A DNA stretch of 64,000 nt from Maribacter spongiicola (GTDB lineage Bacteria; Bacteroidota; Bacteroidia; Flavobacteriales; Flavobacteriaceae): NCBI RefSeq assembly GCF_004364165.1, contig NZ_SOAY01000010.1:1701098-1765097 (forward strand). Direction: 5' to 3'. The notes under the pieces are model-generated. The model was not told the origin of the DNA. It searched no databases and saw nothing but the letters and a program-made list of their open reading frames with translations. A program made the position numbers and the translations under genes. Shown here piece after piece: positions 1-64,000 of this stretch (position 1 is its first letter; each line of letters begins with the position of its first letter).

Positions 1-621
1 TGTGGCAATTCCGATATCATTATAGGGTTCAATTTTTACATAAATATTTGAGTTTTGTGGTAAATCTTCCGGCGGGTTGTATCTCAATTCATTTTTAATA
101 TCAAGATTGTTTACTAGCTCATTACCATTTGGTGTTGTGCCTATAGATAAATAATAGCCCGTAGCTGTCGGCACATATGCCCATTCAATATCTGTGATAA
201 TAGTTACACTACCTGCATTATTATCTGGAGTGATTAATATGGAGCAAGTAGGGGGTGTGGTAACTTCTACCGTTGTAAAAACAAGTTTGTCACAGATGAT
301 TGGCGGACCGTCGTAGGGAACTAAACTTAATGTCGCGTAAATAGTGGTGTCGTCTGGTAAACCTAAGGGCGGAGTGTAGAAAGGGTTAGTGCCAATAGGT
401 TTTCTGTCTAAAATATCAGTGCCTTGCGCAGTGGTACCAATAGAAAGTATATAGCCGTTATAACCTAATACTTCGGTCCAAGTTAGTGTTGTGTTTACTT
501 CAATGTTACCTGCACCGTTGTTTGGGAAAGTAAATTCTGTGCAATCTTGAGCATGTAAAAATGCACTTGTCAAAAAGAGACATAACAACCTCAAGAAGAA
601 AGACATTTTTTTAATATTCAT
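1..621 (-). CDS. Secreted FN3-like repeat protein, 3' end cut by window edge
   Basis: This reading frame is open from an ATG at 621 down to the left edge, about 207 codons, so its C-terminus is missing. It starts with a signal peptide of about 25 residues ending in FLHAQ. Two repeats of about 95 residues follow, each with a Cys near the start, an ITW/LTW-type strand, a GY..SIGTT motif and an F/VTT end, as in the neighbouring 589-residue protein. These resemble fibronectin type III-like modules. The gene begins 15 nt after the stop of that neighbour, so the two are probably co-transcribed tandem paralogs. A T9SS sorting domain may lie beyond the edge; that is inference. An in-frame ATG at 606 is an alternative start. 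Confidence 0.8.
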   Translation of the reverse strand, partial: MNIKKMSFFLRLLCLFLTSAFLHAQDCTEFTFPNNGAGNIEVNTTLTWTEVLGYNGYILSIGTTAQGTDILDRKPIGTNPFYTPPLGLPDDTTIYATLSLVPYDGPPIICDKLVFTTVEVTTPPTCSILITPDNNAGSVTIITDIEWAYVPTATGYYLSIGTTPNGNELVNNLDIKNELRYNPPEDLPQNSNIYVKIEPYNDIGIAT

Positions 622-636
622 TTTGTATAAATTAAT

Positions 637-2406
637 TTATCGTTTCAAACTAAAATGACCTTTGATAATTTTATTATTTGTGGCAATAGCCTTGAACCAG
701 TAATTTGATTCGGGAAGTGCTTTGCCATTTACGTTTCCGCTCCAGCCATTTGTATTTGGAACTACTTGGGCAAGTAGTGCACCGAATTTATCAAATATAA
801 AGATTACCGATATATTATTTTCACCAGTTTCAACAGGTGGTATAAATTGCCAAAAATCATTGATGCCATCACCGTTTGGGGTAAAGAATTTTGGAAATCC
901 GTTCATGGTCAAGTCTAGCTCAACAAAACGTTCTGTAATACCACAGCCTGCTTTGTCACGAACATAAACAATATGGTTCTGTAATGCAATGTCGGTAAAG
1001 CGATTAGAATTTTGATAAGGACCGTATTCGTTATCTAACGAATATTCAAAATTACCATTTGTGGTTGTAGTTATTTCATAATTAAGCAAATTGCTACTTA
1101 TTTTTACCGCTACATTTTCTATAACAGGAGTTTCAGATATAAATACTTGAAAGGTTTTTGATGAAGCGCATTCAAATATTCTGTCTGACTCCTCAATAAT
1201 ATCATAAGCCTCATAAATATATAGACCTTCTTCATCTAACATAACTTCAGAACTACTTGATACTAATGTTTCATTACCTCTATCATCTAATTTGTACCAC
1301 CTAAAGCCATCAGCTTCATCAGTTGCCGTAATTAAATCGAGCTCATTATTTAAGCATATTGTAATGGTATCTGGAAAGGTCAAAACAGGATTTAAAACCA
1401 ACAATTCGCCACTTAAAGGGTCAAAATAGGGTCCGCAGCCAACAAGTGTAGAAAAGGTTTCTTGAGTGCAACCTATTGCTTCACCTGCTTCGTTAAAAGG
1501 ATAAATCGATATAAAGAATGTTCGGTTAGGTTCAAAATCGATAATCAGGGTGGAGGTCCTATAAAAAACAGCATCTTCCAAAATATTCTTTTCGAAAGGT
1601 GATGTACCTATAGACACTCTATAACCCGTTGCATTAGGTACTGCATTCCATTCTAGCGTCGGGCTCAATGGTACATTCGTTTCTCCATTAAAAGGGGAAA
1701 TCATACTTGTGCATATAGGTAATACTGCAGCCGCAGCCGTTGTAAAGACCGAAGAGCTGCAATTAACTGCTGAACCAATTCTGTTATAAGGTATAATTGT
1801 AATGTAAATATCAGTTTCGGTAGGTAATTCTGTTGTTGGATTATAGCTTAACGTATTTGCCACGTCGGTACGTACAAGAATTTCATCTCCACTTTGTGTG
1901 GTGCCAATCGTTATAAAATATCCTGTTGCACTTGGTGCGGCATTCCATGAGATATTAGTCGCTGTATTTATTTCAAAGGCGTTGTTTGCCGGACTAATAG
2001 ATGTACTACAATTAGGTACTTCGCTTAAGGCTGCGGTCGTAAAACGTTGGCTATCACAAACAATATTCGGTTGATTGAAAAAGAACAGGGTAATGGTGAT
2101 GAATATTTCGGTACTCTCTGGTAACCCTGTCGCGGGTGTAAAACTTGTGGCAGATCCAACATTTCGCTCATTTAAAATATCATTACCGCCTTCTGTTGTA
2201 CCTAATGATATAATATAACCTGGGACACCTGTAACTGCTTCCCAACTAATGGTAGCATCTACTGGAACTAACGTGGTGCCATCGGCAGGACTAACTAAAG
2301 CGGGACATTCTTGTGCCGATGTTTTAAAAACGGCAAATAACAGAACTATGAAAAATATTGGCGCAGCCAATATTTGGGGTATTCTATAGTCCCATTTCTT
2401 TTTCAT
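637..2406 (-). CDS. T9SS type B sorting domain protein with three FN3-like repeats
   Basis: This 589-residue protein is probably exported and attached to the cell surface. A signal peptide covers about residues 1-32. Three related repeats of about 90 residues follow (roughly 34-122, 133-222, 231-320), each with a GY.I/VSIGT core like FN3 modules. A Cys-containing Ig-like stretch lies around 330-500. The last 83 residues, from FFTPNGDGINDFW to KGHFSLKR, match the gliding-motility-associated C-terminal domain (CHU_C, T9SS type B). Known members are secreted through the type IX system. It leads an operon with the truncated paralog downstream. The ligand is unknown; adhesion or glycan binding is only inferred from the architecture. 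Confidence 0.85.
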   Translation of the reverse strand: MKKKWDYRIPQILAAPIFFIVLLFAVFKTSAQECPALVSPADGTTLVPVDATISWEAVTGVPGYIISLGTTEGGNDILNERNVGSATSFTPATGLPESTEIFITITLFFFNQPNIVCDSQRFTTAALSEVPNCSTSISPANNAFEINTATNISWNAAPSATGYFITIGTTQSGDEILVRTDVANTLSYNPTTELPTETDIYITIIPYNRIGSAVNCSSSVFTTAAAAVLPICTSMISPFNGETNVPLSPTLEWNAVPNATGYRVSIGTSPFEKNILEDAVFYRTSTLIIDFEPNRTFFISIYPFNEAGEAIGCTQETFSTLVGCGPYFDPLSGELLVLNPVLTFPDTITICLNNELDLITATDEADGFRWYKLDDRGNETLVSSSSEVMLDEEGLYIYEAYDIIEESDRIFECASSKTFQVFISETPVIENVAVKISSNLLNYEITTTTNGNFEYSLDNEYGPYQNSNRFTDIALQNHIVYVRDKAGCGITERFVELDLTMNGFPKFFTPNGDGINDFWQFIPPVETGENNISVIFIFDKFGALLAQVVPNTNGWSGNVNGKALPESNYWFKAIATNNKIIKGHFSLKR

Positions 2407-2501
2407 AGCATATTCGTAAACAATACAATATACTACAAAATGAAAATCTATTCTTTCAGAACCCTATTAAATAGGATTAATTGTCTGATACGTGTGATGA
2501 A

Positions 2502-3335
2502 TTAAAGGTCACGTTTTTTAAGAATTGAATAAGATCCATAAATAAAAATGGCTATCCATGCCATAACAATCACAATTTCATGCCAATGTATGTAATAGTC
2601 TAACGCGAGTTTTTCTCCCATTTGATTGGCAACAGATTGTACGGCACCTAATCTAGAGAATGGTTCTTTTATAAGATTGAACATTGCCTGTAATGGAAAA
2701 AAGCCCATGATAACATCTGTAGTTTCACCATCAAAAAACTTCCATCGAATGATACCTCTGAAAATTCCTTCGAATACCTGCCATAGAATTAAAAAACCAA
2801 GAGCAAAAGCTGACCTTTTTACCAATACACCTAAGAAAAGACAGAAAGAGAAGAAACCTGTTAGTTTAATAAAAAAGGCTAAAAGGAACTCTAAATCGGT
2901 GAAAATGATAGATAATTCATTAAAATCAGAGTAAACAAGCCCTAAAATTAAAGAAACTATAAAAACGAATATGGTAGAAACTAGTGAAAAAGTAATGACG
3001 GTCAAGAATTTTGAAATGATGAATTCCTTTTTTGAGAGACCGTCAATTAAATTCTGTTTTATCGTCTTATTACTGTATTCGTTAGACATCATTGAAACAA
3101 TAACAATGGCTAAGAATAGTTTAAAAAATGCGGTGATAAATGTATTAAAATGCCAGATATACGGGAAGTTAAAAATACCCTGATCTGCTAAATGAAACTT
3201 TATGGGGCCTATATCGAATTTTATGGCCGCTACCAATGCGATAGAGGTTAAAAGTGCAAAATATGAAATAATCAAAACCTTGCTAGCCCTGTTGTTCCAA
3301 AGTTTTATGAATTCTATTTGAAGTAATCGTATCAT
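2502..3335 (-). CDS. ABC-2 type transporter permease
   Basis: This 277-residue protein has about six hydrophobic segments, starting with one at 20-40, and no extracellular domain. The layout (short cytoplasmic N-terminus, large first loop, helix bundle) fits the ABC-2 membrane family that pairs with a separate ATPase. The ATPase gene ends 12 nt upstream, so the two form an operon and presumably one inner-membrane transporter. ABC-2 systems export polysaccharides, lipids, peptides or drugs, and the substrate cannot be read from the sequence. It sits between two groups of T9SS surface proteins, which may be chance. ATG start at 3335. Confidence 0.85.
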   Translation of the reverse strand: MIRLLQIEFIKLWNNRASKVLIISYFALLTSIALVAAIKFDIGPIKFHLADQGIFNFPYIWHFNTFITAFFKLFLAIVIVSMMSNEYSNKTIKQNLIDGLSKKEFIISKFLTVITFSLVSTIFVFIVSLILGLVYSDFNELSIIFTDLEFLLAFFIKLTGFFSFCLFLGVLVKRSAFALGFLILWQVFEGIFRGIIRWKFFDGETTDVIMGFFPLQAMFNLIKEPFSRLGAVQSVANQMGEKLALDYYIHWHEIVIVMAWIAIFIYGSYSILKKRDL

Positions 3336-3347
3336 GTTGGTAGTGTA

Positions 3348-4250
3348 TTAGGCGTTAGCATTTTTAGTTAAGGCAAGAAACTGCTCTTCTAAACTTTCTT
3401 TTCGTTTTACTAAATGAGATACGATAATGCCTTTATCAAAAAGTAGTTTATTCAATGATTGTGCATCTAGTTCTGAAGTTAAAATTGCCGTAACCAAACC
3501 ATTTTCTTGTTTTATGCTGCCAAAATGTTCATTAGTGCTCAAATATGATGTTAGCTTTTCCAAATCATCACATTTTAATTCGAAAAAGCCGAAACTGGCT
3601 TGTAAACTGTCTACTCTACCAGAATATAATTTTTCACCTTTTCTTAAAATGACTACATGCGAGCATACTTTCTCCACCTCATCTAATAAATGCGATGCCA
3701 ATAGAATTGTTGTTCCTTTTGCAGCAATTGTCTTTATGATTTCTCTAATCTGATGAATACCTTGAGGATCTAAACCGTTAGTTGGTTCATCAAGAATTAA
3801 TATTTCTGGATCGTTCAGTAGGGCAGAGGCAATAGCTAGGCGCTGCTTCATCCCAAGAGAAAAAGTCCGGAATTTGCTGTTTTTTCTGTCCAGGAGTCCG
3901 ACTAAATCTAGCTTTTCTTCAATTTTATCTTCTGATACATCTTTAATCTTGCAAACTAATTTTAAGTTTTGCAAAGCCGTCATGTATGGGTAGAAGTTTG
4001 GGCGTTCGATAATGGCACCCACTTTTTTTAGTGCTTCATGGGTTGAGGTATCCCCGCCAAACCAAGAGAATTCTCCGCTGGTTTTATTGACTACGTTTAA
4101 TACAATGCCAAGGGTAGTTGATTTGCCGCTACCGTTTGGACCTAGAATTCCGTAAACATTACCTTTTTCTATAGTAAACGATAAATCTTTTACAGCGGTA
4201 AGGTGCCCGAATTTTTTGGTAAGATGATTGACTGTTAGAATAGTACTCAC
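3348..4250 (-). CDS. ABC transporter ATP-binding protein
   Basis: This 300-residue ATPase has a Walker A motif GPNGSGKST near residue 38, the signature FSLGMKQR near 140, and Walker B LILDEPTNGLDP near 155, followed by the H-loop ASHLLDE. The C-terminal extension after residue 220 is typical of CcmA/BcrA-like ATPases that drive ABC-2 permeases. The start is GTG at 4250, because no ATG lies close to the conserved beginning TVNHLTKKFG. It is the first gene of a two-gene operon with the permease. Drug or lantibiotic resistance (BcrA-like) is possible but unproven. Confidence 0.92.
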   Translation of the reverse strand: MSTILTVNHLTKKFGHLTAVKDLSFTIEKGNVYGILGPNGSGKSTTLGIVLNVVNKTSGEFSWFGGDTSTHEALKKVGAIIERPNFYPYMTALQNLKLVCKIKDVSEDKIEEKLDLVGLLDRKNSKFRTFSLGMKQRLAIASALLNDPEILILDEPTNGLDPQGIHQIREIIKTIAAKGTTILLASHLLDEVEKVCSHVVILRKGEKLYSGRVDSLQASFGFFELKCDDLEKLTSYLSTNEHFGSIKQENGLVTAILTSELDAQSLNKLLFDKGIIVSHLVKRKESLEEQFLALTKNANA

Positions 4251-4315
4251 GCCAAGTGTTTTTTGATTGGTTACGTATACTTGACGATAAACTTGACGGA
4301 ATGTTACAAAAGATA

Positions 4316-6367
4316 TTAATTTGCTGTTGCCCTAAAGGTAATTCTTCTGTTAGTAATTACTGTTTTAGGAGTATTAAAATTCACAGTTATCGTTTCTGAC
4401 GGGTCATCAGCGGTAATATTAGTATCTGTTTGGTCTTGAGAATTACTAATATTATTAGTGTATGTTGCTGTAGAAGTATTTACATCGGGTAAATTAACCC
4501 GTGTTACTAAAGTCAAGGTTTCTAAATCTCCGCTGTCCATAACACCAACAGACCAGTTTGGATAAGAAAAATTCCCTTTTGAAACTGATGATGATATAAA
4601 TGAAATACCGTCAGGTAAAACATCTGTGATTACAACATTTGAAATAGGGTTTACTCCTAAGCTTTCTACAGTTATGGTAAAAGTTACCATTTCACCATCT
4701 GATACTGTATTTGTATCTGCAACTTTTTTAATAACCACGTCTGGCAGACAATAGTAAGCTGCAATAGGTTGAGAATCATAGGTACAACCACCTTTGGTAA
4801 CCCTTACAAAATAGTCGCCAGCTTCACTAGGATTGTAACTTGAAAATATAGCCCCCGTAACAATAGATCCGTTTTGGTACCATTGGTACGCATCAAAATT
4901 GGCATCAACTACGCTGATTAACGCACCAGGTAAGCATCCACCTCCATTAACTTCCAGGTCAACTTCGGGTACGGTATCAAATCCAGAGAAATAGCCTGCA
5001 ATACCACGATTGTCATTTACACCAAAAAAACCTACAGCAATTGGTCCTGTAGATTGTACACTTACATTTCCTGTTAGGTTAGAAATATAAAATGTTTTCC
5101 AATCTGTAGATCCTGCAACCGATAAAGAAGCTGGCAGTGTTACGGCTCCTGATCCATCTGATACCGTAATATTTCCGTCAGGCGTTGATGTAGATGCAAT
5201 GATGGTAATACCTCCGGTAAGAGTTGTGCCGGCTGAATTTGTAATATCGGAAATGTTATCTAAATTATCTGGTAATAAACAGTTGACAGGTGCAACAAAG
5301 TTTAACCCGATGGTCTGCACCCCAGAACTACCTGCTAAGTTTTGATACGCATAGGCATCCTTTGAAGTAGTGACCAACATGTTGGCGCCTGGTGAACCAC
5401 TTGAATAATTTGAACCAGGAACCAAAAAGTAATCACCATTATTAATAGTTGCTATTGGGGTAGTGGAACCATTAACAAATATATCGGTATTGTTTTGAGT
5501 ACCGATAATAATTGGAAATTCTGTACTGTTTTGTCCATTCCCTCTTATAAATACATACTCCTTACCAATTTTATTTATTGGTACTGGTTGGTCTATACCG
5601 GCGTCTCTACTGCCTGATGAGCTGGATACAACCCCGTAATTTAAACCACCATTACTAATGGCTATGTCTTTAGTTGAAACTATGGAGGCGCCTAGCCACC
5701 CATCTATGTTCGCCGAAGTTTCGTTCGTATAGGCTTCAAGCACAAAACTTTCATTTTTGTTTAAAGTAATTTGGATATTATCACTTGTAATTCCATCTCT
5801 ATCGTTTTGCAAGCGAAATTCACAATCAAAATCATAGCCGGTAATATCTACTACCGTATTATCTTCTGTTGCCATTATCCCCAATGATGTTGATATATCT
5901 GAGGTAGTTGCATAATTTGGCGCGCCGCCCCATTTAAATTTTGTACCTAAGGCTTGCCTTCCCTTAGAAGTTAAAGATGTTGCTTGTGCTGAAGAGGTAC
6001 CTCTATAATTTACATAGAATTTTTCACCTGTTGGAGATTCAAATCGGAGTCCGCTATTGTTTATAACAATACCTGTGTTACCATTTTTTACCATGGTAAC
6101 ATCATTGTCACCATTGGCCAATGTATAAACCCCGGGAGATATATTAGAAATAGAGAATGTTGCATCTGGTGTTGTAGCTGATCCAATATAAGCATTAACT
6201 GTAAAGGCGGTTGTTTCTGGAGTAGAAAGATAAATGGCTTGTTCTTTGACTGATGAGTTGTTACTACCCTGTTTTAATGGCGGTAAGTAATGAAGATCAC
6301 TTAACTGGGAAAATCCAACCGAAGAAACCATCATCAATAAAATAAATAAAAAATGCTTTTGCTTCAT
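4316..6367 (-). CDS. Secreted IgGFc-binding-like/DUF11 protein, short paralog of the giant next door
   Basis: This 683-residue protein has a signal peptide (about 1-20, ending VGFSQ). Residues about 20-460 closely track the N-terminus of the adjacent 4262-residue protein, with shared motifs SDLHYLPP, IYLSTPETT, KFYVNYRG and GYFSGFDTVPEV. This region resembles the bacterial IgGFc-binding-like domain. An Ig-like stretch around 480-540 (DAYQWYQNG, then GDYFVRVTKGGC) and one DUF11 domain (about 542-655) follow. It ends with a short basic tail, TNRRITFR, and shows no FTPNGDG-type T9SS domain, so its anchoring is unclear. It lies downstream of the giant gene, with a hairpin between them. Probably a surface or adhesin-related protein. 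Confidence 0.8.
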   Translation of the reverse strand: MKQKHFLFILLMMVSSVGFSQLSDLHYLPPLKQGSNNSSVKEQAIYLSTPETTAFTVNAYIGSATTPDATFSISNISPGVYTLANGDNDVTMVKNGNTGIVINNSGLRFESPTGEKFYVNYRGTSSAQATSLTSKGRQALGTKFKWGGAPNYATTSDISTSLGIMATEDNTVVDITGYDFDCEFRLQNDRDGITSDNIQITLNKNESFVLEAYTNETSANIDGWLGASIVSTKDIAISNGGLNYGVVSSSSGSRDAGIDQPVPINKIGKEYVFIRGNGQNSTEFPIIIGTQNNTDIFVNGSTTPIATINNGDYFLVPGSNYSSGSPGANMLVTTSKDAYAYQNLAGSSGVQTIGLNFVAPVNCLLPDNLDNISDITNSAGTTLTGGITIIASTSTPDGNITVSDGSGAVTLPASLSVAGSTDWKTFYISNLTGNVSVQSTGPIAVGFFGVNDNRGIAGYFSGFDTVPEVDLEVNGGGCLPGALISVVDANFDAYQWYQNGSIVTGAIFSSYNPSEAGDYFVRVTKGGCTYDSQPIAAYYCLPDVVIKKVADTNTVSDGEMVTFTITVESLGVNPISNVVITDVLPDGISFISSSVSKGNFSYPNWSVGVMDSGDLETLTLVTRVNLPDVNTSTATYTNNISNSQDQTDTNITADDPSETITVNFNTPKTVITNRRITFRATAN

Positions 6368-6473
6368 AATAAGCTTGCCCGGGTAAAATATTTAAAAATA
6401 AAGAAAATTAAATCTTGATTAAATCACAAAGATTAGTTGTAAAACCCTAGTAATAAGTGGTTATATGTTAAAT

Positions 6474-6504
6474 AACAGAGGTGGCTGAATTAGCTACCTC
6501 TGTT
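6474..6504 (-). terminator. Hairpin just after the giant surface-protein gene
   Basis: A 13-bp stem (AACAGAGGTGGCT pairing with AGCTACCTCTGTT, one wobble pair) with a 5-nt loop lies 7 nt beyond the stop of the giant gene. The T-tract after it on the minus strand is weak, so it may be an attenuator or RNA-stabilising hairpin. It would separate expression of the giant gene from its short paralog. Confidence 0.6.
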
Positions 6505-6511
6505 AAATTAT

Positions 6512-9500
6512 TTATCTATAGAGCGTAAAGTTTCCTACAAACTCTCTAGTATCTGCAGCACCATTTAATTTGATAACGTACCAGTAATCTCCAGTTGGCA
6601 GCTCATTTTCTTGATAGAATCCGTCCCAACCGTCTTCATTATCCTTGAAGGTGAAGACTGTACGACCGTATCGATCATAGATGCTAATGAAAATTTCTGG
6701 ATAAATTTCTATGTTATCTGGCATCCATAAATCGTTTTGACCATCACCATTCGGAGTAAAGAAATTAGGAATTTCGATATCTATGAACTCAATGAAAATA
6801 CTTGCTGTTACTTCACAGCCATTTTCATCAACAACAGTAATTTCATACGTACCAGTCTCGGTAATATAGAACACATTTTCAGAACCTCTATTTTCATCTT
6901 CGAAATAGAAGGTGTAGTTTTCTCTACCACCCGCAACTGTTGCAGTTATCTGGTTAATGTTACTTTCTTCAACGGTCATTTCAAGAGGGTCAAATGCCAA
7001 TATCTCAACATCATATGTGGTTAAACAACCATTAGCATGAGAAATACTGATGTAGTGAGTACCGGGAGTCAAATCTCTGAAAATCGGTGTTAACTGCATT
7101 TCTAAGGGATCTACAGTATCTAAACCAAATAGTACATCATCTTCTATACTTAAATCATTTAGAATAATATTTACATAGTTACTAGGGAATGTACCATTAC
7201 AACCGTAAACCGGCTCAACAGTAGCTCCAAGATCTACACCTGGGTCAATGGTAACTATAATAGTTTCTTCACAACCTTGCGCATCTTCTATATAAATGAT
7301 GTAATCACCGGCTGCCAAGTTGGTGAAACTTATTCTGTCTTGTACAAAATCTGTTTCACTTTCTAAACGAGTACTATATGGAGCAGTACCACCGATTATT
7401 GATAAGTCAATTGTACCGTCTTCTTCACCTACACAAATTTCAGGAGTGGTTGCAGTTGTAATTTCTAACACTTCAGGCTCTTCAATAGTGGCTTCAATAA
7501 GTTCAAAACAACCATTAGTATCTTGTGCTATAATAATATAATCACCTGGCGCCAATTCGTCAAATGTATTGTCATCACTAAAACGATCTAAGTTTGGAGA
7601 AATAGCATATTGATATGCACCTGAACCACCAAGCATATTCACTGTAATAACACCATCATCTTGTCCATTACAAGTAACATCGTTAATTGTAGTGTTAGCC
7701 GTGTCAATAAGAAGTTCGTCTGGTTCGGTAATCGAAATCAACAAAGAAGATACTTCACAATCATCGCTCTGAACTCTTACATAATACGATCCTGCCAATA
7801 AATCTGTGAATAGACCTGTTGTTTGATTTGCACGAACTTCATTGGTGAACCCTGCATCAGAAAATAAAGCATATTGATAGTTGCCTAATCCGCCTTGCGC
7901 TTCTGCATTTATAACTCCGCTATTATCACCATTACAGCTAATAGTTGGGTTGTCATTATCTAGAGTAACGGTTAACGCTATAATCGGATTAATTGTAACA
8001 CTATTACTTAATACTGATACACAACCAAAGCTATCTTGAATATAGTATTGATATGTATTTGGTAGAACACCTGTAAATAGATGGGTGTTTGGTCCATTAG
8101 TTTCGTTCATTGCATTGAAAGCAGATGTACCATCGGTATTCCACATATATGGTCCTGTACCGCCAGAAGCAGTTAATAAAAGTTGCGCATCATCTAGACA
8201 TGTTGCTCTTTGCTCAGTAATCAATTGACCTTTAACCTCAACCGGTTCAGCAATTTCAACGATACTGGTTTCATCAGAACAGTTCAAATCATCAAGAATA
8301 GTTACAGTGTAGTAACCTGATCTTAAATTCATGAATGTTGCTGTGGTCTGAGAACTAGAAGTCTGTAAAAGGTTAGCACCTGGTCCATCACCATCATACG
8401 TTTTAAGAATGTATCTGTAATTTGTTGATACTACTCTTGGCGTAAACGCTGCAGTAATTATTCCGTCTGTATCACCTTCACATTCTAAACCTACAATAGA
8501 TTGAATATTAGCAACAATCGGTTCTGGCGGAGTTAAGGTAAACGCATTCGTAAAAGTTACTGCACAACCTAATTTATCTGTTACTTCTACCGTATACTGA
8601 CCATCACTAAGACCAGTGAATAAATTACCATTTACTTGATTGGCGGTATATGTAGTGCCTAAGGTTGTATGTGTTACTATTATATTGAACGGAGCTTTAC
8701 CGCCGTTAGGTATAATATTGGCACTTCCCATATCATTACTACAACCCACATCTTTAGTCAAAATTGACGCTAAAGTTATTGGAGCTGTAGGAGAGGCAAT
8801 TGTGAAAGATCGCTCTTGTATACATTCAGGAGTTCCAACTTGTGAAGCTCTTAAAATATAACTACCCGCAGCTACCGGAATAGAAGCTGTTGTTCCTGTT
8901 CCTGTAAATATGCCGTCATCGTCTGTACGTACAGTAGCTGTTCCATCAGCATTTACAACTTCCCAGTTGAAATCACCTGCATAAGTAGCATCTGTAAATG
9001 TTACTTCAATAGCCCCATCTGTTCCAAAACATACTACATCAGAAAGTTTATTGACTTCAATACTAAAAGTATTAGGATCTTCTACAATATGATTTCGTGT
9101 TATTTCACAACCAGTATTTAAATTTTTAATACCAATAGTATAGGTGCCAATTGCCAAGTTGGTAAATACGTTATCACCTGTTTGATATGTTGCAGATGGT
9201 AATATTCTAAACTCATAATTAGCAAGATTTGCAGTCGTATTGGTCACTGTACTATTTACATTAATAGTAATGTTTTCTCCGCTATTTACACAATCTAAAT
9301 CTCTATCTACATTTACAGTTGCATCAATAAATGTATCATAAGGGTTTATGGTAACTATGTGTTCTGCAGAACAACCTTCGTCATCATATACACGAACAAT
9401 AATATCACCACCAGCCGCATCTGTGTGGGTATAGATTAAATTACTGCTGTTTTGTAGCACAGTCGAAGTTGCATCATCAATGAATTCAAAACGATCATAT

Positions 9501-12500
9501 GTTCCGCTACCACCATTTATTAAACTTGCGTCTATTGTTATTGTAGCATTGTCACCGTCATTACCGTTAGCACAACCAAATTGTACTGGAACCGGAGCAG
9601 TAAATGTTACAGCTGCATTTTCATCTACAACCACTGTTTTTACTATAGGACAGTTATTTGGACCTCTAGCGGTTACATCGTAAGAACCACCAGGTAAACC
9701 AATAAATGATTGTGTAGCTGCATCCCATGATGCAGTTGCCGGCATTGGGTTTAAAACATAGGTCAAAGGATTGTTTCCGTTATTCACTTGTACCAATTCA
9801 ATACTACCGTCATCAGCACCTGAACAACTAACCTCAATAGGAGATGCGGTGAAATCTGGACGAATAGCCGCAGGTATGGTCACCGTAAATGTTCTAAAAC
9901 AATTTGGAGAAGCGGTACCAATATCATAAACATTGACCGTATAATCTGTATCTATCGTATTATCCGGAACGCCTACTGGTACATTCATTGCTCCACCTGT
10001 AAGAGTTTGTCTTGTTTCAACATCTGCTGATGAACTGTCAAGAATTTCGAACTCATAATTTCCAGAACCTGAAATACCTTCAATAGCTATTTCTGCCTCA
10101 AAACCGGCATCACAACCTAATTGTTTGTCTAAACTAGCTGATGCTTGTAGGGTAGGGTGTACCACAATATTTGTGTCATCTGTACAACCAGTAGCATCTT
10201 TTATAAATATAGTATAGCTACCAGCTGCTACAGTATTGTATATACCGCCATTGTTTTGATACGAAATACCACCATCTAAAGAATAAAGAATAGTTCCATC
10301 ACCTGTAGCAAATATTGTAACCGATGCATTTGTATCACAATTTGCAATCACCACATTATCAATAGTTGGTGCTGCTGTAAAACTCATGATAACATCATTA
10401 AGAGCATACGAACAACCATATTGATCCTCTACATTAACCGTATATGTTCCTGCAGGTGATCCTGCTGGTATTTCTATAGGGTTATCACCTGTTGCTGTAA
10501 TAGTTGTGAATGTTGCAGGACCTGTAATCGTATAGAAGTAAGAACCTCCACCGCCTTGTACATTCTCGATTAAAATTAATCCAGCGTTTTCACAAGAAAT
10601 ATCTTGAATAGATTTTGTGATTCCTGTAATCTCATCCAACATTTCTAAAATCTCATTTTCACTCGCACTTATACATTGTGGAGCTCCGCCATTATATTGT
10701 TGTACTTCAATATAATATTCATCTTCTGGTAAGCTGGTTACATTTATTGTACTGCTAAAGCTAATGATGCCGCCACTATCTCTTATTACATTTCCATCTA
10801 CATCATATAAAAACCATTCCATATCAGGCTCTATGGAACCATCTGTATCTGTAATGGTATACGTTATTGATCCATTGCTTGACCCTTCACATGCAGGAGT
10901 AATAACTGATGTAATATCCATTGGGTTGGTAATAATATCATTTACGTTAACACTACTCTGTCTAACACAACCAACAGCATCTCTTACATAGAACGCATAA
11001 GTTCTGCCTGGCACTAAATTATTAAATGTATGTGTTGTTCCTGCAGCATAAGATGTTGTCCAACCATTAACAGGGGTAATTATGTTGAAATTGGCAGGGT
11101 CTTCTGAATACGTATATTCATAAGGCGCAGTACCATTTTGACCACGAACACTTACTTGTAGTTCATTACAATTTACAATGATCGGTAGTATAGTTATGTC
11201 TAGATCATCTAAAGGATAAGGGATGATTAATCTTGGTAAATCTGTCTTACAGATAGTATTTCCGCTGCCATCTATTGTTCTTATAGATGGTTCAACTTCT
11301 TGACCTGAGGTGTACCCTCTAAATTGATCAGATGTTTGCCAAGTTGCGCCACCATCATCACTAAATTCTAATGTGCCTAAGGTAGCTGGGTAATTAAGAA
11401 TGTCAAACCCGAAATCATTAGGATCTCCTGTACATGCAACTGGCGTTCTTCCTTCTGCATCTGCAGTTAATTCAATTGGTGCTGTAATAGTAACAGTTTC
11501 TGTTTCTGAACATCCTGCTTCGTCTGTAATTACAACGTCATATTCACCTGGTGCCAGGTTATAGTATGTTTTAGTAGTTCCTACTACATTCGTTTGTACT
11601 TGATCTGGTGTGCCGTTAGTCACATCTATCAATCTATAATCGAAAGGAGAAAGTCCGTCGTTAATAGTAACTTCAATATTACCAGTGCCATTATGACAAT
11701 CTGGATCAGTGGCTACTGCTGATATATCCAATACTGGGTTTGCCGAAATAGTTTCCGTAACCATAGTTTGGCAAGCATCAGTACCATTTGCTTTATCTCT
11801 TACATAAATATCATAAGGTCCAATATCGGCTAATAGAATATTAGTAGTATTACTAGCAGAGAAATCAGCATCGGTAACTGTATTTCCAGAAGGAATGAAA
11901 GCATAGACAAAATTATTATCTCCACCCGATGCTGTCGCAATTAATGAACCATCGGCACATAAACTTGCATTTACGGCCACTACGCTAAGCGAAATTGTAG
12001 GCGCTATAGTTATAGATTGAATAGAAGTTGCACAACCAAATTGGTCATTTACTTCTACATCATACGTACCTTCTGATAAATTGTTGAAGGTGTAACTTAT
12101 ATTGGTAATAGGAGAAGGTGTTTGCCACGCTCCGCCATTAATTCTAAATGAATAATTACCATTACCATCGGTTACAGTAGCTGTTACCGTACCGTTGCTT
12201 AGACCATCATAACATTGTGTAGCTGTTAAATCAAAAGCTATAGTATCTGGTTGAATTACGTTTACTGTAGTCGTTGAAATAACTTCACAGTTATTCTGAT
12301 CTCTAACCCTAACATGATACTCGCCAGCAGGCACATTTAAGAATTGTGCTGAGGGAGTAAAGGCTCTAATAATAGTATTATCGGTTAATTCTAATTGATA
12401 TTCATAACCAGGTGTGCCTTCAGTTGCAGATGCTTGTAAAGTAGCACCTGTATTAAAACATGTAAATTCTGCTTTTTGTTGAAGATCTGCTGTTAATGCA

Positions 12501-15500
12501 TTTGGTGATGTCAACGTTGCTGAAGTTGCTGAGGTTGCCGTACATGTATTATCGTCAATTTTTTCGACCATAATGTTATATGTACCATCTGAAAGGGTAG
12601 AAGGAGTAGTAATTGGAGATGTCGTTTCCGTTGTCCAAGTTGTACCACCGTCTACAGAATATTGATATCCGAATGCAGGATCGAAATTAGAAACTTCAAA
12701 ACGAATACTACCGTTATTGCTACCGTTACATGTTGGGTCAGTACTACCTAAAATGGCTACTTCAAAAGTTTTTCCAGATTCTACAATTACTGAAATATTT
12801 TGTGTTTGTTCACATAACTCTGGAGTCTGTGACGCCTGAATATCATCTAATACCAAGAAGTTACCATTGTCACTATCAAGGTTGGTACGTAAAACAACAC
12901 CAACGGCAGTATTTGCACCAGGGTTAAACGTTACCGTTCTTAAATGCCAATCGTCTGCATTGTTATTTTGCGGAATAGCTGCTGTTGCCTGACTACTGAT
13001 TACAGTACCTGAACCATTAACCAATTCTACCAATATTTCTGGGTCGTTACCCGAAGCATTATCAATTAATATGTTGTAGGCGTAGAATGATATCGTTATT
13101 TCTTGATTAGCAAGTGCTTCTAAGCCTGTTCTTGACCATAGAATATTGTTATTACCTGCAGAGGTACTTACCCCAATTGCCATAAATCTACCATCGGTTA
13201 CACCTGTACGGTCATTAGGACTTCTCCAAGAAGCATTTGGGTTGGTTATTCTATTGGTAACCGCATATTCAGCATTTACAAGAATACCGGCAGGACCTAA
13301 ATTACAGTCCGTATCTGTACCATCTTGTGGTTCGTAGCAATATCCTGGACCTATTTCTGCAATCTGTGTAGTTACACCAGCTCCAAAATCCTCAAGAAAT
13401 AATGTGCTCTGCTCAGCAGCAATTGAACTGGTATAGCCAACTGTTATTGTTTGAGTACCTGAAGCAACATCATTGAATACATTACTATCTAATGGTGTGT
13501 TATCTGTACCGTTTAATTTATAAGTATATGTAAAGTCTGTTGTGTTAGAAGGGGTGATTGTTACTACACCATCCCCATCGCACTCATAAGTAATATCATT
13601 AGTAAAAGTTGGGTCTATAGCGGCTGTAGGTACTGTAATTTCTAAAGGTGTCTCACAACCCAAAGCATCTTTTATAGCTAATTGATAGTTGCCAGGTGTT
13701 AAACGTCTTTCAATAATTGAAGAAAAGGAGTTACCACCATCAAAACTATATTGATAGGGAGCTTGACCGCCACTACCATTTAAAATCTTTACTAAAGCGG
13801 TAGGGGTTGCCGCACCAGATGTATCACATGACGCATCTTCTATAATAGAAGGCGACGCCGTTAATGTATATGGTTGGGTAACTTCATATTCGTAAGTCTC
13901 TGTACAGCCATTTCCCGCAGTACCGCTAGAATCCATAACCGTAATGATATAATTACCTGCGGCTATGTTGTTGTAGAAATTTTCTGTTTGGTAAGTTATC
14001 CCACCATCAAGACTATATTTATAAGGTGCATTGCCACCAGAAGCAGTAATCGTCATTACGGATGTAGAAGAATCTGCACATATAATATCAGTATTTGAAG
14101 CACTTATTGTAATAGTACCCAAATCTTCCATTTGTACGATATTCGATAATCCGTAACATCCATTATCATCTCTAATTACAAATACATATTCTCCATTTTC
14201 ATTAGGTACATATGTTGAAGGGGTGCCTTCATATCCGAATAAAAAGGATGGGTTAGATGTGAAATCTGAGTCTGGAATGGTAGTTTCATCAGTATATGGA
14301 GCTACACCATCTTTACTATAGATAGCATATTCATACCCTGTTGTACCACCAGTTGCCGTTAAATTAATAACACCGGGAGTACATGTAATATTATCTTGAT
14401 TTGTTGCTGTTAACCTCAGTTCAGGAATTTCGTCTACTGTTATAGTTTTTTCGTCATTACAACCATCTGTTGTAGTTGTTACAATAACATAATCATCTGC
14501 TGAAAGACCTGTAAACGTATGCGTATTGTCAGAAGAAAGTAAATTATTAGTTACCAAGGCTCCTTTGCCGCCGCTACCATTATCGAAGTAAATTTCATAG
14601 CTATATTCTGGTGAAACGTTCAATGCCTGTATAGAAATTGTTCCTGCATCGGTACAATCAAATGGAGTTGTACTAAGCTTTGTTTCAAAAATTCTTTCTG
14701 CAATACCAATTTCTTCGGTTTCGAACACACAACTGTTTTCAATAGGTGCACCTGTTGAAGGATTTAGTTGAGTAATCTGTACTTTATAGGTACCACTGGT
14801 TGTGATAGCAAAGTTGGGACCTTGAGCAGCGCTAAACGGTACTGCTATATTGTTATTTTCTACATCGAATAACTGGTAGCCATAACCACTACCTAAATCT
14901 ATTACTCTTATTGAACCTTCGGTATCACAAATGATATCAGACGAATCTGGTTCAGGAATGTCTAAGGTATTTTGGTATGCGTTAAAATAGAATCTACTAA
15001 AACATCCGCCTTCATAACCTATAACTACTCTATATTTACCACTATCGGTTACAGTAAAATTATCTGCATCTGTTTCTTCGTTCCATGTCCAACCACTAGC
15101 TGTATTTGCACAATCATCACTTACATCGCCACAATTAGCAACATTACAACTTGTTTCGTCAAGTTTTTCCCATTTAATACTCAAAGCATCGGTTATTCCT
15201 AATTGAATAAATGCACTATCTGTATCACCACAAAGAAATATATGTGGCATTGAGTTGTTGTCATTTGAACAAGTTACGATTTCACCTTGAATATCATTAT
15301 CAGGATTACTGTCGCCATTAACTTGGTTAAAGTAACTGATGATCGGGTTGGTCTGTGTTTCACCATAACGCTCTACGGTAATTAATTCTGTGTGGTTAGC
15401 ACAACCAGAACCTGATGTTTTCTCAACAATATAGTTACCTACGGTAGTTACAGTCAACGTGTTTGAGGTACCGTCATCTAAAATAGTATCTCCAGAATCT

Positions 15501-18500
15501 ATTGATCCATTATTATTGGTGTCAATCGCCCAAGTGTAGGTGTCAAAACCAATACCGGCAGAAAGTGTTCCGCTAGCGCCACAAAGTTCTACTGTTCTTG
15601 CAACATTACAATTTGCCAATGCATCAGATACATTGTTGGCCGCTACTTCTAAAGTTGTGGTACATGCACCTGCAGGGTTACTTCCATCTTCGTCTGAAAA
15701 AGTATTAGTATTTAATGTTCCAGAATAGTTGGCATATGCATGATTCTCTAGTTGAGAGGCACAAGCTGCGACGAATTCAGAACAGTCGCCTGCAACAGAA
15801 ACCGTTATTTTTATCTTATACTCGGGGTCATCAATTTCAACTAAAGTATTAGGTATCGTAAATGTTATGGTTCTAGTACTTTCTTCATAACTACTGGTTA
15901 CACCCGGTGCATCATCAATATTTATATCATCTAAGCTTACATTGTCTGGTAGTACATTTTTGATCGTAAAACCAGTTGCATGATCATCGCCCGTATTCTG
16001 AAATCTTAATACATAGTTGTAGGTATCCCCTAAATCTACATCTTCGCCATTAATATCTGTACCACCCAATAATTCAGTGGTGTTACCCAATACAATTACC
16101 GGTGCAAATACTTCAGTATAAGATGCTGCATTTACCGTACCATCGGTTGGGTCAACTGCAGGAACTCCCGTTCCATATTCGCCACCATCACCGCCGTCAG
16201 CTGCGTCATCTTTATAATATTCATTGGCATCACTACACCCATCATCATCACTATCTAAATCTAAATGATCAGGATATCCATCCATATCGGTATCTAGATT
16301 GGCACAAAATCCGGAAAAGGATGCTGTATTGTAAGATAAGAATGCAACATCTGCATTTGAACTTAGTTGTAATCGTAAATAAGCTACGTCAGCTAAACTA
16401 GCAGCTGGAATACCGAATTCTGACAATTCTACTGTTGCCAAGCGGTAATCTCTAGTGGTATTATTATAGAAGATGCTTCCGTTTGCGTGGTAAATGTCTA
16501 ATCGATATCTACCTACAACATTAGCAAGTGCTCCGCCGCTGTAAGCCTGCACACGTACTGAGTTGCCTAGTGGGGCACCAGTTGCATCATAAAGACTTAC
16601 AACATGACCCACACCACTTGGGTCTGCAACTTGGGTTAATAATATATCTGGTATACCATCGCCAACGTTAGTCGCTACGATAGGATCTATTTCATAAGTC
16701 CATGTATCACCAATATTGACAATACCAGAACCAAGATCTAGTCCGTTTTGCCCGTGGGTCAATAACGGATTCAATAGATCTGTAGATGGGTCATTAACAA
16801 TGGTCAATCCAAGAGCATTATCATCATTACCATCATTTAAATTAGCCTCAAAGGTAGCCTCGCTATATATTGTATTTGAAGGGCTCAGGGCCATCCAGCT
16901 AGATTCTGTGGCTGAAATATCCGAAATTCCATCATTATTGGAGTCTATGCCATCTGACAAACCATTTCCGTTAGAGTCATAAAGATTATCGTCGGCAACC
17001 CCAGTGGTAAAAGTGGTGCCTCCAGAAGTGAATGCCAACAATTCATGTGATAAATTTGGCAAAACTGGATTTATTGAAGTAGTAGAACTTCTCCAAAAAC
17101 CATAGAAATTAGAGAAAATTTCTGTTACGGCAGTACCACCTTGCACAGTACTAGATGGTGATGTAAAATTCACATCATTAGATATGATACACATTTGTTC
17201 TACTGAATCATAAATACCATCATTATCATCATCTAGATCAACGCTATCTACAACGCCATCATTATCAAAATCGTTATGTACTATTATTCGGGCCGAGGGC
17301 TCATCTCTTGTAATATTGGCGTCCGTTTGGTTTTGAGTATTGGTAGCTATATTAACGAGGTTGAGTAAAGGCAAGATATCTATTTCGTCTGCGGTTACTT
17401 CTAAAGTCAAAAATGCAACTTCACCTGGTGCCAATGTTCCAATATTCCAAACACTTCCATTCCAGGTTCCTGTAATCGTAGAAGCCTCTTTTAAAGTTAA
17501 CCCTGCAGGGATATTATCGGTTACCTGAAGATTAGTAATTGGTAAATACCATAAATTCTCTGCTCTAATGGTAAAGGTGGCAGTTTCCCCCTCTGTAATC
17601 TCAGGTTTGTCAACTGTTTTTATAATTTGAACATCTGGCTCGCAATAGAAAATTTTAATAGTTTGAGAATCATAAGTACATGGTCCTTTTGTACCTCTAA
17701 CATAGTAATCACCGGCAATAGTTGCGGCATAGTCATAGGCATTAGCTCCAGGGATGGCAACACCATCAAAAAACCATTGGTAGGCATCAAAATTATCATC
17801 TGAAGCCTCAAAAATACTTGAACCAGAAAAACACTCACCTTCGGTACCACCATTAATTTTTAAGACTACTTCCGGTACGGTATCAAACCCTGAGAAATAA
17901 CCGGCAACACCTTGAGCTCCATTGAAACCGAAAAAACCAACAGCCATTGGTCCTGTTGAGGTCACACTAATATTTCCATTTAAGTTTGGTATATAAAATG
18001 TTTTCCAATCATCTGAACCGGTTACGGTGTTAGATGCTGGTTTTGAGATTTCCACACCATTTTCGTACACTTTTATATTAGTATCAATGGTATTTACGGA
18101 AGCAATAATTGTAAGTCCGCCAGTTACAATACTACCAGCAATATTTGTAATATTTGGTATGTTGTCCATTACATCTGGTAATAAACAGTTCACTGGCGCT
18201 ACGAAGTTTAACCCTTGGGTGTATAAATTACTTGATCCTGCCATTGATTGGTAGGCATATACATCTTTCGATGTTTGAACGAACATATTGGCACCAACTG
18301 TGTTAGAAGAATAGTAAGTACTCGGTATTTTAAAGAACTCACCATTGTCAATGGTTGCAATTGCTGTGGTATTACCATTTACATATACATTTGTATTATC
18401 TGCCGTGGCAATAACCAAAGGAAATTCTGTTAATCCGTTCGTATTACCATTACCTCTTATGAAAACATAATCTTTACCTAGTTTATTAATAGGCACAGGT

Positions 18501-19300
18501 TGGTCAATACCGGCATCTCTATGGCTTTGACCATCTTCACTACCAAAATTTATAGAACCATTACTAATAACAATATCTTTTGTGGCAACAATAGAAGCCC
18601 CGATCCAACCATCTTCATGGGCTTTAGTGTAAGTATTTCCTATATACGTCTCATATACAAAAGATTCGTTTGCATTTAAGGTTATGGTATGTGAGTTGGC
18701 TGTAATACCAGCCCTGTCAGCACCTACTCTAAATTCGCAACCGGGATCATAACCAGATAGTACCACTGTAGTATTGTCTTCTGTAGCCATTATGCCTAGG
18801 GTGTTTGATTTAGAAGAATGAGTACCTTTGTTAGGCACCCCGCCCCATTTAAAGTTGGTACCCATAGCTTGTCTGCCCTTTGCTGTCAATGATGCAGCTT
18901 GTGAGTTAGATTTACCTCTGTAATTGACATAGAATTTTTCTCCGCCTGCAGAAATAAATCGTAAACCACTATTGGTAAGTACAGTACCAGTATTATTGTT
19001 GTCTACCAGGGTAATATTGTTATCACCGTTACCTAATGTCCAAACACCTGGGTTAAGATTGTCAATGGTAATAGTTCTTACAATTGTATTAGAAGTACCT
19101 TGATAAGCGTATACGTTGAAAGGAGTTGTTTCTGGAGTTGATAAATATATCGCTTGATTCTGTATACCTTGGTTATTTTGACCCTGCTTCATTGGTGGTA
19201 AATAATGAAGGTCACTTAATTGCGCAAACCCCGTAAATGAGCTAAATGCAATTAAAAAAAATAGGAAGTATTTAATTTTCGTTTTAGTCTGAGTAATCAT
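6512..19300 (-). CDS. Giant SprB-repeat adhesin-like protein with T9SS type B sorting domain (4262 aa)
   Basis: A signal peptide (ending TGFAQ) leads an IgGFc-binding-like region to about residue 480, then an Ig-like stretch (500-550) and a DUF11 domain (553-677). Aspartate-rich thrombospondin type 3-like calcium sites lie near 690 and 1013, with a second DUF11-like domain at 1057-1217. About 27 SprB-type repeats of 80-100 residues run from roughly 1570 to 4150 (hand count), with cores such as C.G..DG.I and GG.G.Y.Y. They are interrupted near 1967-2157 by a lectin-like module. The last 85 residues start FFTPNGDGQNDLW and form a T9SS type B sorting domain. Flavobacterium SprB (about 6500 aa) is the mobile gliding adhesin; this protein shares the repeat type and secretion signal but differs in its N-terminus. 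The ATG at 19300 is well supported by the signal peptide. Confidence 0.9.
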   Translation of the reverse strand: MITQTKTKIKYFLFFLIAFSSFTGFAQLSDLHYLPPMKQGQNNQGIQNQAIYLSTPETTPFNVYAYQGTSNTIVRTITIDNLNPGVWTLGNGDNNITLVDNNNTGTVLTNSGLRFISAGGEKFYVNYRGKSNSQAASLTAKGRQAMGTNFKWGGVPNKGTHSSKSNTLGIMATEDNTTVVLSGYDPGCEFRVGADRAGITANSHTITLNANESFVYETYIGNTYTKAHEDGWIGASIVATKDIVISNGSINFGSEDGQSHRDAGIDQPVPINKLGKDYVFIRGNGNTNGLTEFPLVIATADNTNVYVNGNTTAIATIDNGEFFKIPSTYYSSNTVGANMFVQTSKDVYAYQSMAGSSNLYTQGLNFVAPVNCLLPDVMDNIPNITNIAGSIVTGGLTIIASVNTIDTNIKVYENGVEISKPASNTVTGSDDWKTFYIPNLNGNISVTSTGPMAVGFFGFNGAQGVAGYFSGFDTVPEVVLKINGGTEGECFSGSSIFEASDDNFDAYQWFFDGVAIPGANAYDYAATIAGDYYVRGTKGPCTYDSQTIKIFYCEPDVQIIKTVDKPEITEGETATFTIRAENLWYLPITNLQVTDNIPAGLTLKEASTITGTWNGSVWNIGTLAPGEVAFLTLEVTADEIDILPLLNLVNIATNTQNQTDANITRDEPSARIIVHNDFDNDGVVDSVDLDDDNDGIYDSVEQMCIISNDVNFTSPSSTVQGGTAVTEIFSNFYGFWRSSTTSINPVLPNLSHELLAFTSGGTTFTTGVADDNLYDSNGNGLSDGIDSNNDGISDISATESSWMALSPSNTIYSEATFEANLNDGNDDNALGLTIVNDPSTDLLNPLLTHGQNGLDLGSGIVNIGDTWTYEIDPIVATNVGDGIPDILLTQVADPSGVGHVVSLYDATGAPLGNSVRVQAYSGGALANVVGRYRLDIYHANGSIFYNNTTRDYRLATVELSEFGIPAASLADVAYLRLQLSSNADVAFLSYNTASFSGFCANLDTDMDGYPDHLDLDSDDDGCSDANEYYKDDAADGGDGGEYGTGVPAVDPTDGTVNAASYTEVFAPVIVLGNTTELLGGTDINGEDVDLGDTYNYVLRFQNTGDDHATGFTIKNVLPDNVSLDDINIDDAPGVTSSYEESTRTITFTIPNTLVEIDDPEYKIKITVSVAGDCSEFVAACASQLENHAYANYSGTLNTNTFSDEDGSNPAGACTTTLEVAANNVSDALANCNVARTVELCGASGTLSAGIGFDTYTWAIDTNNNGSIDSGDTILDDGTSNTLTVTTVGNYIVEKTSGSGCANHTELITVERYGETQTNPIISYFNQVNGDSNPDNDIQGEIVTCSNDNNSMPHIFLCGDTDSAFIQLGITDALSIKWEKLDETSCNVANCGDVSDDCANTASGWTWNEETDADNFTVTDSGKYRVVIGYEGGCFSRFYFNAYQNTLDIPEPDSSDIICDTEGSIRVIDLGSGYGYQLFDVENNNIAVPFSAAQGPNFAITTSGTYKVQITQLNPSTGAPIENSCVFETEEIGIAERIFETKLSTTPFDCTDAGTISIQALNVSPEYSYEIYFDNGSGGKGALVTNNLLSSDNTHTFTGLSADDYVIVTTTTDGCNDEKTITVDEIPELRLTATNQDNITCTPGVINLTATGGTTGYEYAIYSKDGVAPYTDETTIPDSDFTSNPSFLFGYEGTPSTYVPNENGEYVFVIRDDNGCYGLSNIVQMEDLGTITISASNTDIICADSSTSVMTITASGGNAPYKYSLDGGITYQTENFYNNIAAGNYIITVMDSSGTAGNGCTETYEYEVTQPYTLTASPSIIEDASCDTSGAATPTALVKILNGSGGQAPYQYSFDGGNSFSSIIERRLTPGNYQLAIKDALGCETPLEITVPTAAIDPTFTNDITYECDGDGVVTITPSNTTDFTYTYKLNGTDNTPLDSNVFNDVASGTQTITVGYTSSIAAEQSTLFLEDFGAGVTTQIAEIGPGYCYEPQDGTDTDCNLGPAGILVNAEYAVTNRITNPNASWRSPNDRTGVTDGRFMAIGVSTSAGNNNILWSRTGLEALANQEITISFYAYNILIDNASGNDPEILVELVNGSGTVISSQATAAIPQNNNADDWHLRTVTFNPGANTAVGVVLRTNLDSDNGNFLVLDDIQASQTPELCEQTQNISVIVESGKTFEVAILGSTDPTCNGSNNGSIRFEVSNFDPAFGYQYSVDGGTTWTTETTSPITTPSTLSDGTYNIMVEKIDDNTCTATSATSATLTSPNALTADLQQKAEFTCFNTGATLQASATEGTPGYEYQLELTDNTIIRAFTPSAQFLNVPAGEYHVRVRDQNNCEVISTTTVNVIQPDTIAFDLTATQCYDGLSNGTVTATVTDGNGNYSFRINGGAWQTPSPITNISYTFNNLSEGTYDVEVNDQFGCATSIQSITIAPTISLSVVAVNASLCADGSLIATASGGDNNFVYAFIPSGNTVTDADFSASNTTNILLADIGPYDIYVRDKANGTDACQTMVTETISANPVLDISAVATDPDCHNGTGNIEVTINDGLSPFDYRLIDVTNGTPDQVQTNVVGTTKTYYNLAPGEYDVVITDEAGCSETETVTITAPIELTADAEGRTPVACTGDPNDFGFDILNYPATLGTLEFSDDGGATWQTSDQFRGYTSGQEVEPSIRTIDGSGNTICKTDLPRLIIPYPLDDLDITILPIIVNCNELQVSVRGQNGTAPYEYTYSEDPANFNIITPVNGWTTSYAAGTTHTFNNLVPGRTYAFYVRDAVGCVRQSSVNVNDIITNPMDITSVITPACEGSSNGSITYTITDTDGSIEPDMEWFLYDVDGNVIRDSGGIISFSSTINVTSLPEDEYYIEVQQYNGGAPQCISASENEILEMLDEITGITKSIQDISCENAGLILIENVQGGGGSYFYTITGPATFTTITATGDNPIEIPAGSPAGTYTVNVEDQYGCSYALNDVIMSFTAAPTIDNVVIANCDTNASVTIFATGDGTILYSLDGGISYQNNGGIYNTVAAGSYTIFIKDATGCTDDTNIVVHPTLQASASLDKQLGCDAGFEAEIAIEGISGSGNYEFEILDSSSADVETRQTLTGGAMNVPVGVPDNTIDTDYTVNVYDIGTASPNCFRTFTVTIPAAIRPDFTASPIEVSCSGADDGSIELVQVNNGNNPLTYVLNPMPATASWDAATQSFIGLPGGSYDVTARGPNNCPIVKTVVVDENAAVTFTAPVPVQFGCANGNDGDNATITIDASLINGGSGTYDRFEFIDDATSTVLQNSSNLIYTHTDAAGGDIIVRVYDDEGCSAEHIVTINPYDTFIDATVNVDRDLDCVNSGENITINVNSTVTNTTANLANYEFRILPSATYQTGDNVFTNLAIGTYTIGIKNLNTGCEITRNHIVEDPNTFSIEVNKLSDVVCFGTDGAIEVTFTDATYAGDFNWEVVNADGTATVRTDDDGIFTGTGTTASIPVAAGSYILRASQVGTPECIQERSFTIASPTAPITLASILTKDVGCSNDMGSANIIPNGGKAPFNIIVTHTTLGTTYTANQVNGNLFTGLSDGQYTVEVTDKLGCAVTFTNAFTLTPPEPIVANIQSIVGLECEGDTDGIITAAFTPRVVSTNYRYILKTYDGDGPGANLLQTSSSQTTATFMNLRSGYYTVTILDDLNCSDETSIVEIAEPVEVKGQLITEQRATCLDDAQLLLTASGGTGPYMWNTDGTSAFNAMNETNGPNTHLFTGVLPNTYQYYIQDSFGCVSVLSNSVTINPIIALTVTLDNDNPTISCNGDNSGVINAEAQGGLGNYQYALFSDAGFTNEVRANQTTGLFTDLLAGSYYVRVQSDDCEVSSLLISITEPDELLIDTANTTINDVTCNGQDDGVITVNMLGGSGAYQYAISPNLDRFSDDNTFDELAPGDYIIIAQDTNGCFELIEATIEEPEVLEITTATTPEICVGEEDGTIDLSIIGGTAPYSTRLESETDFVQDRISFTNLAAGDYIIYIEDAQGCEETIIVTIDPGVDLGATVEPVYGCNGTFPSNYVNIILNDLSIEDDVLFGLDTVDPLEMQLTPIFRDLTPGTHYISISHANGCLTTYDVEILAFDPLEMTVEESNINQITATVAGGRENYTFYFEDENRGSENVFYITETGTYEITVVDENGCEVTASIFIEFIDIEIPNFFTPNGDGQNDLWMPDNIEIYPEIFISIYDRYGRTVFTFKDNEDGWDGFYQENELPTGDYWYVIKLNGAADTREFVGNFTLYR

Positions 19301-19424
19301 TGGTATGGTTTCAAGTAGTACTAAAACAAATAAAGCGACCTTTTGGGTCTTAGGTAAATAAATGTTGTCAATGCACGATATATGTTGTTCTACGAGTTAT
19401 TTTTATATGCTTGCTTAAAATTAA

Positions 19425-19458
19425 TTGTGCTGAATTGATTATTTTGTAAGTAAATTTG
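19425..19458 (+). promoter_or_regulatory. Candidate Bacteroidota promoter (TTG / TAAATTTG)
   Basis: An exact TAnnTTTG -7 element lies at 19451-19458, with TTG at 19425-19427 (23-nt spacer, the long end of the usual range). It ends only 4 nt before the ATG at 19463, so the transcript would be leaderless or start at the second Met (19481). Confidence 0.45.
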
Positions 19459-19462
19459 AAGC

Positions 19463-20551
19463 ATGTCAGAAGAAAGATTAATGTCTAAAAAGAAGCCAGC
19501 TTACCCAGTAAGTGAGGCGTTAGATGGTTATTTGGAACATTATAGCCGTAAGATTGAAATTCCTATATTTTACGAAGATTTGCTACGTTTTTCAGGTTCG
19601 GTTGTAGTGTATGATAAAAATGATGAAGACACTCTTTGGGTACGGGCTTATTATTCAGAATATGAAAGAAAAGAAATAGATGATAGTTTAAAGAAAGTCT
19701 ATTCAATTTTACATTCTGACGGAAGTAATAATATTCATCAATATTTAAATGTTGATGCCGTTGATTTCTGTACGTTCGGAAATTCTAAACCTTTTCGTAT
19801 TAAGATTCGAAATATATTGAACGATAACTTCACTTATTTCTACATAAAAAAGACAGATGCATCTCGTATTTACGGCTTAGAATTAGAGCATATGCTTTCG
19901 CCCTATAACCTTAACTTTTTGGTGTATAAAGACACTTTAATAGAGGAGCATATTGCAGGTATACCTGGCGATGAATTTATTAAAAATAATTTGCCGCTTT
20001 GCACGCCTAGCGAAAAAGCACAATTAGCGAAAGAATTCGTAAAATTTAATGAACGTTGCATGATTCGATTATTGGGCGATATGCGCTCTTATAACTATGT
20101 AATTGTACCTACACATGATTTTGACCACGTTGTTTATAAAATTCGTGCTATAGATTTTGATCAACAGTGTTTTGAAGGAAAACTAAAAGTTTATAGGCCT
20201 CAATTTTTTAAAGAAAATTATCAAATGGTCGAGTTAGTTCGTAAAAAGCTAACCCACGATTCTGTTGATCAGTATAAATTGGAAGAACGTTCTATGGTGG
20301 CCAAAAGAATTTTAAGTTCAGGTAACAGAATTAAAAAATTACGTGCCATTTGTAAGACCGATGAAATTTCAACACCCGAAAACATCGCTATGCTAAGAGA
20401 ACAAATTGAAGTTCTTACGATGGATATGGATTTTCAGAACTGCAAAACAATGGGCGAAGTGCTAGATTTAGCGCTGAATTTTGTTCGTAGAAATTATGAA
20501 GATGTGAGTGTAAAACAAATTATAGAACACAATATTAAAATTAATAACTAA
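19463..20551 (+). CDS. Hypothetical protein with a possible kinase-like fold
   Basis: I do not recognise a named family for this 362-residue cytoplasmic protein without signal or membrane segments. Its middle reads like a small-molecule/protein kinase core. FYIKK (Lys129/130) could be the beta-3 lysine, GLELEH (Glu140/142) the alpha-C glutamate, and LIEEHIAGIPGDEFI a hinge. LGDMRSYNYVI matches a GDxxxxN catalytic loop (Asp206, Asn211), and RAIDFDQ (Asp231) matches a metal-binding DFG-like site. The order and spacing resemble aminoglycoside-phosphotransferase-like folds; this is my inference, not an established assignment. The gene is divergent from the giant adhesin gene and ends at a strong bidirectional terminator. 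In-frame ATGs at 19463 and 19481 are both possible starts. Confidence 0.75.
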   Translation: MSEERLMSKKKPAYPVSEALDGYLEHYSRKIEIPIFYEDLLRFSGSVVVYDKNDEDTLWVRAYYSEYERKEIDDSLKKVYSILHSDGSNNIHQYLNVDAVDFCTFGNSKPFRIKIRNILNDNFTYFYIKKTDASRIYGLELEHMLSPYNLNFLVYKDTLIEEHIAGIPGDEFIKNNLPLCTPSEKAQLAKEFVKFNERCMIRLLGDMRSYNYVIVPTHDFDHVVYKIRAIDFDQQCFEGKLKVYRPQFFKENYQMVELVRKKLTHDSVDQYKLEERSMVAKRILSSGNRIKKLRAICKTDEISTPENIAMLREQIEVLTMDMDFQNCKTMGEVLDLALNFVRRNYEDVSVKQIIEHNIKINN

Positions 20552-20580
20552 TACATATTTTAATAGCTAAAAATTGAAAA

Positions 20581-20616
20581 AGCCCATTATTTTCTAAAGA
20601 AAATAATGGGCTTTTT
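20581..20616. terminator. Bidirectional rho-independent terminator
   Basis: A perfect inverted repeat (AGCCCATTATTTTCT with AGAAAATAATGGGCT, 20581-20595 and 20598-20612) is flanked by T-rich sequence on the right and A-rich sequence on the left. It can therefore end transcription of both convergent neighbours. Confidence 0.9.
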
Positions 20617-20648
20617 GCTTTATTTAGGTTTAGCGTATTTAAAAAATA

Positions 20649-21707
20649 CTAGCTCTTTTGTTCTTTGTTGAAGTACACTAAGTAATAATACATTTGTCTT
20701 TCTTCATCCCAACCTTTTTCAACAAATTTCTCTGCAGATTCTGGGTTTATGAAATCCATTTTTATCTGAATATTCGTATCTAAATTAATGACGTTCTTTA
20801 TCTTTTTACGTGCATCTGATACTGCCTTGTTCGCTATATCAAATGTAGAGACATCTTCAATACTGAATTTCGGTCCTTTTTCTGCTTTGTAATGCTTGAA
20901 TTCAGGTATCAATTCTGGGTTTTCCATTACCTCATTCAAAAAAGTAGACTCTTCAAAAGCATCATTTTTTGCAAAATGGTTAACTGCGCGGTTCATGAAC
21001 AATACCTCTTGTTGCTTGTCTTCTGCAGGTAAAACCACATCTTTTGCGAAATTCTGGCAAAATTTCAAGTAGTTTTTAGTCTTAAAATTGTCATCTGAAA
21101 GTGGGTCTACACCTAAGAAATTTTCAATCCAATATTTGGTATCGTACTTGTTACTGTCTACAGACAATACTTTGTAACCTTCTTCTTTATCAACATTGAA
21201 AATTAAACATCCTTTATCTAACTTATTGATGTTGATACCTTGTTGAATAACGATATCTAAGTTGCTGTTTTTTTCTTCGAACTGTATAAAATCGTGTTTT
21301 AACTCACTTTTAAATATACCTATGGCATCTACTTTTTTATTATCTAAAAGTAAGTTAGAAAGGTAGGCAACATATACCTCACCACTTTTAATATGTGGGT
21401 GGTTAGATTGTTCGAACAATAAGGAGGCTATTTTTTTAGAATTTAAATGTGCCTTCGAGTTATCTTCAAAAACTTCACTAACTATTTTGTATAGTTCATT
21501 GAATTCGACATCAATTTCATTAGCCAGTTTATAATAGTTTTCTTCCTTTTCTCTAAAAGGCTTAAAAAAGTATTCTTTTAATAGACCGGTGGTTTCATCG
21601 TTAAGTCTAAAGGGTTCTTCTGAAAGAAAAATACCTTCGTTCTTATTTTTGTTACCAACTCTATGTATAGAAATGCTTTCGATTTGGGTAGCATATAGGT
21701 TAATCAT
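20649..21707 (-). CDS. Nucleoid-associated protein, NdpA/YejK-like family
   Basis: This 352-residue soluble protein matches the NA37/NdpA family in its overall plan. The N-terminus (INLYATQIESISIHRVG), the central AYLSNLLLDNKKVDAIGIF segment and the LDKGCLIFN strand are typical of these proteins in Bacteroidota. E. coli YejK associates with the nucleoid; the function in this group is not well defined. It is the last gene of a minus-strand run that starts near 26,172. It lies 55 nt after the preceding gene, and that gap contains an 18-bp palindrome. ATG start at 21707. Confidence 0.8.
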   Translation of the reverse strand: MINLYATQIESISIHRVGNKNKNEGIFLSEEPFRLNDETTGLLKEYFFKPFREKEENYYKLANEIDVEFNELYKIVSEVFEDNSKAHLNSKKIASLLFEQSNHPHIKSGEVYVAYLSNLLLDNKKVDAIGIFKSELKHDFIQFEEKNSNLDIVIQQGININKLDKGCLIFNVDKEEGYKVLSVDSNKYDTKYWIENFLGVDPLSDDNFKTKNYLKFCQNFAKDVVLPAEDKQQEVLFMNRAVNHFAKNDAFEESTFLNEVMENPELIPEFKHYKAEKGPKFSIEDVSTFDIANKAVSDARKKIKNVINLDTNIQIKMDFINPESAEKFVEKGWDEERQMYYYLVYFNKEQKS

Positions 21708-21739
21708 AAAATGTTCTAAATTAAATGGTTAGTAAAGTA

Positions 21740-21757
21740 ATGTAAAATATTTTACAT
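21740..21757. promoter_or_regulatory. Perfect 18-bp palindrome upstream of the NdpA-like gene
   Basis: ATGTAAAATATTTTACAT is a perfect inverted repeat without loop, 32 nt before the ATG at 21707 and just after the upstream stop. It could be an operator for a dimeric regulator. It lacks the G+C and T-tract of a terminator. No regulator is suggested nearby. Confidence 0.4.
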
Positions 21758-21762
21758 GCAGA

Positions 21763-22260
21763 TTAATTCCAATTTTCATCGAAATCTAAATCGTCATAAT
21801 TGTCAAAGGTATCATCAAAGTCAAAAGCACTGCTCTCTGCTTCAAAGTTTTTTTCTGGCGGAGTTTCTGGTAGCTCACCAAATGAAAAAAGTACATTTGG
21901 GTAAGAACGCCCATCTTCATTTTCTTGAATATCTGCAAGTTCAACGAAAAACGTCCACATGTTCATGAAATCATACACGTAGATTAGTTTTGGGTTATTC
22001 TCGGTAACGATATCCTCTAAAAAGGTTTCGTTCATTAAGCGAACATCAGACCCAGATTCGCTCATATCAAAAAGTGCAATCTCTTCGTCTTGTTTCCAAT
22101 CTTCATCACAGGTATAAAAAGATGCCATTTCATTACCTAAAAAACCAAATGCCTGGGTAATGGCATTATGAAAGTCTTCTAATGTATTATGGGCTTCAAT
22201 CTCTAAATCTCTGAATATATCTTCATCAGCGTCTAGAATAACACGAATTTTATAAATCAT
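21763..22260 (-). CDS. pRiA4b ORF-3-like (IS1096 TnpR-like) family protein
   Basis: This acidic 165-residue protein starts MIYKIRVIL, followed by a DIFRDLEI strand and the NTLEDFHNAITQAFGF helix. This is the hallmark of the plasmid pRiA4b ORF-3-like family, often labelled 'IS1096 element passenger TnpR'. Despite that label nothing nearby looks like a transposon; the family is common on flavobacterial chromosomes and its role is unknown. The C-terminal tail is rich in Asp and Asn. It lies 26 nt after ctaA in the same run. ATG start at 22260. Confidence 0.8.
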   Translation of the reverse strand: MIYKIRVILDADEDIFRDLEIEAHNTLEDFHNAITQAFGFLGNEMASFYTCDEDWKQDEEIALFDMSESGSDVRLMNETFLEDIVTENNPKLIYVYDFMNMWTFFVELADIQENEDGRSYPNVLFSFGELPETPPEKNFEAESSAFDFDDTFDNYDDLDFDENWN

Positions 22261-22286
22261 ACTTTAATTTTTGTGGGAGGGCAAAG

Positions 22287-23321
22287 TTACGAAGTTTTCG
22301 AGTTTATTCTAGGCATTAAAGCATCTAAAAGAATGTAGAATTGAACACCAAATAGAATTGACGCCAATACAAGGTGCAATGGCTGACTAGCAAATGGGAA
22401 ATCTAAATAGTACATGGCAATACCCGTAAATACCTCCACTACCAATAAAAACAAGACCCAGTATATTTTGAAGTGTCCTAAATCTAACTTCGTAATTCTG
22501 TACGCCAAGAAAGCGTTTACAAAAATGACCAGTATAGAAAATGAACGATGTATATAAAATAATATTTCTGGGTTTCTTAACCAGTTATCTCTGGCATTGT
22601 AACCGAAAATATCTATTTGCTCATCTATAAATTGGCGAACTTGGGTACCCATAGCAATTTGAACAAGTGTCATAATTATTGCTATAATACTGATATTCAA
22701 TACCATTTTATCATACTTAATGCGTTTGTTCTCTTCATTTGCTAAATAGATAACATAAAGCAACATCGCTACGATTACCAAGGCCATAAGCATGTGAACA
22801 GTAATTTTTGCGGGTTCTAGAACGGAGTAAACAACTGTTGCGCCCAACCAAGCTTGAAAGACCATGCCTACAACCACTAACCACGATAGTATGGGTATAC
22901 GCTTTTTCTTCTTCCAGAATTTAACAGACATTATGGCGAGCAGTAGGGTGGCTAGACCGGCCAAGGCGCCTAAAAGCCTATTTATATATTCTATCCATGT
23001 GTGCCACGGATTAAATTCTGCGTAGTCATGTTTCGTATAGGCTTCCCAATTGGTAGCGTCAAAAGCATTGGCAGTCGTGAATGTTTCCTTAGAAACTTGT
23101 AAGGTCTCACGATAAATAATAACCTGACCTTTTTCAAATAATCGGTCTGGTTGCCATTGTAACTCTGTAACCTCTGTTGGTGGTATATAATAACCAAAAC
23201 ATTTAGGCCAATCTGGGCAACCCATGCCGCTACCGGTCATTCTAACCACTGCGCCGGCAACAATTACTAAATAAACTAATACCAAAGATGTTTTGGCAAT
23301 TTTTCTAAATGTAATATCCAT
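22287..23321 (-). CDS. ctaA: Heme A synthase (CtaA/COX15 family)
   Basis: This inner-membrane enzyme oxidises the heme O methyl group to make heme A for cytochrome oxidase. The 344-residue protein has about eight membrane helices. The first (LVYLVIVAGAVVRMTGSGMG) and the Cys pair C35/C41 in the GCPDWPKCFG loop are typical of the family. Candidate heme-ligand histidines are His176, His258 and His316. The position where most family members have EYxHR reads EYINR here (Glu111, Asn114), so the fourth His is replaced by Asn. It lies 14 nt after cca in a minus-strand run. No ctaB is present in the window. Confidence 0.93.
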   Translation of the reverse strand: MDITFRKIAKTSLVLVYLVIVAGAVVRMTGSGMGCPDWPKCFGYYIPPTEVTELQWQPDRLFEKGQVIIYRETLQVSKETFTTANAFDATNWEAYTKHDYAEFNPWHTWIEYINRLLGALAGLATLLLAIMSVKFWKKKKRIPILSWLVVVGMVFQAWLGATVVYSVLEPAKITVHMLMALVIVAMLLYVIYLANEENKRIKYDKMVLNISIIAIIMTLVQIAMGTQVRQFIDEQIDIFGYNARDNWLRNPEILFYIHRSFSILVIFVNAFLAYRITKLDLGHFKIYWVLFLLVVEVFTGIAMYYLDFPFASQPLHLVLASILFGVQFYILLDALMPRINSKTS

Positions 23322-23335
23322 AAATAATATCCATT

Positions 23336-24760
23336 CTATTTTGTACTCTGTAGACCTAATTCTGCACCCTTAAGATACATAAAATCTTGAGCAGCTTTAT
23401 ATTCATTCGGAATTTCTCCTTCTAAAATAGCTTCTTTAATCGCTTCTTTTATAATTCCGATTTCTTTTGATGGTTTCAACGAAAAAGTTTCCATTATTTC
23501 TTCGCCACTAATAGGTGGTTGAAAGTTTCTAACATGATCACGAGCTTCTACCTCTTCAATCTTTTGGCGAACAATCTTAAAGTTATGATGGTACTTTCGT
23601 TGCTTCTTAGGGTTTTTAGTAGTGATATCCGCTTCACATAAAGTCATTAGATCTTCTACATTGTCACCTGCATCAAAAACCAACCTACGCACAGCTGAAT
23701 CTGTTACATAATCTTCAGATAATATAATAGGTCTTGAGCTCATTAAGACCATCTTTTGAACGAATTTCATTTTTTCGTTCAATGGCATTCGTAAACGTTT
23801 AAATAATTTGAAAACCATTTTAGATCCTACGAATTCATGTCCATGAAATGTCCAGCCAATTTTTTTATGGAATCTTTTGGTCGGTGCTTTACCAATATCG
23901 TGTAACAAAGCTGCCCAGCGTAACCAAAGGTCATCGGTGACTTCAGATATATTATCGACTACCTCTAAAGTATGCCAAAAGTTGTCTTTATGTTTTTGAC
24001 CTTCAATCTCTTCTATACCTTGTAGAGCAGTTAATTCTGGTAGAATTAACCCCAATAATTCTGTTTTATGTAGTAACGAAAAGCCTAAAGAAGGCTTTTT
24101 GCACAGCATAATTTTATGAAGCTCATCTAGAATTCGCTCATTAGAAACAATTTTTATTCGGTCTTTATTTTCTGTAATCGCCTGTAAAGAGGGTAGTGCT
24201 ATTTGAAAATCTAATTGCGTAGCAAAACGAATGGCCCGCATCATACGTAAAGGGTCGTCAGAATAGGTAATACCTGGTTCTAGCGGAGTTTTTATAATCT
24301 TGCTCTTTAAGTCGGCAATACCGCCAAAAGGGTCAAGAAGGGCTCCGTAATTCGATTTGTTCAATGAAAGCGCCAAAGCATTTATGGTGAAATCGCGTCT
24401 TTTTTGATCATCTTCTAAAGTACCATCTTCAACGATTGGTTTGCGACTATCGCGCTGATAACTCTCTTTACGTGCGCCAACAAATTCAAGTTCAATACCA
24501 TCACTTTTGATCATGGCAGTACCAAAATTCTTGAAAACCGATACTTGGGGTTTGCCCTCTAATTTAGAAGCAACTTTTTCGGCAAGTTTAATACCACTTC
24601 CAATTGCAACAACATCAATGTCTTTAGGTATGTTACGTTTTAAAAAATAATCTCTTACAAAACCTCCAATAACATAACAATCTACAGAAAGTTCTTCTGC
24701 AGCTTCTGAAATAATCTTGAAAATTGGGTTGTTTAAAGCGTCTGTATAGCTCTCTTGCAT
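23336..24760 (-). CDS. cca: CCA tRNA nucleotidyltransferase with HD domain
   Basis: This 474-residue enzyme of the DNA polymerase beta superfamily adds or repairs the 3' CCA end of tRNA. The N-terminal catalytic motif [20 protein letters not shown] (about 32-51) carries the two Asp metal ligands. An [11 protein letters not shown] motif follows near 122-133, then [11 protein letters not shown], and a C-terminal HD domain ([11 protein letters not shown], about 282-292). It could be a poly(A)-polymerase-like member, but in Bacteroidota this layout is usually the CCA enzyme. The gene lies 4 nt after tsaC, so both belong to a tRNA-maturation operon with the genes around them. Confidence 0.92.
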
Positions 24761-24764
24761 GTTC

Positions 24765-25325
24765 TTAATCTCGAATAATCTTCACCGTACCATCATTAGC
24801 TAATCTAATAATTGAAGAGGCGGAGCTATTCTGTTTCTCACGATGCAAATTTACCACATAGTCTACACCTTTTAAAATGGCTGAATCTATATTTTGGAAA
24901 GATTTTGGTGTGCTCTGTCCAGAAATGTTGGCAGATGTGGAAACAATTGGCTTTTTGAACTTACCGATTAGGTATTGGCAGAATTTGTCTGATGCAACTC
25001 TTACAGCTAAAGTATTGTCTTCTGCTTTTAAGTTTTTGGCCACACCCCGAGGTTTATCAAAAACTATAGTCGTCGGCTTTGTAGAAAGGTCAATAATGTC
25101 ATAAGCAAGATCAGATACCTTTTCAACATGCTTTTCGAGCATAGCATCATTGGCAACTAAACATATTAATGCCTTACTGTCATTGCGTTGTTTTAATTTA
25201 TATACCTTTTCAACAGCTTCTTCATTAGTAGCATCACAACCAATACCCCAAATGGTGTCGGTAGGGTAGAGTATGAGTCCGCCATTTTCTAAAACTTCTA
25301 TGCATTTGTTGATTTCCTCTGTCAT
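24765..25325 (-). CDS. tsaC: L-threonylcarbamoyladenylate synthase (TsaC/Sua5 family)
   Basis: This 186-residue enzyme makes threonylcarbamoyl-AMP from threonine, bicarbonate and ATP, the first step to t6A37 in ANN-decoding tRNAs. Characteristic stretches are [18 protein letters not shown] near residue 15, [15 protein letters not shown] near 43, the KPTTIVF strand, and [11 protein letters not shown] near 132. Its length fits the short TsaC type that lacks the Sua5 C-terminal domain. It lies 16 nt after a glycosyltransferase gene and 4 nt before cca. ATG start at 25325. Confidence 0.95.
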
Positions 25326-25341
25326 TTGTTTTTTGCTTGTA

Positions 25342-26172
25342 TTATAGTAAATTTTCTGGAGTAATGTTGAAGTAATTAGTTATTGCTAACCATTGGGTCT
25401 TGTTTTTGTCACCTCCAATATTCGACTTTTTTAGAGATTGCTTTTGTGAACCAATAATGGGAATAGGTGTTTTAGCTTTATTATTTGCTTGCATAGACTC
25501 GGTGCCTTTTAAATAAGCCATCGCTTTAAACCATAAGTCATCTGCTTTCGGAGCCAATTCTAAAAATAAATTTGAATCGGTTACTTTTTCAGAAAGGCTA
25601 TTTGGTGGATATAAAACGCCCTCGGCACCAATTGGTATTACGGCAGAGCTTTTAAATTTTGAATCTTTATCAAAGACCCAACTTTTATACGATTGTAATT
25701 CTCCAGCCTTGTTATATGTAATATATCTGGTCTGATTCGCGATAATTTTGTTCGGATGTAATTGATGTTCTTCATGTAATAAACGAAGCCAGTTTGGTCT
25801 ATAAAGCATATCATCATCACAAGTAACAATTATATCATTAGGGAATAATTCTAAGCTATGAATGAGCTTTCTGTGAGAACAAGTTAAATCAGAATACATT
25901 ATTTCAAATAAATCACTTTCTAAAGTCGCTAGCTTTCTGGGTATTTCATTTTTTAACGAATGATGTAACCATAAAATTATTCTCTTTGGTCGCGCATCTT
26001 GATTTAAGAGACTTCTTATGGTAAGATGAAGTGTAACTAATCTTGATGGAATGGAGGTTAAAGAAACAATTACCGGTAATTCTGTCTTATTCTCGGTTAT
26101 CATACTTTTAGACGAAAGGGCTAAAAGTTTAACCGAATTGTAAATTGATACAGGAATTTCTTTTAACTTCAT
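25342..26172 (-). CDS. Glycosyltransferase (GT-A fold, DDD motif)
   Basis: This 276-residue protein without signal peptide contains the strand PVIVSLTSIPSRL near 33, then SLLNQ and ILWLHHSL, and a DDDM motif near residue 115 (IVTCDDDMLYRPNW), which is the divalent-metal/UDP-sugar site of GT-A enzymes. The C-terminal ADDLWFKA motif carries acidic residues typical of the catalytic base region. The sugar and acceptor are unknown. It is divergent from another glycosyltransferase across 98 nt and heads the tsaC-cca-ctaA run, so it probably belongs functionally to the polysaccharide group to its right. Confidence 0.82.
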   Translation of the reverse strand: MKLKEIPVSIYNSVKLLALSSKSMITENKTELPVIVSLTSIPSRLVTLHLTIRSLLNQDARPKRIILWLHHSLKNEIPRKLATLESDLFEIMYSDLTCSHRKLIHSLELFPNDIIVTCDDDMLYRPNWLRLLHEEHQLHPNKIIANQTRYITYNKAGELQSYKSWVFDKDSKFKSSAVIPIGAEGVLYPPNSLSEKVTDSNLFLELAPKADDLWFKAMAYLKGTESMQANNKAKTPIPIIGSQKQSLKKSNIGGDKNKTQWLAITNYFNITPENLL

Positions 26173-26243
26173 TTTACAATGCTGTAATTTGTCCCTTTAT
26201 TAAGAGACCGTCTTTTCTAGCTCAAAGATAGATAAGAGTTTTA

Positions 26244-26251
26244 TATTTTTG
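26244..26251 (+). promoter_or_regulatory. Candidate -7 promoter element TATTTTTG
   Basis: An exact TAnnTTTG match lies 19 nt before the ATG at 26271; no clear -33 TTTG is visible at the right distance. Confidence 0.35.
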
Positions 26252-26270
26252 CAGTAATTTGAAACGTAGT

Positions 26271-27089
26271 ATGGAGATTCCTAAAATAAGTATCATCGTT
26301 AGTACATATAATGCCGAAGAGTGGCTAAAGAAGGTACTATGGGGCTTTGAGCAACAAATATTCAAAGATTTTGAAGTTGTTATTGCTGATGACGGGTCCA
26401 AGGCACCTACCAAAGAATTATTGGCAGAGATGGCTGAAAAGGTGCATTACCCAATTGTGCATGTTTGGCAAGAAGACGATGGCTTTCAAAAATCTAGAAT
26501 TTTAAATAAAGCGGTAACTGCCTGTTCTGCAGATTATATTATCATGACCGATGGTGATTGTATACCTCGAGAAGATTTTGTTCAGGTGCATTACATCAAT
26601 AAAGAGCCAGGTTATTTTATTTCTGGCGGATATTACATGTTACCCATGAATATTTCTAAATTAATTACTCTTGACGATATTGAAAATCAACGATGCTTCA
26701 ATATTCAATGGTTGAAGGATAAAGGAATACCGCAGACTTTTAAAAATAACAAGCTTACAGCTAAAGGCTTTATTTCTAAAATTTTAAACTGGGTTACGCC
26801 TACCAATGCAAGTTGGAACGGACATAATTCTTCTGGGTGGAAAAAAGATATTGAAAATGTAAATGGCTTCGATGAGCGCATGCAATATGGCGGTCAAGAT
26901 AGAGAGCTAGGTGAACGTCTGTTCAATTTCGGGTTAAAGTCTAAGCAATTGCGATATAGTGCTGTTTGTGTGCATTTAGACCATAAAAGAGGGTATAAGA
27001 CACCAGAATCTATTGCAAAAAATGTGGGGATAAGAAATGCTACTAAAAAGGAAAAAAGCGTGTGGACGTTTTACGGCATTACTAAGTAA
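26271..27089 (+). CDS. Family 2 glycosyltransferase with GT7-like C-terminal part
   Basis: The protein starts MEIPKISIIVSTYNAEEWL, the usual GT2 beginning; I chose the ATG at 26271 over an upstream in-frame TTG at 26259 because it sits at that conserved start. A TDGDCIPR motif near residue 87 is the metal-binding DxD region. WNGHNSSGWKKDIENVNGFD followed by GGQDRELGERL matches the galactosyltransferase C-terminal (GT7C) pattern for acceptor binding. Length is 272 residues with no membrane segment. It likely builds a surface polysaccharide or LPS. Its 3' end overlaps the convergent gene by 19 bp. Confidence 0.9.
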   Translation: MEIPKISIIVSTYNAEEWLKKVLWGFEQQIFKDFEVVIADDGSKAPTKELLAEMAEKVHYPIVHVWQEDDGFQKSRILNKAVTACSADYIIMTDGDCIPREDFVQVHYINKEPGYFISGGYYMLPMNISKLITLDDIENQRCFNIQWLKDKGIPQTFKNNKLTAKGFISKILNWVTPTNASWNGHNSSGWKKDIENVNGFDERMQYGGQDRELGERLFNFGLKSKQLRYSAVCVHLDHKRGYKTPESIAKNVGIRNATKKEKSVWTFYGITK

Positions 27090-27865
27090 TACGCAAGCTC
27101 ATTTTTTTGTTCCAGTCTTTTAAGTTCATTATAACGTTCTAAAACACCTAATGAATTAAGGTAGCAAATAATAAAACCTTTTTTGCCATCTAGTATACCA
27201 AGACGCAAGATGTAATGGTTGAAAAATTTCCAACCAGTTTTTAAAACCATCATTACATAGCTAAACTTCTTTTCTTTGTAAAACGATTCAATAGCCTTTA
27301 AACGACCATATTTCAGCATTTTACCTTTGTAATCTTCGTAGTTCTTGTAACAGTAGTGCGTCAGTTTTTCTTTCAAAATACCAGAAGCGCCATCAACGTC
27401 TAATGTTTCATGAACAATTTTACAGTCAGAAAATACAGCTTTACTTTTTCTAAAAAGTCTGTAGTTTTTATCAGTTTGCCATCCGCTGAAATTCAATTTT
27501 TCATTCTTGAACATAAATTGGCGATAAAACCAAAAAGCTGCAATATCAGTATCACTAGCTACTGTCTCTGAAATTTCATTTTGTAAAGCATCAGAAACAA
27601 TTTCGTCAGCATCTAAAAATAAAACCCAGTCATTGGTAGCTTGTTTTAAGGCAAATGATTTTTGAGCGGTAAAATTCTCAAACGGATTTTGAATGACTTT
27701 TACTTTCGGGTTATCCTTTAAATATTCATAGGTTCCGTCGGTACTAAAAGAATCAACTACAATAATCTCATCGGCAAAAGAAACAGACTCAATACACTTT
27801 TCAATGTACCCAATTTCGTTATACGTAATTACTAATGCGGTAAGTTGTTCTTTTTTGGTAATCAT
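27071..27865 (-). CDS. Family 2 glycosyltransferase, LPS-core type (WaaE/KdtX-like)
   Basis: The N-terminal LTALVITYNEIGYIEKCIESV and DEIIVVDSFSTDGT segments and the LFLDADE motif (DxD) define a GT2 enzyme close to the WaaE/KdtX/LgtF group that extends the LPS inner core. A YRLFRKS segment and VHETL follow, as in that group. The chosen start is the ATG at 27865 (264 residues); the frame also opens at a TTG three codons earlier. It overlaps the convergent glycosyltransferase by 19 bp. A -7 element lies 38 nt upstream. Confidence 0.88.
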   Translation of the reverse strand: MITKKEQLTALVITYNEIGYIEKCIESVSFADEIIVVDSFSTDGTYEYLKDNPKVKVIQNPFENFTAQKSFALKQATNDWVLFLDADEIVSDALQNEISETVASDTDIAAFWFYRQFMFKNEKLNFSGWQTDKNYRLFRKSKAVFSDCKIVHETLDVDGASGILKEKLTHYCYKNYEDYKGKMLKYGRLKAIESFYKEKKFSYVMMVLKTGWKFFNHYILRLGILDGKKGFIICYLNSLGVLERYNELKRLEQKNELAYYLVMP

Positions 27866-27903
27866 ACAATCCAATTTGATAGGTTTGCTCTAATCGGAGC
27901 GAA

Positions 27904-27911
27904 CAAAGTTA
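27904..27911 (-). promoter_or_regulatory. Candidate -7 promoter element TAACTTTG (minus strand)
   Basis: An exact TAnnTTTG match on the minus strand lies 38 nt before the ATG at 27865. No convincing -33 element is visible. Confidence 0.4.
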
Positions 27912-28024
27912 TAACAAAAAAAGAATTAAAAAATTGTGTTAAGCAGTAAAATTCTTACACAATTGAAATCCAACGTTATAGCATGGTTCAGTTTATAAGA
28001 GGGCGTATTTTAGAATGGTTGCGT

Positions 28025-29137
28025 TTAATTATCAAAAAGTTTTTTAGTTTTTGCTAACGCTGCGCCGATAACCTGATGCATATCGTAATACTTGTATTCT
28101 GCGAGCCTACCACCAAAAATCACTAAGTCTTTGGCAGCCTTGTTCTTATACTGTAAATACCTATTATTATTCTTGTCATCGTTGATTGGGTAGTACGGTT
28201 CAGAATCGGTTGAAGCTTCTAAAGGATATTCTTTGGTAATGACTGTTTTCTTCTGTTGCCCGAATTCAAAATGCTTGTGTTCTAAAATTCTTGTATACGG
28301 TATTTCTGCCTCCGTATAATTTATTACCGCATTACCTTGGTAATTTTCAATGTTTAAAATTTCATGATCGAAACGTAAGCCACGATATTCTAATTTACCA
28401 AATTCGTAGTTGTAATATTCGTCAATTTTACCCGTAAAAACAGTTTTATGAGCCATGTTGTCAAGCGCTATTTTATCTTTAAAATAGTTGACGCCTAGTT
28501 GTACGTCGATACCTTCTAAAAGTCCGCCACTTAATTCGTTATAACCTCCAATTGGTATACCTTGGTAACTATCGTTGAAATAATTATTGTCGAAGGTGAA
28601 TCTTAAGGGTAGGCGTTTAATTATGAATGCAGGTAATTCTGTAGCTTTTCTTCCCCACTGTTTTTCGGTATACCCTTTGATCAGCTTGAAATAAATATCT
28701 TCACCAACAAGCGAAAGTGCTTGCTCTTCTAAATTTTGCGGCTGTTTTTTTTGATACTTCTTGCTTTGTTCGTCAATGATAGATTTTGCCTCTGCGGGAG
28801 TCTTAGTACCCCATAACTTATAGAAGGTATTCATGTTAAAAGGTAAATTGTACAATGAACCTTTGTGGTTGGCAACCGGTGAATTGGTGTATTTATTAAA
28901 CGGAACAAAGTCATTTACATAGTCCCAAATTTTCTTGTCATTGGTATGAAAAATGTGCGCTCCGTAGGCATGCACATTAATATCTTCTATTTTTTTACAA
29001 AAGGTATTTCCACCAATATGTTCTCTTTTGTCTACAACTAAACAGGTTTTTCCTCTTTTTTTGGCTTCATGGGCAAAAACTGCTCCGTATAAACCGGCGC
29101 CTACAATAAGAAAATCATACTTTTTAGTTGACATCAT
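28025..29137 (-). CDS. glf: UDP-galactopyranose mutase
   Basis: This 370-residue flavoenzyme interconverts UDP-galactopyranose and UDP-galactofuranose, the donor for galactofuranose-containing glycans. The N-terminal Rossmann motif DFLIVGAGLYGAVFA binds FAD. Further family hallmarks are HIGGNTFCK, the YGAHIFHTND substrate-binding segment, GYTEKQWGR, RLPLRFTFDNNYF, and the C-terminal FGGRLAEYKYYDMHQVI. Length is normal for the family. It has its own close promoter element. The divergent gene across 142 nt looks like a galactofuranosyltransferase, which supports a shared pathway. ATGs at 29137 and 29134 are equivalent starts. Confidence 0.96.
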   Translation of the reverse strand: MMSTKKYDFLIVGAGLYGAVFAHEAKKRGKTCLVVDKREHIGGNTFCKKIEDINVHAYGAHIFHTNDKKIWDYVNDFVPFNKYTNSPVANHKGSLYNLPFNMNTFYKLWGTKTPAEAKSIIDEQSKKYQKKQPQNLEEQALSLVGEDIYFKLIKGYTEKQWGRKATELPAFIIKRLPLRFTFDNNYFNDSYQGIPIGGYNELSGGLLEGIDVQLGVNYFKDKIALDNMAHKTVFTGKIDEYYNYEFGKLEYRGLRFDHEILNIENYQGNAVINYTEAEIPYTRILEHKHFEFGQQKKTVITKEYPLEASTDSEPYYPINDDKNNNRYLQYKNKAAKDLVIFGGRLAEYKYYDMHQVIGAALAKTKKLFDN

Positions 29138-29155
29138 CCTTCAATATTAAAAGCG

Positions 29156-29163
29156 CAAATATA
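29156..29163 (-). promoter_or_regulatory. Candidate -7 promoter element TATATTTG for glf (minus strand)
   Basis: An exact TAnnTTTG match on the minus strand lies 18 nt before the glf start, which predicts a very short 5' leader. Confidence 0.45.
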
Positions 29164-29279
29164 CTGTTTGAGAAGGAAATTAGTTAACACGAAAAGGTGT
29201 ACTATAATTGAAATTTATTATTTCATTTGTAGTTTTATATCGTTAAAATTGCAATGCTTAAATCATAACTATTAATTGA

Positions 29280-30314
29280 ATGAATTCTGATAATCTCTAT
29301 TTTATTTCTAGGAATTATAAATTTTCAAAGAACGCAGCTTCCAAACCAAAGATGGACTGCGAGACGGTTCTAGAAAAGAACGGATTCAAGAATTTAGGTT
29401 TTAAGCAAAGTAATCACCCTAGTTCGGCAATAGGTGCTGTCATCAGTTTTTTTGGAATAACAAAAGGGTTATTTCTACTACCAAGAAAATCTGTTTTCTG
29501 TATGCAATATCCGTTAAGCAAGTTTTTCGGTTATATGACTAATATTGTTTCATTAAAGAAATGTATCCTCATCATTATTATACATGATGTAAAATTTTTA
29601 ATGGGAAAATCAACTGATTTGAAGGATGAGATGGCAAAATTCAATAAAGCCGATTTTATCATCGTTCATAACGAATCTATGAAAAAGTGGTTTCAAGAAA
29701 ATGGATGTACTGCACAATTGGTAAGCTTAGAATTGTTCGATTATATACATGCCAGTAATAAACATGCAACACTAAACACACCTTATGCTGTAGTTTTTGC
29801 TGGCGGATTAGGGAAAGAGAAAAGTGAGTTTTTATATAGTATGGACAGTCTTAATCCGTCAAACTATAAACTGAAGTTGTATGGTAACGGTTTTAATGCG
29901 GCCGATGCTGAAAGAGATAATTCCATTTTAGATTACCAGGGTGTCTTTTCACCAGACGAGGTAATTGATGAAATACAAGGTTCATTCGGTTTAATTTGGA
30001 ATGGTAACGCACTGAATCAATGTTCTGGGGATTTTGGAAAGTATCTATTATATAATAATCCGCACAAAACATCTTTGTATCTCTTGTGTGGTCTACCGGT
30101 TATTGTCTGGAAAAAAGCTGCTATTGCCAAATTCATTGAAAAAGAGCAAATTGGTATTACCTTAAATTCTTTAGATGAGTTAGATGCTGCATTAGCAAAC
30201 CTTGACCCAAAAGATTATGCAACTATGGTTTCTAATGTAGAAAAGGTAAAAACCAAAGTCGCCTCTGGTCATTACCTTTCTCAAGCTATTACTAAAGTAG
30301 TAGAATTGGTTTAA
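29280..30314 (+). CDS. Probable galactofuranosyltransferase (WbbI/GftA-like)
   Basis: This 344-residue protein has two Rossmann-like halves as in GT-B enzymes: IHDVKFLM and ADFIIVHNESMKKWF in the N-terminal half, and VVFAGGLGKEKSEFLY, LKLYGNG, DYQGVFSPDEV and FGLIWNG in the C-terminal half. The YNNPHKTSLYLLCGLPVIVW segment is the nucleotide-sugar binding end typical of the beta-1,6-galactofuranosyltransferase/WbbI group. The neighbouring glf gene would supply UDP-Galf, so the assignment rests on family pattern plus context. It ends 3 nt from the convergent dapD stop. Confidence 0.82.
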   Translation: MNSDNLYFISRNYKFSKNAASKPKMDCETVLEKNGFKNLGFKQSNHPSSAIGAVISFFGITKGLFLLPRKSVFCMQYPLSKFFGYMTNIVSLKKCILIIIIHDVKFLMGKSTDLKDEMAKFNKADFIIVHNESMKKWFQENGCTAQLVSLELFDYIHASNKHATLNTPYAVVFAGGLGKEKSEFLYSMDSLNPSNYKLKLYGNGFNAADAERDNSILDYQGVFSPDEVIDEIQGSFGLIWNGNALNQCSGDFGKYLLYNNPHKTSLYLLCGLPVIVWKKAAIAKFIEKEQIGITLNSLDELDAALANLDPKDYATMVSNVEKVKTKVASGHYLSQAITKVVELV

Positions 30315-30317
30315 AAA

Positions 30318-31139
30318 TTAAACCGCAACATCATACTCTCTAAGTGCATCGTTCAATGATGTCTTTTTGTTTGTGCTTTCTTTTCTTTTTCCGATAATTA
30401 ATGCACACGGTACTTGAAATTCGCCTGCCGGAAATTTCTTGGTATAACTACCAGGTATCACTACTGAACGAGCAGGTACAACACCTTTTGTTTCTAAGGG
30501 AGTTTCACCGGTAACATCGATAATCTTGGTGCTCATCGTTAAAACTACATTGGCTCCAAGTACAGCTTCTTTTTCAACTCTAACGCCTTCAACTACAATA
30601 CAACGAGAACCAATAAAGGCACCGTCTTCTATAATAACTGGTGAGGCTTGTAAAGGTTCAAGAACTCCACCAATACCAACACCACCACTTAAGTGAACAT
30701 TTTTGCCGATCTGCGCACAACTACCTACAGTTGCCCAAGTATCGACCATAGTACCTTCGTCTACATATGCACCGATATTTACATAACTAGGCATTAAAAT
30801 GGTTCCTGCAGAAATATAAGCACCATGTCTAGCAACGGCATTTGGTACTACACGAATTCCTTTTTCTTTGTATCCTCTTTTTAAAGGCATTTTATCGTGG
30901 TATTCAAAAATGCCTGCTTCTAAGGTTTCCATTTTCTGAATAGGGAAATACATAACTACCGCTTTCTTTACCCATTCGTTAATTTGCCATCCGTCTGTAG
31001 TTGGTTCGGCACATCTTAATTTTCCTAAATCTAAAAGGTTAATAACCTCTCTAATGCTATCTTGGGTTGCAGATTCCTTCAAAAGGTCTCTATTGTCCCA
31101 TGCTTTTTCTATTTGTGCTCTTAATTCTGTCATTTTCAT
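30318..31139 (-). CDS. dapD: Tetrahydrodipicolinate N-succinyltransferase
   Basis: This 273-residue enzyme transfers a succinyl group from succinyl-CoA to tetrahydrodipicolinate in lysine and diaminopimelate synthesis. A helical N-terminal domain contains GWQINEWVKKAV. The left-handed beta-helix has hexapeptide repeats (YVNIGAYVDEGTMVDTWATV, then VHLSGGVGIGGV), followed by IEDGAFIGSRC. Length is standard. It is a single-gene unit with its own promoter element, convergent with the glycosyltransferase gene. ATG at 31139 or 31133. Confidence 0.96.
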   Translation of the reverse strand: MKMTELRAQIEKAWDNRDLLKESATQDSIREVINLLDLGKLRCAEPTTDGWQINEWVKKAVVMYFPIQKMETLEAGIFEYHDKMPLKRGYKEKGIRVVPNAVARHGAYISAGTILMPSYVNIGAYVDEGTMVDTWATVGSCAQIGKNVHLSGGVGIGGVLEPLQASPVIIEDGAFIGSRCIVVEGVRVEKEAVLGANVVLTMSTKIIDVTGETPLETKGVVPARSVVIPGSYTKKFPAGEFQVPCALIIGKRKESTNKKTSLNDALREYDVAV

Positions 31140-31149
31140 AAAATTTTCT

Positions 31150-31157
31150 CAAATATA
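31150..31157 (-). promoter_or_regulatory. Candidate -7 promoter element TATATTTG for dapD (minus strand)
   Basis: An exact TAnnTTTG match on the minus strand lies 10 nt (or 16 nt for the second Met) before the dapD start. Confidence 0.45.
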
Positions 31158-31211
31158 AGTTGAAGTACAGTAATTAGCCATGCGCAAGGGCACATATAAC
31201 AAATTATCCTT

Positions 31212-31219
31212 TATTTTTG
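31212..31219 (+). promoter_or_regulatory. Candidate -7 promoter element TATTTTTG for ruvX operon
   Basis: An exact TAnnTTTG match lies 13 nt before the TTG start of ruvX and supports that start. No -33 TTG is visible at the expected spacing. Confidence 0.45.
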
Positions 31220-31232
31220 CCAAAAATTAAGT

Positions 31233-31643
31233 TTGGGAAAGATTCTTGCAATTGATTACGGAGAAAAACGTATTGGCTTAGCGGTTACCGATGATATGAA
31301 AATGATAGCATTCGGATTAACGACTGTTGCCACTGCCGAAATCTTTGAATATTTAGCTGATTATATTTCCAAAGAAAAGGTTGAGACCATTGTAGTAGGC
31401 GAGCCTAAACAAATGGATAATACCGCATCTGAATCTGAAGTATATATTACTCCATTTTTAGTGAAGCTGGCAGAGAAATTTCCAGCAATACCGATTAAAA
31501 GACATGATGAACGTTTTACATCGAAAATGGCTTTTCAGACCATGATTGATAGCGGGTTAAAGAAGAAGCAACGAAAAAACAAAGCATTGATCGATGAGAT
31601 TAGTGCTACTATTATATTACAAGATTTTTTAAAGACATTATAA
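31233..31643 (+). CDS. ruvX: Holliday junction resolvase-like protein YqgF/RuvX
   Basis: This 136-residue RNase H-fold protein starts GKILAIDYGEKRIGLAV, with the first catalytic Asp in AIDYG. It also has VGEPKQMDN near 52, a conserved DERFTSKMA near 88 and the last acidic site DEISATIILQDFL. E. coli YqgF acts in 16S rRNA 5' processing and the family has resolvase-like activity. TTG at 31233 is the only start compatible with the conserved N-terminus and it follows a promoter element. It is the first gene of an operon; def starts on the next base after its stop. Confidence 0.93.
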   Translation: MGKILAIDYGEKRIGLAVTDDMKMIAFGLTTVATAEIFEYLADYISKEKVETIVVGEPKQMDNTASESEVYITPFLVKLAEKFPAIPIKRHDERFTSKMAFQTMIDSGLKKKQRKNKALIDEISATIILQDFLKTL

Positions 31644-32234
31644 ATGATTTTACCCATTATTGCATACGGTGATTCCGTATTAAGAAAAGTAGCGGATGAT
31701 ATTGATAAAGACTATCCAAAACTGAATGAGTTGTTGGCTAACATGTGGGAGACCATGTATAATGCTAGTGGTGTAGGTCTTGCAGCACCACAAATAGGAT
31801 TACCAATTCGTATATTTTTGGTTGATACGACTCCTTTTTCAGGGGATGAAGATTTAACTGAAGAGGAACAAAAACAGTTAGACGGTTTTAAACAAGTGTT
31901 TATCAATGCTACTATTGAAGAAGAAACTGGTGATGAATGGGCTTTCAATGAAGGTTGCCTTAGTATACCAGACGTTCGTGAAGATGTAAGCAGAAAGGGT
32001 ACCATTAAAATCACCTATTTAGATGAGAATTTTAAAGAGCATGAAAAAACCTTTGATGGTTTATTGGCAAGGGTTATTCAACATGAGTACGATCATATAG
32101 AAGGGGTTTTGTTTACTGACAAATTATCTGCCTTAAAAAAGCGAATGTTAAAAGGTAGATTAACCAATATTTCAAAAGGTAAGATTAGTGTAGACTATCG
32201 CATGAAATTTCCTGCAATGAAAAAAGGACGTTAA
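31644..32234 (+). CDS. def: Peptide deformylase
   Basis: This 196-residue metalloenzyme removes the formyl group from nascent N-terminal Met. All three motifs are present: GVGLAAPQIG (43-52), EGCLSIP (Cys105) and QHEYDHIEG (His147, Glu148, His151). Cys and the two His bind the metal and Glu is catalytic. A 20-residue acidic insertion (about 66-80) lies between motifs 1 and 2, as in many Bacteroidota forms. It starts immediately after the ruvX stop and is followed by the DUF5606 gene. Confidence 0.97.
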   Translation: MILPIIAYGDSVLRKVADDIDKDYPKLNELLANMWETMYNASGVGLAAPQIGLPIRIFLVDTTPFSGDEDLTEEEQKQLDGFKQVFINATIEEETGDEWAFNEGCLSIPDVREDVSRKGTIKITYLDENFKEHEKTFDGLLARVIQHEYDHIEGVLFTDKLSALKKRMLKGRLTNISKGKISVDYRMKFPAMKKGR

Positions 32235-32294
32235 AATGCCTCCATTATTAATAGAAAAGTATAATATTTGTTTTCTGAAATTTTAAAAGAGTTT

Positions 32295-32720
32295 ATGGGT
32301 TTAGAGAAAATTTTATCTGTTGCAGGAAAACCAGGTTTGTATAAATTAATTACCCAAACCAGAACAGGTTTTGTAGCAGAATCTTTATTAGATGCAAAGA
32401 GAATAACAGTCAGTTTGCGTAGTAGTGTAAGTGTACTGTCTGAAATCGCAATTTATACGCTTGAAGAGGAGGTTCCGTTAAGAGAGGTTTTTCAAAAAAT
32501 TCAAACAAAAGAAGAGGGCGGTAAAACTTCAATTAGCCATAAAGACGAAAAAATTAAATTAGAAGAATACTTTTTTGAAGTGTTACCTGATTATGATGAA
32601 GATCGCGTTTATGTTAGTGATATTAAAAAGGTTATTCAATGGTATAACATTTTAATCGATAATAAAATTACCGACTTCTCTAGCGAAGAAGTAACAAGTG
32701 AAGAGAGTTCTGAAGAATAG
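32295..32720 (+). CDS. DUF5606 family protein
   Basis: This small soluble protein (141 residues from the ATG at 32295) begins MGLEKILSVAGKPGLYKL, with TRTGFVAESL next, the typical start of the DUF5606 family of Bacteroidota. The longer frame from a TTG at 32268 adds nine residues that do not belong to this conserved start. The C-terminal part is rich in Glu and Ser. Its function is unknown. It is the third gene of the ruvX-def operon, 60 nt after def, and is followed by a strong terminator, which suggests a link to basic RNA or protein processing. Confidence 0.85.
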   Translation: MGLEKILSVAGKPGLYKLITQTRTGFVAESLLDAKRITVSLRSSVSVLSEIAIYTLEEEVPLREVFQKIQTKEEGGKTSISHKDEKIKLEEYFFEVLPDYDEDRVYVSDIKKVIQWYNILIDNKITDFSSEEVTSEESSEE

Positions 32721-32742
32721 TATTTTGCTTACACTATATGTA

Positions 32743-32768
32743 AAAAGCCCTTTTAGGGCTTTTTTTTG
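32743..32768 (+). terminator. Rho-independent terminator of the ruvX-def-DUF5606 operon
   Basis: AAAGCCC and GGGCTTT pair around a TTTTA loop, followed by eight T residues. It lies about 20 nt after the DUF5606 stop. Confidence 0.9.
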
Positions 32769-32864
32769 TTTACAACCTAATAGAAATCGATTTTATTGCT
32801 TAAGCTGCTCATCTATAGTTTCTTGTCATTCATCTATACCTTTCTCTTATCTAACATATATCAA

Positions 32865-32895
32865 TTGAAATAAGATATTAAATGCTGCAAATTTG
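32865..32895 (+). promoter_or_regulatory. Near-consensus promoter for the kinase/regulator pair
   Basis: TTG at 32865-32867 and CAAATTTG at 32888-32895 (one mismatch to TAnnTTTG) are 20 nt apart, giving a start about 30 nt before the ATG at 32933. Confidence 0.35.
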
Positions 32896-32932
32896 TGGTG
32901 TAGCTTAATAGTCTTAACAAAATTTGAATGAT

Positions 32933-34021
32933 ATGAATACTAGTGAATTTGATATTGATTGTGAATTAAAAAGTGCATTTTTCGAAAATGCCTATTCACC
33001 ATTTGTGATTTTAAATCGCGATATGAACTTTGTCGACATCAATAAAGCTGGTGTCGATACCATTGGTATTTCAAAAGAAAATTTCTTGGGTAAAAATTTA
33101 TTGGACATATTCCCTTATTTAGAGGGAACAGAGCGGTACGATGCTTATAAAAATGTTATAGACACAGGTGTGGCAATAGGTTTTGATGAGTTGTTGTTTA
33201 AAGGTGAATTTTCTGAGATAATTTTTATGTCAAAAGCATTTAAAATTGGAGACTATTTAGGTATTACAACTCTAGACGTAACTAATGTAATTGATACCGT
33301 TCAAAAATTAAAAAGTACTAAGACTTCATTAATCGAGGTCAACGAAAATTTAAAAAAGAAGAATCAAGAGTTAGAAGATTTTTCATTTGTAGCGGCACAC
33401 GATCTAAGAGCCCCGCTTACCAATTTAAAGAGCCTAATGCGAATGGCTTTAGAATCTGATATTACCTTTAATGAAGTAATGCCTATAGTTGAAAAAATGA
33501 ATGTGGTCACTAAAGTAATGTGCGATAAGATTACTGCATTAAATATGGTGATTGCTACAAAGGCTAATTTTGGAGCATCTAAAACTACATTAGAATTTTC
33601 AGAGGTTGTAGGTAAATTAAAAACTAATTATTCTAAAGAAATTATCGAAGGTAGAACAATTATAAAAGAAGATTACTCGGCATGCCCTTCAATCAATTAT
33701 AATAAAGTGCAACTAGAGGGTGTTCTTCAAACCCTTATGTCAAATGCTCTTCTGTATCGACACCCAAAAAGAAAACTAAGCATCAAAATTGAAACAAAAG
33801 ATGTCAATGGTAGAGTTCAATTATCTTTCAAAGATAATGGACTAGGATTTGAACAAGAATTTTCTGATAAAATTTTCGCATTATTTAAACGTCTACATAC
33901 CCATGTTGATGGTTTAGGTGTCTCATTATATATCATGAAAACTATAATTGATGAAAACGGTGGTACAATCGATGTATCAAGTCAAGTAAATAAAGGAACA
34001 GAGTTTAAAATAATTTTTTAA
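32933..34021 (+). CDS. Cytoplasmic PAS-domain sensor histidine kinase
   Basis: This 362-residue protein has no membrane segment. A PAS domain (about 12-120; YSPFVILNRDMNFVDINKAG) is followed by a short coiled coil (125-150), the phospho-acceptor box FVAAHDLRAPLTN (His156), and an ATPase domain with MSNALLYRH, DNGLGFE and GLGVSLYIMKTI. The start is the ATG at 32933; an upstream TTG is less likely. The signal is probably a cytosolic redox, light or ligand cue sensed by PAS, which is inference. The response regulator 33 nt downstream is the likely partner. Confidence 0.93.
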   Translation: MNTSEFDIDCELKSAFFENAYSPFVILNRDMNFVDINKAGVDTIGISKENFLGKNLLDIFPYLEGTERYDAYKNVIDTGVAIGFDELLFKGEFSEIIFMSKAFKIGDYLGITTLDVTNVIDTVQKLKSTKTSLIEVNENLKKKNQELEDFSFVAAHDLRAPLTNLKSLMRMALESDITFNEVMPIVEKMNVVTKVMCDKITALNMVIATKANFGASKTTLEFSEVVGKLKTNYSKEIIEGRTIIKEDYSACPSINYNKVQLEGVLQTLMSNALLYRHPKRKLSIKIETKDVNGRVQLSFKDNGLGFEQEFSDKIFALFKRLHTHVDGLGVSLYIMKTIIDENGGTIDVSSQVNKGTEFKIIF

Positions 34022-34054
34022 AACAAATAATCAAACCATTTAAAACCCCGCAAA

Positions 34055-34441
34055 ATGATACGAATATTAATGATTGAAGACGACGAAGTAACGAACTTTA
34101 TAGCTAAAACAAATCTCGAGAGATTTGGTTATAAAAATATTTCTATAGCCCTAAATGGTCAGCTAGGCCTTGATTATTTAAAGACCAATATCTCTCCTGA
34201 TATAATTTTACTGGACATCAATATGCCGGTTTTAGACGGATGGGATTTTCTTGATAAATCAAAAGAACTTAATCTAGCACCAGAGACACCTGTTGTAATT
34301 ACAACCTCTTCATTTAGGACTGATGATAAACTAAAGGCAGATAGCTACCCAAATATTATAGAGTACATGGAAAAACCTATAAATTTCCAATATCTAAATA
34401 CTATTTTAGCTAAGGTAAAATTGAAATCTTATGATATATAA
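34055..34441 (+). CDS. Single-domain response regulator
   Basis: This 128-residue protein is only a receiver domain. The acidic pair is Asp9/Asp10, the phosphorylation site is Asp54 (LLDINMP), the switch residue is Thr84 or Ser85, and the conserved Lys is Lys107 (EKPI). There is no DNA-binding output, so it must act through protein contacts or phosphorelay. It is co-transcribed with the kinase and ends at a terminator. It resembles the lone receiver at 41847-42251 in size and plan. Confidence 0.95.
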   Translation: MIRILMIEDDEVTNFIAKTNLERFGYKNISIALNGQLGLDYLKTNISPDIILLDINMPVLDGWDFLDKSKELNLAPETPVVITTSSFRTDDKLKADSYPNIIEYMEKPINFQYLNTILAKVKLKSYDI

Positions 34442-34446
34442 ATAAG

Positions 34447-34479
34447 AAAGCCTTGATGTATTTAAATCAAGGCTTTTTA
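34447..34479. terminator. Rho-independent terminator after the response regulator
   Basis: An 11-bp stem (AAAGCCTTGAT with ATCAAGGCTTT) with an 8-nt loop is followed by T residues. It separates the regulator from the convergent GH20 gene and may work in both directions. Confidence 0.88.
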
Positions 34480-34495
34480 ATTGTTGCATGGGTAG

Positions 34496-36106
34496 TTAAT
34501 CCTTTTTTATGGTTTCATACGTAAAATCGCTCTTCTTCCAGTCGATAAGTGCAGAAGGGTAATACTTTACATCCATTCTGTCTAGAAATGGTGCTTGGTC
34601 TGCTAATCGTACTTTATAATCATCCCAGTTTCTATTTTCTTTTATACTCCAGCTTAATTCAGAATAACCGATAATTCTAGGAAAAGCTAAATATTCTAGC
34701 TCGTCTATATTACTTATGGTTTCTGACCAAAGTGGTGCTTCTACACCTAAAATATTTTCCATTGGTATCCCATATTCTTCGGGTGTCCAAATGTATGCAG
34801 TATCTACAGGTATGTAAGCCGCCCAGTGTAATCCGAATTTAGATAGTGTATCATATTCCATATCTAAATATGCCTTTTTAGCCGGAGAGACGATTATTTG
34901 CATTCCCTTATCAACTGCTTTTTTAGCATTCTCTTCACTTGCCCACCATTGAGAAATGGAGGTAGAATCTATATCGGCAATGGCAACTTCATCCCAACCG
35001 ATCATGCGCTTACCGTGCTTCTGTACTATTTTCTCTACCTTATTGATGAAGTAGATATAATCTTTCTTTTTAGTAACGTGACTCTCGTCTCCACCAACGT
35101 GAAAATATGGACCTGGAGTGATCGCAGAGATTTCTCTAACTACATCGTCTATAAATGAATAAACGGTGTCCTTATGTGTATCAAAGGTGCTAAAACCAAC
35201 GCGCATACCTTCGTATAGTTTAGGCGTTTTACCATTCCCATTCAAGAAAGGGTAGGATACAGATGCCGCATTGGTATGGCCTGGCATATCAATTTCTGGT
35301 ATAATGGTCATATATCTTTCATAAGCGTAACGTACAATTTCTTTGTAATCTTCTTGAGTGTAGAATCCGCCAGATTCGCCGCCAACTTCGGTACTACCGC
35401 CAATCGCTGTAAGTTTAGGCCATGATTTTATTTCAATTCTCCAACCTTGATCATCACTAAGGTGTAGGTGAAGCACATTTATTTTGTAGTAAGATAGTAG
35501 GTCAATATATTTTTTAACATCATCAACACTAAAGAAGTGACGTGCAACATCTAACATAGAACCTCTATAAGCAAAATTAGGATTGTCGATAATCTTCCCA
35601 GAAGGTATGGGCCAAATTTTTTGTAAAGCCAATGTGTCGTTACTTTCTATGGGTACCAATTGCCGAAGTGTTTGTATGCCTCTAAAAGCACCTTCTGCGG
35701 TGTTAGAGTTAATAATAATAGAATCTTGATTAATGTATAATTGATATGACTCTGGTAATGCCAAATCTGTACTATCGCTTTGGTTAATGTAGATAACTCT
35801 TTCTACGGTATTCGCCCCTTCAGTATTCACGGGTATGGTCAGGTTAATTTTATCTTTTAGTTTGTCTGCTAAAAAAGTACCTACTTCTTCAAAACCTGTA
35901 GCATCTTTAGAGGTGTAAATTGCCGTAAATTGATCTAAAGCAAATGCGGAGTTTGTGGGTATGGTCTTTAAAGGCTTAGGTATTAAGCTAACCTTAGATA
36001 AATCTGTCGTTGGCATTGAAATGCGCTCTTTCTTCTCTTTACTACAAGCGATTAATAAGAGTGTTAAGCTTGCAAAAAATAGACTTCGAATACAAAAGGT
36101 CTTCAT
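34496..36106 (-). CDS. Beta-N-acetylhexosaminidase lipoprotein (GH20)
   Basis: This 536-residue enzyme hydrolyses terminal GlcNAc or GalNAc from glycans with substrate assistance from the acetamido group. The lipobox LLIAC (Cys21) puts it on a membrane, probably facing the periplasm or surface. A GH20b domain (about 40-175) precedes the catalytic barrel with SDDQGWRIEIKSWPKLT, PEIDMPGHTNAA and HVGGDESH, where Asp340-Glu341 is the catalytic pair. It is the last gene of a four-gene minus-strand run with two hydrolases and an aquaglyceroporin. Confidence 0.95.
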   Translation of the reverse strand: MKTFCIRSLFFASLTLLLIACSKEKKERISMPTTDLSKVSLIPKPLKTIPTNSAFALDQFTAIYTSKDATGFEEVGTFLADKLKDKINLTIPVNTEGANTVERVIYINQSDSTDLALPESYQLYINQDSIIINSNTAEGAFRGIQTLRQLVPIESNDTLALQKIWPIPSGKIIDNPNFAYRGSMLDVARHFFSVDDVKKYIDLLSYYKINVLHLHLSDDQGWRIEIKSWPKLTAIGGSTEVGGESGGFYTQEDYKEIVRYAYERYMTIIPEIDMPGHTNAASVSYPFLNGNGKTPKLYEGMRVGFSTFDTHKDTVYSFIDDVVREISAITPGPYFHVGGDESHVTKKKDYIYFINKVEKIVQKHGKRMIGWDEVAIADIDSTSISQWWASEENAKKAVDKGMQIIVSPAKKAYLDMEYDTLSKFGLHWAAYIPVDTAYIWTPEEYGIPMENILGVEAPLWSETISNIDELEYLAFPRIIGYSELSWSIKENRNWDDYKVRLADQAPFLDRMDVKYYPSALIDWKKSDFTYETIKKD

Positions 36107-36118
36107 TATGTAGTGTAA

Positions 36119-36787
36119 TTAGGGTTGGTTTACTAAATCTTTCATGGCTTCATACCAAATATCGTAACCTTTTTGGTTCATGTGCAGGCCGTCTTCAATA
36201 AAAATATCGGTTTTTAGTTTTCGTTTGTTTAACATAGGTTTCCAAACATCAACGTAATACACTTGTGGGTCGTTTTTAGTAAAACGTTTCATTTTTCTGT
36301 TCAGCCTCTTATATTTTCCTCGAATCTTCCATCTGCTGATACTTGGTTTTGCAGCAATTAATATAACCTCAGTAGCAGGATTTTTAGATTTTATTCGACG
36401 GATGATCTCTGCAGTCGTATCAAGAACATCTGCAGGTCTTTTATCTGCCCATAAGTCATTATCACCCTCGTAAATAAATACTTTTTTAGGATTGTAGGAT
36501 AAAATCAATTCATCGGTAAATAATAACAAGTCTGATGCTTGTGATCCTCCAAATCCGCTATTTACAATTTGATGATTAGGAAATTCTTGTTCTAGTTTTC
36601 TCCATAAACGAACACTAGAACTACCAGTGAAGACTATAGTTTCCTTTTTTGAATCCCAGATAGTATCATATTTCCTAGTAATATTCTCTACCTCTTCGGT
36701 AAAGATATTCTCTGTTTGAGAAATGCAATAATTACTTATTGAAAGTAGAAAAACCGTTATTAAGAATGAAACCTTAAAATTACTCAT
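36119..36787 (-). CDS. Secreted SGNH/GDSL hydrolase
   Basis: This 222-residue protein has a signal peptide (about 1-23, ending NYCISQ). The SGNH blocks are visible: FTGSSSVR (nucleophile Ser near 57), GFGGS (oxyanion Gly), GDNDLW (Asn) and DGLHMNQKGY (Asp and His). Such enzymes remove acetyl or acyl groups from sugars or lipids. Its place between the GH20 gene (12 nt) and an alpha/beta hydrolase (26 nt) suggests glycan deacylation. This is inference; the substrate is unknown. Confidence 0.88.
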   Translation of the reverse strand: MSNFKVSFLITVFLLSISNYCISQTENIFTEEVENITRKYDTIWDSKKETIVFTGSSSVRLWRKLEQEFPNHQIVNSGFGGSQASDLLLFTDELILSYNPKKVFIYEGDNDLWADKRPADVLDTTAEIIRRIKSKNPATEVILIAAKPSISRWKIRGKYKRLNRKMKRFTKNDPQVYYVDVWKPMLNKRKLKTDIFIEDGLHMNQKGYDIWYEAMKDLVNQP

Positions 36788-36813
36788 AACTGAAAATTTG
36801 AAAGATTAACTTA

Positions 36814-37689
36814 CTAATTAAGTGTTGGTTTTGTTAAACCTTCTGTAAGCGCCCAAGAATAAAATTGTTCAATCCAGTTATCAGAGGCTAATTGTTGTTT
36901 TTTCATTCCAAAACCATGTCCTCCTTTTGAATACATATGCATACCTGCATTTTTTCCGCTAGTTACCCAATCTGTATACAGTATAGTACTTGGTCTGGCG
37001 AGTCCAAGTGGATCATCTGAAGCACATATTACTAACATTGGCGGTGCATCTTCAGGAATTTTATAGTCACCGATAACGGTCATCCAAGGGTAGACAGGCA
37101 CTATGAAATCTGGTCTAGTAGCCATAGTATAGTTAAAGGTAACACCCATAGTCACTGCACCACCAGCTGAAAAGCCCATGAATCCAATTTTGTTGGGATC
37201 TAATTTCATAGCCTTTGCATTAGTTCTTACGTAAGTAATGGCAGCAAGACCATCCGCAATTGAAAGTGGTAAAACAGGGGCAACTCTTTCTCCTATTTTC
37301 GCAGGGTTGTTTGTGCTCTCCTCTGTAATTTCTTTAATGCCATCGACACTAGTGGGTACTAACCTATATTTAAGAACAAAGGCAGTAATACCATGATTGT
37401 TCAACCATTTCGCAACATCTCTACCTTCACTATTAATACTTAAACCGTAAAGTCCGCCACCGGGGGCAACAATAACACTCGTGCCATTTGGCTGATCTGC
37501 CTCAAAAACTTCTAACCTAGGTATAGCAACGTTGGTTATCACATTAGTTTCCCATATATTAGAGTAGTATTCCTTTTCAGCTGTGGACCAATGTACATCG
37601 GCATTTGTTTCATATGGTAAGTCTACCATTTTTTGAGCAAGTACAGTCATAGAAGTAAAGATGCAGGTAAGTAAAATAAGGCTTTTCAT
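36814..37689 (-). CDS. Secreted alpha/beta hydrolase, esterase-like
   Basis: This 291-residue protein has a signal peptide (1-18, ending TVLAQ). The oxyanion-hole region VIVAPGGGLYGL and the nucleophile elbow GFMGFSAGGA (Ser in FSAGG) are clear, with a catalytic Asp region ASDDPLG and a final KGGHGFG (His). This matches the acetyl esterase/xylan esterase-like group found near glycoside hydrolases. It lies in the GH20/SGNH operon, 11 nt after the aquaporin gene. Xylan, mannan or amino-sugar acetate could be the substrate. Confidence 0.87.
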   Translation of the reverse strand: MKSLILLTCIFTSMTVLAQKMVDLPYETNADVHWSTAEKEYYSNIWETNVITNVAIPRLEVFEADQPNGTSVIVAPGGGLYGLSINSEGRDVAKWLNNHGITAFVLKYRLVPTSVDGIKEITEESTNNPAKIGERVAPVLPLSIADGLAAITYVRTNAKAMKLDPNKIGFMGFSAGGAVTMGVTFNYTMATRPDFIVPVYPWMTVIGDYKIPEDAPPMLVICASDDPLGLARPSTILYTDWVTSGKNAGMHMYSKGGHGFGMKKQQLASDNWIEQFYSWALTEGLTKPTLN

Positions 37690-37700
37690 AGTTGTAAATT

Positions 37701-38432
37701 TTATTGAATTGTTTCAATGATCATATATACTACCGCGGCTAAAACTCCGCCAATTATTGGTCCTACTATTGGTACCCATGCGTAACCCCAATTACTATTT
37801 CCTTTATTATTTATAGGAAGAATTGAATGTAATAAACGCGGACCAAAATCACGTGCAGGGTTAATGGCGTATCCAGTAGGGCCGCCTAAGCCAAAACCTA
37901 TACCCATTACCAATAGTGCTACTGGTAGCGCGTCTAAAGACCCTAGTGAAACTGCACTGTCACCCATGGTACCACCGGCAATATAGAATACGCCGAATAC
38001 AAGCGCGAAGGCTCCAATAACTTCGGTAATCAAATTCCAAAACGGACTCTTAATAGCCGGTGAAGTGGAGAAGGTAGCTAAAATTGCATCAGTATCTTCG
38101 GTGGCTTCGTATTGTTTTTTATAATTAAGCCATACTAAAAGGTTACCCATCATGGCTCCTAAAATTTGTGCTACTATATAGCCTGGCACTGCTGCCCAAG
38201 AAAATTTTCCGGCAACGGCAAGAGCGACGGTTACCGCTGGATTAAGGTGAGCACCACTGCCATCGGCTGAAATGTACACGCCGATAAATACGGCAATACC
38301 CCATGCAAGAGAAATGCCAGTCCACCCGGAATCAGCTCCTTTTGTTCCCTTTAATACAATATTGGCAACAATGCCATTTCCTATAAGAATTAGCATTGCA
38401 GTACCGATAAATTCAAAAATATACGTAATCAT
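37701..38432 (-). CDS. glpF: Aquaglyceroporin (MIP family)
   Basis: This channel for glycerol, water or other small neutral solutes has six membrane segments and the two pore motifs HLNPAVT and GYAINPARDFGPR. The Asp after NPAR marks the glycerol-facilitator subgroup. I placed the start at the ATG 38432 (243 residues, MITYIFEFIGTAM) because the longer frame uses a TTG and adds a polar leader. It heads the operon with the two hydrolases and the GH20 gene. No glpK or glpD is in the window, so its substrate in this operon is open. Confidence 0.92.
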   Translation of the reverse strand: MITYIFEFIGTAMLILIGNGIVANIVLKGTKGADSGWTGISLAWGIAVFIGVYISADGSGAHLNPAVTVALAVAGKFSWAAVPGYIVAQILGAMMGNLLVWLNYKKQYEATEDTDAILATFSTSPAIKSPFWNLITEVIGAFALVFGVFYIAGGTMGDSAVSLGSLDALPVALLVMGIGFGLGGPTGYAINPARDFGPRLLHSILPINNKGNSNWGYAWVPIVGPIIGGVLAAVVYMIIETIQ

Positions 38433-38567
38433 AGTTTGGTTGGATTTTAAGTCGTTTAAGATAATTAAAATCAAGGAATTAATAAGAAATAAAACATTTT
38501 ACAAAGAGATTGATAATAAATTACCTCTAATTATATGAATTTCAACAAAGTGACTTTTTAGAATACA

Positions 38568-38598
38568 TTTGAATATTTTCAGAAGGCTACTACCTTTG
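38568..38598 (+). promoter_or_regulatory. Strong Bacteroidota promoter (TTTG-19-TACCTTTG)
   Basis: TTTG at 38568-38571 and TACCTTTG at 38591-38598 are separated by 19 nt, matching the -33/-7 consensus of Bacteroidota. It lies about 92 nt before the lipoprotein ATG at 38691. Confidence 0.7.
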
Positions 38599-38690
38599 TG
38601 AATTTATACTAATCAAATGCTTAATATGGCAACATCTTATACATAGTTTTGATTACCTTTCATATAGCATAAACTTATTTTGTTGTTATC

Positions 38691-39155
38691 ATGAAAAAAT
38701 TTACCTTTTATTTTATTACTTGTTTGGTGCTATTTTTCACAAGTTGCTCATCTGATGATAGCGAGCCCACAACTGATGATAGTGCCTTGGTCATTGGCAC
38801 CTATATGTTGACTGAAATAAATGTGAATGTAGCCCAAGATGTGAATGAAGATGGTACTGCTTCTAATAATATCTTAGATGAACTTGACTGCTTAAACGGC
38901 ATATTGGAAATTTATGCAGACGGTACATGGGATCTTGATTTGGTAGCACTAGATATTACCAGTGTAACCGGTGATTTTTATGCTATTCGCTGTGGTAGAA
39001 CCAATAACTCTAGCGGTAAATGGACTTTTAAAAGTAGTGTGCTTAGTTTAAATGCATCAAATTTTAGCGACATGGTTTTAAATTCAGCTATTTTAACCGA
39101 AAGTGTAAATGAAGAATTGCCAGGTGTGTTAAATAGAAAATTCACCAAGCAATAA
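38691..39155 (+). CDS. Lipocalin-like lipoprotein
   Basis: This 154-residue protein has a lipoprotein signal with lipobox FFTSC (Cys19), then an acidic linker SSDDSEPTTDD. The rest (IGTYMLTEINV, LEIYADGTWDLD, GKWTFKSSVLSLN) resembles the lipocalin-like/META-type beta-barrels common in Flavobacteriaceae. Two further Cys residues could form a disulfide. Its function is unknown. It is a single gene with a good promoter and stops 2 nt before the convergent SMP-30 gene. Confidence 0.75.
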   Translation: MKKFTFYFITCLVLFFTSCSSDDSEPTTDDSALVIGTYMLTEINVNVAQDVNEDGTASNNILDELDCLNGILEIYADGTWDLDLVALDITSVTGDFYAIRCGRTNNSSGKWTFKSSVLSLNASNFSDMVLNSAILTESVNEELPGVLNRKFTKQ

Positions 39156-39157
39156 GT

Positions 39158-40060
39158 CTAATACCTAACACCATGTACATTCATTTGTAAAGTGTACACC
39201 GAGCCCATTGCAGTAATGAATAATACATCTTGATTTTTACCGCCAAAAGTAACGTTGGCTGTCCAGTTTTCATTGATTGGTATATTCTTTAACTGTTCAC
39301 CTTTTGAATTGAAAATGGTAACACCTTCGCCTGTTAAGTAGATATTACCTAGGTTGTCAATCGTCATACCATCTGAGCCCATGTCTGTAAAAAGTGTGCG
39401 GTCACTTAAAGTACCATTTTCTTGAATGGAGTAGGAGTAGGTTTTTTTGTCACCTATATCTGCTACGTAAAGTTTTTTACCATTTGGAGTGCCAATTATT
39501 CCGTTAGGCTGTGCTAAACCTTTCGCTACTATTGAGATGTTTTTTAAATCTGGCGAAATATAGTAGACATTTTTTTCTTTTATATCAGCTTCTTTCCTTG
39601 TCCAGTAGTCTCTTTGGTAGTAAGGGTCTGTAAAATAGATTCCTCCTTTTTTATCGACCCATATATCATTAGGTCCGTTTAATTTTTTACCTTCAAAATC
39701 GGTAATCAAAGTGTCAATTTTACCATTTTCATGAATTCTCCATAATTCATTTTTATCATCGGCAGCTGCCAATAAATTTTGATCATTGTCGAAATACAAA
39801 CCATTTGCCCTACCTGACGATTCCATAAAAGTATTTATAGAATTGTCGGCTTGGTTCCATTTTAGAATTTTGTTATTCGGTTGGTCTGTAAAATATACAT
39901 TGCCATTTTTGTCTGATGCCGGGCCTTCGGTGAAGCTGAAATTATTCGCAACTTGCACTAGTTCAGAGCCATCTGTAACCAGTGTCTTCTGTTGAGATTT
40001 ACAAGAAACAATTGCTGCAAACAATAGAGAGGTAAAAATTAATCGGTTATAAAATTTCAT
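39158..40060 (-). CDS. SMP-30/gluconolactonase-like lipoprotein
   Basis: This protein of about 300 residues from the ATG at 40060 has a lipobox AAIVSC near residue 20. Six-bladed propeller motifs follow: FTEGPASDKNGNVYFTDQPNNKI, FLNGPNDIWVDKKGGIYFTDPYYQRDYW and GLAQPNGIIGTPNGKKLYVAD... shortened here to LAQPNGIIGTPNGKKLYVAD, with DGMTIDNLGNIYLTG last. Glu, Asn and Asp in these motifs bind the divalent metal in this family of lactonases. A GTG at 40069 would overlap the previous gene but gives no better signal. It follows the TIM-barrel gene by 8 nt, so both probably act on one sugar or lactone. Confidence 0.9.
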   Translation of the reverse strand: MKFYNRLIFTSLLFAAIVSCKSQQKTLVTDGSELVQVANNFSFTEGPASDKNGNVYFTDQPNNKILKWNQADNSINTFMESSGRANGLYFDNDQNLLAAADDKNELWRIHENGKIDTLITDFEGKKLNGPNDIWVDKKGGIYFTDPYYQRDYWTRKEADIKEKNVYYISPDLKNISIVAKGLAQPNGIIGTPNGKKLYVADIGDKKTYSYSIQENGTLSDRTLFTDMGSDGMTIDNLGNIYLTGEGVTIFNSKGEQLKNIPINENWTANVTFGGKNQDVLFITAMGSVYTLQMNVHGVRY

Positions 40061-40068
40061 ATATGCCA

Positions 40069-40902
40069 CTATAAATTCTTTAAGTAGTTCATGTTATGCA
40101 TCATGCTATCAAAAGGGGTACTTGCGTATTCTTCTTGTTCTATATAAATATGTTGAACACCAGATAGTTCTTGCATTTCAAGCATTAACGGAACATCTAG
40201 TATACCCTTACCGAATTCTGTACTTACTTTTTCATGCATATCCATATCTTTTAAATGCCAAAGCGGAAACCTTTGTGGATATTTTTTAAAATAGTGTAAC
40301 GGGTCTTTTCCGGCAATAACCACCCAGCCCAAGTCTAGTTCCATATGTACTAAATCTTTTTGGGTATTATCCATAAGCACATCATATAGTACTTCTCCGT
40401 TTTCAGACTCGAATTCATACTCATGGTTATGGTATCCAAATTTTAAACCATGCTTTTTACACGCTTCGCCAGCTTTATTAAACTGCTCTGATACTTTCTT
40501 GTAATTATCAATTGTTTGTCCGTCACTAGGTAGCGAAGAGCAAATAAGATATTCTTGACCAGAAGCTACCGCATCTGCCATTGTTTGTTCAAACTTATCA
40601 TCTAAATGCACATGACCGCTTGTAAGTTTCATACCTAAACTTTTGCAAGCGGTTCCCATTTGTGCGGGCGTCAGTCCATAATAATACCCTTTTGACGATC
40701 CTGCACTTTCAATTTCTTTAAAACCAAGGCTAGCAATTTTCTCCAACGTTTTCATAGGGTTGGCAAGCATATCATCCCTAAATGAATATAACTGTACGCC
40801 ATAGCTTGAGTTTCTAGTTGTCCCCATTGTTATTTGCGGTAGTAGAACTGTAGCTGCACTTAAAAGACCGGCACTTTTTATAAACTTTCTTCTTGTATTC
40901 AT
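40069..40902 (-). CDS. Sugar phosphate isomerase/epimerase-like TIM barrel with Tat signal
   Basis: This 277-residue protein starts MNTRRKFIKSAG, a twin-arginine signal, so it should be exported folded. The mature part is a xylose-isomerase-like TIM barrel: YGVQLYSFRDDM, SGHVHLDD, KFGYHNHEYEFE, VHMELDLGWVV and LWHLKDMD contain the His, Glu and Asp metal ligands. Such exported epimerases occur in sugar-catabolic loci of Bacteroidota. It is transcribed with the SMP-30-like lactonase; the actual substrate is unknown. Confidence 0.88.
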   Translation of the reverse strand: MNTRRKFIKSAGLLSAATVLLPQITMGTTRNSSYGVQLYSFRDDMLANPMKTLEKIASLGFKEIESAGSSKGYYYGLTPAQMGTACKSLGMKLTSGHVHLDDKFEQTMADAVASGQEYLICSSLPSDGQTIDNYKKVSEQFNKAGEACKKHGLKFGYHNHEYEFESENGEVLYDVLMDNTQKDLVHMELDLGWVVIAGKDPLHYFKKYPQRFPLWHLKDMDMHEKVSTEFGKGILDVPLMLEMQELSGVQHIYIEQEEYASTPFDSMMHNMNYLKNL

Positions 40903-41044
40903 TGGTATAGTAAAAAAATGTTGTTGTTTGATTCTTTTAGCTATCTAAAACCCGCTAGGGTAAATGCTCATACTCTCAAATAGTATTTTGATTTTAAATG
41001 TACGAAAACTAAACAGCATTTTAGTGGGGGAATTAGTGGTTGTG

Positions 41045-41052
41045 TATTTTTG
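41045..41052 (+). promoter_or_regulatory. Candidate -7 promoter element TATTTTTG for mazG
   Basis: An exact TAnnTTTG match lies 14 nt before the ATG at 41067 and inside the longest reading frame, which argues for the ATG rather than the TTG at 41040. Confidence 0.45.
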
Positions 41053-41066
41053 TAAAAATTGTAGTA

Positions 41067-41843
41067 ATGAATAGCAGAAAGGAACAGTTAGAAGCATTAG
41101 ATAGGTTATTGACAATTATGGACGAGTTGCGTGAGCAATGCCCTTGGGATAAAAAACAAACCATGCAATCTTTAAGACACCTTACCATAGAAGAGACTTA
41201 TGAACTTGGTGATGCTATTTTAGATAATGACCTCGATGAAGTGAAGATGGAATTGGGCGATGTGCTTTTACATATTATTTTCTATTCAAAAATAGGGTCA
41301 GAAACCAATGACTTTGATATTGCCGATGTAGCAAATGCTATTTGTAACAAGCTAGTAAATAGGCATCCACATATCTATGGTGATGTCAAAGTAATTGATG
41401 CAGAAGATGTAAAAAGAAATTGGGAACAGATAAAGTTAAAAGAAGGAAAGAAAAGTGTTCTAGAGGGAGTTCCAAAAAGTTTACCTGCATTGGTAAAGGC
41501 AAATAGAATTCAAGATAAAGTTTCTGGTGTCGGTTTTGATTGGGAAGAACCACACCAAGTTTTTGAGAAAGTGCAAGAAGAGCTTGGCGAACTACAAGTA
41601 GAAGTAGAAGCAGGAAACATGGAGAAAATTGAGGCGGAATTTGGCGACGTTCTTTTCTCAATGATTAATTATGCACGATTTCTTGGAGTAAATCCAGAAA
41701 ACGCTCTCGAGCGAACCAATAAAAAGTTTATAAAACGCTTTCAATACCTTGAGGTTAAGGCAAAGGAAATAGGCAAAGAACTTAAAGATATGTCCTTAGA
41801 AGAAATGGATGTATTTTGGAATGAGGCAAAAACTAAAGATTAA
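41067..41843 (+). CDS. mazG: Nucleoside triphosphate pyrophosphohydrolase MazG
   Basis: This enzyme hydrolyses (d)NTPs to NMP and pyrophosphate as a housecleaning or stringent-response function. Two MazG domains are visible. The first has CPWDKKQTMQSLRHLTIEE, ETYELGDAI and ELGDVLLHIIFYSKI. The second has VQEELGELQVEVE, EAEFGDVLFSMINYARF and NPENALERTNKKFIKRF. The EExxE/ExxD pattern binds Mg. Start at 41067 (258 residues) follows the promoter element. It ends 3 nt from the convergent response-regulator stop. Confidence 0.95.
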   Translation: MNSRKEQLEALDRLLTIMDELREQCPWDKKQTMQSLRHLTIEETYELGDAILDNDLDEVKMELGDVLLHIIFYSKIGSETNDFDIADVANAICNKLVNRHPHIYGDVKVIDAEDVKRNWEQIKLKEGKKSVLEGVPKSLPALVKANRIQDKVSGVGFDWEEPHQVFEKVQEELGELQVEVEAGNMEKIEAEFGDVLFSMINYARFLGVNPENALERTNKKFIKRFQYLEVKAKEIGKELKDMSLEEMDVFWNEAKTKD

Positions 41844-41846
41844 TTT

Positions 41847-42251
41847 TTAGTGTTTTAATTCTACATTTAAAATTCTAGAAAGGTCTCTATGTTTTATCGG
41901 TTTTATGAAATAGTCAGAAATTTCAGGAAACGTTTTTGCATGCTCAACATCTTCTGCATTTATAGAAGAGGTCAACATAATAATTTTAATATTTTTATCG
42001 ATTTTCATCGCCACATTCTGAAATTCTTTGATGAATTGAAAACCATTTAATACTGGCATGTGTAAATCAAGAAAAATGATATCAGGTAATTTTTCATTAA
42101 AATTATAATTATCCTGAATAAGTTTCAGCGGTTGAAGTGAATCTGGAAAACCGACAATATTATTTACCGATAATTGATTGAGATATCGCTTCATTACATA
42201 TTTAGATATATCGTCATCGTCGATAATCCAAACTAATGGATCTTGGTTCAT
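41847..42251 (-). CDS. Single-domain response regulator (orphan)
   Basis: This 134-residue receiver domain has acidic residues DDDD (11-14), phospho-acceptor Asp62 (FLDLHMPVLNG), switch Thr94/Ser95 and Lys117 (IKPI). It has no output domain and no kinase gene next to it. Its plan is like that of the regulator at 34055-34441 8 kb away, so it could be served by that or a distant kinase. The spacing between gene ends suggests its 3' end overlaps mazG transcripts. Confidence 0.94.
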   Translation of the reverse strand: MNQDPLVWIIDDDDISKYVMKRYLNQLSVNNIVGFPDSLQPLKLIQDNYNFNEKLPDIIFLDLHMPVLNGFQFIKEFQNVAMKIDKNIKIIMLTSSINAEDVEHAKTFPEISDYFIKPIKHRDLSRILNVELKH

Positions 42252-42634
42252 AAGACTAATAATTAATGGTAATTGGTGTGTTTGTAAGTAATAACGACAC
42301 AGTACTACAAATTAGTATTAATAAAATGTATAGTTTAACACATATTAAGTGTAAATTGTTCATTGTGTTGTGTGTATTTGAGAATTAGTTGTTAGTTATA
42401 ATATTGAAATTCAATAGGTTATAATTGTACTTTTTGTTATGATTCCTGTTTTTTTATGCTAATTTATTTAAGCATCTATTTTGAGATAATTATAATTAAT
42501 TACATATCTTTTTCTTATTTTATCTTCAGAATAATAATTGTAATAAATAGAAGATTTCCCTTTTTTTAAACCTCTTTTTGACGTGCATAAATCGTTCAAT
42601 TAACGGTACCTTTGCCAAAAATTTAGTTTAGGTT
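42252..42634 (+). other. AT-rich divergent intergenic region
   Basis: This 383-nt stretch lies between the orphan response regulator and the MATE gene. It is strongly AT-rich, has stops in all frames, and I see no RNA gene or long hairpin. It holds a -7 element near its right end (42607-42614) and a TTGAC at 42578. The space is large for this compact region and probably holds control sites for both genes. Confidence 0.5.
42607..42614 (+). promoter_or_regulatory. Candidate -7 promoter element TACCTTTG for the MATE gene
   Basis: An exact TAnnTTTG match lies 20 nt before the TTG start at 42635. The upstream TTG at 42578 is farther than the usual spacer. Confidence 0.4.
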
Positions 42635-44002
42635 TTGTTACAGAATTACACCAAAGAATTTAGCTATAATATTAAACTTTCGGTTCCTGTTATTTTAGGA
42701 ATGTTAGGGCACACTTTCGTACAATTGGCAGATAATATTATGGTAGGTCAATTGGGTACGGCAGAATTGGCTGCGGTATCTTTAGGTAACAGCTTTGTGT
42801 TCGTTGCCATGTCTTTGGGCATAGGTTTTTCGACCGCAATTACGCCTCTAGTGGCAGAAGCTGATGGTGCTGGTAATAAAGAAAATGCAAAAAGTGCTTT
42901 AAAGCATGGTTTGGTATTATGTACGATTTTAGGGTTGTCATTATTTGGAGTCATTTTATTGGCAAAGCCGGTAATGTATGTAATGAAGCAACCCATTGAG
43001 GTTGTAGAATTGGCATTGCCATATTTAGATTTGGTTGCTTTTTCATTAGTGCCACTTATAATTTTTCAAGCATTCAAACAATTTTCAGAGGGGTTATCGC
43101 AGACGAAATACCCAATGTATGCCACAATAGTAGCCAACATTATTAATATAGTTTTAAACTACCTTTTAATCTTCGGCAATTTCGGATTTCCAGAAATGGG
43201 TATTGTAGGTGCAGCTATTGGTACATTGGTCTCCAGAATTTTTATGGTTCTCTATCTATGGTTTATTTTAAAAACGAAAGATAAATTTAAGGACTATGTA
43301 ACCGGATTCAATTTTAAAAAAATTGAAAAAACGGTTATGAAAAAGATTATCGAATTAGGTTTTCCATCTTCGTTGCAAATGTTTTTTGAGGTCGGTATTT
43401 TTACCTCCGCAGTTTGGTTAAGTGGTGTTCTAGGTAAAAATGCACAGGCTGCGAACCAAATCGCCCTTAACCTAAGTAGTATGACCTTTATGTTCGGTAT
43501 GGGTCTGGGTATTGCTGCGATGATCAGGGTTGGTAACCAAAAAGGCTTAGCAAATTTTAAAGAGCTTAGGCGTATTGCACAGTCTATTTTTTTATTAACA
43601 TTCATATTGGAAATTGTATTTGCAGCACTCTTCTTATTAGGTAGACATTGGTTTCCGTCGCTATATTTAGATATTGACGATATGACCAATTTTGCAGATA
43701 ACACCGAAGTGTTGATTATAGCTGCCGAACTATTATTGGTAGCAGCTTTCTTTCAAATATCCGATGGAATACAGGTCGTCGTTTTGGGTGCTTTACGCGG
43801 ATTGCAAGATGTAAAAATACCAACGGTAATTACATTTATTTCCTATTGGTTGATTGGCTTTCCCGTAAGTTATTACTTATGCCTACATACAGATTTGAAA
43901 AGCACGGGAATATGGATAGGCTTGCTTACCGGTTTATCGGCGTCGGCTATTATGTTGTATCTTCGATTTAATTATTTAACCAAAAAACTAATCGCACAAT
44001 AA
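42635..44002 (+). CDS. MATE family multidrug/Na+ efflux transporter
   Basis: This 455-residue inner-membrane protein has twelve predicted membrane helices in two related halves. The N-terminal half starts with LGHTFVQLADNIMVGQLGTAELAAVS, and VGAAIGTLVSR lies in the middle, both typical of the NorM/DinF-type MATE family. Such transporters export cationic drugs or metabolites using Na+ or H+. The start is TTG at 42635, because any later ATG would cut into helix 1. It is followed at 53 nt by a small acidic gene. Confidence 0.92.
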   Translation: MLQNYTKEFSYNIKLSVPVILGMLGHTFVQLADNIMVGQLGTAELAAVSLGNSFVFVAMSLGIGFSTAITPLVAEADGAGNKENAKSALKHGLVLCTILGLSLFGVILLAKPVMYVMKQPIEVVELALPYLDLVAFSLVPLIIFQAFKQFSEGLSQTKYPMYATIVANIINIVLNYLLIFGNFGFPEMGIVGAAIGTLVSRIFMVLYLWFILKTKDKFKDYVTGFNFKKIEKTVMKKIIELGFPSSLQMFFEVGIFTSAVWLSGVLGKNAQAANQIALNLSSMTFMFGMGLGIAAMIRVGNQKGLANFKELRRIAQSIFLLTFILEIVFAALFLLGRHWFPSLYLDIDDMTNFADNTEVLIIAAELLLVAAFFQISDGIQVVVLGALRGLQDVKIPTVITFISYWLIGFPVSYYLCLHTDLKSTGIWIGLLTGLSASAIMLYLRFNYLTKKLIAQ

Positions 44003-44055
44003 CGTACCGATTATCGTTATTTGTCTTTAGTGTAACTTTAGATAGTATATTTTTT

Positions 44056-44283
44056 ATGGAATTTCCTAAATTTTTATTGGGCGATAATACAGATTATCCG
44101 ACAGCAATATTTGTAGTACATACCGAGTTTCCAAGGTTTATAATCAATCTTGAAGATGATGAGGTAGAGTGGCTTGAAGAATTTTCTAAAGAAGATGAAA
44201 AAGAATTAGAAGAAGAGGCAGAAACCTTAATTGCTGCTGCTACCGCTTTTTATGATCGCGAAGTATCTAGATACGAAGATTAA
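44056..44283 (+). CDS. Small acidic hypothetical protein
   Basis: This 75-residue protein without signal peptide starts with FPKFLLGDNTDYP, IFVVHTEFPRFIIN and a long Glu/Asp-rich helix. I do not recognise a named family, although similar short acidic genes are frequent in Flavobacteriaceae. ATG start at 44056. It sits between the MATE gene and the PAP2 gene (3 nt away), so it is probably co-expressed with the glycosylation genes. It is convincingly coding: conserved-looking strand/helix pattern and tight operon spacing. Confidence 0.7.
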   Translation: MEFPKFLLGDNTDYPTAIFVVHTEFPRFIINLEDDEVEWLEEFSKEDEKELEEEAETLIAAATAFYDREVSRYED

Positions 44284-44286
44284 ATT

Positions 44287-44856
44287 ATGCTTCAAGAGCT
44301 ATTACAGTTAGATAAAGATGTCTTTTTATACCTCAACGGACTAGGTATGCCACAATGGGATAATTTTTTTCTATTCCTGTCCCATAAGCTTAGCGCTATA
44401 CCGCTTTATATTTTTTTGCTGATTCTTTCTTTTCAGAAATATGGAGGCAAAAAAACTTTGGTGCTACTAGTTTCTGTTGCTCTTTTAATAACGGTTACCG
44501 ATCAGTTAGGTAATTTTTTCAAGTATGGTGTTGCTCGATTACGACCTTGCCATGACCCAGAAATTGAACCATACATGCGATTGGTAAAAAGTTATTGTGG
44601 CGGTAAATTCGGTTATTTCTCTGCACATGCGTCCAATTCTTTTGCATTAGCCGTTTTTTTTGGTAATATTTTAAAGTCAAGACTTAAATATTTAGGTGTT
44701 TTTTTACTCTTGTGGGCGGCTATGGTTGCCTATAGTAGAATATATCTTGGTGTGCATTTTCCGCTTGATGTTATTACCGGTGCTCTTATAGGCTCGTTAT
44801 TCGGCTGGTTGTTTGTAAAGTTATTTATATTTGCACTTCGCAAATTTTCCCTATGA
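44287..44856 (+). CDS. PAP2-family membrane phosphatase
   Basis: This 189-residue membrane protein has the three phosphatase motifs: KYGVARLRP (79-87), SAHASNSF (His114) and SRIYLGVHFPLDV (Arg151, His157). Enzymes of this kind dephosphorylate undecaprenyl diphosphate or lipid A. About five or six membrane helices are visible. Its stop overlaps the start of the GT39 gene by 4 bp (ATGA), so they are translationally coupled. Recycling of polyprenyl carriers, or removing a phosphate before sugar transfer, is a reasonable inference. Confidence 0.93.
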   Translation: MLQELLQLDKDVFLYLNGLGMPQWDNFFLFLSHKLSAIPLYIFLLILSFQKYGGKKTLVLLVSVALLITVTDQLGNFFKYGVARLRPCHDPEIEPYMRLVKSYCGGKFGYFSAHASNSFALAVFFGNILKSRLKYLGVFLLLWAAMVAYSRIYLGVHFPLDVITGALIGSLFGWLFVKLFIFALRKFSL

Positions 44857-46511
44857 TATCTAATCTAAGGTATTGGTTTTTAATTCTTTTGATTTTTTTA
44901 GTATACGTTGCAGGTATGTTTGTAACGCTATTCGAAAATGATTCTGCGCAATTTTCTGTAATGGCAATGCGTATGGTGCAAGAGAATGATTTCTTTAGCC
45001 TGTTTAAAGGTCCTGAAGAATATTTAGATAAGCCGCACATGCATTACTGGCTAGCAGCCTTATCTTATAAAATATTCGGTATTCATGATTGGTCTTACCG
45101 TATTCCTGGCATATTATCCACTTTATTAGCAGCCTATAGTTGTTATGGCTTAGGTAGTCTACTTTATAATAAACATGTTGGTAAACTTGCGGCCTTAGTT
45201 TTTATGACTGCACAGACTATTGTTTTAGGTGCTATAGACGTTCGTACAGATGCCGTTTTAACTGGCTTCAGTATTTTAGCAATTTGGCAACTGGCAAAAT
45301 ATATTGAGAAGGGTAGTGTGTCGGCTATTGCAATTGGTGCTTTTGCAGCAGGTATCGCTTTCTCTACCAAAGGGCAAATCGCTCTGTTAGTAATAGGATT
45401 GCCCATTCTTTGTCATTTGTTTTATACAGGTAAATGGAAAGCGTTTTTAAGCTGGAAAGTACTATTGGCGTTAGTAGTATTTGCAGTGACGATAACACCC
45501 ATGTTATATGCTTACTATTTGCAATTTGATCTGCATCCAGAAAAGGTGATTCGTGGAAAAGACAATCGTAGCGGAATATTTTTTATTTTTTGGGAACAAA
45601 GTTTTGAGCGATTAAGTGGTGAAGGTATCGGTAAAAACAGCAGCGATTATTTTTTCTTCTTTCATACATTTCTTTGGGTGTTTCTTCCTTGGACTATTTT
45701 AGGAATCGCGGCATTTTACACTAAAATACAGGCATTTATAAAACATAAATTTAAGAATGTTCAAGATTCTGAATTTTTAACTGTTGGCGGAATCACTTTA
45801 ATATTTATCATCATCAGTTTTGCGCAATTTAAATTGCCACATTATTTAAATATTACTATTCCTCTTTTTGCAGTTATAACTGCTGCTTATATCTATAATC
45901 TCTATGCTAAAAGCAAGTTGCAAACAGTAAAGAGATTAATGTTCGGGCAATATTTTGTTTTAAGTATTGTATTTATTGCGTCTGCTTTAATTTGTTTTTA
46001 TGTTTTTAAACTACATAGCGTTTTGGCTTACCTATGTTTGGTAGTGGCGGCATTAATGGTAGTTTATTATGCTTTAAAGCGAGAAAACGTATACGCAAAA
46101 TTAATAACGATTTCGGTCTGTGCATCTTTACTTTTAAATGCCGTTTTGAACTTACATTTTTATCCTAATTTATTAGACTACCAAGGTGGTTCTTCTATGT
46201 CTAAGGTTATTGCTGAAAAAAATATTCCTGTAGATCGAGTTTATAAAGTAGGTAAAGACTATACGTGGTCTTTAGATTTTTATAATCAGTTTCCTGTTCA
46301 AATTACGACACCAGAGGTCTTAAGAAACAAAAAAGATGTTTGGGTATATGTGAACGATGAAGAGATGGCTATGTTAGAGGAAAAGGGTTTTGATTGGGAT
46401 TCCCAGCTTTCTGTAGATCAATTTAGAATTACACGTTTGCAGGGTAAATTTTTAAATCCAAATACCCGAAAGAAGGTGACACGTAAAATGCACCTATTAC
46501 ATATTTACTAA
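44853..46511 (+). CDS. GT39-family membrane glycosyltransferase (ArnT-like)
   Basis: This 552-residue membrane protein has a first helix followed by a periplasmic loop with ENDSAQFSVMAMRM and DKPHMHYWLAALSYKIF, the acidic and His motif pattern of the PMT/ArnT group. About eleven further helices and a soluble C-terminal end follow. Such enzymes transfer a sugar from a polyprenyl phosphate to lipid A, protein or polysaccharide on the periplasmic side. It overlaps the PAP2 gene by 4 bp. The GtrB-like gene nearby could make the donor. Confidence 0.88.
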   Translation: MISNLRYWFLILLIFLVYVAGMFVTLFENDSAQFSVMAMRMVQENDFFSLFKGPEEYLDKPHMHYWLAALSYKIFGIHDWSYRIPGILSTLLAAYSCYGLGSLLYNKHVGKLAALVFMTAQTIVLGAIDVRTDAVLTGFSILAIWQLAKYIEKGSVSAIAIGAFAAGIAFSTKGQIALLVIGLPILCHLFYTGKWKAFLSWKVLLALVVFAVTITPMLYAYYLQFDLHPEKVIRGKDNRSGIFFIFWEQSFERLSGEGIGKNSSDYFFFFHTFLWVFLPWTILGIAAFYTKIQAFIKHKFKNVQDSEFLTVGGITLIFIIISFAQFKLPHYLNITIPLFAVITAAYIYNLYAKSKLQTVKRLMFGQYFVLSIVFIASALICFYVFKLHSVLAYLCLVVAALMVVYYALKRENVYAKLITISVCASLLLNAVLNLHFYPNLLDYQGGSSMSKVIAEKNIPVDRVYKVGKDYTWSLDFYNQFPVQITTPEVLRNKKDVWVYVNDEEMAMLEEKGFDWDSQLSVDQFRITRLQGKFLNPNTRKKVTRKMHLLHIY

Positions 46512-46517
46512 AAATGT

Positions 46518-47408
46518 TTAGTCTGTTGAGCTGGACGTAGTTTGCGCCAGTACCAATTTAATTTCCTTAAAGTGGTATATCACTCCAACTAAAGAAACTA
46601 TAGCGGTTATTAGAAAGAAAAGTACACTTACCCCAACCGATACATTTTGGTCTAATCCTAAAAACTTGGCTCCATAAAAAAAGGTTACTTCGCGACTTCC
46701 AATTCCTCCTAAAGTCAAAGGAACGACTGCCACAATCGAAGAAATCAAGAATATGATAAGGTATGAAATTTGATTAGCTTCAATATTCAATGCTAATAAT
46801 ATAAACCAAATACTTACCAGTTGTGCAGCTTGTACCAACGCAGATAATGCTGTGGTTTTCCAAAAAATGGGTAATACATAATTAAAAAACTTCTTGTTCA
46901 ATAACCAAAAGACGATTACTGACAAGGGTATGGCTGCAATAAACAACCACCGATACCCATCTAATAATTCTATTTTATGAAAAGCAAGAAGGGTACAGGC
47001 ATAAATGAAGAGTAATAATAGCCCGCCTAATCTGTCCAACACTAATACACTAACTATTTTTTTAGTTTTTATGTCAAAGGTTTTCTTTAAAATGTAACCT
47101 TTGTATGCATCGCCACCAATACCGCCGGGTAAAAATAGGTTGTAGAACATACCCAATAAGTACAACTCAAAATTACTCTTATTGGTAAGCATAATTTTAA
47201 GTTGATGAAAGTATAGATTTAGGCGTATTGCCCCAATAAACTTAGAAATTATAAAGAAAAAAGTAGCTAATAATAAGTAAAGCGGATTACTCTTTATCAA
47301 GATGCCTTTTATCTCAGTTACATCGATTTTTGTAAAAATGAAATAAATTAAAACAGCACTGATAATGACTTTTAATGTGGTAGTTACCTTCTTATTTAAC
47401 TTCGCCAC
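46518..47408 (-). CDS. Flippase-like membrane protein (LPG synthase TM/UPF0104 family)
   Basis: This 296-residue protein has about eight hydrophobic segments, beginning near KVIISAVLIYFIFTKID. The FLPGGIGGDAYKGYIL segment and the GGIGSREVTFFYGAKF segment mark the UPF0104/lysylphosphatidylglycerol synthase TM region family, which includes AglD-like proteins. The start is GTG at 47408, overlapping the GtrB-like gene by 17 bp, so the two are coupled. It is proposed to move a polyprenyl-linked sugar across the membrane; that is inference. Confidence 0.87.
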   Translation of the reverse strand: MAKLNKKVTTTLKVIISAVLIYFIFTKIDVTEIKGILIKSNPLYLLLATFFFIISKFIGAIRLNLYFHQLKIMLTNKSNFELYLLGMFYNLFLPGGIGGDAYKGYILKKTFDIKTKKIVSVLVLDRLGGLLLLFIYACTLLAFHKIELLDGYRWLFIAAIPLSVIVFWLLNKKFFNYVLPIFWKTTALSALVQAAQLVSIWFILLALNIEANQISYLIIFLISSIVAVVPLTLGGIGSREVTFFYGAKFLGLDQNVSVGVSVLFFLITAIVSLVGVIYHFKEIKLVLAQTTSSSTD

Positions 47409-48351
47409 CTACGCTTACTTTTTTAATGCGGTACGGTCTTTTGTTCTGAGATTCGTAATACGTTCGTATTAATAATTCCATTACTATACCTATGGTGAAT
47501 AATTGAATACCAGCAAAAATGAACATCATACCTACTGTCAATAAAGGTCTTGTGCCAATATCTTCCCCAAAACCGAACTTTACGATCATTAGGTAAATGT
47601 TGATAAAAATACCTACAAGGATCATTAAAGAGCCTGAAATACCAAATAGGTGAATTGGGCGTTGAAAATATTTACGAATAAAAAGTAATAACATCATATC
47701 TGCAACTACTTTGAAAACGCGCTCTAAGCCGTATTTAGAAACCCCTGCATGGCGTGCATGGTGTTTTACCGGTACTTGCTTTATTTGTCCGCCTTCTAGA
47801 AATGCCAATAGGGTTATAAACCGATGCATTTCGCCGTATAGATTTAAGTCTTTGGCAATATCTTTTGTAAATACCTTTAAGGCACAACCATTGTCCTTAA
47901 TATCTAACTTTGTAACACGGCGCACCAAAAAGTTGGCGATTTTAGAGGGAATTTTTTTGACAAGAGAATCTTTTCGTTTTTGACGAATACCGGTAACTAC
48001 ATCATATTCTCCACTAACGGCATAAGTCAGCATTTGAGGAATATCAGACGGGTCGTTTTGCAAATCGCCATCCATTGTAATAATATACTCCCCCTCGGCG
48101 TAATCAAAACCTGCAGCCAGGGCTAAACTCTGTCCGTAATTTTTCTTCAATTCAATTAAATGAACCTTCTCATCTTTAAGACCTTTTACTACTTTTTTTG
48201 TGTTGTCGGTCGAGAAATCATCTATATAAATAATTTGATAATTGTAGCCAACCAAGCTTTCGTGGATTTTCTGTGTTAGAAGAGCCGCATTGTCTTGTTC
48301 GTTATATAAAGGAACAACTACCGAAAGTAGGGAAGTGGTAACAGGTTGCAT
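47392..48351 (-). CDS. GtrB/DPM1-like polyprenyl-phosphate glycosyltransferase
   Basis: This 319-residue protein begins LLSVVVPLYNEQDNAALLTQKI with DDFSTDNT, and has the metal-binding ITMDGDLQNDPSDIP. The N-terminal GT2 domain (1-230) precedes two C-terminal membrane helices (about 233-255 and 270-292), as in GtrB/DPM1-type enzymes that put a sugar on undecaprenyl phosphate. It heads a two-gene unit with the flippase-like gene. A -7 element lies 22 nt before the ATG at 48351. Confidence 0.93.
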   Translation of the reverse strand: MQPVTTSLLSVVVPLYNEQDNAALLTQKIHESLVGYNYQIIYIDDFSTDNTKKVVKGLKDEKVHLIELKKNYGQSLALAAGFDYAEGEYIITMDGDLQNDPSDIPQMLTYAVSGEYDVVTGIRQKRKDSLVKKIPSKIANFLVRRVTKLDIKDNGCALKVFTKDIAKDLNLYGEMHRFITLLAFLEGGQIKQVPVKHHARHAGVSKYGLERVFKVVADMMLLLFIRKYFQRPIHLFGISGSLMILVGIFINIYLMIVKFGFGEDIGTRPLLTVGMMFIFAGIQLFTIGIVMELLIRTYYESQNKRPYRIKKVSVGGEVK

Positions 48352-48373
48352 TGGGTTGTTTTTTGAATAGGTG

Positions 48374-48381
48374 CAAAGTTA
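48374..48381 (-). promoter_or_regulatory. Candidate -7 promoter element TAACTTTG (minus strand)
   Basis: An exact TAnnTTTG match on the minus strand lies 22 nt before the GtrB-like start. Confidence 0.4.
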
Positions 48382-48434
48382 TGTTTTTTATCCTTAAGAT
48401 AATGAACATGAATGTGAGTAACATTCGCAACGGT

Positions 48435-49424
48435 TTAGTGCTGTTTTATAGCCTTCAAGAGCTTTTCTGCAGCCAAAAAAGGAGAGATTTTGCCGTTAAT
48501 AACTTCTTTTTTCAATTGAGGTAGCATTTCTTTGGTCTTCGGATGATGGTAGAATTCAGTTAATAGTTCTTGTTCTAGGTATTGAATCAACCAATTTTCA
48601 TTTTGTTGTTGTCTATTGGCATTAAAATATCCGGATGCCTTCATGTCTTCGCAATAGGTATCTATCAACTGCCAAATTTTGTCTAGACCTCTATTTTCAA
48701 TTGCTGAACAGGTCAGCACTTCAGGTATCCAACCATTTTCCTTAGGTGGAAACATATGTAATGCTCGGGTAAATTCCATCCTCGCAAAATCTGCCCGTTT
48801 TATATTATCTCCGTCTGCTTTGGTAATAACAATAGCATCTGCCATTTCAATAATGCCTCTTTTAATACCTTGTAGCTCATCACCCGCACCAGCCAATTTT
48901 AATAAAAGAAAGAAATCTACCATGTCATGAACTGCGGTTTCGCTTTGCCCAACGCCAATAGTTTCTATGAGAATACAATTGAAACCTGCAGCTTCTAAAA
49001 TGACAATGCTTTCTCTTGTTTTACGGGTTACACCACCTAATGAAGAACCCGAAGCTGAAGGTCTTATATATGCATTGGGGTTTTTAACCAACTCTTCCAT
49101 ACGAGTTTTGTCACCTAATATGCTACCTTTTGTTCTGCTGCTAGATGGGTCTACGGTAAGCACAGCCACTTTTTTACCTAAACCGGTAATTATGCCACCA
49201 AATTGTTCTATAAATGTGCTTTTTCCGGCTCCTGGTACTCCGGTTATTCCAATTCTTATAGAATCATGTTTTTTTGAAATACAACCGGCAATTATTTCAT
49301 TAGCGATTATGCGGTGCTCAGGTTTTGTGCTTTCTACAATAGTAATGGCTTTACTTACAATAGCGACGTTATTGGCATAGATGCCTTCAAGAAAATCTGA
49401 TGTTGTAAGTTTAGTTAAATTCAT
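48435..49424 (-). CDS. meaB: Methylmalonyl-CoA mutase-associated GTPase MeaB
   Basis: This 329-residue G3E-type GTPase protects and reactivates methylmalonyl-CoA mutase during cobalamin turnover. The P-loop GVPGAGKST (62-70) is followed by VLTVDPSS and the switch region TRMEELVKNPNAYIRPS, then GVGQSE and ITKADGDN (NKxD-equivalent). The length is typical of ArgK/MeaB. It is the only cobalamin-linked gene in the window; the mutase itself is not here. ATG start at 49424. Confidence 0.94.
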   Translation of the reverse strand: MNLTKLTTSDFLEGIYANNVAIVSKAITIVESTKPEHRIIANEIIAGCISKKHDSIRIGITGVPGAGKSTFIEQFGGIITGLGKKVAVLTVDPSSSRTKGSILGDKTRMEELVKNPNAYIRPSASGSSLGGVTRKTRESIVILEAAGFNCILIETIGVGQSETAVHDMVDFFLLLKLAGAGDELQGIKRGIIEMADAIVITKADGDNIKRADFARMEFTRALHMFPPKENGWIPEVLTCSAIENRGLDKIWQLIDTYCEDMKASGYFNANRQQQNENWLIQYLEQELLTEFYHHPKTKEMLPQLKKEVINGKISPFLAAEKLLKAIKQH

Positions 49425-49462
49425 TGTAACAACTTAAAATATGCAAATATTGCATAAAGGTA

Positions 49463-50035
49463 CTATTTGTAAATAGGAACCATAATTTTGGTAGAATCCC
49501 AAGCTAAACTTAAAAAGTCTAGTGTTTGCTGATTTTCTTTAACAATCTCAAATTGTATCGCTAAGTCTTCAACAGGTTCGTCTAATTTTTTTACCGGTAC
49601 CTCAACCGTCAAGTAATCATGTTTACTCTCGTGCGTGGTTTGGTTGCCATCAACACGGGTAACACCCCAATCGGGTATTTTTGAATTAAAAATCACCTTC
49701 CAACTATCTCGATTTGGTATGGTCCATAAAGAATACTTGCCGGCAGGTAGTGTCTTATCGATAATGTGAATAGGTTGGGTTGTTGTAAAAGTTGTGGGTT
49801 CATTAGCACCTGTGCGCCATATTTTTCCGAAGGGTACCAATTCTCCGAAAATAACACGCCCCTTTTTTGACGGGCTAGAATAATCGATCTCTAGCTCGCT
49901 GCCTTTTAAATTTAAAACAGCTGTTTTTGAAGGACTGAATTTTTTGGCTTCGCTATGTATGTAAGGTATAGCTACAAGATAAACGAGTGCTACGATTACT
50001 ACAATACCTATAATAAGCTTTTTTAATAGTTTCAT
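49463..50035 (-). CDS. DUF2911 domain protein
   Basis: This 190-residue protein has one N-terminal membrane anchor or signal helix (about 6-25). The DUF2911 region follows, with SEL/LEIDYSSPSKKGR, FGELVPFGKIWRTGANEPT and LPAGKYSLWTIP as the usual motifs. The family is frequent in Bacteroidota and its function is unknown; it is probably periplasmic and membrane-attached. It lies 28 nt after galM and 38 nt before meaB, so it may be transcribed with both. Confidence 0.88.
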   Translation of the reverse strand: MKLLKKLIIGIVVIVALVYLVAIPYIHSEAKKFSPSKTAVLNLKGSELEIDYSSPSKKGRVIFGELVPFGKIWRTGANEPTTFTTTQPIHIIDKTLPAGKYSLWTIPNRDSWKVIFNSKIPDWGVTRVDGNQTTHESKHDYLTVEVPVKKLDEPVEDLAIQFEIVKENQQTLDFLSLAWDSTKIMVPIYK

Positions 50036-50063
50036 GTAAAGAATCGAAATGCTAAACTATGGT

Positions 50064-50978
50064 TTAACTCGGTGCGACTAAATCGAATTTAAAGATAGAA
50101 ATGTTGTTGTAGATATCACCAGGTCTTAAGACGCTTTTAGGGAAATCTGGCTGATTTGGTGCATCGGGGTAATTTTGAGCCTCAAAACATATACCCGGAA
50201 AATCTGCCGGAGTATATACTACTAAAGCCGGTTGGTTGGTATATACTTTCATGTTAATACCAGACGTTTTCGATTGTAATTCAGCAACTTTTTCATTGCC
50301 AACATCCTTTATAAATATGGTATCTAAGCGTTGTACTCCTATTTTTCTTGGTAAAAGAAAATCGTTTTCGCTTTTACGTACTGGTATTATATTACCAGTA
50401 GGTAGTAAGTTTTCTTTCGTTTCTAATCGATAGGGGCAATTCAATTGTAATTCGTAATCATCAATATACGGGTTGTGATCTAATTTAAAATAGGAATGAT
50501 TGGTAAGGTTGATTACCGTACTTCTATCCGTCATTCCTTCATAAATAATCTGCAATGCGTTATTCATTAATTTATAGGTAACGCTTACGTTTAAGTTGCC
50601 AGGATATCCTTCCTCTAAATGCTTACTTGCATAGGTAAGTTTTACAAATGGTTTATCGCTTTGATCTACCTCGTCTATAATCCAATATTTTTGATGAAAA
50701 CCTTCTTTGCCACCATGCAGGTGAACTCCATCTTCTTGAAACAAATCATACCTAGTTCTGTCAATTACAAATCCGCCATTAGAAATTCTACCTGCAAAGC
50801 GACCTACACTGGCTCCTAAAACATTATCATCTAAACGATATCTACTTGGGTGGTTGTAACCAACAACCACATTATTGTACTCGCCATCTGTTCCTTTTAC
50901 AAGTAACTTTTGAATGGTAGCGCCATAATCAAGCACCATGAGTGTTAAATAGGCATTGGAAATTGTAACTTGTTTCAA
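50064..50978 (-). CDS. galM: Aldose 1-epimerase (galactose mutarotase family)
   Basis: This 304-residue enzyme interconverts alpha and beta anomers of aldoses. Visible family motifs are GASVGRFAGRI, HLHGGKEGFH (His88), NLTNHSYF (His161) and FEAQNYPDAPN (Glu266), which give the catalytic His and Glu. No signal peptide is seen, so it is cytoplasmic. The start is TTG at 50978; the next Met (residue 14) would remove the first conserved strand. It is divergent from the ECF sigma gene across 104 nt. Confidence 0.93.
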   Translation of the reverse strand: MKQVTISNAYLTLMVLDYGATIQKLLVKGTDGEYNNVVVGYNHPSRYRLDDNVLGASVGRFAGRISNGGFVIDRTRYDLFQEDGVHLHGGKEGFHQKYWIIDEVDQSDKPFVKLTYASKHLEEGYPGNLNVSVTYKLMNNALQIIYEGMTDRSTVINLTNHSYFKLDHNPYIDDYELQLNCPYRLETKENLLPTGNIIPVRKSENDFLLPRKIGVQRLDTIFIKDVGNEKVAELQSKTSGINMKVYTNQPALVVYTPADFPGICFEAQNYPDAPNQPDFPKSVLRPGDIYNNISIFKFDLVAPS

Positions 50979-51020
50979 AGGAAATATTTAATAGTGTGGT
51001 GTAAAAATAAAAATTTTTGC

Positions 51021-51043
51021 AACATTCTATTTTTTATATCGTC
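51021..51043 (+). promoter_or_regulatory. Candidate ECF-sigma promoter (AAC-N16-CGTC) before the sigma gene
   Basis: AAC at 51021-51023 and CGTC at 51040-51043 are 16 nt apart, the spacing of many ECF promoters. The site ends 39 nt before the ATG at 51083. Its position fits autoregulation by the encoded sigma factor. Confidence 0.5.
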
Positions 51044-51082
51044 CTTATTATAGCAACAAACCAAAACCAATCTAATTAATTC

Positions 51083-51628
51083 ATGTTTCAAAGCAGTATT
51101 GTAGAGAAATGTAAGGCAAATGACCGTGCGGCACAAATAAAGCTGTACAGGAAGTATTGTGACGGTATGTATATTGTAGCAATGCGTTTTGTGAAAAATG
51201 AAGATGATGCAGAAGATATTTTACAGGAGTCGTTTATTAAGGCTTTTCAAAAAATACATCAGTTTAGTGGCGATGTAACTTTTGGAGCATGGTTAAAACG
51301 CATAGTGGTAAATAAGAGTATCGATTTTCTCAAATCAAAAAAAGATAAAGAGGTTTCGCTAGACGAAGGTTATATGCAAGTTGTTGCAGAAGATGATAAT
51401 TGGAATGTACCAGCAGCAATTAGTATTGAACAGGTTAAATGTGCAATTGATGAATTACAAGATAAATATAAATACGTAGTGCTTATGTTTTTGGTCGAAG
51501 GATATGACCATCAAGAAATTGCAGAGGTATTAGAAATTACAGAATCTGCCTGCAGAACAAGATTATCGCGCGGTAAAGGTCATTTAAAAGAACTATTAAA
51601 AGGAAAAAAATATGGAACAGGATCTTAG
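51083..51628 (+). CDS. ECF RNA polymerase sigma factor
   Basis: This 181-residue protein has sigma region 2 (YCDGMYIVAMRFVKNEDDAEDILQ... shortened here to RFVKNEDDAEDILQESFI) and region 4 (LQDKYKYVVLMFLVEGYDHQEIAEVL with CRTRLSRGKGHLKELL), joined by a short linker. The absence of regions 1 and 3 is typical of ECF factors. The next gene overlaps by 17 bp and encodes a membrane protein likely to be the anti-sigma factor. The genes probably respond to envelope stress, which is inference from the third gene's DUF4097-like domain. Confidence 0.94.
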   Translation: MFQSSIVEKCKANDRAAQIKLYRKYCDGMYIVAMRFVKNEDDAEDILQESFIKAFQKIHQFSGDVTFGAWLKRIVVNKSIDFLKSKKDKEVSLDEGYMQVVAEDDNWNVPAAISIEQVKCAIDELQDKYKYVVLMFLVEGYDHQEIAEVLEITESACRTRLSRGKGHLKELLKGKKYGTGS

Positions 51629-52196
51629 GGAAATGTTCAAAAAGGATAGAGAAGAGCAAAGGCATACTATTAAGCATGGTCATGAAGAGCGCTTTTTAAA
51701 GAAGTTAGAAGAATCCACACCCGTGCAAAAGAAAACTGATAAAGGTTGGTTGAAAATAGCGGCATCTGTTGCGGTAATTATAAGTATCGGTTTGGGTTTC
51801 TTGTATTTCAATAAAAATGCGGATAACAAGACAACTGTGGTTGATAATATTAATACTGAAGAACAGAAATCTGAATTCACTTTCGGAGATCTTTCGCCAG
51901 ATTTAAAGAAGGTAGAAAGCTATTATGTTGCCAATATTAATTTGGAACTGGCTAAACTAGAGGTGTCGCCAGATACTAAAGAGTTGATCGACAGTTTTAT
52001 GGAACAGCTCAATAATTTAAATATTGAATACAAAACGTTAAACATAGAGTTAAAAGAATTAGGACCTAATGACCAAACCATTACGGCACTGATAGAGAAT
52101 TTACAATTACGATTACAATTATTACAGAAATTAAAAAGAAAGTTAAACGAATTAAAATTATCAAAAAATGAACAGATCATTGACAACAGTATCTAA
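51612..52196 (+). CDS. Single-pass membrane protein, probable anti-sigma factor
   Basis: This 194-residue protein has a cytoplasmic N-terminus of about 45 charged residues (MEQDLREMFKKDREEQRHTI), one membrane helix (about 46-67) and a long extracytoplasmic helical part rich in Leu and Asn (about 90-190), likely coiled coil. It overlaps the sigma gene by 17 bp and the next gene by 29 bp. Small membrane proteins in this position usually bind and restrain the sigma factor. No known anti-sigma sequence motif (zinc-binding HXXXCXXC) is present, so the assignment rests on context. Confidence 0.7.
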   Translation: MEQDLREMFKKDREEQRHTIKHGHEERFLKKLEESTPVQKKTDKGWLKIAASVAVIISIGLGFLYFNKNADNKTTVVDNINTEEQKSEFTFGDLSPDLKKVESYYVANINLELAKLEVSPDTKELIDSFMEQLNNLNIEYKTLNIELKELGPNDQTITALIENLQLRLQLLQKLKRKLNELKLSKNEQIIDNSI

Positions 52197-53613
52197 GCAA
52201 CTCATCATTGCATTGGGTCTATTAACTTCTACGTCGTTTTTAGCGCAAGAAGAAAGTAAAACATTTCAAGAGCGATTTATTGTGGCAGAAGATGCCGTGG
52301 TAAATATCAATACCAGCTATGCCGATATTGAATTTGAAACTTGGGATAAGGATGAGGTGGCTATTACGGCCACCATCACCCTTGAGGGAGCCACAAAAGA
52401 GGAAGCTGAGAACTATTTTAAGAATAGCCCTATTGAAATATTAGGTAATAGTAAAGAGATTAAAATATCTTCAAAATCTAAGAACAATGACTTCTTTTCA
52501 AGTTTTGATTCTGAAAATATCTTTAATCATGGTGGTATGCGAATAGAGGTGCCAGAGATTGCATCGTTTGTAGTAAGTGTACCTCAGATAGCGCCTTTTC
52601 CAGAAATGCCGCCACTACCGTTAACTGAAGCCTATACATTTGATTATGAGGAGTATCAAAAGGATGGAGATAAGTACATGAAAAAATGGCAAAAGAATTT
52701 TGAGAAGAGTTTTGATAAAAAACATCAAAAGCGATTAGAAGAATGGGCTGAAAGTGTGGAAGAATCTTTAAGCATTGAAAAGCGCGAAAAATATGAGCAA
52801 AGACGTGAAAAATTAATGCAAGAAAGAGAGAAGGTAATGGAACAACGTCATGAAGATTTGCAACAAAGATTAGAAGAGTTAGAAGAAAAGCGTGCTCATG
52901 CAGAGAACGAAAGAGAAGAACTTCGAACTTTTATAAGCTCTTCTAGAGGTAATGCAGCAGATGTACCCAATGTATTTTACTTTTCAAATGAAGGGGAGCA
53001 AAAGAATTTTAAAATTAAAAAGACCATAAAAATTAGCTTACCAAAGTCAACCAGAATTAAAATGGATGTACGCCATGGTGAGGTCAAATTAGCTGAGAAT
53101 ACCAAAAACTTGAATGCGAAGCTTTCGCATTCAAGCCTTTGGGCAGTTACTATAGATGGCGAAGAAACTACTGTTTCTGCCTCATATTCTCCGGTTACTG
53201 TTCAGAAATGGAATTACGGACAATTAAGTACTTCGTATTCAGAAGAAATATCATTGTCAGAGGTGGTTCAATTACAATTACAGGCAACTTCATCTGATGT
53301 TACAATCGATAAGTTATTCAAAAATGCCTTTGTAAAGAATGATTTTGGGGCAGTGCACATTCTTGAAATGGATAATGACTTTGAAGAATTAGATATTAGT
53401 GTAAGAAATGGAGAGTTAACGGTAATAATGCCAAAGGTGGCTACCAATGTTTATGTAAAAGGCAATTCATCGACATTGAAATTACCAACAGGTTTACAGA
53501 TCGTAGAAACTAAAAACGGAACTACAACTATCTATAAAGGGCATCACTTAAAAAATAATAGTAATCGATCTATTATAATTACATCAGATTATAGTGAAGT
53601 TGTGCTGCAATAG
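52168..53613 (+). CDS. Secreted DUF4097-like protein with a central coiled coil
   Basis: This 481-residue protein has a signal peptide (about 1-26). An N-terminal beta-rich stretch with ADIEFETWDKDEVAI and KEIKISS follows (about 45-105). A long, very charged coiled coil runs from about 160 to 250, with many E, K, R, Q and repeated REKLMQEREKVMEQR. The C-terminal half has successive short strands (IKMDVRHGEVKLAENT, SYSEEISLSEV, LTVIMPKVATNVYVKG) as in DUF4097/putative-adhesin beta-helices. It is third in the sigma operon, so it is probably controlled with it. The exact function is unknown. Confidence 0.75.
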   Translation: MNRSLTTVSKQLIIALGLLTSTSFLAQEESKTFQERFIVAEDAVVNINTSYADIEFETWDKDEVAITATITLEGATKEEAENYFKNSPIEILGNSKEIKISSKSKNNDFFSSFDSENIFNHGGMRIEVPEIASFVVSVPQIAPFPEMPPLPLTEAYTFDYEEYQKDGDKYMKKWQKNFEKSFDKKHQKRLEEWAESVEESLSIEKREKYEQRREKLMQEREKVMEQRHEDLQQRLEELEEKRAHAENEREELRTFISSSRGNAADVPNVFYFSNEGEQKNFKIKKTIKISLPKSTRIKMDVRHGEVKLAENTKNLNAKLSHSSLWAVTIDGEETTVSASYSPVTVQKWNYGQLSTSYSEEISLSEVVQLQLQATSSDVTIDKLFKNAFVKNDFGAVHILEMDNDFEELDISVRNGELTVIMPKVATNVYVKGNSSTLKLPTGLQIVETKNGTTTIYKGHHLKNNSNRSIIITSDYSEVVLQ

Positions 53614-54348
53614 TCATTTTACCAGTTGCAAGGTCCCAAAGACGTTAGCATCTATCCAGCCCATGTTTTTATTCTCACCTGCTACAAATACAGATCCTAT
53701 TAAATTCTCGCGCTCTTCGCTGCTATCATTATCTGCATAAGCTAGAGCAAAACCAATTTTCTTATTCGCGGTAAGCACAACCGGCTTTATGTTCGGGTCA
53801 TCATTATATATACCAGGGTACACTTTTACAAACATTTCCCAATAAGTCGTATTACCTTCTGTTTGATGTTTAGATGTAATATGATCGTTGTATAATGTCG
53901 GTTTTTCATCAACACCTAAGTCAACTACATTACCATCTAAAGCTACATGATAGGTAAAAGCATTATGGTTGAATCGGTGCTGTCCGCCAGAATTGTCTTC
54001 ATCTACATAAACAATAACACAATCATCGTTCCACCAAAGTTTTAAAGGGTCTTCGGTTCTATCTAGAATAGTATTGTCAACTATTTCTAGTAGAAGATAG
54101 AGTCCGTCTTCGTTCCAAGCAATTTTATATCTACCATTATAATCATCATGATCAAAAGGACCTCCGATCCAATTTTGGTCAATAGGTTTCCAATCCAATA
54201 AATTCCAATAGTTTTCTATAGCTCTGCCATCTAGGGTAGGAGCGTCTTTAATATACGAAACTGGTGTTGCTTGAGAATTTTTCTTGTTCTTAACTTCTGC
54301 ACATGAAAATACGCCTAAAAGTAGTAAAAGGTAAATAGTCCATTTCAT
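53614..54348 (-). CDS. CBM9-like sugar-binding lipoprotein
   Basis: This protein of 244 residues from the ATG at 54348 (the longer frame starts at GTG) has a lipobox GVFSC (Cys16) and then the carbohydrate-binding family 9-like fold. Motifs are DAPTLDGRAIENYW, WNEDGLYLLLEIVD, WWNDDCVIVYVDEDNSGGQHRF and GFALAYADNDSSEER. Such domains bind sugars, often with Ca. It ends 0 nt from the convergent DUF4097 gene stop. The most likely role is a surface glycan-binding or enzyme-associated lipoprotein. Confidence 0.85.
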   Translation of the reverse strand: MKWTIYLLLLLGVFSCAEVKNKKNSQATPVSYIKDAPTLDGRAIENYWNLLDWKPIDQNWIGGPFDHDDYNGRYKIAWNEDGLYLLLEIVDNTILDRTEDPLKLWWNDDCVIVYVDEDNSGGQHRFNHNAFTYHVALDGNVVDLGVDEKPTLYNDHITSKHQTEGNTTYWEMFVKVYPGIYNDDPNIKPVVLTANKKIGFALAYADNDSSEERENLIGSVFVAGENKNMGWIDANVFGTLQLVK

Positions 54349-54508
54349 AATACTGGTTTGGAATCTATGATGTAAACACACTATTTTCTTAATTATTGTA
54401 AGATTAATAGTACTTCGTTTCAGGGAGCAAGATATAATAAAATTAAAACAACCATTTAATTCCGGTATTAGTTAATATAATGTGCAACTCATAAAATTAA
54501 TCAGTGCA

Positions 54509-54536
54509 TAAAAAAAGCGCCCCTTTTGGGGCGCTT
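54509..54536 (-). terminator. Rho-independent terminator of msrA (minus strand)
   Basis: AAGCGCCCC and GGGGCGCTT pair around a TTTT loop; on the minus strand seven T residues follow. It lies 27 nt beyond the msrA stop. Confidence 0.9.
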
Positions 54537-54563
54537 GTCTATAGAAATTTCTTGGGAGATCTT

Positions 54564-55271
54564 TTAATGGGCACTCTTCTTCAGATAATCTCCAAAGTTC
54601 TCTTTAAATCTATTTAATCTCGGTATAGAAACGTTTCTAATATACGAGTTGTTAGGATTATTCTTTTCATAATCTTGATGATATGACTCTGCCTTGTAAA
54701 ATATAGTATAAGGTACGACTTCTGTTGTAATTGGATCATTATCATACACTTTTTTATCTGTTAGGGCTTGAATATAGCTTTCAATGATATTCTTTTGCTC
54801 ATCGTTCTTATAAAAAGCGATGGATCGATATTGTCTACCACGATCCGGACCCTGTCTATTTAATTGAGTCGGGTCATGAGAACCAAAGAATACTTGAACC
54901 AATTGGGTGAATGAAATTTCATTCGGGTCATAATATACTTCTACTGCCTCGGCATGGTCCGTTTTACCGTAACCTACTTCTTCGTATGTTGGGTTTTTTT
55001 GTTCCCCGCCTGCATAACCAGAGACCACTTCTTTTACACCTTTTACACTCTCAAAAATAGCCTCTACACACCAAAAGCATCCGCTGGCAAAATAAGCGGT
55101 TTCGTATTTGCTTAATTGTTGCGGACTCAATTTTACTTCTTCCTCAATATCTTCATGATCTGTTTCTGCCATTTCTGTGTTTTCGGAAATGGTATTTTTC
55201 TTGACTTTAGATTGGCAACTGGTGGCAATCAAGGTCGCACAGGCCAATAAAGTGATTTGTAATAATTTCAT
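54564..55271 (-). CDS. msrA: Peptide-methionine (S)-S-oxide reductase, lipoprotein form
   Basis: This 235-residue enzyme repairs methionine S-sulfoxide in proteins. The lipobox IATSC (Cys19) and an acidic linker up to residue 48 place it outside the cytoplasm. The catalytic motif FASGCFWCVE has Cys65 as nucleophile, with GYAGGE, the HAEAVEV and YNxxGPDRGRQYRS-type region (RQGPDRGRQYRS) and a DYEKNNPN end. Several periplasmic MsrA proteins are known. It is a single gene with its own terminator. Confidence 0.95.
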   Translation of the reverse strand: MKLLQITLLACATLIATSCQSKVKKNTISENTEMAETDHEDIEEEVKLSPQQLSKYETAYFASGCFWCVEAIFESVKGVKEVVSGYAGGEQKNPTYEEVGYGKTDHAEAVEVYYDPNEISFTQLVQVFFGSHDPTQLNRQGPDRGRQYRSIAFYKNDEQKNIIESYIQALTDKKVYDNDPITTEVVPYTIFYKAESYHQDYEKNNPNNSYIRNVSIPRLNRFKENFGDYLKKSAH

Positions 55272-55360
55272 AACAATTTTCTTTTAGCAATTTGTAGGTA
55301 ATTTACAAAGACCTTACGAGGAAAAGGGTTAAAAAATGTTAATGACATGAATGGATGCTA

Positions 55361-55368
55361 TATTTTTG
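55361..55368 (+). promoter_or_regulatory. Candidate -7 promoter element TATTTTTG, 4 nt before the ATG
   Basis: An exact TAnnTTTG match ends 4 nt before the ATG at 55373. A transcript starting at the usual distance would be leaderless. Confidence 0.4.
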
Positions 55369-55372
55369 AGAA

Positions 55373-56062
55373 ATGAATACACTAGTTCTAGCTCTTAAAT
55401 CTTACTCGACAGAATCGATCTGTATATTAGATACCACTATTTCTTTAGAGGCATATGTGCCTTTAGATCTCTCTAAATACAATGATGATTTGATTGATTT
55501 AGATATTACCGATCATGCCGTTTGTCAAACTTATATCGATAGTGTACTAAAAACTAAACAAGGTGTTATCGCCTACGGCGGATATTTAGAACAAAGAAAC
55601 TTGTATAATGATAAGGAAGGTTTTACCTCTAGCAATAAACCTGTTAGAAATATTCATTTGGGAATTGACTTTTGGTGTGATGCCGGTACTAAAGTCATTA
55701 CCCCGTTAGACGGAAAGGTTCATAGCTTTAAAAATAATACCACTATTGGTGATTACGGACCAACTATTATTTTAGAACATGTTTTAAATGATATTACCTT
55801 CTATACCTTGTATGGTCACCTAGCTGTAGATTCTTTATCAGGCTTATATATAGGAAAGGATTTTAAAGCAGGAGATGTGCTCGCCAACTTAGGTACACCT
55901 GATATTAATATAAACTACGCCCCACACCTTCATTTTCAAATTATACAGGACTTAAAAGGTAACGAAGGCGATTACCCAGGAGTGTGTGCTGAAGGACAGC
56001 TATCCTTTTATAAAGAGAATTGTCCTGATCCGAATGCGCTATTAAAGTTAGGTGTAGTTTGA
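55373..56062 (+). CDS. M23-family metallopeptidase-like protein
   Basis: This 229-residue protein has an N-terminal part (1-95) that does not look like a signal peptide, followed by a LytM/M23 domain: HLGIDFWCDAGTKVITP (His, Asp), LYGHLA and PHLHFQI (HxH) supply the zinc ligands. M23 enzymes cut peptide cross-links in peptidoglycan or other Gly-rich peptides. The lack of a clear export signal is unusual for an envelope hydrolase. It has a close promoter element and is divergent from msrA across 101 nt. Confidence 0.88.
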   Translation: MNTLVLALKSYSTESICILDTTISLEAYVPLDLSKYNDDLIDLDITDHAVCQTYIDSVLKTKQGVIAYGGYLEQRNLYNDKEGFTSSNKPVRNIHLGIDFWCDAGTKVITPLDGKVHSFKNNTTIGDYGPTIILEHVLNDITFYTLYGHLAVDSLSGLYIGKDFKAGDVLANLGTPDININYAPHLHFQIIQDLKGNEGDYPGVCAEGQLSFYKENCPDPNALLKLGVV

Positions 56063-56532
56063 TTAGATGATGTGTTGTACTTAGTAAAGAGTAATGAGTA
56101 TTAAATCTGAAGTTGTTAATATTGAGAATAGAAAATAGAGTATAGAGAATAGACTTGTTACGAATTGCAAAATCGGTAAGACTAGATTGCAAAGTAGAAA
56201 ATAGCGTATTTAGTAAAGCGAATTACTTGAGCAATTACTAACGTTAACATCTTAGTACTTATTACTTAATACTAAAAAAGCGAAGCTTTAAAGGAAACAA
56301 ACAACCTCTATTTTCTCTATTTTTTTCTCTCTTTTCTATTTTATAAAACTTCGTTTGTCGGTTAACGACATCAATTATCGGTAAGGTGTTTTTAGAGGTG
56401 TTGTCGTTTATCGATGCGATTTTACATTTAATCTGAAGTTGTGTCAAGTAACGAGAATTAGGGGTTTTTCAGCGATTCATCACCTAGTAAAACAAGGCCT
56501 GCGGCGTTCTATTATTGTAACAAACGCAAGTC
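56063..56532. repeat. Non-coding, degenerate low-complexity region
   Basis: This 470-nt stretch has no convincing gene. It holds degenerate short repeats such as AGAATAGAAAATAGAGTATAG (20-nt class) around 56,125-56,150 and AGTACTTATTACTTAATACT-like sequence near 56,250, and a polypyrimidine run near 56,310-56,340. A minus-strand frame there is low-complexity. Similar sequence lies beyond the next gene. Confidence 0.6.
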
Positions 56533-56769
56533 ATGAAAACAATAATAGCAACAATCTTCATCATCTTTTTAAGCTTCACGGCTCAAGCACAGAACTCTAC
56601 TGAAGAAGTAAAAGTTGAAACTATTGAGATGAGCATCGTTACTGAAACTACATATGAAGTAAAAGCTAATACTACTTTAGAAGTAGCTAGATTATACAAA
56701 TTCAAAAACTCAAGAATAAAAAGAGATTTAAACTTCTTAACGAAAGCGAATAAACCAAAAATGGCTTAG
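56533..56769 (+). CDS. Small secreted protein, family A copy 1
   Basis: This 78-residue protein has a signal peptide (about 1-19, ending QAQ). The mature part has KVETIEM, then a basic C-terminal stretch ARLYKFKNSRIKRDLNFLTK. The protein at 57317-57556 shares KVxTIxM and AR[LF][YF]K[FV]KN[SA]R[IV]K, so the two are paralogs. I recognise no known family. A TATTATTG element (one mismatch to TAnnTTTG) at 56510 could drive it. It is a conserved-looking small exported protein, function unknown. Confidence 0.75.
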   Translation: MKTIIATIFIIFLSFTAQAQNSTEEVKVETIEMSIVTETTYEVKANTTLEVARLYKFKNSRIKRDLNFLTKANKPKMA

Positions 56770-56860
56770 TTTTTTGGTATTTAGTAATAAGTATTAAGTA
56801 AAGAGTATTGAGTATTAAGTACGAAGTACAAAGTACAAAGTTAGAAGTAAGAAAATAGAT

Positions 56861-56905
56861 GTTCCAAATAGAAAATATAGCTTTGCTAAATTTTCTATTT
56901 GGAAC
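56861..56905. repeat. Perfect 16-bp inverted repeat next to the heptamer array
   Basis: GTTCCAAATAGAAAAT (56861-56876) and its reverse complement (56890-56905) flank a 13-nt loop. The right arm runs into the first GAACAAC unit. No T-tract follows on either strand, so a simple terminator is unlikely. Confidence 0.75.
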
Positions 56906-57027
56906 AACGAACAACGAACAACGAACAACGAACAACGAACAACGAACAACGAACAACGAACAACGAACAACGAACAACGAACAACGAACAACGAACAACG
57001 AACAACGAACAACGAACAACGAACAAC
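56902..57027. repeat. Tandem repeat: 18 exact copies of GAACAAC
   Basis: The 126-bp array is 18 perfect 7-bp units. Because 7 is not a multiple of 3, three units give 21 bp, and every frame is free of stops, which creates artefact frames (NNEQRTT on the plus strand, FVVRCSL on the minus strand). Perfect identity suggests recent expansion by slippage. Confidence 0.98.
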
Positions 57028-57316
57028 CAAAATCTATTCTCTCACCTCTATCTTCTCAATTCTCATTTTAAACTCACCTCTTGTAGTCCTTCTATTTTGC
57101 TTAAAGAATATTTTGTAAGAAAAAACGTATTAAATCGATGAACTACACAAATACGTGGTCTAGTGGAAGATTTTTTTGTAGGAAAACGGACTACAAAAAG
57201 AAGTAATACATCGAAAAGGAAACTTTTCATCGTAAAAACCGTACCTCTTGTCGAATTCGAAATACGTTTACTTACAAGTAGATGGTTATCTATAAACCAA
57301 ATTTACCTACTTTATT

Positions 57317-57556
57317 ATGCGTACAATTATTTTTTTACTCCTTGTTATCTGTTTGGGAACCCAGTCCCAAGCACAATCGAAGTCACCAGACACCAAAGTA
57401 CAGACTATTGTTATGCCCATGGCAGATGTAACAATAAAATCTGACGTAAACGCTCAGGGTTTTCAAACAGCTGCAAGGTTTTTCAAAGTCAAAAATGCAA
57501 GAGTTAAACAAGCCTTACTTTTTAAAACAAGAGTACGAACAGTATCTCTTGCCTAG
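57317..57556 (+). CDS. Small secreted protein, family A copy 2
   Basis: This 79-residue paralog of the protein at 56533-56769 has a signal peptide (about 1-20, ending SQAQ), KVQTIVM and the basic end ARFFKVKNARVKQALLFKTRV. The start at 57317 gives a normal signal. A second frame that overlaps it (57163-57444) has no signal and low-quality content, so I keep this one. Its stop lies 25 nt from the convergent tesA-like gene. The function is unknown. Confidence 0.75.
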   Translation: MRTIIFLLLVICLGTQSQAQSKSPDTKVQTIVMPMADVTIKSDVNAQGFQTAARFFKVKNARVKQALLFKTRVRTVSLA

Positions 57557-57581
57557 TTTAATTCTTCTCCAAGTACCTCGG

Positions 57582-58289
57582 TTACCTCCGTTCCCCTTTA
57601 GGTAACACGACAGTTTTTAAAATTTCCCAAACATTTTCGGTTACTATTCGCTGCCCTTCTGCAGTTGGGTGAATGCCATCTTCTAAATTCAATTTCGGAA
57701 TACCGGCAACACCTTCTAATAAAAACGGAATCAACATTATATTATTCGATTCTGCCAAGGCAGGATACATCATCTTAAATTGAGAAGCATAATCTGCACC
57801 CATATTTGGTGGTATCTGCATACCTGCCAATATTATTTGTGTTTCAGGGTTTTTATCTTTGACCATTTCGATCATCGATTGCAAATTATTCATAGACTCT
57901 GTAATGGGTATTCCTCGTAATCCGTCATTAGCGCCTAATTCCAACACAAAAATATCTACCGGCTGATTTAGAACCCAGTCCAAACGATTTAATCCGCCAG
58001 AGGTAGTTTCTCCGCTCAATCCGGAATTTATCACCTTGTAATCCAAGCCTAAAGAATCTAACCGTTGTTGAATTCTATTTGGGAATCCTTCCTTTGTATC
58101 TAAGCCATATGCAGCGGTAAGGCTGTTTCCGTAGAACAAAATCACTTTGTCATCCGCAGAAATAGCTTCCTTTTCAACACTACTTACAACTTCTGTTTGG
58201 GTGTCAGATGGTTTCTTTTCTGGAGTTTCTCCACATCCAACGAACAACAACACCACTAAAAAATAACGAAACTTTAATACTTTCAACAT
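57582..58289 (-). CDS. tesA: TesA-like SGNH arylesterase/lysophospholipase lipoprotein
   Basis: This 235-residue protein has a lipobox LLFVGC (Cys19). The SGNH blocks are ILFYGNSLTAAYG (Ser56; Asn where E. coli TesA has Asp in GDSL), NSGLSGETT, LGANDGLRG and DGIHPTAEG, the order of the TesA/ArE family. E. coli TesA is a periplasmic thioesterase, protease and lysophospholipase. The gene is divergent from ybbA and ybbP, as tesA is in E. coli, which supports the family call. Intergenic space is 62 nt. Confidence 0.9.
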   Translation of the reverse strand: MLKVLKFRYFLVVLLFVGCGETPEKKPSDTQTEVVSSVEKEAISADDKVILFYGNSLTAAYGLDTKEGFPNRIQQRLDSLGLDYKVINSGLSGETTSGGLNRLDWVLNQPVDIFVLELGANDGLRGIPITESMNNLQSMIEMVKDKNPETQIILAGMQIPPNMGADYASQFKMMYPALAESNNIMLIPFLLEGVAGIPKLNLEDGIHPTAEGQRIVTENVWEILKTVVLPKGERR

Positions 58290-58351
58290 AGTCTTAACTT
58301 ATTAGATTCAAAATCATTTGTTTATTTTGTTGTCTTGTACCAAAATGATTT

Positions 58352-59041
58352 ATGACAAAGATATTAAACGTACGTAATCTAAAGAAAACGTATTCAAGCG
58401 GATCTAAGAATTTGACAGTTATTGATGATATTACTTTTTCTATTGAAGAAGGCGACACTTTTGCTATTGTTGGTCCGTCAGGTAGTGGAAAAACCACATT
58501 ATTAGGACTCTGTGCCGGATTAGATGAAATCAACGAGGGCGTAATAGAACTTTGTGGGGAAGATTTAAGTGCCTTGAACGAAGATCAACGTGCGCTTTTA
58601 AGAAATGAGAAAGTAGGATTCATTTTTCAAGATTTTCAATTACTGCCCACATTAACGGCTTTAGAGAATGTTAGTGTACCTTTGGAATTACAAGGTGCAG
58701 CAAATGCTACTAAAGATGCGATGGAGTTGTTGGCTAAGGTTGGTTTGGGTAATCGTCATGATCATTACCCTTCTCAACTTTCTGGAGGTGAACAGCAGCG
58801 GGTTGCTTTGGCACGAGCATTTTCAAACAAGCCTTCTATACTTTTTGCCGATGAGCCAACGGGTAATTTAGATGAGGAAACTGGTGAAAAGGTCATCAAA
58901 CTTTTATTCGACCTTAATAAAGAAATGGGTACTACATTGGTCATTGTTACTCATGATTTAGAGCTGGCAAACCTGAACAAACATGTATTACGACTTAAAG
59001 GTGGTAAAATAGTAATCAACGAAACCACTTCTATATCTTGA
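58352..59041 (+). CDS. ybbA: ABC transporter ATPase, YbbA-like (LolD/MacB type)
   Basis: This 229-residue ATPase has Walker [11 protein letters not shown], signature [10 protein letters not shown], Walker [13 protein letters not shown] and an H-loop VTHDLELA. It belongs to the MacB/LolD/YbbA group that works with FtsX-like permeases. ATG at 58352. It is followed with a 4-bp overlap by the large permease. Opposite the tesA-like gene, this is the same order as E. coli tesA/ybbA/ybbP. The substrate is not known with certainty in any case. Confidence 0.93.
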
Positions 59042-61590
59042 ATCTAACACAGAGAACATCAAAAGCATCATTTAATTGGTTGTTGAAAATGGCTTGGCGC
59101 GATGGTAAGGCAAGTGGTAACCGCTTGTTACTTTTCATGGCTTCCATCATACTAGGTATTGCAGCAGTAGTGTCTATTCAATCTTTTAGTGATAATCTTA
59201 AAGATAATATCGGGTTACAATCAAAAGCACTCATGGGTGCAGATTTTTTAATTGATAGTAATCAGCCTGCAAATGAAAGGGTAACTGAATTAATGGATTC
59301 TTTAGGCGGATATGATGCTCGTGAGGTCAATTTTGCCTCAATGGCAGCTTTCCCAAAAAGTCTAGCTACAAAATTGGTGCAGGTACGCGCTATTGAAGGG
59401 GACTTTCCTTTTTATGGGGAGTTGGAAACTGAACCTGCCTCAGCTGCAAAAGAATATTTAGAAAAAGGTGGAGCGTTGGTCGATGCCACCGCAATGCTTC
59501 AATATAATTTAAATCCAGGCGATAGTGTAAAGTTGGGTACAACCACATTTGCCATTGTTGGGTCTTTGATTACCGCACCTGGTAGCACAGGTATTGGTGC
59601 TACAGCTGCACCACCTGTTATTGTTCCATTTCGTTTTATGGAAGAAAGCGGACTACTGCAACGTGGTAGCCGTTTGGGATACAACTACTATTTCAATAAT
59701 GATAATGCAGATTTAGAAGCACTGAGTAAAAATGTAGATCCATTATTAGATGCCGAAAATGCAGATATGGATACCCATACAGATACCAGTGAGCGTTTGG
59801 GCCGTAGATATGACAATGTAGGTCGGTTCTTAAATTTGGTCGCATTTATTGCACTGCTCTTAGGATGTGTTGGTATTGCCAGCTCTGTTCATATTTATAT
59901 AAAAGAGAAATTAAAGGCGGTTGCAGTGCTAAAATGTTTGGGTGCTACACGTAAACAAACCTTTTTAATCTATCTGATTCAAATTGCAGGTATGGGATTG
60001 TTGGGCGGACTCATTGGTACGGTAATAGGCTTGTTGTTGCAACAGACATTCCCGCTTATACTTCAAGAGTTTTTACCTTTTCAGGTAGAAATATCTACTT
60101 CTTTTCAAGCGATATTCGTCGGCTTATTGTTGGGCGTATGCATGTCGGTTTTATTTGCATTGTCGCCATTAGTAAATACTTGGTTTGTTTCTCCTTTACA
60201 GGTATTACGTGTGCAAGAAGATACGAGTAAAAAGGCAAGACCTTATCAAATTTGGGTAGTGGTTGCCATTGTACTTTTTGTATTGTTGTTTGCTTTTTGG
60301 TTATTGGGCAGATGGGAGTTTGCATTGAGTTTCGTAGCAGGAATTTTAGTTACATTTTCCATTTTAGCGGGAGTGTCAATTTTATTCATGCGATTGATAA
60401 AACGCTACTTCCCCAAGTCTTGGAGTTTTGCTGCCAGACAAAGTTTGTTGAATTTATTCCGACCAAATAACCAGACCGTAGTGTTGATTTTAGCTATAGG
60501 GATAGGTACATTTTTAATCAGTACATTATATTTTACAAAAGATTTTCTACTTGCCAAAACCTCGTTCGAAGCGAGTGCTGAGAGTCCGAATTTGATATTA
60601 TTCGATGTGCAGACAGACCAACGAGATGCTGTAGCAAATACCATTACTCCGAAGGGCTTGCCAGTTATAGATAACATACCGATTGTAACCATGCGTTTAG
60701 AGCGTATAAAAGAGCGAGACGTTAATGATATTCGATTAGATACTACAACTAGCGTAAATAAATGGATTCTTAGCCATGAGTTTAGAACAACCTATAGAGA
60801 TTCTATGATCGGTTCTGAAAAGTTGCTGGAAGGGGATTGGATACCTTCTGTTGATTCTAATGCCAAAGTAATACCTATTTCGTTGGCAGATAATGTAGCA
60901 AATGATGCTCTAGTAACTATTGGTGACACCTTAATATTTAATGTTCAAGGAAAATTAATGACTACCGTGGTGGGTAATATTCGTCAAGTAGATTGGGCGC
61001 GTATGCAACTTAATTTCTCAATTGTCTTCCCTAAAGGAGTGTTAGAGAATGCACCACAATTTCATGTGGTTACCACAAATGCACCAGATAAAAAGTCTTC
61101 AGCTGATTTACAGCGAGAGTTGGTGAAAAAATTCCCCAATGTATCTATCATCGATTTAAGACAAGTAGTAACCTTGGTTGAAGACATTTTAGATAAGATT
61201 TCATGGGTCATATCTTTTATGGCATTTTTCAGTATTCTAACTGGTATCATAGTTTTAATTGGCTCTGTACGTAACAGTAAATACCAACGAATTCGTGAAA
61301 GCGTTTTACTAAGAACACTTGGTGCTCAGAGTAAACAGATATTGAAAATTAATGCGTTAGAGTATTTATTTCTTGGTGTTTTGGGCAGTGGAGTAGGGGT
61401 TTTACTTTCTTTACTTAGTAGTTTTTTATTGGCGTATTTCATTTTCGACACACCATTTGTGCCTTCATGGGTACCATTTTTAGTGGTATTACCTGGTATT
61501 ACACTATTGGTTCTTACCATCGGTTTAATGAATAGTAGAGGGGTCTTGAATAGTCCGCCGTTGCAGGTATTGAGAAAAGAGGGTAATTAA
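59038..61590 (+). CDS. ybbP: FtsX-family permease, YbbP-like
   Basis: This 850-residue membrane protein has the YbbP plan: an N-terminal helix (LLFMASIILGIAAVVSI), a large periplasmic domain, an FtsX bundle (LVAFIALLLGCVGIASSVH, KAVAVLKCLGATRKQ), a central membrane stretch and a second periplasmic domain, then a final FtsX bundle (ESVLLRTLGAQSKQI). It starts at TTG 59038, overlapping the ybbA stop by 4 bp; the next Met is residue 18, so a shorter form is possible. MacB-like mechanotransmission is inferred. Confidence 0.93.
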   Translation: MNLTQRTSKASFNWLLKMAWRDGKASGNRLLLFMASIILGIAAVVSIQSFSDNLKDNIGLQSKALMGADFLIDSNQPANERVTELMDSLGGYDAREVNFASMAAFPKSLATKLVQVRAIEGDFPFYGELETEPASAAKEYLEKGGALVDATAMLQYNLNPGDSVKLGTTTFAIVGSLITAPGSTGIGATAAPPVIVPFRFMEESGLLQRGSRLGYNYYFNNDNADLEALSKNVDPLLDAENADMDTHTDTSERLGRRYDNVGRFLNLVAFIALLLGCVGIASSVHIYIKEKLKAVAVLKCLGATRKQTFLIYLIQIAGMGLLGGLIGTVIGLLLQQTFPLILQEFLPFQVEISTSFQAIFVGLLLGVCMSVLFALSPLVNTWFVSPLQVLRVQEDTSKKARPYQIWVVVAIVLFVLLFAFWLLGRWEFALSFVAGILVTFSILAGVSILFMRLIKRYFPKSWSFAARQSLLNLFRPNNQTVVLILAIGIGTFLISTLYFTKDFLLAKTSFEASAESPNLILFDVQTDQRDAVANTITPKGLPVIDNIPIVTMRLERIKERDVNDIRLDTTTSVNKWILSHEFRTTYRDSMIGSEKLLEGDWIPSVDSNAKVIPISLADNVANDALVTIGDTLIFNVQGKLMTTVVGNIRQVDWARMQLNFSIVFPKGVLENAPQFHVVTTNAPDKKSSADLQRELVKKFPNVSIIDLRQVVTLVEDILDKISWVISFMAFFSILTGIIVLIGSVRNSKYQRIRESVLLRTLGAQSKQILKINALEYLFLGVLGSGVGVLLSLLSSFLLAYFIFDTPFVPSWVPFLVVLPGITLLVLTIGLMNSRGVLNSPPLQVLRKEGN

Positions 61591-61650
61591 GAAGAAGTTT
61601 TTCAATGGAAATGCTAACAATTGCATTTTTACTTTTCTACCTTTAATAGC

Positions 61651-63309
61651 ATGAAAAAGCAACTATTCTTTTTATTGGTGACTACATTATTGTTATGCTC
61701 TTGTGGTACTGATAGTGTAAAAGCAGATATGATAATTACCAATGCCAATATTTGGATAGGTAATACTAAATCTCCAAAAGCCGAGGCTATGGCTATAAAG
61801 GCAGATACTATTTTGGCTATTGGCTTTTTAGATGATATTCAAAAGTATAAAGGATCAAGTACTGAGGTTAAAGATGTAGGAGGAAAATTCATAGCCCCAG
61901 GATTTATAGATACCCATGTGCATTTATTAATGGGTGGTAATAGCCTTTTAAGTGTACAATTAAGAGATGCTAGCACAAAGCAGGAATTTATTGATAGAAT
62001 CTCTGAGTTTGCTAAAAAGATAAAATCTGGTCAGTGGATTGTTGAAGGAAATTGGGATCACACCCTTTGGGGAGGAGAGTTACCTAATAAAGACTGGATA
62101 GATGAATTTACAGGTGATAACCCTGTTGCGATTTATAGAATGGACGGTCATATGATTTTAGCCAATTCAGCAGCACTCAAAATTGCGGGTATAGATGAGA
62201 ATAGTCCTGATGTAGAAAATGGAGAAATTGTCAAAAATCCTGATGGTACTCCAAGCGGTATTCTTAAAAGTGAAGCAATGTATTTAGTTTTAAATAAAAT
62301 ACCTAAACTTACCGATTCGGAAAAAGAAGAAGCCCTAAGTGCAGCCCAAGATTATTTAGTTTCTCAGGGCGTAACCACCGTACATGATGTAGATAGTTTA
62401 GGTGGTTACGAGATTTTAGATAAGATGAATTCTAATAAACAACTGAAGGTGAGAGTGTATGCTGCCGATCCGTTGAAGTATTGGAAAACTGTTGCTAAGG
62501 ATACAAAAGATTCAAAATGGTTGAAAAATGGTCTCATGAAGGGTTTTGTAGACGGGTCTTTAGGCTCGCACACGGCAGCTTTTGATGAACCCTATTCAGA
62601 TAAGCAAGATGATAAGGGTCTGTTTATTGTCGATGTAGATAGTTTAGGTAGCTGGATTTCTAATGCCGATAAAAAGCAATTGCAAATTACCGTTCATGCT
62701 ATTGGTGATCGAGCAAACAGTACTATTCTAAACTTATATGATGGTGTAGTTCAAAATAATGGTAAAAATGACCGACGATTAAGAATAGAACATGCGCAAC
62801 ATTTGAATGTAGAAGATATCAATAGATTTTTTAAACTAGATGTTATTACCAGCATGCAGCCATATCATGCTATTGATGATGGTAGATGGGCAGAAGAGCT
62901 TATCGGACATCAGCGAATTAAAACTACCTATGCTTTTAAGTCTCTATTAGATGCAAATACGACTTTAGTGTTTAGTAGTGATTGGCCCGTGGCACCTGCT
63001 TCTCCATTATATGGTATATACGCAGCGGTTACTAGAAGAACCTTAGATGATAACAATCCTGATGGTTGGGTTCCTGAGCAGAAAATTAATGTGGAACAAG
63101 CATTAGCTGCATATACAAAAGATGCTGCTTACAGCTCTTTTGATGAAGACATAAAAGGAACATTAGAACCAGGCAAGTTGGCTGATTTTGTTATTCTTAA
63201 TGAAAATATTTTTCAAATTGATGCTACAACTATTAAAGATGTAAAAGTTTTGGAGACTTATGTTGGTGGTAAAAAGATGTACAATAATGATTTAGATACT
63301 AATAGGTGA
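61651..63309 (+). CDS. Amidohydrolase family lipoprotein (YtcJ-like)
   Basis: This 552-residue protein from the ATG at 61651 has a lipobox LLLCSC (Cys15 or 17). The mature part is an amidohydrolase_3 enzyme: APGFIDTHVHLL (first metal His pair), VVEGNWDHTLWGG, the VHDVDSLGG and VHAIGDRAN segments, RIEHAQHL and SSDWPVAP (Asp). The family is metal dependent, hydrolysing formamide-like or ring amide bonds. The upstream TTG in frame would add a leader without function. Substrate unknown. Confidence 0.92.
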   Translation: MKKQLFFLLVTTLLLCSCGTDSVKADMIITNANIWIGNTKSPKAEAMAIKADTILAIGFLDDIQKYKGSSTEVKDVGGKFIAPGFIDTHVHLLMGGNSLLSVQLRDASTKQEFIDRISEFAKKIKSGQWIVEGNWDHTLWGGELPNKDWIDEFTGDNPVAIYRMDGHMILANSAALKIAGIDENSPDVENGEIVKNPDGTPSGILKSEAMYLVLNKIPKLTDSEKEEALSAAQDYLVSQGVTTVHDVDSLGGYEILDKMNSNKQLKVRVYAADPLKYWKTVAKDTKDSKWLKNGLMKGFVDGSLGSHTAAFDEPYSDKQDDKGLFIVDVDSLGSWISNADKKQLQITVHAIGDRANSTILNLYDGVVQNNGKNDRRLRIEHAQHLNVEDINRFFKLDVITSMQPYHAIDDGRWAEELIGHQRIKTTYAFKSLLDANTTLVFSSDWPVAPASPLYGIYAAVTRRTLDDNNPDGWVPEQKINVEQALAAYTKDAAYSSFDEDIKGTLEPGKLADFVILNENIFQIDATTIKDVKVLETYVGGKKMYNNDLDTNR

Positions 63310-63366
63310 TATATAAAATGTACTGATAAGAAAAGAACAAAAGCTGATTGATTTAACACCTAATGT

Positions 63367-63954
63367 CTATTCGCTTTGAGTAGGTTTACCCATATAAATA
63401 TAGAGTCTGTCATTTGTATTCGGGTCAAGAAATCGAAACAATTTTGTTCGTATTGTTGGAAGTTGAAAGTCTTCTTCATTATATACTTCTAATAAAAGTG
63501 ATGCATAATTTGAACGAGAAAAACCTCCGTTTTTTGTAGTAATTTCAGATACCCGTTGATTAAATAGCATGCTTTTTGATTGCGCTATATTTCTATAGTG
63601 TATTAATGGCATCGTTTTCATAGTTTTTGCCAGTTCGTAATTATAGTGCTGAGAATTTAGTGTTAGCGAATCTCCCAAAGCAAAATCACTCACTATTTCA
63701 TAAGCACTATCCTTGCTTATTTCTTTTAAAAGGTTGACGTAGTTTTTATAGCTGCCATCTGAAACTACTTTTTTAATAATAAGTTCTTGCTCAAAATCAT
63801 CTAATACTTTTAGTAGTGCTGTGTGGTATTCTGGGTATTGTTTGGCAATGGCATCATTAAAAGCTTCATCATATGTCTTATTAATCATTTGGGCAGAAAT
63901 TTCATTTACAAATAAAAGGAATATCGATACGAATAGGATTGTATTTGATTTCAT
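63367..63954 (-). CDS. Secreted hypothetical protein
   Basis: This 195-residue protein has a signal peptide (about 1-21, ending EISAQ). The rest is mostly helical and mildly acidic, with no Cys and no clear motif (TYDEAFNDAIAKQYPEYHTA, YVNLLKEISKDSAYEIVSD). I recognise no family. It lies 57 nt from the convergent amidohydrolase gene. Nothing more is visible to its left up to the window end except 46 AT-rich bases. Confidence 0.7.
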   Translation of the reverse strand: MKSNTILFVSIFLLFVNEISAQMINKTYDEAFNDAIAKQYPEYHTALLKVLDDFEQELIIKKVVSDGSYKNYVNLLKEISKDSAYEIVSDFALGDSLTLNSQHYNYELAKTMKTMPLIHYRNIAQSKSMLFNQRVSEITTKNGGFSRSNYASLLLEVYNEEDFQLPTIRTKLFRFLDPNTNDRLYIYMGKPTQSE

Positions 63955-64000
63955 TAGATAAGAGTAATATGTTCTATTTGAAATATAATAATTTATGTTG

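Follow-up and report, generated by a model that had tools for sequence, protein, structure and literature searches.

A conserved Bacteroidota protein with a predicted kinase-like fold and a complete putative kinase active site

The gene and its neighbours in Maribacter spongiicola

The window, by which we mean the whole stretch of 64,000 nucleotides analysed here, carries a gene for a protein of 362 amino acids that diverges from a giant adhesin-like gene on one side and converges with a gene of the NA37 nucleoid-associated family on the other. An earlier note on this DNA had placed the open reading frame and numbered its residues correctly, and had read a kinase active site into it. The features of the locus are as follows.

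6512-19300, minus strand: adhesin-like gene, 4262 amino acids, divergent neighbour of the kinase-like gene
19463..20551, plus strand: the whole kinase-like gene, 362 amino acids, ATG start (open reading frame list; residue 7 is encoded by another in-frame ATG)
19463..19744, plus strand: residues 1-94, helical N-terminal region ahead of the N-lobe, with invariant K11, L24, R29, W59 and Y80 (alignment, model)
19745..19801, plus strand: residues 95-113, opening strand of the N-lobe with its following loop, with invariant C103, N107, P110 and R112 (alignment, model)
19847..19849, plus strand: K129, putative beta-3 lysine (alignments, model)
19886..19888, plus strand: E142, putative alpha-C acid (alignments, model)
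19937..19981, plus strand: predicted beta-5 and hinge, residues 159-173, LIEEHIAGIPGDEFI, with invariant E161, H163 and G166 (alignment, model)
20075..20095, plus strand: putative catalytic loop GDMRSYN, residues 205-211, with D206 and N211 (alignments; model pLDDT below 50)
20153..20164, plus strand: D231-F-D-Q234, putative metal-binding Asp at the DFG-like position (alignments; model pLDDT below 50)
20577..20616, either strand: bidirectional terminator-like hairpin between the kinase-like gene and the NA37-family gene (hairpin search)
20649-21707, minus strand: NA37 nucleoid-associated family gene, convergent with the kinase-like gene

The gene occurs once in the M. spongiicola genome, and its closest named relative, at 98% identity, is that of Maribacter caenipelagi. 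The hairpin downstream belongs to a search that found three terminator-like sites against 0.6 expected. Since no hydrophobic span was found in the kinase-like protein, it is probably cytosolic. As for the adhesin-like gene, a repeat of 166 bases at 78% identity (window positions 4940-5104 and 17846-18010) links it to a gene for a protein of 683 amino acids with IgGFc_binding and DUF11 domains, and these two genes are therefore partly paralogous. A duplicated gene pair suspected at 54.5-59.0 kb of the window proved not to be one.

Distribution and residue conservation

A scan of genome contigs returned 471 stretches encoding relatives, the best 80 of the 471 at 80-98% identity. Strong matches were present in 103 of 392 sampled Bacteroidota genomes, the window's own included; the count is 103 rather than 105 because two genomes (G249 and G089) matched weakly and were unconfirmed in flanking DNA. 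There, tblastn at 1e-8 found nothing for either of them, nor for a weak second match in a third genome (G346), which was discarded as the open reading frame in question encodes an unrelated lipoprotein-like protein. Matches were also obtained in 59 of 196 genomes of an order-level sample and, with a paralogue (L140) as query, in 98 of 147 genomes of another family. No relative was found among plasmid records and none was confirmed among viral contigs.

We aligned the window protein with diverse relatives (58 rows, the others 79-38% identical to it) and, separately, with the products of 165 loci (166 rows, in which the window's own gene is counted twice because it recurs as one of the loci, L081). 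All five residues by which a protein kinase-like (PKL) active site is recognised, namely the beta-3 lysine (K129), the alpha-C acid (E142), the catalytic Asp (D206), the Asn five residues on (N211) and the metal-binding Asp (D231), are the same in all 58 rows. They fall among 36 invariant columns that also include D132, R135, E161, H163 and the residues F-D-Q234 that follow D231, so that K129, D132 and R135 make up an invariant K-x-x-D-x-x-R. Where the earlier note had left a choice, the alignment favours one member of each pair: K129 is invariant and K130 variable, and E142 is invariant while position 140 is nearly so (Glu in 56 rows, Asp in two). Conservation is near-total in the larger alignment too, with Lys at position 129 in 165 rows, Glu at position 142 in 165 rows and Asp in one, and D206, N211 and D231 in 166 of 166. 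The tetrapeptide D231-F-D-Q is likewise present in every one of these 166 rows, such that the metal site reads DFD and never DFG. The sole relative without the beta-3 lysine, which has Ile instead (L005), comes from a 5-kb contig of a metagenome-assembled genome with a title ending in 'cov_3', and this Ile is probably a sequence error. Of five dN/dS comparisons, two were usable (dS was saturated in two others and a stop codon interrupted one), and these gave 0.012 and 0.045.

That such a motif could arise by coincidence in an unrelated conserved protein has to be considered, given that 4 of the 403 unrelated neighbours of at least 200 amino acids contain the loose pattern K..E..D....N..D, as do 40 of 2000 shuffled queries; the motif alone is thus a 1-2% event. 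The conservation is another matter. The earlier note had picked the residues with a single sequence in view, and the probability that all five of five picks are invariant by chance is about 7e-5, an estimate that accounts for the invariance rate of K, E, D and N in this protein and for the two either/or picks.

Family searches and predicted fold

Sequence searches place the protein outside the families to which it might have been assigned. Neither Pfam (PF00454, PF01636 and PF07804 included) nor NCBIfam gave a match to the window protein up to E 10. PADLOC likewise gave none up to E 1, and PHROGs gave two weak ones (E 0.15 and 0.22). No PDB chain was matched up to E 10, whether by the window sequence or by the 58-row profile. 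The list of Pfam families matched by the 58 relatives at E 1 or below (25 of 26 listed) contains neither APH nor HipA_C. Several stray matches were taken as chance: LOH1CR12 (E 6.4e-4, a single relative), CFAP300 (best 0.0012, 3 of 58 relatives), the kinase-like family PIP49_N (0.15, 1 of 58), nspC (6.6e-4, 1 of 58) and Csx19 (0.0011, 1 of 5); a search with the consensus sequence added a single weak match of no relevance. PF00454 had no match in 21 genomes, the window's own among them. Within that genome PF07804 (HipA_C) had no match, and PF01636 matched five other places, with the kinase-like gene not among them. Because no Pfam profile matches it, the protein is by sequence no member of APH, HipA or PF00454.

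The family label proposed in the earlier note, APH- or HipA-like, found no support at family level. Profile-profile comparison with APH (15 rows from 30 loci, after removal of those of at least 400 amino acids or without the motif) and with HipA (8 rows) gave scores of 19.1 and 21.8, which are not significant beside controls of 15.5-17.1 with one side reversed and of 16.2 and 17.9 with both reversed, the latter control pairing the same positions again. The comparison has little power, as HipA and APH, two true kinase families, score only 14.0 against each other. The catalytic loops nonetheless fell in register with both families despite the non-significance, the loop aligning over 16 columns with that of HipA kinases (PF07804). 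With the APH/choline kinase type (PF01636), the protein shares the catalytic Asp, the Asn at +5 and the metal Asp in the same order, but has L204-G-D where APH has H-x-D.

Structure prediction, which the earlier note had proposed together with a Foldseek search as a check, was carried out in two AlphaFold2 jobs with closely related sequences only as input. The first (53 rows) gave a model of pLDDT 68.5 and pTM 0.72, against pLDDT 37-52 for the other four models of the same job; the second (80 rows) was worse, at pLDDT 52.9. The N-lobe of the first model consists of strands 95-103, 111-117 and 122-130, the last holding K129, followed by helix 133-145 with E142 and strands 152-155 and 158-163. 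After the hinge come helices 170-179 and 182-205, the loop carrying D206 and N211, then two strands, 210-219 and 222-231, the second ending with D231, and C-terminal helices. As modelled, this reads as the element order of a kinase, in which K129 would lie on beta-3, E142 on alpha-C, D206 and N211 after alpha-E, and D231 at the end of beta-8; the loop within residues 95-113 may then occupy the position of the kinase phosphate-binding loop. Confidence is unevenly spread, with most of the active-site segment (residues 205-252) below pLDDT 50 in the first model. The second model has the same N-lobe and an active-site segment without strands.

Structural comparison also points to kinases. The 50 Foldseek matches listed are all kinase-fold chains, none at E 0.001 or below (best 2.4e-3); TM is around 0.2 and rmsd between 15 and 24. 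For a bilobal fold, the kinase-like order of elements and the kinase-fold matches listed count in favour, set against the weakness of the best match and the low confidence at the active site. VIA-align gave a best Z of 7.9 for the first model (rmsd 5.1, 245 residues aligned) and 7.1 for the second (rmsd 5.0, 240 aligned), values below 8 that may reflect a merely common arrangement and are no proof. Among the 50 VIA-align matches listed for each model, all are PI3K, VPS34 or PIKK by title bar 7 for the first model and 6 for the second; the titles of these exceptions carry no chain name, and their residue numbering fits VPS34 or p110. APH- or HipA-like folds, absent among the matches listed, may still apply.

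What carries the case for a kinase is that motif, conservation and topology concur; a Z below 8 alone is no proof. With models of moderate and low confidence, the kinase fold that the earlier note had proposed is supported by residue invariance, by the succession of secondary-structure elements in the model and by structure comparison, and we regard a kinase-like fold as very probable. That the motif is coincidental and the protein no kinase draws some support from the lack of a sequence-profile link to any kinase family and from the imperfect models, but both models match kinases first, and taken with the improbability of the observed invariance this makes coincidence very unlikely.

Within the kinase-like superfamily, the nearest neighbours among the VIA-align matches listed for both models are of the PI3/PI4-kinase type (PF00454; VPS34, p110, PIKK), and an affinity with this type is likely on the strength of the models. 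Both K-x-x-D-x-x-R after beta-3 and GDx[RH]xxN, which we take to be PI3/PI4-kinase signatures, fit the protein. It differs from that type in having no PF00454 match, in carrying DFD instead of DFG and in being much smaller. PI3K is counted among the eukaryotic-specific families in PMC1821047, and the reference list of PMC10870513 points to exceptions in bacteria, the lipid kinases that Legionella uses as effectors. The latter paper describes 72 PKL families. A keyword search of the literature returned no paper on this protein recognisable from its title or opening abstract.

Our preferred reading, which we hold to be probable, is that the protein represents an undescribed family of the PKL superfamily, a soluble phosphotransferase with a predicted fold nearest the PI3/PI4-kinase type. 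'Undescribed' is judged here against the libraries searched (Pfam, NCBIfam and PDB sequences), and the family may yet coincide with one of the PKL families of KINtaro. Catalytic activity as a phosphotransferase is quite probable. ATP would presumably be bound between the two lobes, with K129, backed by E142, holding its phosphates, N211 and D231 holding Mg2+, and D206 positioning or deprotonating the acceptor. A protein that is well conserved, occurs in roughly a quarter of the sampled genomes of the phylum and matches no Pfam or NCBIfam family carries a complete predicted kinase active site; if active, it would add a new family to the kinase-like superfamily and a new phosphorylation pathway to Bacteroidota.

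Phosphate need not be the group transferred. SelO, a widespread PKL protein that long had no known role and for which redox links were suggested, was recognised as kinase-like in a similar way, according to PMC3281104, and is presented in PMC10870513 as a PKL protein acting as an AMPylase in redox homeostasis. By this precedent, and given the unusual DFD in place of DFG, the kinase fold could transfer another group (for example, AMP onto proteins) or serve as a non-catalytic regulator. We consider this unlikely, since the canonical catalytic residues are all kept, including the catalytic-loop Asp, a point of difference from SelO, and no SelO profile is among the matches listed.

Gene contexts and possible roles

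The earlier note had also suggested that the protein acts with the giant adhesin, and the gene arrangement close to the window is consistent with such a dedicated partnership. Of the 80 loci from close relatives (L001-L080), 37 have an adhesin homologue, immediately upstream and divergent in 35 of them as it is in the window, and about 2 kb away at 31% identity in the other two. The association is lost with distance, as only 1 of 52 further loci (L114-L165) has an adhesin match, at 32% identity; some flanks are truncated at contig ends. Moreover, an ABC-transporter-like pair adjoins the gene in other Flavobacteriaceae, and the adhesin is, by its sequence, a surface protein, while a cytosolic location is probable for the kinase-like protein. 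A partnership with the adhesin is, on this evidence, extremely improbable.

Two other contexts, neither of them seen beside the window's gene, offer concrete entry points for function. Outside the class, we fetched loci from 17 of 28 strongly matching genomes, and in 12 of the 17, drawn from seven families, bshA, a gene of bacillithiol synthesis, immediately precedes the kinase-like gene in the same orientation, the two matches being 18-159 bases apart. One of the products was identified as BshA (TIGR03999, 576.6 bits). In one genus, of which 60 genomes were sampled and 25 have the gene, clpP adjoins it in 14 of the 25, and in 12 of those the gene is flanked on its opposite side by clpX; profile matches identified ClpP and ClpX in one such locus. 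The loci concerned are the following.

bshA context: L120, L126, L127, L129-L134, L147, L161, L162
clp context: L204-L206, L238, L239, L241, L242, L244, L245, L247, L248, L250, L251, L253

The gene tree sets the 12 bshA loci on one side of a branch, together with three rows lacking bshA, and the clp-genus rows on the other (100/100).

Bacillithiol genes are reported for Bacteroidetes, and N-methyl-bacillithiol for Polaribacter, in PMC6282198. BshC was present in 381 of the 392 sampled genomes and the kinase-like gene in none of the 11 that lack BshC, a co-occurrence that is uninformative because most BshC-positive genomes are without the kinase-like gene. With BshC in so many genomes and the gene in 103, bacillithiol synthesis in itself does not depend on the gene.

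These observations bear on the substrate. With the same fold and chemistry, the protein could be a small-molecule kinase, acting on a sugar, a thiol-pathway compound or an amino-acid-like substrate, rather than a protein kinase. The position of the gene directly behind bshA in most of the loci outside the class favours such a role, as do the hinge and the GDMHSGN form of some relatives, which presumably resemble those of small-molecule kinases. The excess of BshC over the kinase-like gene speaks against it, and the clp context in one genus suggests a protein substrate instead; we see this as a tenable, if lesser, possibility. For the kinase-like phosphotransferase that we favour, our guess, prompted by the bshA and clp contexts, is a cytosolic target, protein or metabolite, with a link to thiol redox balance and protein quality control. 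A bolder proposal is that the protein belongs to an ancient, native bacterial branch of the PI3K/PI4K type that spread through Bacteroidota, and is a protein kinase coupling the state of bacillithiol to ClpXP proteolysis, the functional counterpart of phosphorylation-marked proteolysis in Firmicutes; this we regard as speculative and improbable.

The catalytic residues are kept in the 14 clp-context copies and in 15 other copies of one genus. Five clp-context copies on long branches cluster together (95/99), and their genomes are the five that have a second copy. Their fast evolution suggests that constraint is relaxed where a genome has two copies, and this speaks against a function linked to Clp alone.

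Eight further rows from clp-genus genomes (L255-L262) fall among other families in the gene tree; one of them, L258 (genome G694), is placed beside a sequence from the window's order (100/97). This placement suggests gene transfer or misbinned contigs.
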